Assembly (NCBI GenBank): GCA_944325245.1
Contig: CALUZM010000019.1
Coordinates: 1-32,921 of the forward strand
Reading direction: 5' to 3'
DNA length: 32,921 bases
Source of the DNA: an uncultured Massilimicrobiota sp.
GTDB lineage: Bacteria; Bacillota_I; Bacilli_A; Erysipelotrichales; Coprobacillaceae
The first letter of the stretch is position 1. Each line of letters opens with the position of its first letter. The notes under the pieces are model-generated. The model had not been told where the DNA came from. It did no database searches and worked only from the letters and a program-made list of their open reading frames with translations. The position numbers and the translations under genes are program-made. Of this stretch, positions 1 to 32,921 are shown in pieces.

Positions 1-152
1 AGCTACCATAATCAAATCATTTAACATTTTCAAACTTTTTCATCAAATGACTTGATTTTTATATAGTTAGCTCCTTTTTTCTATATTATAATCAATATTC
101 CTACTTTTTCATATTCATTTTCATAACTTGAAAGCTCTATTTTCAAATTATT

Positions 153-2810
153 TTATTCTAAAGCACCTTTGACTTTCTTTCTTGTCAGACATCGATTCTG
201 TCTATTGGCCAGTGCGTATCTGCGTCCTTGTAATAAAATTTTTCTACCTCTTTCATTTCTCGTATAAATAAGTTCATATTTTCCAATATAAGGTTTCATA
301 CATTGTGCAAAAATCAAAGCATCTTCTTTTCTTTTTGAAAAAACTTCTGGCACAACAAAATATCCATCCATTCGATGTCTTCGAGATTGTTTATACAGAA
401 TGTATCTTTGATTATCGATTTCATCAAAAAATTCATTCACACATTTTGCAAATAATGTTTTATCATGTGCTGTTCCACCGCTCAAATAAATTGCATGATA
501 AACAGCTTCTGAGTCACTTTGAACACGACAATTCATCATTTCAAACAAATGCATTCGAAGCATAGCCTGATAGATTCCATCACCAAATGCCTGTAATCTT
601 TTTAAAGGATTCATCAACGTAAAGACTCCTTTTAATTTCCACAATACACTGATAACACCTGCTAAAATATATGTAAATACAGCGTAAATCATATAGGTAT
701 TACGTATATGCAATACCTTTGCTATCACAATTCCTATAATGAAAGTGATAATGAAACTCAACGCAATCAGTATGACATGTCTTATCGCATCATGCAATAA
801 AACAATTGTAATCTCCTGATTTTCTGTTTCTACTTCATCCACCACTTCTATCTTGTCATAAATAGCTAAAGAATGTTGCCATCTTTGTTGTAATTGAGAG
901 CGAGATGAGGATAATTGAAACATCTTTTGATTGGTTTTTTTCATATTATTTTTATTTAATGGATATTGAATAGCTGTTAATCTTTTAATCCCATTTTCAA
1001 TATAATCTTGTTCATAATGAAGTCCTAAGAAATGTTCCATTCTGCGTTGAAGATTTTCAAAATCACTTTCAGTATCACTAATCTGTTGACGAGAATTAAT
1101 AATTCCTTTTGTTGGTGGGACACATACCAGATGCCAAATATGACTGACTTTATTAGGATTTTTAGCATAAGTACGTATCGCTCTTCCACGCATTTGATTG
1201 CTTAACATAAATGAACCTACAAAACTCGCTAAAATCAGAGTGTTCACACAAGGTGAATCCCACCCTTCTCCAAGTAATGACTTTGTTCCAATTAATACCT
1301 GTATGTTTTCCTGTTCAAACAGTGTACTGACAGCTTCTACAATTTGGTGTTGATGATTTTTCGTATCAACTTGAATATAATCATCAACAAGATGAAATGG
1401 CTTAAAGATGACTGCCTCTTTTTGTGAAACAAGATTTAACAGCTGTTCTTTCAAAGACGTAGGAATAATCACAACTGAACCACACAATACCGCTAGTTGT
1501 ATGGGTTGATTACGTTTCTTGCTTTCTCTTCTCAACATTTCAAAAAATGGCAAAACCCCTAAAGCATGAACACTCATTTGATCATTTCCAATAGCTTTTT
1601 CATATTCTGATTTAATATAATCTGTGAGTATTAACAATTTCAAATCTTGCTGCATATGTTCATATTCATGAAAAACAATCTCACGAATACTATCACTTTT
1701 TCCTACAGATGAAATAAGCATTTTTTCAAAAGCAATATCTACCTGCATAACGACTTTCTTTTTGTCTATCAATCCATGTGATTTGACATACTGATAAAGC
1801 TCATGAAAATCTTTTTCGTCAATTGTATAAGATTGGCAATCATCAAAGAAAAATCCTTGTAATAATATTTCTAACCATTTTTCTGACATGTCTTCTAATT
1901 TTTTTGTTCCTAATATTTTCGAATATTCTTTTGGATATGATAACTGTTTACTTTCTAAATAAATCAGGATAGATGATAAATATGCAGGATTTTCTAAAGC
2001 CTCATCTAAATGTTCCACAGATAAAGCATAGGGATGTGATTGAATAGCCTTTTCTAATCTTGAATCTTTCATTAAGAATTGAAAAACATCGTGAACCCGA
2101 TCTTCAAAAGCTTTAATCTGAGTAGTTTCTTCTTTTGTTGGATAATTAAAATACACATAATCCTGATGCGGACATAAACTGCCTTCTTTGACTAACTCAG
2201 GCACTGTAATCTCAACGTCAATCTCTCCACACATATCTATATACCTGTTCCACATAGAAAGTGAAGAATCATAGGGTGGTGTTGCAGTCAAAGAAATGGT
2301 AAAAGAAAAATTGACCTGTTTCTTGAATGCTTCCAATGCTTTCCACCATTCTGTTCTTAAATGATGACACTCATCTAAACATAATGTTTCAATACCAGCC
2401 TTTTGCATCGCTTCAACTAATGAAAAGTCATGATAGTCTATGTTTTCTTCATCTTCTTTCGCCTGAACTTTTTTCATAGCACTATGAATAGATTGGTAAG
2501 TAGAGACATTAATTAATTTTAAATGTTTTAAATCTTGTGAAATATAATCATCACTATTCAATCCCTCAATCAAAAAAGCCTCATTGATTCTTCCCACCCA
2601 CTGCTGACGAATCGTAATTGTAGGCACAAGGATTAATGTTGGTTTATTAATTTTTCTCATCATTTCAATCCCTAATGTCGTCTTCCCAGACCCTGGTGCT
2701 GCGACAATATGAATCTTTTGGTCACGTTTATAAATATCAAATTGATTCAATACATTTTGTTGATAATGTCTCCATTTTCCTTGGAACTTTAAAATATCTT
2801 GGCAGTTCAT
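153..2810 (-). CDS. Membrane-anchored DECH-box superfamily 2 helicase-like ATPase
   Basis: An 885-residue superfamily 2 (DEAD/DEAH-like) nucleic-acid-dependent ATPase. Visible motifs are Walker A AAPGSGKTT (37-45), Walker B DECH (146-149), motif III SLTATPP (173-179), motif V IGTKSLLGEGWDSP (507-520) and motif VI QMRGRAIRT (539-547). About 280 residues of unrecognised sequence separate the two helicase lobes. After lobe 2 come two strongly hydrophobic stretches (about 677-700 and 706-725), then a basic cytosolic-looking tail of about 160 residues. Membrane anchoring is unusual for this superfamily. The start is supported by an AGGGGTG ribosome site. A 29-bp gap without a terminator separates it from the upstream DUF5684-like gene, so the two may be co-transcribed. 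DNA repair, defence or RNA handling are all possible roles; none can be chosen from sequence. Helicase class is confident; function is unknown. Confidence 0.85.
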   Translation of the reverse strand: MNCQDILKFQGKWRHYQQNVLNQFDIYKRDQKIHIVAAPGSGKTTLGIEMMRKINKPTLILVPTITIRQQWVGRINEAFLIEGLNSDDYISQDLKHLKLINVSTYQSIHSAMKKVQAKEDEENIDYHDFSLVEAMQKAGIETLCLDECHHLRTEWWKALEAFKKQVNFSFTISLTATPPYDSSLSMWNRYIDMCGEIDVEITVPELVKEGSLCPHQDYVYFNYPTKEETTQIKAFEDRVHDVFQFLMKDSRLEKAIQSHPYALSVEHLDEALENPAYLSSILIYLESKQLSYPKEYSKILGTKKLEDMSEKWLEILLQGFFFDDCQSYTIDEKDFHELYQYVKSHGLIDKKKVVMQVDIAFEKMLISSVGKSDSIREIVFHEYEHMQQDLKLLILTDYIKSEYEKAIGNDQMSVHALGVLPFFEMLRRESKKRNQPIQLAVLCGSVVIIPTSLKEQLLNLVSQKEAVIFKPFHLVDDYIQVDTKNHQHQIVEAVSTLFEQENIQVLIGTKSLLGEGWDSPCVNTLILASFVGSFMLSNQMRGRAIRTYAKNPNKVSHIWHLVCVPPTKGIINSRQQISDTESDFENLQRRMEHFLGLHYEQDYIENGIKRLTAIQYPLNKNNMKKTNQKMFQLSSSRSQLQQRWQHSLAIYDKIEVVDEVETENQEITIVLLHDAIRHVILIALSFIITFIIGIVIAKVLHIRNTYMIYAVFTYILAGVISVLWKLKGVFTLMNPLKRLQAFGDGIYQAMLRMHLFEMMNCRVQSDSEAVYHAIYLSGGTAHDKTLFAKCVNEFFDEIDNQRYILYKQSRRHRMDGYFVVPEVFSKRKEDALIFAQCMKPYIGKYELIYTRNERGRKILLQGRRYALANRQNRCLTRKKVKGALE

Positions 2811-2839
2811 TCTTTCACCCCTTTATTTTTGAAACAAAT

Positions 2840-3184
2840 TTAAGATAGTCTTCTGTACTGTGATAATCCAAAAGCCAAAATCAATATAAATAGTGGATAA
2901 AAGAAAAATAATCCTAAAGCAAATAAGAAACCATGTCCAAATGCATATGATAATCTCATGAGCAGATAAATAATAAAGATGATATTGACAAAAGGAATCA
3001 GTAAAATAATCATTGTCCATCCAGAACTTGTGACCATCTTACAAAAAGAATAAATATTATAAATAGGAATCAAAGCATACCATCCTTTCAGGTGTGCTTT
3101 CTTAAACAATTGCCACCATGCTATAATACTAATCAACGATATAAAAAATCCACCTGTTAAAAATATTTTCATAAACTCATGCAT
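2840..3184 (-). CDS. Small polytopic membrane protein, DUF5684-like
   Basis: A 114-residue hydrophobic protein with about three or four membrane segments and the sequence AWWQLFKKAHLKGWYALIPIYN, followed by a second hydrophobic block and a C-terminal FGLSQYRR. The pattern of a W-x-L-F-K-K-A-x-x-K-G-W-x-A-L-I-P loop resembles the uncharacterised DUF5684 family. The reading frame is open up to position 3247. I chose the ATG at 3184 because it has an AGGGATGG ribosome site, because the family-like region begins just after it, and because the extra 21 codons run through a hairpin that looks like the degV terminator. Function is unknown; it may be co-transcribed with the helicase that follows. Confidence 0.65.
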   Translation of the reverse strand: MHEFMKIFLTGGFFISLISIIAWWQLFKKAHLKGWYALIPIYNIYSFCKMVTSSGWTMIILLIPFVNIIFIIYLLMRLSYAFGHGFLFALGLFFFYPLFILILAFGLSQYRRLS

Positions 3185-3206
3185 ATAAGCACCATCCCTT
3201 TTTCTA

Positions 3207-3232
3207 ATTATAACATAAAAGGCTATTGACAA
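3207..3232 (-). promoter_or_regulatory. Possible promoter of the DUF5684-like gene
   Basis: On the minus strand TTGTCA (3227-3232) and TATAAT (3207-3212) are separated by only 14 bp, which is short, so the -10 is better supported than the -35. It would give a leader of about 16 nt before the ATG at 3184, in line with that start. Confidence 0.3.
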
Positions 3233-3237
3233 TAGCC
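3217..3237 (-). terminator. Probable intrinsic terminator of degV
   Basis: A 7-bp stem (GGCTATT/AATAGCC) with a 3-nt loop is followed on the minus strand by TTTTATG. It lies 22 bp after the degV stop. The U tract is short, so it is probably a modest terminator. Confidence 0.5.
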
Positions 3238-3259
3238 AATAACCCATATTCCCATCAAA

Positions 3260-4093
3260 TTACATTCTAATTGCCTGTATAGCAATACATCCAGGTCCTC
3301 CTTGAGCAATAAAAACAGGAGACAGCTCATATATTTCAATGATGGTATTTTCAAAAACACTTTGTAATTGTTTCACAACATCTTGCGCCTGTTTAAGTAC
3401 TCCAGCATGAGTCACATAGATTTTAAAATCTTCATTTACACCTAATTCCTGAAATGCTTTTATAATTTCTTTGACAGCACTTTTAAAAGTTTTTTTCATT
3501 GCATATTTTTCCAATCGTTTTGCATCTTTTGTTGTGGTCATAATGGGTGTAATCTTTAACATACCACCAAGCGTTGCTGCTAGAGGGGTTAAACGTCCTC
3601 CACGTTTTAAAAATCCAAAATCTTGAGGGATTAAAAATGATTTCTCTGCCGCTATACTTTTATGTAATTCTTTCATAATATGATGAATATCCATACCTTT
3701 ATCTCTTAAAGCCACAGCCTTTTCCACAAGATATCTTTGCGGACCACATAAAGTCATGGAATTTATAATATGAATATTGTCTCCATGATCTACACTTGCC
3801 TTAGCACTCATGGTGCTTTGATAAGTTCCAGATAGTCCATCAGCCATATTGATAACCAATATATCTTCATCTGGATATTTTTCAAACATTTCAATCGTTT
3901 CACCAATAGAAGGCTGCGAAGAACTTGGAACATGACCTTCCTTAACAATTTCTAAAAATTCCTGACTTGTGATATCAACATATTCTTTATAGCTTTTCTT
4001 ATCGGCGATTACATTTAATGGAAGAACTTCTACTCCCATTTTTTCTCCTTCTTGTGGTGACAACAAAGCCCCTGTGTCAGTCATAATTTTCAT
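3260..4093 (-). CDS. DegV family fatty-acid-binding protein (FakB-like)
   Basis: A 277-residue DegV-family protein, the usual length. Such proteins bind a fatty acid in the cytosol and present it to the fatty acid kinase FakA for phosphorylation before phospholipid synthesis. Visible family motifs are the N-terminal TDTGALL (5-11), the loop SSSQPS (57-62) that contacts the fatty acid carboxylate, the GLSGTYQS motif (86-93), FLKRGGRLTP in the second half and the C-terminal GPGCIAIQ. It has a good GAGGAG ribosome site. No fakA gene is in the window. Bacillota often carry several DegV paralogues, and the acyl specificity of this one cannot be read from sequence. Confidence 0.92.
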   Translation of the reverse strand: MKIMTDTGALLSPQEGEKMGVEVLPLNVIADKKSYKEYVDITSQEFLEIVKEGHVPSSSQPSIGETIEMFEKYPDEDILVINMADGLSGTYQSTMSAKASVDHGDNIHIINSMTLCGPQRYLVEKAVALRDKGMDIHHIMKELHKSIAAEKSFLIPQDFGFLKRGGRLTPLAATLGGMLKITPIMTTTKDAKRLEKYAMKKTFKSAVKEIIKAFQELGVNEDFKIYVTHAGVLKQAQDVVKQLQSVFENTIIEIYELSPVFIAQGGPGCIAIQAIRM

Positions 4094-4284
4094 AACTTAT
4101 CTCCTCGAATCTATAATCTCTTTCTTATAAAGTAACAAAGATTAATATCGATGTCAATATAAATGTAGTTTTTAAAACTATATTTAATAGAGATAATACT
4201 GTTACATTTTTTATTTATAATATCAAGAATTATTTAAATTATTTTTTTATAGTTGTATGATATAAGTAGAAAATAAAAAAACTA

Positions 4285-4315
4285 TTGACTATAGAGTAAC
4301 TCAATAGTGTTCAAT
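4285..4315 (+). promoter_or_regulatory. MerR-type promoter/operator for the ABC transporter
   Basis: TTGACT (4285-4290) is followed by a 19-bp spacer and TTCAAT (4310-4315). Within it is a 19-bp dyad, CTATAGAGT-A-ACTCAATAG (4289-4307, 8 of 9 positions complementary). A dyad filling an over-long 19-bp spacer is the hallmark of MerR-family promoters, where the regulator twists DNA to align the two hexamers. Transcription would start about 15 nt before the ATG, just at the ribosome site. No merR gene is in the window, so the regulator would be encoded elsewhere. The -10 is weak (4 of 6), as is usual for activator-dependent promoters. Confidence 0.5.
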
Positions 4316-4335
4316 AATATCAGGAGGGAAGATAT

Positions 4336-5652
4336 ATGTTTGAATTCATAAAGAAAGTCGTCACCAATCAAAAGAAAGACTACCTATTGTTATTGATTCT
4401 TTTAACTGTTTTAGCTGCTTTTGAGTTTTGTTTAATCGCTATGTATGATTGTATTGCGACTTCTAATTATATGACAATGCTCTCACTCAGCAGTATTCCA
4501 ACTTTGGCTTTAGCCATTGCAGTTGTATTAAGTGTTTTTATTACAAAATATTTTATTCAAAGTAAACAACAAGAGTTTTCAATGTTATTACTGTTTGGAA
4601 GAAAACCAAAAGATTTATTTATCTATCTGATTTTACAATATGCTATTCTTCTTATTATTGCTTTTGGATTAGGCATCATATTGGGTTTATTTTTGATGTA
4701 TGCCATCAATAGTTTACTCCATATTCTGCAAATGACATTTTCTTTTCATTTTGATTTGAGCAACAATCTATTTCTTTATTTCTGTTTCCTTATTATAACT
4801 GTTATTTTGGTACTAGCTGTCAGTACCCAACAATTTACACAGATTGAATGTCATCTTTCTACAACAATCAATCATAAATCAGTCCAAAAAGGTGCTCCCT
4901 ATCTCATCGCTATGAGCAGACATTCCTTAAAAAGAAAATTCCCTATCACTCAAGTCATTACATCCTTTTTTGCAATCTATATTTTCTTTTATGCCTTATA
5001 TGCTCTAATAACTGATACACTATTACAAAATAAACTCATATATTTTTCTTTGAGTCTTGCTTCCATGATTATCATTATCAATACATTTATTCCTCTCTTA
5101 TTTGATATATGTCATCAAAGTATCTTACAACATCCATTTCTTTTCTACAGCATTTCTGGATTCATTGATTTAACCAATCAACTTGTCTCAATTGCCAATA
5201 TTCACGCAATCGTTGTCCCTGTGATGTTTATGTTCTTGTTAATGGGTGAAACCACTTCAAATATCAATGCATTTATTATTCCGTGTTTCATGATGATGCT
5301 GATCATGCTACTGTTGTGTCTTATTATTAAATTTTCCTTATACCTCAAATCCACCTTCAATATCTATGCCACACAATATGCTTTAGGTTACAATCAAAAA
5401 CAATTATTTAAAATATCACTATTTAAAAATATATTATTTATCTTTCTTGTTATCATTATTCCTTTGATTTATATTCACTATTTAGGTTCCTACATTGTCA
5501 TGCAAGGTTATTTATCAAAAAGCATTATGACAGGACTAGAAATTTTATATATCGTTATCTACTTCATGTTTTTGATATTGATGATAATTAAAGAAAAACA
5601 ATGTATTAAGGAGGTTTCAGATCATGTCAAATATCTTAATAGAAGCGAATAA
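4336..5652 (+). CDS. ABC transporter permease, FtsX/MacB/BceB-like
   Basis: A 438-residue integral membrane protein with about ten predicted helices. An FtsX-like core is repeated in both halves (about 50-165 and 280-430), including the cytosolic coupling segment QQEFSMLLLFGRKPKDLF (78-95). It lacks the large extracytoplasmic domain of BceB-type peptide-resistance permeases and is clearly shorter than them. The ribosome site is CAGGAGGG, 8 bp before the ATG. The ATPase gene begins inside its 3' end (29-bp overlap), so the two are translationally coupled. Export of, or resistance to, a membrane-active compound is the usual role of this class and would fit a MerR-type promoter, but the substrate is unknown. 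Confidence 0.8.
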   Translation: MFEFIKKVVTNQKKDYLLLLILLTVLAAFEFCLIAMYDCIATSNYMTMLSLSSIPTLALAIAVVLSVFITKYFIQSKQQEFSMLLLFGRKPKDLFIYLILQYAILLIIAFGLGIILGLFLMYAINSLLHILQMTFSFHFDLSNNLFLYFCFLIITVILVLAVSTQQFTQIECHLSTTINHKSVQKGAPYLIAMSRHSLKRKFPITQVITSFFAIYIFFYALYALITDTLLQNKLIYFSLSLASMIIIINTFIPLLFDICHQSILQHPFLFYSISGFIDLTNQLVSIANIHAIVVPVMFMFLLMGETTSNINAFIIPCFMMMLIMLLLCLIIKFSLYLKSTFNIYATQYALGYNQKQLFKISLFKNILFIFLVIIIPLIYIHYLGSYIVMQGYLSKSIMTGLEILYIVIYFMFLILMIIKEKQCIKEVSDHVKYLNRSE

Positions 5653-6910
5653 TATCTCTAAAATTTATGACCAAGATATCTTTTTAAAACGTGGAAAAAA
5701 TATTTATGCTTTGAATAATGTCAATTTTCAACTTGAACAAGGTGATTTTATATGTATTATGGGGCCTTCTGGATCTGGTAAAAGCACTCTATTGAATTGC
5801 CTATCTACATTAGATCAGGTGACACGTGGTGATATTAAAGTCTTTCATCAAAGTGTCTCAACAATGAGTAAAGATGAATTATGTGAATTTAGATATCAAA
5901 AAACAGGTTTTGTTTTTCAAAATCATAATCTGATTCCCTACTTATCTATCTATGATAATATAGCTGCTCCTATTATACTAGGAAAACAGAAAGCAAAAAT
6001 AATTGAGAAGAAAGTCATGGATTTAGCCAAGATGCTTGAAATTGAAGATATTCTTGATAAATTCCCGCATGAATGTTCTGGTGGAGAATGTCAAAGAGTC
6101 GCAATTGCTCGTGCTTTAGTTAATCAACCTGAAATTCTTTTCTGTGACGAACCAACAGGTAACCTAGATTCTAAAAATTCTCATAAATTATTAAGTTTCT
6201 TATCACAATTGAATCATCAAGGCACAACTATCGTTCTGGTTACACATGATCCTGTCATTGCCAGCTATGGAAAAACAATGATTTACATCTATGATGGTGG
6301 AGTGAAAACAACAATTCATCAAAATCAGGCTTCTCAAAAATCTTTCCTGGAAAAAATCAATCAGGTTGTTCATCAAGATACACTTCTCTATGAATTTGAT
6401 AAAGACGAAATTTCTTATCAAGACACTAACACTCATGAAGATATAACTATGAAAGTTGAAGACAAGAAAAAAGAATATGTTTCAAGACAAACTGTCTATA
6501 TGATCATTGATGGTCATCCTATCGATAATAATATTTTAAAAAACAGTACACCTTTATATATTCGTGGCTCTCATGCAGAATTTAAGAACGTTCGTAATGA
6601 TGATATATCTTTTGATTTGAAAGATATTAAAGAAATAAAGATGGATTTAACTGCCCAATTTGTACAATTTGGTTTATTTAGTGATTATACCTTTAAAGTC
6701 ACTTTAGATTGTATCAGTGATGAAGGTATTTATAAATTCACGTTAAAGAATAAAGATGATTTTATTGATATTATTCAACATTTTCATCAACTTGAAATTC
6801 CTCTTGATGACCCTCGTCATATTGAAGAGGCTTATCATCAGTATCCACATGACTATGAACGTACAAAATACTACCGCAGAACTCATAAAGACTTACTTAA
6901 ATACAAATAG
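5624..6910 (+). CDS. ABC transporter ATP-binding protein with extra C-terminal domain
   Basis: A 428-residue ATPase of the LolD/MacB/BceA class. The nucleotide-binding domain (about 1-228) has Walker A GPSGSGKST (47-55), Q-loop glutamine Q99, signature CSGGECQ (151-157), Walker B ILFCDE (171-176) and H-loop H208. Proteins of this class normally stop at about 230-255 residues. This one continues for another 200 residues of mixed alpha/beta, charged sequence of no recognised family (about 229-428), ending in a tyrosine- and arginine-rich tail. An AAGGAGGT ribosome site lies inside the permease gene, 8 bp before the ATG. The stop codon is inside the terminator hairpin shared with parB. Confidence 0.9.
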   Translation: MSNILIEANNISKIYDQDIFLKRGKNIYALNNVNFQLEQGDFICIMGPSGSGKSTLLNCLSTLDQVTRGDIKVFHQSVSTMSKDELCEFRYQKTGFVFQNHNLIPYLSIYDNIAAPIILGKQKAKIIEKKVMDLAKMLEIEDILDKFPHECSGGECQRVAIARALVNQPEILFCDEPTGNLDSKNSHKLLSFLSQLNHQGTTIVLVTHDPVIASYGKTMIYIYDGGVKTTIHQNQASQKSFLEKINQVVHQDTLLYEFDKDEISYQDTNTHEDITMKVEDKKKEYVSRQTVYMIIDGHPIDNNILKNSTPLYIRGSHAEFKNVRNDDISFDLKDIKEIKMDLTAQFVQFGLFSDYTFKVTLDCISDEGIYKFTLKNKDDFIDIIQHFHQLEIPLDDPRHIEEAYHQYPHDYERTKYYRRTHKDLLKYK

Positions 6911-6933
6911 AAGAGGCATCACACCTCTTCTAT
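6907..6933. terminator. Bidirectional terminator shared by the ABC ATPase gene and parB
   Basis: A perfect 10-bp inverted repeat, ATAGAAGAGG / CCTCTTCTAT, with a 7-nt loop. It overlaps the TAG stops of both convergent genes (6908-6910 plus; 6930-6932 minus). The minus-strand side is followed by a T-rich TTTGTATTT, the plus side by ATTCTTCTTC, so termination is probably stronger for parAB. Confidence 0.75.
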
Positions 6934-7814
6934 TCTTCTTCAATAACTCCCATTAACTCTAAAATACGGTTTAAATCTTTAGTATCTGTATATTTTAAAG
7001 TAATGGTATGATCATCAACTTTAATCTTCGTACGATATTTTTTTCTTAATAAACCTTCAACATAAACATATTCTTGAGGTTTAGCTTCTTTCGGTTTTGC
7101 TTTTCTTGCTTCCTGAAGTTTAATTCCTTTGATAATATCTTCCACTTCTCTGACAGATAATTGCTGGTCAATAGCTTTTTTAGCGACTTCTAAAGCTTTC
7201 TTTTCATCAATAGTGATTAAAGGTTTAATATGTCCCATTGTGAGAGTACCTTCTAAAACATAATTCTGTAACTTCTGTGGCATTTTTAAAAGTCTCACTG
7301 TATTGGCAACATGGGCTCTTGATTTTCCAATGCGTTTGGCTAATTCTTCTTGTGTCAGATTTAACTTTTTCATCATATTCTGATAAGCCTGTGCTTCCTC
7401 AATAGCGTTCAAATCTTCTCTTTGAATATTTTCAAGTAAAGCAATTTCCATCATCTGTTGATCAGTAAAATCAACAATAATGGCAGGAATCTCTTTCAAA
7501 CCAACTAAAGATGCAGCACGATAACGTCTCTCTCCAGCAACAATTTCATATCCCTGAATAGCTTCTTTTAAAATAATCGGTTGAAAAATACCATGTTCTT
7601 TAATAGATTGTGCTAATTCATTTAATTTTTCTTCATCAAAATGCTTTCTTGGTTGATATGGATTTGGTCGAATCTGATCAATTGGGACTTGAACTTGCGC
7701 AAATTGAGATGGTTTCTTCTCAATCGCATCTATCATTGTCTGAATATCTTCACCTTGAAACAGTTCATTTAACCCTTTTCCTAAACCACTCTTTTTCTTT
7801 TTACTTGCGGCCAT
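6930..7814 (-). CDS. parB: Chromosome partitioning protein ParB (Spo0J)
   Basis: A 294-residue ParB/Spo0J CTPase that loads at parS sites, spreads as a DNA clamp and recruits SMC for chromosome segregation. The N-terminal SKKKKSGLGKGLNELF segment is the usual ParA-stimulating tail. The CTP-binding ParB domain follows with GERRYRA (94-100) and ENIQREDLN (128-136), then the helix-turn-helix (about 153-175) that reads parS, and a C-terminal dimerisation domain. The start lies 14 bp inside the end of parA. No intact parS (TGTTTCACGTGAAACA) was seen in the window. The single-copy Spo0J-like layout and chromosomal metabolic neighbours favour a chromosomal rather than a plasmid system. Confidence 0.95.
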   Translation of the reverse strand: MAASKKKKSGLGKGLNELFQGEDIQTMIDAIEKKPSQFAQVQVPIDQIRPNPYQPRKHFDEEKLNELAQSIKEHGIFQPIILKEAIQGYEIVAGERRYRAASLVGLKEIPAIIVDFTDQQMMEIALLENIQREDLNAIEEAQAYQNMMKKLNLTQEELAKRIGKSRAHVANTVRLLKMPQKLQNYVLEGTLTMGHIKPLITIDEKKALEVAKKAIDQQLSVREVEDIIKGIKLQEARKAKPKEAKPQEYVYVEGLLRKKYRTKIKVDDHTITLKYTDTKDLNRILELMGVIEEE

Positions 7815-8574
7815 TACGTTTCACCACTTCCTTTGCAAGTTTTGCATACGCCTTAGCTCCTTCAGAATGAGCATCATAATCAAAAATATTCAATCCTTCT
7901 GATGGTGCTTCGGATAACTTAATATTTCTTGGAATCACAACATCATAGACTTTTTCTCTAAAATACTTTCTGACTTCCTGAGACACTTCAACACCTAAAT
8001 TTGTTCTTGCATCCAACATTGTCAACAAAACACCTTCAATAGTTAAATCTTCATTAAAAACTTTTTGCGTTAATAGTATCGTATTCAATAACTGTGTTAA
8101 TCCTTCCAATGCATAGTATTCACATTGCACAGGTATCAAAACAGAATCAGCTGCTGTCAAAGCATTTGTATTTAATAAACCTAATGCTGGTGGACAATCA
8201 ATAATCACATAATCATACTGTTTTTTATCATCACCTAAAGCCGATTTCAATCTTTGTTCTCTTCCAGACTTCACTTGTGATAATTCTATTTCAACACCAG
8301 CTAAATCTATATTAGCAGGAACAATATCAAGGTTATCCACTCCAGAAGGTATCTTAATGTCTTTGATAGGCATATTTTGTGTAATTGCATCATATATTGT
8401 ATATTCTAAAGATGAACGATCTACACCTAATCCTTGTGTCGCATTTGCTTGAGGATCAATATCTATCAATAAAACTTTTTTCCCCATATACGCAAGAGCT
8501 GCACTTAAATTAACACTGGTTGTGGTTTTTCCTACTCCACCCTTTTGATTTGTAACAGCGATAACCTTTGACAT
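7801..8574 (-). CDS. parA: Chromosome partitioning ATPase ParA (Soj)
   Basis: A 257-residue ParA/MinD-superfamily ATPase. The deviant Walker A KGGVGKTT (11-18) with its signature lysine K11, the Walker A' segment LLIDIDPQANAT and Walker B VIIDCPP are all present. The short N-terminus without a DNA-binding extension is typical of chromosomal Soj proteins. It forms dynamic ATP-dependent complexes on the nucleoid and is stimulated by ParB; in related bacteria it also controls DnaA. The ribosome site GAAGGAGG lies 7-8 bp before the ATG. It overlaps parB by 14 bp, so the two are one transcription unit, probably from a promoter about 190 bp upstream. Confidence 0.95.
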   Translation of the reverse strand: MSKVIAVTNQKGGVGKTTTSVNLSAALAYMGKKVLLIDIDPQANATQGLGVDRSSLEYTIYDAITQNMPIKDIKIPSGVDNLDIVPANIDLAGVEIELSQVKSGREQRLKSALGDDKKQYDYVIIDCPPALGLLNTNALTAADSVLIPVQCEYYALEGLTQLLNTILLTQKVFNEDLTIEGVLLTMLDARTNLGVEVSQEVRKYFREKVYDVVIPRNIKLSEAPSEGLNIFDYDAHSEGAKAYAKLAKEVVKRNGRK

Positions 8575-8764
8575 CTTTTTTCCTCCTTCACTTTATTTCT
8601 TATTTTTTCATACTACAATCCTATATGACTAATAAATATAGGTAATAAAAGGAAGAAGCAATATTTCTGTGTACATCTTCCTAAAATGACGATTTATATA
8701 ACCTATTCTTTATAAATTAACTATTGAAACTCAATAAAACAAACACAACTATTAATATTATCTA

Positions 8765-8792
8765 TATATAATATACTTTTTTTGATTGTCAA
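8765..8792 (-). promoter_or_regulatory. Probable parAB promoter
   Basis: On the minus strand a consensus TTGACA (8787-8792) is followed after 16 bp by TATATA (8765-8770). Transcription would leave a leader of about 185 nt before parA, long for an ordinary operon. The surrounding DNA is very AT-rich, so the -10 could be shifted by 2 bp. Confidence 0.5.
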
Positions 8793-9043
8793 AACATGTC
8801 TGAATCAACATTTATTTTATATATTTTCCTATAACATTAAAAAATCCATCATGGTAAAACCAATAGCGATTGGAAAATATATTTCTTATTCATCAACGTT
8901 ATAGAAAATCTTTTCATTATCAATATAACTTCCCTGTTATATTTTCTTTCATTTGATTTTAACGGTTGTATTATAGCATACTTCTACATTTTTTTATAGA
9001 GCTTTTCTATAATAGAAGAAATTTCATCAATTGTCTACAAAAA

Positions 9044-9071
9044 AAGTTCGAGATTTTCCCGAACTTCTCAT
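9044..9071 (-). terminator. Intrinsic terminator of hsp20
   Basis: A 7-bp GC-containing stem, AAGTTCG/CGAACTT (9044-9050, 9060-9066), with a 9-nt loop is followed on the minus strand by seven T residues. It lies directly after the hsp20 stop. Confidence 0.8.
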
Positions 9072-9074
9072 TTT

Positions 9075-9518
9075 TTATTCAATAGCGATAGATTTGTTAT
9101 TTTCAATAACTTTCATATCTTGTTTTGGAATTGAGATTCTCAAGACTCCATCTTCAAATTTGGCCTTGATATCTGCCTGTGGAACACTATCTCCTACATA
9201 GAAACTACGACTCATGCTTCCTGCATATCTTTCTTGTCGGATATATTGTCCTTCTTTATTCTTTTCATCTTTATCTAAACTCTTCTGTGCTGAGATTGTC
9301 AGATATCCATTTTCAAAAGTCAATTCCACATCTTCTTTCTTGAAACCTGGAAGATCAACATCCAACTCATATGTTCCATCTGTTTCTCGCACATCTGTTT
9401 TCATGATGTTTCTTGAATGTTTTCCATACAATGGATTCTTTCTACTAAAGAATTCCTTATCAAAATCATCGAACCAGTCATCAAATAGACTTTCTCCAAA
9501 AATACTAGGCATTAACAT
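9075..9518 (-). CDS. Small heat-shock protein, Hsp20/alpha-crystallin family
   Basis: A 147-residue small heat-shock protein, an ATP-independent holdase that binds unfolding proteins in large oligomers. The N-terminus is rich in Phe and Asp (SLFDDWFDDFDKEFF), the alpha-crystallin core runs from about 40 to 130 (DVRETDGTYELDVDLPGFKKEDVELTF begins it), and the C-terminal ISIPKQD carries the I-x-I anchor used in oligomerisation. A GTG at 9527 is in frame but sits on the ribosome site; AAGGAG is 8 bp from the ATG at 9518, so that start is preferred. The gene is single, with its own terminator and an HrcA/CIRCE-controlled promoter, so heat induction is expected. Confidence 0.93.
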   Translation of the reverse strand: MLMPSIFGESLFDDWFDDFDKEFFSRKNPLYGKHSRNIMKTDVRETDGTYELDVDLPGFKKEDVELTFENGYLTISAQKSLDKDEKNKEGQYIRQERYAGSMSRSFYVGDSVPQADIKAKFEDGVLRISIPKQDMKVIENNKSIAIE

Positions 9519-9629
9519 ATAAATCACTCCTTGTCAACAATTCTTCGCATTGTTAGAGAATGAACAATGTTTGATATGAGAAATAAGGTTTGCCTTTTCT
9601 TTTTGTCCTCTTTCCTTATTTCTGTATAT

Positions 9630-9658
9630 ATTATAGTCCTTTCTTTTAGCGCTGTCAA
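9630..9658 (-). promoter_or_regulatory. Consensus promoter of hsp20
   Basis: On the minus strand TTGACA (9653-9658), a 17-bp spacer and TATAAT (9630-9635) give a perfect vegetative sigma promoter. Its -35 lies within the CIRCE element. It produces a leader of about 105 nt. Confidence 0.9.
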
Positions 9659-9672
9659 GAGGCGAGTGCTAA
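9646..9672. promoter_or_regulatory. CIRCE element (HrcA operator)
   Basis: The inverted repeat TTAGCGCTG-N9-GAGTGCTAA matches the CIRCE consensus TTAGCACTC-N9-GAGTGCTAA at 16 of 18 arm positions with the exact 9-bp spacer. It covers the -35 of the hsp20 promoter, so HrcA bound here would block RNA polymerase. CIRCE is best known upstream of groESL and dnaK operons; here it controls a lone hsp20. Confidence 0.9.
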
Positions 9673-9924
9673 AAATTTGAAAATTATTTGTTAAATCCTT
9701 GTAAAATCAATGATTCACAAGGACTTTCCACTCTTAGAATCCTTATGATTTTAAATCCGACACCAATTTGACACCAATTGAAAATCCACATATCCTTTTC
9801 TAACTTTGTATGAAGTTTTTTCTCCACGAGAAACACTATATCTTTCTTCTTTATATACAAATACTCACATAATGAATATATATTCTTTTTAATAACTTAT
9901 TTGACATGATTAAAATCATTGAAA
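9673..9924. repeat. Gene-poor stretch with an 11-bp tandem repeat
   Basis: Between CIRCE and the capA terminator I find no intact gene. GACACCAATTT (9759-9769) and GACACCAATTG (9770-9780) are adjacent copies differing only at the last base. To the left is an imperfect dyad with CCTTGT/ACAAGG ends (about 9697-9722). On the minus strand a 37-codon open stretch without a start codon (9751-9864) contains YSVSRGEKTSYKVRKGY and ends LVSNWCRI. The tail and its tandem repeat resemble the ends of some phage or transposon integrase genes, so it may be a relic of an excised or decayed element; this is a weak inference. Confidence 0.3.
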
Positions 9925-9949
9925 AAAGAAACGTCTGAAACGTTTCTTT
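9925..9949 (-). terminator. Intrinsic terminator of the vanY-dut-capA operon
   Basis: A 10-bp stem, AAAGAAACGT/ACGTTTCTTT, with the loop CTGAA is followed on the minus strand by TTTTTTC. It overlaps the capA stop codon. Confidence 0.8.
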
Positions 9950-11078
9950 ACATATCGATTTGAATATCTTCAGCCACTCTTTCTTTGACCTTCTTTTTCA
10001 TCTTATCAATTGAAATTGTGATTCCATCATAGCCCTGCAATGCATGTTTTTTAGCAAGTTCTTCTGTATAATCTTTTAATCTATATACAGTAAAATTCTT
10101 TCTGGTATCATAAACATTATGAGAATCACCTGCTTCATAATGATTCATTAATGGAGTCAAAACAACATTTTCAATCAGACATTCATTACCTTCTTTTCTA
10201 AAATCACAAGATAACATACCTTCCAATTGAGTTTCTTCTTCTAGCATACCACTTACAAAATTACCTAGACTATAGGCCACCAATGTCTTATGTCCATCTT
10301 TTCCCTCTATCCATTCAACTGGCTGCAAAGTGTGAGTGTGTGTGCCGATAATCATATCAACTCCCAGATCTGCTAAATATTTTGCATATTTCTTTTGAAA
10401 AGGTTGAGGTTCCGTGTCTCCTTCAACACCCCAATGACAAGATACAATCACAATATCACTGATTTCCTGGGCATTCTCTACATCTTTTTTTATTTGTTCT
10501 TCATTAAATGTATTGATACAATAGGATGGATAATCTTCTGTAGAATTAATCATTTGATTATATGCTAAAAAAGCAATGCGTATACCATCTTTCTCTACAA
10601 CCTGAATCGTATCTCTTTCCTCTTGTGATTCGTATAACCCAATATACGTCATATCCTGATATTTTCTAAACACTTCTATAGAGTGTTGAACACCATCATA
10701 ACCTTGATCTAACGCATGATTAGTCGCTCCATTGACAACATCAAAACCTACATCATGTAAATTTCCAGCCATTTCATCAGGTGTATTGAAATATGGATAA
10801 CCACTTGCCTTTCCTCCACCTAATATTGTTTCCTGATTGACAAAAGCTAAATCTGCTTTTTCAATAAAAGGTTTCATATGCGTATAATAAGGTGAGAAGT
10901 CATAACCATTTTCACTCTTGGCTTCATCTAATAGTTTTTGATGCATCAAATTATCTCCTACTGCAACAAATGAAACCGTATCATCTTCTGGTTCTTCTTC
11001 AACTTTCTGCTTGGATGCTGGTTTTTGGCATCCAACAAATAGAACCATTGCCAATAACAGCATTAAAAATTTTTTCAT
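9948..11078 (-). CDS. CapA family lipoprotein, metallophosphoesterase fold
   Basis: A 376-residue CapA/PgsA-like protein. The lipoprotein signal ends in the lipobox FVGC (C17), so it is probably tethered to the outer face of the membrane. Calcineurin-like phosphoesterase motifs follow: GDNLMH (41-46), NQET (81-84), GATNHALD (117-124), SCHWGVE (213-219) and GTHTHTLQ (245-252), the aspartate and histidines of which would bind two metals. The name comes from Bacillus poly-gamma-glutamate capsule synthesis, but no capB or capC genes are nearby, so a capsule role is not supported; a cell-envelope phosphoesterase is more likely. Its ATG directly follows the dUTPase stop (TAAATG), so translation is coupled. 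Confidence 0.85.
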   Translation of the reverse strand: MKKFLMLLLAMVLFVGCQKPASKQKVEEEPEDDTVSFVAVGDNLMHQKLLDEAKSENGYDFSPYYTHMKPFIEKADLAFVNQETILGGGKASGYPYFNTPDEMAGNLHDVGFDVVNGATNHALDQGYDGVQHSIEVFRKYQDMTYIGLYESQEERDTIQVVEKDGIRIAFLAYNQMINSTEDYPSYCINTFNEEQIKKDVENAQEISDIVIVSCHWGVEGDTEPQPFQKKYAKYLADLGVDMIIGTHTHTLQPVEWIEGKDGHKTLVAYSLGNFVSGMLEEETQLEGMLSCDFRKEGNECLIENVVLTPLMNHYEAGDSHNVYDTRKNFTVYRLKDYTEELAKKHALQGYDGITISIDKMKKKVKERVAEDIQIDM

Positions 11079-11588
11079 TTACTTCGTTGTGCTCCCAAAA
11101 CCACCATTACGGATTTCATTTGTATCATCATCTTCAACGATACCATATTGCATAAAGATTCCTTGAGCTATACCCTGTCCAGCAGAAACTTCCACTGTTT
11201 TATTTTCATTTGTATCATTTGTCATCTTAATAAAAATATGACCTTCATTATCTGAATAGAAATAATCACTATCAATAACACCTACTGTATTATTCAACTG
11301 TAAACGATATTTAAAACCTAATCCACTTCTAGGATAAATCATTAAAACCCATCTTTCATTCATTTCACAACGTATCCCAGTAGGAATCTTGATTGTTTCC
11401 TGTGGTTTTAAACAGATATCAACAGGCGTATAAAAATCATACCCTGCAGAACCTTTTGTTGCTCTTTTTGGTAATTGAATAGCATCATAAATCTGCTGAA
11501 TTTCTTCTTCAGAAGCTTCTGGACGATAATCCAAATAACCCTCCTTAAATTGTTGATAAGAAACTTTGTAAAATTTTGCTGTTGTCAT
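11079..11588 (-). CDS. dut: dUTP pyrophosphatase (trimeric dUTPase)
   Basis: A 169-residue dUTPase, which hydrolyses dUTP to dUMP and pyrophosphate, keeping uracil out of DNA and supplying dUMP for dTMP. All five motifs of trimeric dUTPases are visible: SAGYD (47-51), PRSGLG (86-91), GVIDSDY (103-109) with the catalytic aspartate, GQGIAQ (137-142) and RNGGFGSTTK (160-169). Motif 5 has RNGGFGS where RGxxGFGS is common. An N-terminal extension of about 40 residues precedes motif 1. It is the middle gene of a tight operon (11-bp gap to vanY, no gap to capA), odd partners for a nucleotide-pool enzyme. Confidence 0.92.
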   Translation of the reverse strand: MTTAKFYKVSYQQFKEGYLDYRPEASEEEIQQIYDAIQLPKRATKGSAGYDFYTPVDICLKPQETIKIPTGIRCEMNERWVLMIYPRSGLGFKYRLQLNNTVGVIDSDYFYSDNEGHIFIKMTNDTNENKTVEVSAGQGIAQGIFMQYGIVEDDDTNEIRNGGFGSTTK

Positions 11589-11599
11589 ACTCTTTCTCC

Positions 11600-12499
11600 T
11601 TAACCTTCATAATATTCTTCTAACGTTATATTTTCATTATGTAACTTAGTTGCCAATTCTACTCCTACATAACGAATATGCCATGGTTCATAACTATAAC
11701 CAGTTACACGCACTTTATCTTGAGGATATCTTAAAATAAAACCATATTTATAACCATCACTCACAATAAAACGACCTAATGGGCTATCAGCCACTTTCTC
11801 ACTGAGACGATCACCTTGCGTTGTATAAGAGATATCCACACTTAAACCCAGCTCATGTTCACTACGACGAGGATAAGCATTATATTGAATCGCATGTTCT
11901 TCTCCAAACACTTTCACAGAATTATCCCAATATAATTGCTGTGTCTCAGGCTCACGATAAGCAGAAATGGTATAAATATCAATGCCTTGAGCCTTGGCTG
12001 CCTGATAAAATCTTGTATAGGCCTCGTTGGCTTCTTTACGTAACTGTTGGCTACAATCAATCACTTTTTCTAGATCATCAGGTTTCCAGCCTTCAGGTAT
12101 CTCATGAAGCTTATTGACCAAAACAGTTACATCTTCAGGATTTTCTACGGTATCTGCCTGTGCAGTTATAGGATTAATTAAATCTCCTACATATTCTACA
12201 ACATCAACAGTTAAATCCTGTTGCGATTGATTGCCACTTTGATCTTCTACATAATAATGAATAACTTTCTTTCCAACTGAAGTCGTATCGATTTCACTAT
12301 GTGTGACCTGATCTGTTAAATCACCATCCACATCATCTACTGCTTTCAATATATATGTACTATAATCTATTTTTTCATTTAAAGCTACCTGTACTCGTGA
12401 TTTTGACAAAGTCAAAACAGGAGCTTGTTGATCTGATGTTTGACATCCCGTCAGCAAAAGCAAGGCAGCGATTATTGACATTTTCCATTTCTTCATCAT
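11600..12499 (-). CDS. VanY-type D-alanyl-D-alanine carboxypeptidase lipoprotein
   Basis: A 299-residue lipoprotein with signal sequence and lipobox LTGC (C19). Residues about 27-105 form a bacterial Ig-like DUF5011 domain (VDGDLTDQV, then VGKKVIHYYVEDQSGN). The C-terminal half is a zinc peptidase of the VanY/DacB type: SAYREPETQ (179-187), SEHELGLSVDI (213-223) with ligands H215 and D222, and EPWHIRY (271-277) with the catalytic glutamate and third ligand H274. It would remove the terminal D-Ala from peptidoglycan stems outside the membrane, acting in wall remodelling; no other vancomycin-resistance genes are present. It heads the vanY-dut-capA operon. A TATAAT lies about 35 bp upstream, without a clear -35. 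Confidence 0.88.
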   Translation of the reverse strand: MMKKWKMSIIAALLLLTGCQTSDQQAPVLTLSKSRVQVALNEKIDYSTYILKAVDDVDGDLTDQVTHSEIDTTSVGKKVIHYYVEDQSGNQSQQDLTVDVVEYVGDLINPITAQADTVENPEDVTVLVNKLHEIPEGWKPDDLEKVIDCSQQLRKEANEAYTRFYQAAKAQGIDIYTISAYREPETQQLYWDNSVKVFGEEHAIQYNAYPRRSEHELGLSVDISYTTQGDRLSEKVADSPLGRFIVSDGYKYGFILRYPQDKVRVTGYSYEPWHIRYVGVELATKLHNENITLEEYYEG

Positions 12500-12598
12500 A
12501 CTCTAACCTTTCCATTCATTTAAACTATACCCTCTATTGCCTACTATTATAAACCAATCCCACAAAAAATTCTTTAATTTTTTATTAATTTATGATAT

Positions 12599-12644
12599 TT
12601 GACAATCAACAGCAAACTGCTATAATTATGACTTAATAAGGAGG
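12599..12644 (+). promoter_or_regulatory. Promoter and ribosome site of the flavodoxin gene
   Basis: TTGACA (12599-12604), a 16-bp spacer and TATAAT (12621-12626) form a strong promoter. An AAGGAGG ribosome site (12638-12644) lies 7 bp before the ATG, so the leader is only about 20 nt. A small dyad AGCA-AAC-TGCT fills the end of the spacer. Confidence 0.8.
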
Positions 12645-12651
12645 CGGTTTT

Positions 12652-13140
12652 ATGAAATATGCTATTGTCTTTTCAAGCCCTACAGGAAACACAAAAATAT
12701 TAGCTGAAGCTATTAAACAAAATATGTCAGGTGATTGCTGTTATTTTGGAGAAGCACAGGATGCACCTTTAGAAGCCGATTATCTTTTTGTCGGTTTTTG
12801 GACAGATAAAGGTCAATGTGATGAACCCATCCAACAATATTTAGAAAAATTACAGAATCAGAAGATATTCTTATTTGGTACTGCTGGTTATGGTGGAAGT
12901 CAAGAATATTTTGAAGGTATTTTAACACGTGTCAAAAATTATATTCCACAAAGCAATCAGATAATGGGACAATTCATGTGTCAGGGTAAAATGCCAATGA
13001 GTGTGAGACAACGTTATGAAAAGATGGCTGAGGACAATCCTGAAAGATTTTTACCAATGATTCAAAATTTTGATTTGGCCTTAGAGCATCCAAATCAGCA
13101 AGATATTGAAAATTTAATTCATCAAATCCAAGCTCTTTAA
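12652..13140 (+). CDS. Flavodoxin family protein
   Basis: A 162-residue single-domain flavodoxin-like electron carrier. The FMN phosphate loop SSPTGNTK (8-15), VGFWTDKG (47-54) and FGTAGYGGS (79-87) are the flavin-contacting loops. The C-terminal part has CQGKMPMSVRQRYEKM, which occurs in a subgroup of gut-bacterial flavodoxins; the bilirubin-reductase partner BilS comes to mind, but there is no reductase gene next to it, so that name is not applied. It is monocistronic, between its own promoter and terminator. It probably donates low-potential electrons to a cytosolic reductase encoded elsewhere. Confidence 0.85.
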   Translation: MKYAIVFSSPTGNTKILAEAIKQNMSGDCCYFGEAQDAPLEADYLFVGFWTDKGQCDEPIQQYLEKLQNQKIFLFGTAGYGGSQEYFEGILTRVKNYIPQSNQIMGQFMCQGKMPMSVRQRYEKMAEDNPERFLPMIQNFDLALEHPNQQDIENLIHQIQAL

Positions 13141-13167
13141 AACATAAGAAATGTCTTATGTTTTTTT
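13139..13167 (+). terminator. Intrinsic terminator of the flavodoxin gene
   Basis: A 10-bp stem, AAAACATAAG/CTTATGTTTT, with a 6-nt loop and a run of T residues to 13167, starting at the stop codon. Confidence 0.85.
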
Positions 13168-13253
13168 CTTATTACAAATATTTAATACATTTTTTACATT
13201 ATTTTATCATTTTTATGTTAAGATAAATGATGACCATGAGGGGAGGAAAATAT

Positions 13254-14096
13254 ATGCCAGCTATATATACACATTATTGTTTTGGTGAAGAGATGAAAAA
13301 AGTCTATCCATCTCATATTCAAAAGATTATTCAAGAACACATAGATCTTTATGAAATTGGATTACATGGTCCAGATATCTTTTTTTACTATCATATATAT
13401 CATCATAATGACATGAATCGTTGGGGAAGTACGATGCATAAACAAAACGCTTATGATTTATTTCATAAATCAAAAGATATCATTAATGATGAAGCTCAGA
13501 TAGCTTATATGTTAGGGTTTATAGCTCATTTTGCATTAGACTATCAATGTCATAGTTATATTGAAAAGAAGATTGTGGCATCTCATGTGACTCATTCTCT
13601 AATTGAATGTGAAATGGATAAATATTTATTGATTCAAAATCATCAAAAACCACTTTATACTGATTTGACTTTGCATTTACATCCAACAATTGAAAATGCG
13701 AAAGTCATTCAAACATTTTTTACACAGTTTACAGATCAACAAATACTATCTACATTAAAATCAATGAAAACATACAATCATTTTCTAGCTAGTCATAATC
13801 CATTCATTCGAACATTAGTTAAAATATTCTTATTCATTTCTGGTAAGTATTCAGGATATCGTGGCTTACTTATGGATAAGAAGGAACACGTCTCATGTAA
13901 AGATAGTAATCTGCGCCTAACAAAGCTTATGAAAAAAGCAATTCCGTTTTGCTTAGAATTAAGTCAAAACTATTATAACTACTTAACAAAAGACGAAGAA
14001 CTAAGCTCACAGTTTTTAGCTCATTATAGCGCTCAAGACGGATGGGAAAATATACCAGTATTGTCTTATGAAAAGGAGAAAGATTATGTCATCTAA
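13254..14096 (+). CDS. Zinc-dependent phospholipase C family protein
   Basis: A 280-residue cytosolic-looking protein of the zinc-dependent phospholipase C family. The conserved His/Asp pattern is visible: H7 in YTHYCFG, HGPD (38-41), H62, GFIAHFALDYQCH (88-100) with H92, D96 and H100, then HSLIECEMDKY (114-124). These would bind three zinc ions. There is no signal peptide, unlike secreted clostridial phospholipases, so the substrate may be internal and toxin activity should not be assumed. An in-frame ATG occurs at 13227, but GGGAGG sits 7 bp before the ATG at 13254 and the family motif begins at once after it. Its end overlaps the start of the transporter gene. Confidence 0.82.
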   Translation: MPAIYTHYCFGEEMKKVYPSHIQKIIQEHIDLYEIGLHGPDIFFYYHIYHHNDMNRWGSTMHKQNAYDLFHKSKDIINDEAQIAYMLGFIAHFALDYQCHSYIEKKIVASHVTHSLIECEMDKYLLIQNHQKPLYTDLTLHLHPTIENAKVIQTFFTQFTDQQILSTLKSMKTYNHFLASHNPFIRTLVKIFLFISGKYSGYRGLLMDKKEHVSCKDSNLRLTKLMKKAIPFCLELSQNYYNYLTKDEELSSQFLAHYSAQDGWENIPVLSYEKEKDYVI

Positions 14097-15315
14097 AACA
14101 ACATCTTTAGAAAAGAAATGGATTATGTATGATATTGGAAACTCAGCTTTTACATTACTGGTTTCTACAATTATGCCTATTTATTTTAACTTTTTGGCTG
14201 ATAGTGCTCATATCTCTGAAACAAACTATTTAGCTTTTTGGGGTTATGCCACTTCATTAGCCACAATTATTACAGCTATTCTTGGACCTATTTTAGGAAC
14301 GGCTTCTGATTTTAAAGGTTGGAAAAAGAAGCTTTTCATGGTTGCTTTATTAGTAGGTGCATTAGGATGTATCTTACTTGGGTTTACTTCATCCTGGTTA
14401 TGGTTCCTTTGTCTATTTGTGATTGCGAAATCTGCTTATTCATTAAGTCTTGTTTTCTACGACTCAATGCTAACGGATATTACAACACCTGAGCGCATGG
14501 ACAATGTGTCTGCAAAAGGATATGCCTGGGGATACATAGGTAGCTGTCTACCATTTATTGCCAGTTTAGCACTTGTGTTATTTTATGAACAGCTTTTACT
14601 CACAATGGAAACGGCTATGAGCATTTGCTTTCTTTTGATTGCTTTATGGTGGTTATTATTATCAATGCCTCTTATTCAGGGGTATCATCAAACTTATTAC
14701 TTAGAAAAAGAAAAACATTTTATAAAAGCAAGTTTTGTACGTTTAAAAAATATCTTTGTAGATTTAAAAAACAATCCAAAAGTTTTATTCTTTTTACTGG
14801 CCTTCTTCTTTTATATTGATGGAGTTTATACAATTATCGATATGGCTACTGCCTATGGAACGGCTTTAGGATTAGATACAACAGGATTGTTATTGGCACT
14901 ATTATTAACACAAGTTGTCGCCTTTCCAGCTGCTTTAATTTTTGGTAAATTAAGCTCTAAAATTGAAAATACAAAATTAATGAAAATATGTATTTTTGCC
15001 TATTTTGTGATTGCCTTATATGGTATCACCCTCCAACAACAATATCAATTCTGGATTTTAGCTGTTGGGGTAGGCATATTCCAAGGAGCTATTCAATCAT
15101 TATCACGTTCATATTATGCAAAAATCATTCCAGCTAATCGTTCTGGTGAATATTTTGGTTTATATGATATCTGTGGTAAAGGTGCTTCATTTATGGGAAC
15201 AACACTTGTTTCATTGATTTCACAATTAACAGGTATGATGAACATTGGTGTTGGTTCTTTAGCTATTATGTTTTTGATTGGATTTATCTTCTTTATGAAA
15301 GCTGAAAAAATATAG
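14086..15315 (+). CDS. MFS transporter, Atg22/UMF1-like
   Basis: A 409-residue major facilitator with about 12 helices. The N-terminal KKWIMYDIGNSAFTLLV and the PILGTASDFKGWKKK loop between helices 2 and 3 are typical of the UMF1/Atg22-like group, whose eukaryotic members release amino acids from vacuoles; bacterial substrates are mostly unknown. An in-frame ATG occurs at 14068, but AAAAGGAGAAAG lies directly before the ATG at 14086. The sequence ATGTCATCTAA makes this start overlap the stop of the phospholipase-family gene by 11 bp, so the two are translated together and may act on a common substrate. Confidence 0.85.
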   Translation: MSSKTTSLEKKWIMYDIGNSAFTLLVSTIMPIYFNFLADSAHISETNYLAFWGYATSLATIITAILGPILGTASDFKGWKKKLFMVALLVGALGCILLGFTSSWLWFLCLFVIAKSAYSLSLVFYDSMLTDITTPERMDNVSAKGYAWGYIGSCLPFIASLALVLFYEQLLLTMETAMSICFLLIALWWLLLSMPLIQGYHQTYYLEKEKHFIKASFVRLKNIFVDLKNNPKVLFFLLAFFFYIDGVYTIIDMATAYGTALGLDTTGLLLALLLTQVVAFPAALIFGKLSSKIENTKLMKICIFAYFVIALYGITLQQQYQFWILAVGVGIFQGAIQSLSRSYYAKIIPANRSGEYFGLYDICGKGASFMGTTLVSLISQLTGMMNIGVGSLAIMFLIGFIFFMKAEKI

Positions 15316-15321
15316 ATATGC

Positions 15322-15357
15322 AAAAAGAGGAACTTGATGATAAAGTTCCTCTTTTTT
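15322..15357. terminator. Bidirectional terminator between the MFS gene and carB
   Basis: A perfect 14-bp stem, AAAAAGAGGAACTT/AAGTTCCTCTTTTT, with a 7-nt loop and T runs on both strands. It serves two convergent genes that end only 42 bp apart. Confidence 0.92.
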
Positions 15358-18300
15358 CTATATCTTTGTAATATCAATTAATGATGTATCTCCATGATGT
15401 CTTTTTTCAAGGCAGTTAATTAATGCCTGTGCAGTATCCAAAGATGTATAAATTGGAATACCTGCCTCTACCGCAAAACGGCGAATCATAAATCCATCTT
15501 TTAAGTTATTGTTTCTTGTTGGAATATCAATAACCAAATCTACTGTATCTGTTAACATCAAATCAAAGATTGTATTTTTCTTATCCGCAATATAATTGAC
15601 AAGATGAGCTGGTACTCCATGTTCAATTAAATATGTAAATGTTCCAATCGTTGCATAAATATCATAACCAAATTTATGATATTGTTTAGCAATTGGTAAG
15701 AATTCTTCTTTAGCACTATCTTTAATCGTACAGATAATATTCTTTTTCTTTGGTAAATCAATTCCTGTCGCAATAAATGCTTTATAAATAGCTTCATCAA
15801 AGTCTTTAGATACACCTAAAACTTCTCCTGTAGATTTCATTTCAGGGCCTAAGCTGATTTCTGCTCCAGTAATCTTTTCAAACGAGAAGACTGGCATTTT
15901 AATCGCTACTGTATCCTTTTCTTTGGCTAATCCATATTCATAACCTTGTTCCTTAATTGTTTTACCCATAATAACATGTGTTGCGACATCCACAACAGGA
16001 ATATCAGTCACCTTAGAAATATATGGAATTGTACGTGAAGAACGTGGATTAACTTCAATGACATAAACCTGATCTTCATAGACAATAAACTGAATATTAA
16101 TGAGTCCAATGACATGTAAAGCTTTTGCTAATCTCTGTGTATAATCCACAATCACATCTTTAATTTCCTGTTTGATTTTTTGTGGTGGATAAACAGAAAT
16201 ACTATCTCCACTATGAACACCTGCACGTTCAACATGTTCCATGATTCCTGGTATTAAAACACCATGTTCATCACAGATAGCATCGACTTCGACTTCTTTA
16301 CCAGATAAATATTTATCAATCAAAATAGGATGTTCCTGATATTGACGATTAATGATTTCCATAAATTTCTTGATATCTCCATCATTTAAAGCAATTTCCA
16401 TACCTGCTCCACCTAAAACATATGATGGTCTAACAAGAACAGGATATCCTAAACGATTAGCAACTTCTAAAGCTTCTTCTGTTGTGAAAACTGTTGACCC
16501 TCTTGGACGATCTATTTCACAACGTTGTAAGATTTCATCGAATCTTTCACGGTCTTCAGCTGCATCTACGTTATCAGCAGATGTTCCTAAAATAGGTACT
16601 CCCATTTCCATTAAAGCTTTTGTCAATTTAATCGCAGTCTGTCCACCAAATTGAACAATAGCTCCATCAGGTTTTTCTAAACGAACAATGCTTTCTACAT
16701 CTTCTGGTGTCAATGGTTCAAAATATAAACGATCAGCAATATCAAAGTCAGTTGATACTGTTTCTGGGTTATTATTGACAATAATTGTATCATATCCAGC
16801 TTCTTTTAATGCCCAAACACAATGAACTGAACAATAATCAAATTCAATACCTTGACCAATACGAATTGGTCCAGATCCTAAAACCATGATTTTCTTTTTA
16901 TCATCTCTTGGATCAACTTCATTATATCCACCATAAACAGAATAGTAATATGGTGTTGACGCATCAAATTCAGCAGCACAAGTATCTACTGTTTTATAGA
17001 CTGCTTCAATATGGTTATCAAGTCTCATTTGATGAATTTCTTGAGATGTATGATTTGTATACTTTCCAATAATATGATCAGGGAATTCTAATCTTTTGGC
17101 AAGTTTCAATAAATCAACAGTTAATGGTTGTGTTTTTAATTGATTTTCTACTTCCACAAGATGTTTGATTTTATCAATAAACCAGCAATCAATACGTGTA
17201 ATATCATGAATCTCTTCTTCACTCATTCCTTGTCTTAAAGCTTCTGCTACAACAAAGATACGATGATCATCAACATCTTTTAATTTCACTCTTAATTCTT
17301 CTAATGAAAGTCCATCGACTTCAGGAATATGTAAATCATAAACATTTTGTTCTAGAGAACGTAAAGCTTTCATAAAGGCTCCTTCAAAATTATGACAAAT
17401 ACTCATAACTTCTCCAGTTGCTTTCATTTGTGTTCCTAATTTTCTTGATGCTCCAACGAATTTATCAAATGGCCATTTTGGAATCTTGCAGACAATATAA
17501 TCCAATGTTGGTTCATAAGAAGCATATGTTTTACCAGTAACAGCATTTTTAATTTCATCCAATGTATATCCTAAAGCAATCTTTGCAGCTAATTTGGCAA
17601 TTGGATAACCTGTTGCTTTAGAAGCTAGTGCTGAAGAACGAGATACACGAGGATTAACTTCAATCACACAATATTCAAAACTATCTGGATTTAAAGCAAA
17701 CTGTACGTTACATCCACCTTGTATATTTAAAGCTGTAATAATATTTAAAGCTGAGCTTCTTAACATCTGATATTCTTTATCAGACAAAGTTTGACTTGGC
17801 GCAACAACAATACTATCTCCTGTATGAACTCCAACAGGATCAAGGTTCTCCATATTACATACTGTAATACAGTTTCCATGTCCATCACGCATCACTTCAT
17901 ATTCAATTTCTTTCCATCCTGCAATACTTCTTTCAATTAAACATTGACTGACACGTGATAAACGTAAACCATTAGAACAGATATGATGTAATTCTTCTTC
18001 ATCATGAGCGATTCCGCCACCTGTTCCTCCTAATGTATAAGCTGGTCTGACAACGACTGGATAACCAATTTTATTAGCAAAATCAATCGCTTCATCAACA
18101 TGATTGACAACAATAGACGCTGCACATGGTTCTCCAATTCTTTCCATTAAGTTTTTAAATTCTAAACGGTCTTCTGCAAGTTTAATTGTATCTGTTGAAG
18201 TTCCAATTGTGCGTACATGATGTTGATCTAAAAATCCTTCATCAGCCAATGCCATCGCAATATTTAAGGCATTTTGTCCACCAAGTGTTGGTAAGATGCT

Positions 18301-18552
18301 ATCTGGTTTTTCAACTTCAATTAAGTGTTTGACAACAGGAACTGTTAAAGGTTCAATATAAACTTTATCAGCAATATCTTTATCTGTCATGATTGTCGCT
18401 GGATTGGAATTGATCAAAACAACTTCAATACCTTCCTCTTTTAAAGCACGACATGCCTGTGTTCCAGCATAATCAAATTCAGCTGCCTGTCCAATGATAA
18501 TTGGACCGGAACCAATTACTAAGACTTTTTGAATTGTATGATCTCTAGGCAT
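15358..18552 (-). CDS. carB: Carbamoyl-phosphate synthase large subunit
   Basis: A 1064-residue CarB of normal length. It makes carbamoyl phosphate from bicarbonate, ATP and the ammonia tunnelled from CarA, for pyrimidine and arginine synthesis. Two homologous ATP-grasp synthetase halves are seen, opening with GSGPIIIGQAAEFDYAG (14-30) and the matching GSGPIRIGQGIEFDY at about 560, with glycine-rich ATP loops TLGGTGGGIA and VLGGAGMEIA. The last 140 residues are the MGS-like allosteric domain (TIGTFTYLIEHG, DLVIDIPT) that binds UMP or ornithine in relatives. The start overlaps carA by 8 bp. There are no pyr or arg genes beside it, so which pathway it mainly serves must be judged from regulation. 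Confidence 0.98.
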   Translation of the reverse strand: MPRDHTIQKVLVIGSGPIIIGQAAEFDYAGTQACRALKEEGIEVVLINSNPATIMTDKDIADKVYIEPLTVPVVKHLIEVEKPDSILPTLGGQNALNIAMALADEGFLDQHHVRTIGTSTDTIKLAEDRLEFKNLMERIGEPCAASIVVNHVDEAIDFANKIGYPVVVRPAYTLGGTGGGIAHDEEELHHICSNGLRLSRVSQCLIERSIAGWKEIEYEVMRDGHGNCITVCNMENLDPVGVHTGDSIVVAPSQTLSDKEYQMLRSSALNIITALNIQGGCNVQFALNPDSFEYCVIEVNPRVSRSSALASKATGYPIAKLAAKIALGYTLDEIKNAVTGKTYASYEPTLDYIVCKIPKWPFDKFVGASRKLGTQMKATGEVMSICHNFEGAFMKALRSLEQNVYDLHIPEVDGLSLEELRVKLKDVDDHRIFVVAEALRQGMSEEEIHDITRIDCWFIDKIKHLVEVENQLKTQPLTVDLLKLAKRLEFPDHIIGKYTNHTSQEIHQMRLDNHIEAVYKTVDTCAAEFDASTPYYYSVYGGYNEVDPRDDKKKIMVLGSGPIRIGQGIEFDYCSVHCVWALKEAGYDTIIVNNNPETVSTDFDIADRLYFEPLTPEDVESIVRLEKPDGAIVQFGGQTAIKLTKALMEMGVPILGTSADNVDAAEDRERFDEILQRCEIDRPRGSTVFTTEEALEVANRLGYPVLVRPSYVLGGAGMEIALNDGDIKKFMEIINRQYQEHPILIDKYLSGKEVEVDAICDEHGVLIPGIMEHVERAGVHSGDSISVYPPQKIKQEIKDVIVDYTQRLAKALHVIGLINIQFIVYEDQVYVIEVNPRSSRTIPYISKVTDIPVVDVATHVIMGKTIKEQGYEYGLAKEKDTVAIKMPVFSFEKITGAEISLGPEMKSTGEVLGVSKDFDEAIYKAFIATGIDLPKKKNIICTIKDSAKEEFLPIAKQYHKFGYDIYATIGTFTYLIEHGVPAHLVNYIADKKNTIFDLMLTDTVDLVIDIPTRNNNLKDGFMIRRFAVEAGIPIYTSLDTAQALINCLEKRHHGDTSLIDITKI

Positions 18553-19624
18553 TTTGATTTCCTCCCATCATTTTTATAAATTCATCAAATAAATAGGCTG
18601 TATCTGTTGGTCCAGCACATGCTTCTGGATGGAATTGAACTGTTTTAATAGGTTCTTTTACATATTCAATACCTTCAAGCGTTCCATCATTGACGTTCTG
18701 GAACCACATTTTTGCGACTGTTGGATCCAAAGATTCATCTTTGACGACATAATTATGATTTTGTGTTGAAATATAAACACGATTTGTCTTTAAATCCTTA
18801 ACTGGATGGTTAGCTCCATGATGTCCATAAACCATTTTTTGAGTTTCAAATCCATGTGCCAAAGCCATGAGCTGATGTCCTAAACAAATCGCAAAAATAG
18901 GCATTCCACTTTGACTTAATATTTTCATATTGTCAATAATATCTAAACATTCAGATGGATCACCAGGCCCATTAGAAAGCATGATACCATCAAATGCTCC
19001 ATCAAGAATCGTTTGAGCAGGTGTATGTGCAGGGAAAACTGTCACTTCACAATCTCTTTTCACCAATTCTCTCGCAATATTTTTCTTGGCACCAAAATCA
19101 TATAAGGCAACTTTATATTTTCCTTGACCCAAAACATAAGGTTTTGAGCATGTTGTCTGATCAACAACACCGCTAACTTTATATTCACGAATACGTTTTA
19201 AGACTTCTTCAAGGTCTTCATAATGATGTGTTGTAATTAAACCATTCATACAACCTTCATTTCTAATTAATTTTGTGATAAAACGTGTATCAACACCTTG
19301 AATACCTATAATATCATGTTGTTTTAAATAATCTTCTAATTCAATATTTTTTCTAAAATGACTTCCAAATCTTGCCAATTCATTCACAACAAAACCTTCT
19401 ACATAAGGTTGATTAGATTCCTGATCTTCCAAGCAAACACCATAATTTCCTATCATAGGATATGTCATGACAACACTTTGTCCAGCATAAGAAGGATCAG
19501 TTAAAACTTCTAAATATCCAGTCATAGAAGTATTAAAAACAAACTCACTGATGACTTCTTTATTTCCACCAAAGTGTTCACCTTCAAAAACATGTCCATC
19601 TTCTAATATCAAATATGCTTTCAT
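18545..19624 (-). CDS. carA: Carbamoyl-phosphate synthase small subunit (glutaminase)
   Basis: A 359-residue CarA of normal length. It hydrolyses glutamine and passes ammonia to CarB. The N-terminal CPSase domain (ILEDGHVFEGEHFG, NTSMTGYLEVLTDPSY) precedes a class I glutamine amidotransferase domain with SNGPGDP (217-223), the nucleophile C247 in ICLGHQ and the partners H332 and E334 in FHPEA. The ribosome site is AAGGAGGT, 5 bp before the ATG. Directly upstream lie its own promoter, a 26-codon leader ORF and an intrinsic terminator, so expression is probably set by transcription attenuation. It is also just downstream of the glutamine-metabolism operon, on the same strand. Confidence 0.98.
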   Translation of the reverse strand: MKAYLILEDGHVFEGEHFGGNKEVISEFVFNTSMTGYLEVLTDPSYAGQSVVMTYPMIGNYGVCLEDQESNQPYVEGFVVNELARFGSHFRKNIELEDYLKQHDIIGIQGVDTRFITKLIRNEGCMNGLITTHHYEDLEEVLKRIREYKVSGVVDQTTCSKPYVLGQGKYKVALYDFGAKKNIARELVKRDCEVTVFPAHTPAQTILDGAFDGIMLSNGPGDPSECLDIIDNMKILSQSGMPIFAICLGHQLMALAHGFETQKMVYGHHGANHPVKDLKTNRVYISTQNHNYVVKDESLDPTVAKMWFQNVNDGTLEGIEYVKEPIKTVQFHPEACAGPTDTAYLFDEFIKMMGGNQNA

Positions 19625-19643
19625 CGTTACCTCCTTGTGTCAT

Positions 19644-19673
19644 AAAAAAACATATCAATAATGATATGTTTTT
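19644..19673 (-). terminator. Leader terminator (attenuator) before carA
   Basis: On the minus strand a 12-bp stem, AAAAACATATCA/TGATATGTTTTT, with a 4-nt loop and a run of seven T residues ends 20 nt before the carA ATG. It lies between the carA promoter and carA, and its 5' arm overlaps the stop codon of the leader ORF. A ribosome reaching that stop would cover the arm and block the hairpin. Confidence 0.85.
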
Positions 19674-19752
19674 AAGAAATATAAAAAAATGAGAAAAGAG
19701 AAGCATCACATAGAATTGTTTTCAGCGTTAGTGTCTTCATCATATTTCTCAT
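19672..19752 (-). CDS. Candidate carAB leader peptide
   Basis: A 26-codon ORF lies between the carA promoter and the leader terminator. It begins MRNMMKTLTLK and ends SLFSFFYIS; the end is encoded by a strongly U-rich mRNA segment. AAGGAAAGGA precedes the first ATG; the ATG codons at 4 and 5 are alternative starts with better spacing. The stop codon touches the terminator stem. In enterobacterial pyrBI, the leader peptide also has a U-rich region where RNA polymerase pauses when UTP is low, allowing the ribosome to prevent termination. The layout here is the same, but the peptide is not homologous as far as I can see, and translation is unproven. It is not enriched in arginine codons, which argues against arginine-codon attenuation. 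Confidence 0.55.
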   Translation of the reverse strand: MRNMMKTLTLKTILCDASLFSFFYIS

Positions 19753-19773
19753 TCCTTTCCTTAGTTCTCGTAT

Positions 19774-19802
19774 AGTATAGTCAAAATTCTACGAATTATC
19801 AA
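19774..19802 (-). promoter_or_regulatory. Promoter of the carAB operon
   Basis: On the minus strand TTGATA (19797-19802), a 17-bp spacer and TATACT (19774-19779) make a good promoter in the gap after glnK. Transcription would begin about 15 nt before the leader ORF. No GC-rich terminator was seen between glnK and this promoter, so some readthrough from the nitrogen operon is possible. Confidence 0.8.
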
Positions 19803-19848
19803 GATATTTTTAAAAATTTTTATTACCATAATTTTAAATTATTAATAA

Positions 19849-20196
19849 TTATTCATTAATTGCTTTTTCTCCTGTTTCACGCGTACGAATTTTGATAGCA
19901 TTATCAAGCTTATAAGTAAAAATCTTACCATCTCCTACTTCTCCAGTATAAGCCGCCTGACAAATCGCTTCAATCGTTTTTTCAGCCCATTCTTCACTGC
20001 TGACAACAATTTCAAATTTAATTTTTGGTAACATGTTCACTTCAACTTCCTGACCACGAACATATTCTGTATAGCCATGTTGCAATCCACATCCCATCAC
20101 TTGAGATACTGTCATACCATTGACTTGGATACGAGCAAGTGCTTCTTTGACTTCTTCATACTTTTCTTCTCTTACAATTGCTTCAACTTTAATCAT
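19849..20196 (-). CDS. glnK: PII nitrogen regulatory protein (GlnK/NrgB-like)
   Basis: A 115-residue PII signal protein, which binds ATP/ADP and 2-oxoglutarate and gates the neighbouring ammonium channel. MTVSQVMGCG, the T-loop YVRGQEVEVNMLPK and the B-loop TGEVGDGKIF are present. The T-loop tyrosine 51 that is uridylylated in proteobacteria is a valine here, so this modification is excluded. An upstream in-frame GTG (20202) is only 3 bp from AGGAGG; the ATG at 20196 has 9-bp spacing and aligns the T-loop to the standard numbering. It is the last gene of the operon, 13 bp after amt, the usual amt-glnK pairing. Confidence 0.95.
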   Translation of the reverse strand: MIKVEAIVREEKYEEVKEALARIQVNGMTVSQVMGCGLQHGYTEYVRGQEVEVNMLPKIKFEIVVSSEEWAEKTIEAICQAAYTGEVGDGKIFTYKLDNAIKIRTRETGEKAINE

Positions 20197-20209
20197 ATTC
20201 ACTTTCCTC

Positions 20210-21448
20210 CTAATCTAATCCATTAAAAGACGGATAAGCATTTTCCTGATGTTCAGAAATATCCAATCCTTTTTGTTCTTCTTGTTTAGAGACACGAAGG
20301 GTTGTGAAACATCTGACAATAGCAATACAAATCAATGTGCCTACCACTGCCACTGCAATCGTAATAAGAATACTTGCTAATTGAGCTAAAAACAATTGAG
20401 TATCACCAAAGAATAAACCATTCCATCTAGCAACATCATTAATAGAAGTCTGAGTAAATAACCCTGTCGTAATTCCACCCCAGATACCACCAATACCATG
20501 GCATCCAAAAGCGTCCAAAGCATCATCATAACCTAATTTCTGTTTCACTTTAGAAATCATCAGATAACAGATAGGACTACCAACCAATCCAATAATGATA
20601 GATGCCCAGATAGGCACATATCCTGCTCCTGGTGTAATAGCGACAAGACCGACAACCATACCTGTCACACTTCCTACCAACGTTGGTTTTCCACTCATGA
20701 ATACATCCATCAGCATCCATGATATCATTCCAGCAGCTGCTGATAGACCTGTTGTCATAAAAGCATGAACAGCTAATTCATTAGCCTGTAAGGCACTTCC
20801 AGCATTAAAGCCAAACCATCCAAATAAAAGTAAGCTAGCACCTAAGACAACAAATGGAATATTATGTACATGATATTGTACACGTAAGTAATCTTTACGT
20901 TTTCCTAAAACAATACATAAAACCAGCGCACTGACACCAGAACTGATATGGACAACATTTCCACCAGCAAAGTCTATTGAACCAATCTTCGCTAAAAAAC
21001 CACCAAGGCCCCAAACCATATGAGCCATTGGATAATAAACAATCACTGACCAAAGAATAATAAACAAAAACAAAGCTTTAAATTTCATACGTCCAGCAAC
21101 TGCTCCAGTAATTAAAGCTGGTGTAATAATGGCAAACATCATTTGAAAAATGGCAAACTCTAAATGAGGAATTGTGGATACATAATCTGTTGTACTTCCT
21201 TCGATGCCCTGTAGACCTAACCAGCTGAAATCTCCAATGATTCCAAAGTGATCATTTCCAAAAGCCAGTGAGTATCCAAATAATGCCCACATCACTGCTG
21301 CAATCCCAATGACAAATATAGAAGTCATCATTGTATTGACAACATTTTTACGGCGAACAAGTCCACCATAAAAGAATGCAAGTCCCGGTGTCATTAATAA
21401 CACCAGGGCACTACATATTAACATAAAACCAATATCCCCTGAATTCAT
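20210..21448 (-). CDS. amt: Ammonium transporter Amt
   Basis: A 412-residue Amt/Rh-family channel with 11 predicted helices and a cytosolic C-terminal tail. PGLAFFYGGLVRRKN (21-35) is the family opening. D159 (in SIDFAGGNVVH) stabilises the recruitment site, and the twin pore histidines are H167 and H317 (in DAFGCHGIGG). It moves ammonium into the cell, where glutamine synthetase consumes it. The C-terminal tail should be the binding surface for the PII protein encoded next. A GGGGG ribosome site lies 8 bp before the start. Confidence 0.97.
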   Translation of the reverse strand: MNSGDIGFMLICSALVLLMTPGLAFFYGGLVRRKNVVNTMMTSIFVIGIAAVMWALFGYSLAFGNDHFGIIGDFSWLGLQGIEGSTTDYVSTIPHLEFAIFQMMFAIITPALITGAVAGRMKFKALFLFIILWSVIVYYPMAHMVWGLGGFLAKIGSIDFAGGNVVHISSGVSALVLCIVLGKRKDYLRVQYHVHNIPFVVLGASLLLFGWFGFNAGSALQANELAVHAFMTTGLSAAAGMISWMLMDVFMSGKPTLVGSVTGMVVGLVAITPGAGYVPIWASIIIGLVGSPICYLMISKVKQKLGYDDALDAFGCHGIGGIWGGITTGLFTQTSINDVARWNGLFFGDTQLFLAQLASILITIAVAVVGTLICIAIVRCFTTLRVSKQEEQKGLDISEHQENAYPSFNGLD

Positions 21449-21473
21449 ATCATAGACCCCCTAACTTTATTTA

Positions 21474-22928
21474 TTATTCATTCATATAGCTATATCCCAT
21501 TAAGTATTGATCAACTTCTTTGGCACATTCATTACCTTCAGCGATAGCCCAAACAACAAGAGATTGACCACGATGCATATCCCCTGCAACGAAAATCTTC
21601 TCTTCCTTTGTCGCATAACTCTTTGGCATTGTCGTCACAACTTGACGTTGATTTACCGATAAATCAAACTGTTCTTTGATATCGTCTTCAATACCTACAA
21701 ATCCTGCCGCAATCAACAATAAATCTGCCTTTACTATTTTTTCACTATCTTCTTTTTCAACCCATTGACCATCAACCATTCTCCCCTGAACAGTTTTCAC
21801 AGCTTTGAGTTGTCCATCTTCTTCAATACATTCTTTGATCGTTGTTTCATAAACACGTGGATCTTTCTTAAAAACAGCCAGACTTTCTTCTTGTCCATAG
21901 TCTGTTTTCAATTCATCTGGCCACATTGGCCAAGGACGTGTGTTTTGATGAGGTGGACATGGCATCATTTCTAGTTGTGTAACTGATGCACATCCCTGAC
22001 GAATACATGTTCCTACACAGTCATTACCGGTATCTCCACCACCTACAACAACCACATGTTTTCCTTTGGCATCAATACGTAAAGGACTCTGATTTAATAA
22101 ATCCTGTGTCACGCTTTTCAAAAAATCCACTGCAAAGTAAATTCCTTTAGCCTGTCTTCCAGGCATATTCAAATCACGTGCTTTTTTGGCTCCGCAACAT
22201 AACACAATCGCATCATAATCTTTTAATAATTCTTCTTTCGTTATATCTTGTCCAACATGAACATTGGTATAAAACTGAACACCTTCTTCTTCCATTAATT
22301 GAATACGACGTTCAATAATTTGTTTTTCAAGTTTCATTTGAGGAATACCATACATCAATAATCCTCCTAAACGATCATCTTTTTCAAAAACACTGACCTG
22401 ATGTCCACGTTGATTTAATTTATAGGCTACCGTTAATCCTGCAGGACCACTGCCAATAACAGCTACTTTTTTAAATGAACATATCGGTGACTGTTCAGCT
22501 TTCATCAATTGATTCTGATAAGCTTTTTCAATAATAAATAATTCATTATCTTTAATGGTCACGGCATCTCCATGCAATCCACATACACATGCCTTTTCAC
22601 ACAATGCGGGGCACACACGTCCTGTAAACTCTGGGAAGGGATTTGTTTTTAACAGACGTGAGAGTGCACGTTCATCATTATGATGAAAGATTTCATCATT
22701 CCACTCAGGAATGAGGTTATGTAAAGGACAACCAGTAACCATATGATTGATTTCAATAGCTGATTGGCAAAATGGAACACCACAATTCATACAGCGTGCT
22801 CCCTGCTGACGACGTTTTTCATCAGAAAGAGGGATGTGGAATTCCTGAAAATCAGCGATTCTTGTTTCTGGTGATTCAGTGAAATTATCTTCTCTATCAA
22901 ACTCTAAAAATCCTGTAGCTTTTCCCAT
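21474..22928 (-). CDS. gltD: Glutamate synthase small (beta) subunit
   Basis: A 484-residue NADPH-dependent oxidoreductase subunit that feeds electrons to GltB. The N-terminal domain carries cysteines for two 4Fe-4S clusters (CMNCGVPFC at 47-55, then GCPL, and CPALCEKACVCG further on). An FAD-binding fold follows (IGSGPAGLTVAY, about 159-170) and then an NADPH fold (VVGGGDTGNDC). The length is typical. It lies 11 bp after gltB with an AGGAGG ribosome site, as expected for a 1:1 complex. Homologous subunits also serve other enzymes, but the direct pairing with gltB settles the role. Confidence 0.97.
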   Translation of the reverse strand: MGKATGFLEFDREDNFTESPETRIADFQEFHIPLSDEKRRQQGARCMNCGVPFCQSAIEINHMVTGCPLHNLIPEWNDEIFHHNDERALSRLLKTNPFPEFTGRVCPALCEKACVCGLHGDAVTIKDNELFIIEKAYQNQLMKAEQSPICSFKKVAVIGSGPAGLTVAYKLNQRGHQVSVFEKDDRLGGLLMYGIPQMKLEKQIIERRIQLMEEEGVQFYTNVHVGQDITKEELLKDYDAIVLCCGAKKARDLNMPGRQAKGIYFAVDFLKSVTQDLLNQSPLRIDAKGKHVVVVGGGDTGNDCVGTCIRQGCASVTQLEMMPCPPHQNTRPWPMWPDELKTDYGQEESLAVFKKDPRVYETTIKECIEEDGQLKAVKTVQGRMVDGQWVEKEDSEKIVKADLLLIAAGFVGIEDDIKEQFDLSVNQRQVVTTMPKSYATKEEKIFVAGDMHRGQSLVVWAIAEGNECAKEVDQYLMGYSYMNE

Positions 22929-22939
22929 ACATTACCCTC

Positions 22940-25900
22940 CTATTGATGAACTTCTTTAAAGGCCATTAATGCAGCCTCATCATGTGAATAGCCTTGTTTT
23001 TCAAAGCTTTCTATATTTTCTAACATATGTGCATAATTAACTGGCACAATCTTTTTAAAATGTGGTATCCAAGCTTCAAAACTTTCTAAGATATCTTTAG
23101 CCAGTAATGACCCTGTATATTGCACATGTTTTTGTAATAACAATTTTAAATCTTCTATATCCTTATGCTGTTTGACTTCCTGCATTGTGACTAATTCTTT
23201 ATTTAAACGTAAATATAAATCATGATCTTTATCTAAGACATAAGCGATACCCCCGCTCATTCCTGCCGCAAAGTTCTTTCCTGTTTTTCCTAAAACAACC
23301 ACTTTTCCACCAGTCATATATTCAAGTCCATGATCACCACAGCCTTCTACCACAGCAATCGCACCAGAATTACGGACCGCAAAACGTTCACCAGCACGAC
23401 CACTGATATAGGCTTCTCCTGATGTTGCTCCATATAAGGCAACGTTTCCAACAATGACATTATCTTGAGCCACAAATTGAGCATTTGAAGAAGGATGAAT
23501 AATCAGTTTTCCACCAGATAATCCTTTTCCAAAATAATCATTGGCATCTCCTTCAACTTGCATTGTGAGACCTTTTGGTATAAAGGCTCCAAATGATTGT
23601 CCGGCTCCACCAATACATTCAATCTGATAAGTATCATCTTGCAGATTGTTTTGGAAACGTTTTGTGATTTCACTTCCCAGCAATGTTCCTAAACTACGAT
23701 CAAGGCTAGAAATATGTATGGTTTCCTGATGTGGCTGTTTTGTTTCCAGATAAGAAAGGAATCTTGGTAACAAGACTTTTAAATCCTGACTATCTTCTAA
23801 GTGGAAATCAAAAACATTTTCTTTTTGGAAATGCACATTGAGATCCTTTTTTGTAAAGAATGATTCTAATTCCTGATATTCTGGTTTGACTTTCAGAACT
23901 TCCATATGTCCTACCATTTCATCTATGCTATGGAATCCCAGCTGTGCCATGATTTCACGTAATTCCTGAGCAATAAAAATCATAAAGTTCATAACATATT
24001 CTGGTTTCCCTTTAAAACGTTTTCTAAGTTCAGCATTTTGTGTCGCAATCCCAACAGGACAAGTATCAAGGTTGCAAACACGCATCATCACACAACCCAT
24101 TGTCACTAATGGTGCTGTCGCAAAACCAAATTCTTCTGCACCTAATAATGCTGCCACAGCTACATCTCTTCCTGTCATTAATTTTCCATCTGTTTCTAAA
24201 ACAACACGTGTTCTTAAATCATTTTCGATAAGACTCTGATGAGCTTCAGCTAGTCCTAATTCCCAAGGCAATCCCGCATAATGAATCGAACTTTGTGGGG
24301 CAGCCCCTGTTCCTCCATCATAACCAGAAATCAAAATAACCTGAGCTCCTGCTTTCGCAACACCTGATGCAATCGTTCCAACTCCTGATTCTGAAACAAG
24401 TTTGACAGAAATACGCGCATCACGATTGGCATTTTTTAAGTCATAAATCAATTGTGCCAAATCTTCAATAGAATAAATATCATGATGTGGTGGTGGTGAA
24501 ATCAAAGTGACTCCAGGTGTTGAATAACGTGTTTTGGCAATCCAAGGATAAACTTTCTGTCCTGGTAAATGGCCTCCTTCACCTGGTTTTGCACCTTGTG
24601 CCATTTTAATTTGAATTTCTTTGGCACTGACCAGATATTCACTTGTGACTCCAAAACGACCACTGGCCACCTGTTTAATGGCACTATTGGCTTCTGTATA
24701 TAATCTTTCTGGATTTTCTCCACCTTCTCCAGAATTTGATTTTCCTCCTAAACGATTCATCGCCACAGCTAAACATTCATGAGCTTCCTTAGAAATAGAG
24801 CCATAAGACATTGCTCCTGTTTTAAAACGTTTGACAATCTCTTCAACACTTTCTACTTCATTAAGAGGAATAGAATGTCTTTGTGTTGTATCAAATTCTA
24901 ATAAATGACGTAAAGCAAATGGCTGACTTTCTAATTGATGAGAGTATTCTTTAAATAATGCATAATCACCACTTTGAGTTGCTCTTTGGAGTAAAACGAT
25001 TGTTTCAGGACTATACATATGCACTTCACTTTGTGGTCCACGTCTAAACTTATGGAAACCTAAACTTTTTAATGATGTATCTGTCTTTAATCCTAATGGG
25101 TCAAAGGCATGATCATGATAGTAATGAATATCAGCTTCAATATCAGCTAATCCTTTTTCCCCAACACGATAAACTGTATTTGGGAAATAGTTTTCCATAA
25201 TATCTTCCTTTAAACCAACAACTTCAAAGATTTGTGCAGACTGATAAGATTGTAATGTAGAAATTCCCATCTTCGCAGCAATCTTGACAATACCTTTTAA
25301 AACAGCATGATTATAATCTTCAATCGCTTTATTTTCTTCCTTATCTAACATATTAAGCTGAATCATTTCCATAATACATTCATGGGCTAAATATGGATAA
25401 ATCGCTGTTACACCAAAACCTAACAGACAGGCAAATTGATGAACATCACGTGGTTCCCCACTCTCTAAAACAATGGACATTGCTGTTTTTCTTTTGGTTT
25501 TAACCAAATGACTTTCCACAGCTGAAACAGCTAACAACGAAGGGATAACCAAATGGTTATCATCGACACCTTTATCAGAAAGAATTAAAATATTTACACC
25601 TTGACGATAAGCTTTATCACAATCAAGGAATAATTGATCTAAAGCTTCTGTTAAGGAAATACCTTTATAATATAATAAAGAAATAACTTGACTATGGAAA
25701 CCATCACGATTTAACTGTTTCAATTTATCCATATCACGACTGTCTAAAATTGGATTATTAATTTCTAATACCTGACAGTTATCAGACTGATCCTGTAATA
25801 AGTTTCCATTTGAACCTAAGTATACTGTTGTATCCACAACAACTTCTTCTCGTAAAGAATCAATAGGTGGATTTGTGACTTGGGCAAACTGTTGTTTAAA

Positions 25901-27421
25901 ATAGTGGAATAATGTTGGATGTTTTTGACTCAACATAGCAAGTGGAATATCTGTTCCCATGGATGCTGTTGGTTCAATACCATTTTTTGCCATTGGTAAA
26001 ATCATATCTTTGACGTCTTCATAAGTATAACTAAAAATCTTGTATAAGATATCACGATCACTTTGACTATGAATATGAGATTTTTTATCTGGTGCTGGTA
26101 AATCTTTTAAGTGTAATAAATAATAATCCAGCCATTCTCCATAAGGATGTTCTTTAGCATAGCTCATTTTGCAGACTTCATCTTCAATCAGCTGTTGTTT
26201 TTGTGTATCAACTAATAACATTTTTCCTGGCTGAAGACGTGATTTTTTGACAATATGACTTTCATCAATGTCTAAAACACCAACTTCTGATGATAAAATC
26301 AAAGTCTGATCATCCAAAATATAATAACGTGATGGTCTTAATCCATTTCTATCTAAAGTGGCTCCCATGGAAATACCATCAGAAAATAAAATAGCAGCTG
26401 GTCCATCCCATGGTTCCATCATTGTTGCATAATAGTGATAAAAGTCTTTTTTCTCTTGTGACATAGCTGTATTTTTCCATGGTTCTGGAATCAATAACAT
26501 CATAGCTTTAGCTAATGGCATCCCATTCATATATAAGAATTCTAACGTATTATCTAGCATAGCTGAATCTGAACCATGCACATCGACAATTGGGAAAACC
26601 TTTGTCATATCTGATGAAAAATACTTTGAATCTAATGTTTCTTCTCTCGCCAGCATACGATTGGCATTTCCTCTAATTGTATTGATTTCTCCATTATGAG
26701 CAATCATACGATTAGGATGTGCTCTTTGCCAGCTTGGATTCGTATTGGTAGAAAAGCGTGAATGCACTAAAGCAATCGCACTATGATAATCATGATCCTG
26801 TAAATCATCATAAAATTGTCTTAACTGATGAACAAGAAACATGCCTTTATAAACAATTGTTGATGAAGATAAGGAAACCACATATGTCTGTGGTGAAGAT
26901 TTTTCAAATTCGCGTCGAATCACATATAAAACTCTTTCAAAGTCCATTCTTTGTTGACAAGTTTTAGGCTTTTCAATAAAGCATTGCATAATATAAGGCA
27001 TACAATCTTTCGCTTTTTGACCTAAAATCTCTTCATGGCAAGGTACTTCTCGCCATCCTAAAAATGTTGCCTGATGCTTTAAGACAATACGCTCTAAAGT
27101 TTTCATAGCTTTTTGTCTTGTCAGTGTATCTTGAGGTAAAAAAAACATACCTACTGCATAATCATATGGTTGAGGTAAAGCCATATGGAGATCATGGGCA
27201 ATTTTATTGAAAAAACGATGTGAAATCTGTAATAAGATACCGACTCCATCACCAACTTCTCCACTGGCATCTTTTCCAGCACGATGTTCCAGTTTTTCTA
27301 CAATGGTTAATGCCTGATCCACAACCTGATAATCCTGTCGTCCATCAATATGAACAACAGCTCCAATACCACAGGCATCATGCTCTCTGACATTATGTAG
27401 CCCCTGATTATACTCTTTCAT
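22940..27421 (-). CDS. gltB: Glutamate synthase large (alpha) subunit
   Basis: A 1493-residue GOGAT alpha subunit. It releases ammonia from glutamine and adds it to 2-oxoglutarate, giving two glutamates. The N-terminal class II amidotransferase begins at the nucleophile C17 (HDACGIG); the 16 residues before it are the expected short propeptide. Then come the central domain, the FMN synthase domain with SGEGGENP and the 3Fe-4S cysteines of CNLDTCPVG (about residue 1120), and the C-terminal GXGXG beta-helix. The frame is open to an ATG at 27454, but that overlaps asnB and has no ribosome site, while AAAGGATG precedes the ATG at 27421. It forms a complex with GltD. Confidence 0.97.
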   Translation of the reverse strand: MKEYNQGLHNVREHDACGIGAVVHIDGRQDYQVVDQALTIVEKLEHRAGKDASGEVGDGVGILLQISHRFFNKIAHDLHMALPQPYDYAVGMFFLPQDTLTRQKAMKTLERIVLKHQATFLGWREVPCHEEILGQKAKDCMPYIMQCFIEKPKTCQQRMDFERVLYVIRREFEKSSPQTYVVSLSSSTIVYKGMFLVHQLRQFYDDLQDHDYHSAIALVHSRFSTNTNPSWQRAHPNRMIAHNGEINTIRGNANRMLAREETLDSKYFSSDMTKVFPIVDVHGSDSAMLDNTLEFLYMNGMPLAKAMMLLIPEPWKNTAMSQEKKDFYHYYATMMEPWDGPAAILFSDGISMGATLDRNGLRPSRYYILDDQTLILSSEVGVLDIDESHIVKKSRLQPGKMLLVDTQKQQLIEDEVCKMSYAKEHPYGEWLDYYLLHLKDLPAPDKKSHIHSQSDRDILYKIFSYTYEDVKDMILPMAKNGIEPTASMGTDIPLAMLSQKHPTLFHYFKQQFAQVTNPPIDSLREEVVVDTTVYLGSNGNLLQDQSDNCQVLEINNPILDSRDMDKLKQLNRDGFHSQVISLLYYKGISLTEALDQLFLDCDKAYRQGVNILILSDKGVDDNHLVIPSLLAVSAVESHLVKTKRKTAMSIVLESGEPRDVHQFACLLGFGVTAIYPYLAHECIMEMIQLNMLDKEENKAIEDYNHAVLKGIVKIAAKMGISTLQSYQSAQIFEVVGLKEDIMENYFPNTVYRVGEKGLADIEADIHYYHDHAFDPLGLKTDTSLKSLGFHKFRRGPQSEVHMYSPETIVLLQRATQSGDYALFKEYSHQLESQPFALRHLLEFDTTQRHSIPLNEVESVEEIVKRFKTGAMSYGSISKEAHECLAVAMNRLGGKSNSGEGGENPERLYTEANSAIKQVASGRFGVTSEYLVSAKEIQIKMAQGAKPGEGGHLPGQKVYPWIAKTRYSTPGVTLISPPPHHDIYSIEDLAQLIYDLKNANRDARISVKLVSESGVGTIASGVAKAGAQVILISGYDGGTGAAPQSSIHYAGLPWELGLAEAHQSLIENDLRTRVVLETDGKLMTGRDVAVAALLGAEEFGFATAPLVTMGCVMMRVCNLDTCPVGIATQNAELRKRFKGKPEYVMNFMIFIAQELREIMAQLGFHSIDEMVGHMEVLKVKPEYQELESFFTKKDLNVHFQKENVFDFHLEDSQDLKVLLPRFLSYLETKQPHQETIHISSLDRSLGTLLGSEITKRFQNNLQDDTYQIECIGGAGQSFGAFIPKGLTMQVEGDANDYFGKGLSGGKLIIHPSSNAQFVAQDNVIVGNVALYGATSGEAYISGRAGERFAVRNSGAIAVVEGCGDHGLEYMTGGKVVVLGKTGKNFAAGMSGGIAYVLDKDHDLYLRLNKELVTMQEVKQHKDIEDLKLLLQKHVQYTGSLLAKDILESFEAWIPHFKKIVPVNYAHMLENIESFEKQGYSHDEAALMAFKEVHQ

Positions 27422-27434
27422 TAAATCATCCTTT

Positions 27435-29015
27435 CTATTTTCCACTGTCTCCATAGTTTTCTAAAAATCTAGCAGAAGGATCGTTCACCTGACAACCTTC
27501 CCAATTTGGATTTGGCATCCAGAATCCTTTGACCATATGGGCCTGATGAGGATAATATTTTTCAAAGATTTCGCGATATAATAATGACTCTTTTGTAAAT
27601 GGTTGCGCAAAATCATATTTCTGTCTTTTTTCTTCAAATTCCTGATCACTATAATACTGATTTGCATAAGCTTTAATTTCATCACTTAATGAATGTCCCA
27701 CTGCATCAGAAAAAGCAGCTTTTTCACGCATTAAGATATCTTGAGGTAAATATCCTCTATCAAACGCTTTACGTAATAAATACTTTCCTTTTCCATAATT
27801 ATTCATTTTTAATGTTGGATCAATATGCATAACATAGTCCACAAAAGCCAAATCCCCAAAAGGCACACGTGCTTCTAAGGAATGAACACTGATACAACGA
27901 TCGGCACGTAAGACATCATACATATAAATTTCTCGAATACGTTTTTCAGCTTCCTTTTGAAACTCCTTGGCATTTGGTGCAAAATCGGTATATTTATAAC
28001 CAAATAATTCATCTGAGATTTCACCTGTTAATAAAACTCTAATATCTGTATGTTGATGAATATACTGACAGACAAGATACATACCAATAGATGCACGAAT
28101 CGTTGTAATATCATAAGTTCCTAAAGCTGCAATCACAGGTTCTAAAGCATTAAGAACATCATCTTTGGTAATGATGACTTCTGTATGTTCACTACCAATA
28201 AAATCTGCAACTTCTTTAGCATATTTTAAGTCAATGGCATCTTCTTCCATCCCAATCGCAAATGTACGAATTGGTTTTTTTAATAGACGGGATGACACTG
28301 CACAAACAAGTGAAGAATCTAATCCTCCACTTAATAAGAAACCAAGTGGTGCATCAGCATCAAGTCTTTTTTCAATGCCTTTGACTAATAAATCATGTAT
28401 CTTTGTATAAATCGTATCAAGATCATCATGATGATAGTTTTCCACCAGGCTCATATCTCGATAACAAACAAACTCCCCATTTTGATAATAATGTCCTGGT
28501 GGAAAAGGTATAATCTCATCACAGATTCCAACTAAATTTTTTGCTTCTGAGGCAAAGACAATGTGCTGATTTTGATCATAGCCATAAAATAATGGGCGAA
28601 TCCCGATAGGATCTCTGGCCGCAATAAATTCTTTTGTATCACCATCAAAAAGAATCAATGCAAATTCTCCATCTAATTCTTTAAACATGTCTACACCCAT
28701 TTTTTGATAAAGAGGAAGCAGGATTTCACAATCACTCTCCCCTTGAAAGTCAAAGCCCTGCTTCATTAATTCTTCTTTTATTGGTCTAAAACCATAGATT
28801 TCACCGTTGCATACAACATAATGATTCCCTCTTTGAAATGGTTGCATACCATATTCATTTAATCCCATGATGGATAAACGTTGAAATCCTAATAATCCTT
28901 CGCCTGTATCTACAATACGCATAGCATCAGGTCCCCTGGTATGTGTTCTTTCAAACCCCTTTAAGAAAACTTCTTCTGATACATGTTGTGCACAATATCC
29001 CATAATCGAACACAT
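27435..29015 (-). CDS. asnB: Asparagine synthetase, glutamine-hydrolysing (AsnB)
   Basis: A 526-residue AsnB, making asparagine from aspartate, ATP and glutamine. The N-terminal class II amidotransferase domain has nucleophile C2 (MCSIMGYC), QRLSIMG and NGEIYG (70-75). The C-terminal synthetase domain has the ATP pyrophosphatase loop SGGLDSS (229-235), TGEISDELFGY and LEARVPFGD. An in-frame ATG at 29021 would put two residues before the Met-Cys and lies only 2 bp from AGGGG, so the ATG at 29015 is chosen; it leaves the cysteine at position 2, as catalysis needs. Being inside the nitrogen operon, between glutamine synthetase and glutamate synthase, suggests control by nitrogen status. Confidence 0.96.
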   Translation of the reverse strand: MCSIMGYCAQHVSEEVFLKGFERTHTRGPDAMRIVDTGEGLLGFQRLSIMGLNEYGMQPFQRGNHYVVCNGEIYGFRPIKEELMKQGFDFQGESDCEILLPLYQKMGVDMFKELDGEFALILFDGDTKEFIAARDPIGIRPLFYGYDQNQHIVFASEAKNLVGICDEIIPFPPGHYYQNGEFVCYRDMSLVENYHHDDLDTIYTKIHDLLVKGIEKRLDADAPLGFLLSGGLDSSLVCAVSSRLLKKPIRTFAIGMEEDAIDLKYAKEVADFIGSEHTEVIITKDDVLNALEPVIAALGTYDITTIRASIGMYLVCQYIHQHTDIRVLLTGEISDELFGYKYTDFAPNAKEFQKEAEKRIREIYMYDVLRADRCISVHSLEARVPFGDLAFVDYVMHIDPTLKMNNYGKGKYLLRKAFDRGYLPQDILMREKAAFSDAVGHSLSDEIKAYANQYYSDQEFEEKRQKYDFAQPFTKESLLYREIFEKYYPHQAHMVKGFWMPNPNWEGCQVNDPSARFLENYGDSGK

Positions 29016-29041
29016 CGTCATAACCCCTCTCTTTTATGATT

Positions 29042-31135
29042 TTATAAAATACCAAATAATAGTTTGCCATATGTTGGGAATGGCCATACACTTTCGGCAG
29101 TTAATGTTTCTAATTCATCGCATGGTGCACGTAAAGCACTCATAGCTGGAATCACTTCATCTCGATAATAGAAAGCTGCCTTTTCAAAGTCTTCAATCGC
29201 TTCAGCTTCTTTTAAGACTTTATCTAAATGTTTTGTTGCTTTGAAAGCTTTATCTAATAATGTAGAAACATCTTTTAAAGTTTCTTTTTCATAAACATTA
29301 TCTAACTGTGCAACTTCTGCTTTCATAGCACATGTTTGTGCTAAATCATATGAATATTGACTAACAGCTGGTAAGATTTCTTTTTGAGCCATATTCACCA
29401 TTGTTAAAGCTTCAATATGCAAAATCTTAACATATTCTTCCATCATAATTTCATAACGAGAACGAACTTCCTCTTCATCAAAGACTTTATGTCTCTTAAA
29501 TAAATCAATATTTTCATCTTTAATAAAATATGGTAAAGCATCTGGTGTTGTACGTAAGTTCAATAATCCACGTTTCTTAGCTTCTTCTACCCATGAATCA
29601 TCATAACCATTTCCATTGAAAATAATACGTTTATGTTCTTTGATTGTATCTTGGATTAAAGCATGTAATGCTGATGAGAAATCAGATGCTTTTTCTAGAA
29701 TATCAGCAAAACCTTTTAATTCATCTGCAATCACTGTATTTAAGACAATATTACATCCGGCAATAGATGAACTTGAACCTGGCATACGGAATTCAAATTT
29801 ATTTCCTGTAAAAGCAAATGGAGAAGTACGGTTACGATCTGTTGTATCCTTAGGGAATTTAGGTAAGACATGAGCCCCAATCTTCATGACTTCTTTTTCC
29901 TTAGAATCATATGGACAATCTTCTTCAATAGCTTTTAAGATTTCAGCTAATTCATCACCTAAGAAAACAGAGATAATAGCTGGTGGTGCTTCGTTAGCTC
30001 CTAAACGGTGATCATTACCTGCAGTCGCAACAGATAATCTCAATAAATCCTGATGTTCATCAGCTGCTTTAATAACAGCACATAAGAATAATAAGAATTG
30101 AGCATTTTCATGTGGTGTTTCACCTGGTTCTAATAAGTTCACTCCTGTATCTGTTGATAATGACCAGTTATTATGTTTACCACTTCCATTAATACCATCA
30201 AATGGTTTTTCATGTAATAAAGCCACTAAACCATGTTTTTTCGCAATTCTTTGAATCAATTCCATTGTTAATTGGTTATGATCAGTCGCAATATTTGTGG
30301 TAGAGAAAATAGGTGCTAATTCATGTTGAGCTGGTGCTACTTCATTATGCTCTGTTTTCACTAAGACACCCAATTTCCATAATTCTTCATTCAAATCATT
30401 CATAAATTCCTGAACTCTACTCTTGATTGTTCCAAAGTAATGATCTTCCATTTCCTGTCCTTTTGGAGATGGTGCACCAAATAAAGTACGTCCTGTATAA
30501 ATCAAGTCTTTTCTTTGTTCATAATATTTTTTATCAACTAAGAAATATTCTTGTTCAGGTCCAACTGTTGTTTTGACATTCTTGACATCTTCATTACCAA
30601 ATAATTTTAAGATACGTAATGCCTGTTTGTTGATAGCCTGCATACTTCTTAATAATGGTGTCTTTTTATCTAAGGCATGTCCTGAATATGAACAGAATGC
30701 TGTAGGAATACATAAAACGCCATTTTTAATAAAAGCATAAGAAGTTGGATCCCAAGCTGTATATCCTCTGGCTTCAAATGTTGCACGCAATCCCCCATTT
30801 GGGAAAGATGATGCATCTGGTTCACCTTTAATCAATTCTTTACCAGAAAATTCCAAAATGACTTTTCCATTTTTGTTTGTTCCAATAAAACCATCATGTT
30901 TTTCAGCTGTTACACCTGTCATTGGCTGAAACCAGTGTGTGTAATGTGTAGCCCCATGTTCCACTGCCCAATCTTTCATCGCATTGGCAACAGCATTTGC
31001 AATCTTGATATTTAAAGATTTCCCCTCCTTGATTGTTTTTTGAAGCTCTCTGAAAGTATCTTTCGCAAGTCTTTCTTCCATGACTTCTTCATCAAATACC
31101 AAAGTTCCAAAAATATCAGTTATTTTCTTTTCCAT
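29042..31135 (-). CDS. glnN: Type III glutamine synthetase
   Basis: A 697-residue glutamine synthetase of the GSIII class (the usual length is about 700-730, against about 445-470 for GSI). It joins ammonia to glutamate using ATP. GSIII hallmarks are visible: [30 protein letters not shown], the ATP/glutamate loop [10 protein letters not shown], and [19 protein letters not shown], holding metal and substrate residues. A GTG at 31144 is in frame but sits on the ribosome site; AAGGAG is 8 bp from the ATG at 31135. It heads the operon glnN-asnB-gltB-gltD-amt-glnK (gaps of 11-26 bp). GSI-type feedback features and a neighbouring glnR are absent. Confidence 0.97.
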
Positions 31136-31155
31136 ATCTATCACTCCTTATCACA

Positions 31156-31176
31156 TAAACGCTTATTTTTCGTTTA
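31156..31176. promoter_or_regulatory. Inverted repeat in the glnN leader
   Basis: TAAACG-N9-CGTTTA lies just downstream of the expected glnN transcription start, between promoter and ribosome site. It could be a roadblock operator for a nitrogen regulator or a small RNA hairpin. It does not match the GlnR box (TGTNA-N7-TNACA). Confidence 0.35.
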
Positions 31177-31186
31177 CTTATTTTGC

Positions 31187-31215
31187 ATTATGCTACAAAG
31201 CGTTATCTTTGTCAA
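31187..31215 (-). promoter_or_regulatory. Promoter of the glnN nitrogen operon
   Basis: On the minus strand TTGACA (31210-31215), a 17-bp spacer and CATAAT (31187-31192) give a good vegetative promoter about 50 nt upstream of the glnN start. No sigma-54 -24/-12 motif is seen. Confidence 0.8.
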
Positions 31216-31253
31216 TGATTTTTTATCATTTCAATAAATTATTATTACACCTA

Positions 31254-31282
31254 TTGAAAAATATTCATCTTTTCGATATAAT
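31254..31282 (+). promoter_or_regulatory. Promoter of purF
   Basis: TTGAAA (31254-31259), a 17-bp spacer and TATAAT (31277-31282). Transcription should begin near 31289, right at the first base of the long leader stem. Confidence 0.85.
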
Positions 31283-31288
31283 AAACGC

Positions 31289-31379
31289 GAATAGGAGATA
31301 TTGAATCCTAAAAATATCAATATTTGTTTAACATCTTATACAGATTTCAATATATGATATCCATCTCCTATTCTTTTTT
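31289..31379 (+). promoter_or_regulatory. Structured purF leader with terminator, candidate riboswitch or attenuator
   Basis: GAATAGGAGAT (31289-31299) is perfectly complementary to ATCTCCTATTC (31363-31373), which is followed by TTTTTT: an intrinsic terminator whose 5' arm is the very start of the transcript. The 63 nt enclosed have further pairing. The ATATTGA next to the 5' arm can pair with TCAATAT at 31317-31323, or with the second copy at 31347-31353, so two alternative folds exist. I find no purine-riboswitch, T-box or PyrR-type consensus. A leader controlling purF by early termination is the likely role; the ligand or protein is unknown. Confidence 0.6.
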
Positions 31380-31399
31380 ATAATTTAAGGAGAATAAAA

Positions 31400-32803
31400 A
31401 TGACTGATGATTTAAAAGAAATTCATGAAGAGTGTGGTGTTTTTGGTGTCTTTCAGCATCAGAATGCTGCTAATCTCTGTTATTATGGTTTACATGCCCT
31501 TCAGCATCGTGGACAAGAAGGCGCTGGTATTTTAGTTGCGAATGATCATAAACTTTCTATTCATAAAGGAGAAGGATTGGTCACAGAAGTTTTTAATAAT
31601 AAAAAATTGAATCAGATGAATGGTATTCACGCTATTGGTCATGTGCGCTATTCAACTGCTGGTGGTGGTGGTATTATGAATGTACAGCCATTGCTTTTTA
31701 GAACCATGGCAGGTGACATGGGAATTTGTCATAATGGAAATATTGTGAATGCTAATGTATTAAAAGCTGAACTTGAAGAACATGGCAGTATTTTTTCATC
31801 TTCATCTGATACTGAAATCTTAGGACATTTAATCAAACGTCAAAAAGGACATATGATAGATCGTATCTGTGCTTCTTTAGAAAAATTAGATGGAGCTTTT
31901 GCTTTTTTGATTCTTTTAGAAGATCGTCTCTATGCAGTGAGAGATCGTTATGGATTAAGACCCTTAGCGATTGGACAGCTTCCTAATGGAGCGTATGTCT
32001 TTGCCTCAGAAACATGTGCATTAGACATTGTTGGTGCTAAATTTCTAAGAGATGTCGAACCAGGTGAAATTGTCAGAGTCAAAGATAACCAATTGCTATC
32101 TCGTCTTTATACAAAACAGCCTATACATGATAAGATCTGTGCTATGGAATATGTTTATTTTTCTCGCCCTGATAGCATTCTTGATGGCATTAATGTTCAT
32201 ACGACGCGTAAAAATGCTGGAAAGCAGCTCTTTTTGGAAAGTCCTGTTGATGCTGATATCGTCATTGGTGTTCCAGATTCATCTATATCTGCGGCTATTG
32301 GATATTCAGAAGCTTCTCATATTCCTTATGAAATGGGACTGATTAAAAACAAATATGTTGGAAGAACATTTATCCAGCCAACACAAGAATTAAGAAATCA
32401 GGGAGTACGTATGAAACTTTCTGCTGTTTCTTCCATTGTTAATCAAAAAAGAGTCATCATGATTGACGACTCTATTGTGCGAGGAACAACATCCAAACGT
32501 ATTGTGTCCCTATTAAAAGAAGCAGGAGCTACAGAAGTTCATGTCAGAATTGCTTCTCCTGCAATCAAATATCCTTGTTTCTATGGTGTAGACACATCTA
32601 CTCTTGATGAATTGATTTCTCACAAGATGACAACACAGGAACTTTGCACTTATATTGGTGCGGATTCCTTAGCTTTCATCAGTGAAGAAGGACTTCAAAA
32701 ATCTATTCATTTTAAAAAAGAACATACCTGTGATTTATGTATGGCATGTTTCAACAGAAAATATGTCACACCACTCTATGATAATGAATTTCAGGACGAT
32801 TAA
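31400..32803 (+). CDS. purF: Amidophosphoribosyltransferase (glutamine PRPP amidotransferase)
   Basis: A 467-residue PurF, catalysing the first committed step of purine synthesis: PRPP plus glutamine to phosphoribosylamine. It starts with an 11-residue propeptide (MTDDLKEIHEE) before the nucleophile C12 (CGVFG), as in the Bacillus enzyme. Cysteines near 246, 392, 443 and 446 (KICAMEY, PCFYG, CDLC) match the 4Fe-4S ligands of the oxygen-sensitive Bacillus type. The PRPP loop is VIMIDDSIVRGTTS (351-364). The ribosome site AAGGAG is 7 bp before the ATG. A terminator follows, so it is apparently monocistronic rather than part of a long pur operon. It is divergent from glnN, the source of its glutamine. 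Confidence 0.97.
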   Translation: MTDDLKEIHEECGVFGVFQHQNAANLCYYGLHALQHRGQEGAGILVANDHKLSIHKGEGLVTEVFNNKKLNQMNGIHAIGHVRYSTAGGGGIMNVQPLLFRTMAGDMGICHNGNIVNANVLKAELEEHGSIFSSSSDTEILGHLIKRQKGHMIDRICASLEKLDGAFAFLILLEDRLYAVRDRYGLRPLAIGQLPNGAYVFASETCALDIVGAKFLRDVEPGEIVRVKDNQLLSRLYTKQPIHDKICAMEYVYFSRPDSILDGINVHTTRKNAGKQLFLESPVDADIVIGVPDSSISAAIGYSEASHIPYEMGLIKNKYVGRTFIQPTQELRNQGVRMKLSAVSSIVNQKRVIMIDDSIVRGTTSKRIVSLLKEAGATEVHVRIASPAIKYPCFYGVDTSTLDELISHKMTTQELCTYIGADSLAFISEEGLQKSIHFKKEHTCDLCMACFNRKYVTPLYDNEFQDD

Positions 32804-32830
32804 AAATAAATATTTCTAATGTCTCATATA

Positions 32831-32872
32831 AAACGACAGTGAATATCGTTAATGATACTCATTGTCGTTTTT
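32831..32872 (+). terminator. Intrinsic terminator of purF
   Basis: A long imperfect hairpin with arms AAACGACAGTGA and TCATTGTCGTTT, followed by a T run. It begins 27 bp after the purF stop. Confidence 0.75.
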
Positions 32873-32921
32873 GATATAAGTCAATTATGGAAACTAACAC
32901 ATTATTCAATCCAATAAAAAG

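Follow-up and report, generated by a model that had tools for sequence, protein, structure and literature searches.

A conserved leader of purF in the genus Massilimicrobiota is a candidate cis-regulatory RNA

PurF is the enzyme of the first committed step in purine synthesis. In the genus Massilimicrobiota, represented here by the genome of an uncultured species (the source genome), the purF gene is split off from the other pathway genes, adjoins genes of nitrogen assimilation and has a conserved leader of its own. Unless another contig is named, positions refer to the window, i.e. the whole stretch of 32,921 nucleotides that was analysed. The leader is real, conserved, uncatalogued and specific to purF in one genus, and it is very probably a functional cis-regulatory RNA. 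Our preferred reading, held tentatively, is a genus-specific, cis-acting element of ~110 nt that, according to the models, would control purF most likely at translation, through an anti-SD/anti-anti-SD switch. We would list it as a candidate rather than as a riboswitch.

The purF locus and the control of the other purine genes

The purF protein (Table 1) is 93-97% identical within the genus and ~60% identical to proteins from Bacillus and Exiguobacterium. The gene stands alone and is divergent from glnN-asnB-gltB-gltD-amt, so the opposite strand carries this nitrogen cluster, followed by carAB. From a reading of the proteins, the cluster encodes a 700-aa type III-like glutamine synthetase, an asparagine-synthase-like protein, the glutamate synthase subunits and an ammonium transporter. 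Massilimicrobiota sp. An134 and M. timonensis are among the nearest relatives of the source genome in the set compared. A second PurF-like protein (470 aa, 32% identical) is encoded at L002 1501-2913 (G000 C85), next to a TtcA-like gene, and relatives have copies too.

Between the glutamine synthetase gene and purF, the intergenic DNA at 31187-31255 (with TTTGTCAATGATTTTTTATCATTTTAATAAATTATTATTA and GCATTATGCTACA nearby) shows strong conservation within the genus and is for the most part retained in sister genera (L091, L092). A promoter on the minus strand, TTGACA-17-CATAAT, lies in it together with a small inverted repeat, and the stretch probably serves the regulation of the nitrogen cluster.

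According to the same kind of reading, contig 66 carries fhs-purE-purC-purM-purN-purH-purD, and these genes follow a ZMP/ZTP riboswitch (RF01750, L170 4789-4867, 50.4 bits). As the rest of the pathway is under this riboswitch, purF has separate control. A ZMP/ZTP riboswitch lies ~5.1 kb upstream of purH in the source genome, and likewise in three of the other four species of the genus. With strict filters, ZMP/ZTP riboswitches were found in 41 of 43 family genomes, the exceptions being CHKCI006 (G013) and G006. A search of the fhs-purE-C-M-N-H-D operon with the covariance model of the purF leader (R1, see below) found no motif shared with the leader.

The first-pass annotation had seen no match to a known purine control element in the leader, and this is supported. 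A search of 31240-31420 against Rfam gave no match at the gathering score and none credible at E<=10; the matches at that level (snoRNAs, rli60, etc.) were rejected as chance. Even at E<=10 the purF leader matches neither the ZMP/ZTP riboswitch (RF01750, gathering score 39 bits) nor the purine riboswitch (RF00167, 37 bits), and none of the ykkC-type models (PRPP/ppGpp/guanidine) matches it up to E = 10. The annotation had also seen no guanine riboswitch at purF, correctly so: the only RF00167 match of the source genome lies elsewhere (L142 1501-1601, G000 C2:53423-53523, 73 bits). Downstream of this single copy are two genes for permeases of a polyamine-type ABC transporter and no obvious purine gene; three more species of the genus also have RF00167. 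Nor was Bacillus-type PurR (PF09182) found in the source genome, in line with the annotation, which had seen no PurR boxes; one marginal match above the cut-off was obtained, in G004 only. No description of the purF leader was found in the literature searched.

Structure, conservation and distribution of the leader

Table 1. Features of the purF locus, in window positions.
Feature	Position	Strand	Remarks
purF promoter, TTGAAA-17 bp-TATAAT	31254-31282	+	sigma-A-type; 11 of 12 consensus positions
Box A, GAATAGGAGATATTGAATCC	31289-31308	+	predicted transcript 5' end; 20/20 nt invariant in five species; has SD-like AGGAGA
P1 5' arm, GAATAGGAGAT	31289-31299	+	part of box A; pairs with box C
P2 5' strand, TATTGAA	31299-31305	+	pairs with 31346-31352; RNAalifold consensus
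First TCAATAT copy	31317-31323	+	source genome
Box B, AACATCTTATACA	31330-31342	+	invariant in 4/5 species; single A->T in G004
P2 3' strand, TTCAATA	31346-31352	+	RNAalifold consensus
Box C, ATCTCCTATTC	31363-31373	+	P1 3' arm; 11/11 nt invariant in five species; TCTCCT complementary to Shine-Dalgarno AGGAGA of purF
T6 tract after box C	31374-31379	+	source genome; weaker or absent in four others
purF Shine-Dalgarno region, AAGGAGA	31387-31393	+	AAGGAGAA invariant in five species
purF	31400-32803	+	ORF, 467 aa

The predicted +1 of the purF promoter is 31289, 6 nt past TATAAT, and coincides with the first base of the 5' arm of helix P1. Both the 11-bp helix and a transcript start on its 5' arm had been proposed from the source sequence. 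The promoter spacing agrees with such a start, and the helix is confirmed: the two arms are perfectly complementary and enclose a loop of 63 nt, with 4 G-C pairs among the 11. The gap of 6 nt between TATAAT and box A is constant in all five Massilimicrobiota species. When the 117-nt leader is shuffled with its dinucleotides preserved, 1.2% of the shuffles contain a perfect inverted repeat of at least 11 bp. Folding of 31283-31399 gives z = -2.34 (3 of 200 shuffles equally stable), whereas for 31289-31410 z is only -0.79, and folding energy alone is therefore weak evidence.

The strong evidence for the element is its genus-wide conservation. The leader precedes purF in all five Massilimicrobiota species examined, which include An134, M. 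timonensis and two further species, G001 and G004. It has three conserved blocks (boxes A, B and C), whose spacers vary in both sequence and length; the span that begins with box A and ends with box C measures 76 to 85 bp. The core blocks GAATAGGAGATATTGAATCC, ACATCTTATACA and ATCTCCTATTC are invariant in all five. In the same genomes only 47 of the 165 four-fold-degenerate columns of purF (28.5%) are invariant, which argues that the blocks are under selection. The comparison with unconstrained sites is what counts here, since invariant runs of 20-32 nt also occur within the coding sequence of purF and run length alone is not proof.

The RNAalifold consensus contains P1 (A:C, 10 pairs), P2 with a bulge of variable size on its 3' side, and a small hairpin that box B may form with the less conserved bases directly 5' of it; the pairing of this hairpin is kept in 82% of cells, which is poor. 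In An134, P2 is kept despite two one-sided, wobble-compatible changes (G-U/U-G), and its outermost pair is lost in two species. The first-pass annotation had looked to conservation or covariation of the helix in relatives. P1 is indeed intact and unvarying in all five species, but covariation cannot discriminate: no compensatory (double) changes in P1 or P2 are seen among the five related sequences, and P1, being invariant, neither covaries nor breaks. From the alignment, P1 is thus conserved but not proven by covariation. Two copies of TCAATAT (31317 and 31347) had been noted against one ATATTGA (31298), and this arrangement is present in the source genome. A switch by competition of the two copies is not supported by the comparison, the upstream copy being private to the source genome and absent in the four other species.

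A covariance model (R1) built from the five leaders finds the leader only in those five genomes, one copy per genome, and a DNA search found no second copy in the source genome. Chance-level matches aside, R1 found no leader in 38 other genomes of the family, in 310 other genomes of the order (315 in total) or in the rest of a 392-genome sample of the phylum; the broad searches were run under strict filters that diverged relatives could escape. The R1 matches outside the leader were rejected: the best (G026, E = 0.004) falls within coding sequence and the others have E of at least 0.087. Additional matches to the box B pattern in the genus were rejected too, as they lie within or at the ends of unrelated genes. 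The box A pattern, with one mismatch allowed, has somewhat more matches than its reversed control in every genome, and exact box A was not found in viral contigs. A distribution across Erysipelotrichia, where the annotation had proposed to search, is not supported; in the genomes covered the element is confined to one genus. It is therefore recent or fast-evolving, and the five related species are all that it is known from to date.

In sister genera the purF leaders are short; those of G025 and Longibaculum muris are short too and do not contain the element. In CHKCI006 (L092 about 1390-1430) the purF leader has another hairpin, of 8 bp and unrelated in appearance. It runs GAAAGAGA...TCTCTTTC, then TTTTC, and lies soon past the -10 box. 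R1 gives no convincing recognition of this hairpin (best overlap 11.0 bits, E 4.6), and there is nothing unusual in how it folds (z -1.0). It may represent an attenuator of independent origin or a relative that has diverged.

Proposed control of purF and its alternatives

By calculation, the leader has two mutually exclusive pairings, in which box C has alternative SD-like partners: box A, located at the 5' end of the transcript, and the purF Shine-Dalgarno. We infer that this switch operates in cells and acts on translation. With box A paired to box C, the Shine-Dalgarno would be exposed and PurF would be made; with box A held elsewhere, box C would cover the Shine-Dalgarno and PurF would not be made. 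The signal, a metabolite or a protein, may bind the AATCC end of box A together with box B (ACATCTTATACA), a likely site because the invariance there is not explained by pairing. The first candidates for the signal are a purine nucleotide, PRPP and glutamine, the last because purF adjoins the genes of glutamine synthetase, glutamate synthase and the ammonium transporter. We regard it as doubtful that the leader represents a new riboswitch class of narrow distribution that is dedicated to purF and senses one of these three through SD-mimic exchange beside the ZTP riboswitch.

When A:C is enforced, the probability that the Shine-Dalgarno is open is 0.10 in the source genome, 0.20 in An134, 0.72 in M. 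timonensis, 0.88 in G001 and 0.48 in G004; when box A is made unavailable, it is modelled at no more than 0.0003 in all five species. The C:SD pairing reaches about 10 bp in M. timonensis and G001, where it is also the fold of lowest predicted energy. In the source genome, An134 and G004, A:C is favoured over C:SD by about 5-6 kcal/mol, and a strong signal would therefore be needed to switch. The C:SD complementarity comprises 6 contiguous nt, and as shuffled versions of box C match equally well in 11-18% of trials, it is not significant alone and could be coincidence plus a purine-rich box A.

The first-pass annotation had named an attenuator as one possibility; in a transcription attenuator A:C and the following U tract would form a signal-dependent intrinsic terminator. 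In the source genome T6 does follow box C directly, and A:C dominates the predicted ensemble (P 0.996). The four relatives, however, have interrupted or short tracts (TTCTATAA, TTTTATGA, TTTATGAA and, in G004, CTTAATAT), and this lack of conservation argues against termination as the shared mechanism. The low number of G-C pairs and the long loop of the helix also speak against a terminator, and a pattern scan, which permits loops of 3-8 nt only, scored no terminator-like site. What stands of the U-tailed terminator is the tail in the source genome, and we consider attenuation rather unlikely. The helix might instead be a 5'-terminal stem-loop that buries the 5' end and stabilises the purF mRNA, with no switch. 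This would agree with a predicted +1 that falls, in each of the five species, precisely on the first base of the helix, and with A:C being favoured in three of them, but it leaves the invariance of box B and of AATCC, both outside the helix, unaccounted for. The helix bases, moreover, never vary, though covariation would be tolerated, and such a role seems distinctly unlikely.

Box B is likewise left unaccounted for if boxes A and C serve a regulator as a pair of inverted sites on the DNA, with the RNA helix as a by-product. The half sites of 11-13 bp are invariant and inverted, and the nearby intergenic DNA is conserved too; the varying span from box A through box C, however, gives no fixed helical phase, and exact GAATAGGAGATAT is found outside the leader at one place only (G002 C62) among the five genomes. 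We judge a DNA operator very unlikely. Highly improbable is control by a leader peptide or the ribosome, where AGGAGA-TA-TTG of box A would start a short ORF whose translation disrupts A:C. All five species do have a TTG ORF that begins with L(M)-N-P-K/V, but its SD-to-TTG spacing is only about 3 nt, its length ranges from 6 to 24 codons and indels break the frame. A conserved leader peptide was rejected, as no peptide is conserved across the five species.

Comparison with known systems

If the leader is a switch, control of the entry step would be separated from control of the remaining steps and perhaps coupled to nitrogen status. The leader would also add a narrowly distributed candidate of the kind that cross-phylum covariation searches tend to miss.

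The PRPP riboswitch (ykkC 2b) controls purine genes in Bacillota (PMC5912903), a setting that the purF leader shares, although it has no match to the ykkC-type models. Purine-gene control in Bacillota is also the point of likeness with the purine (guanine) riboswitch, whose copy in this genome is located elsewhere and not at purF. The ZMP/ZTP riboswitch is, like the purF leader, a leader of the purine pathway, and the two occur in the same genome, but the corresponding model does not match the purF leader. Compared with translational anti-SD/anti-anti-SD riboswitches, the purF leader has no recognised aptamer and its pairing with the Shine-Dalgarno is short in three of the five species; what it has in common with them is a CUCC-bearing strand with two alternative predicted partners, a GGAG-like strand upstream and the Shine-Dalgarno.
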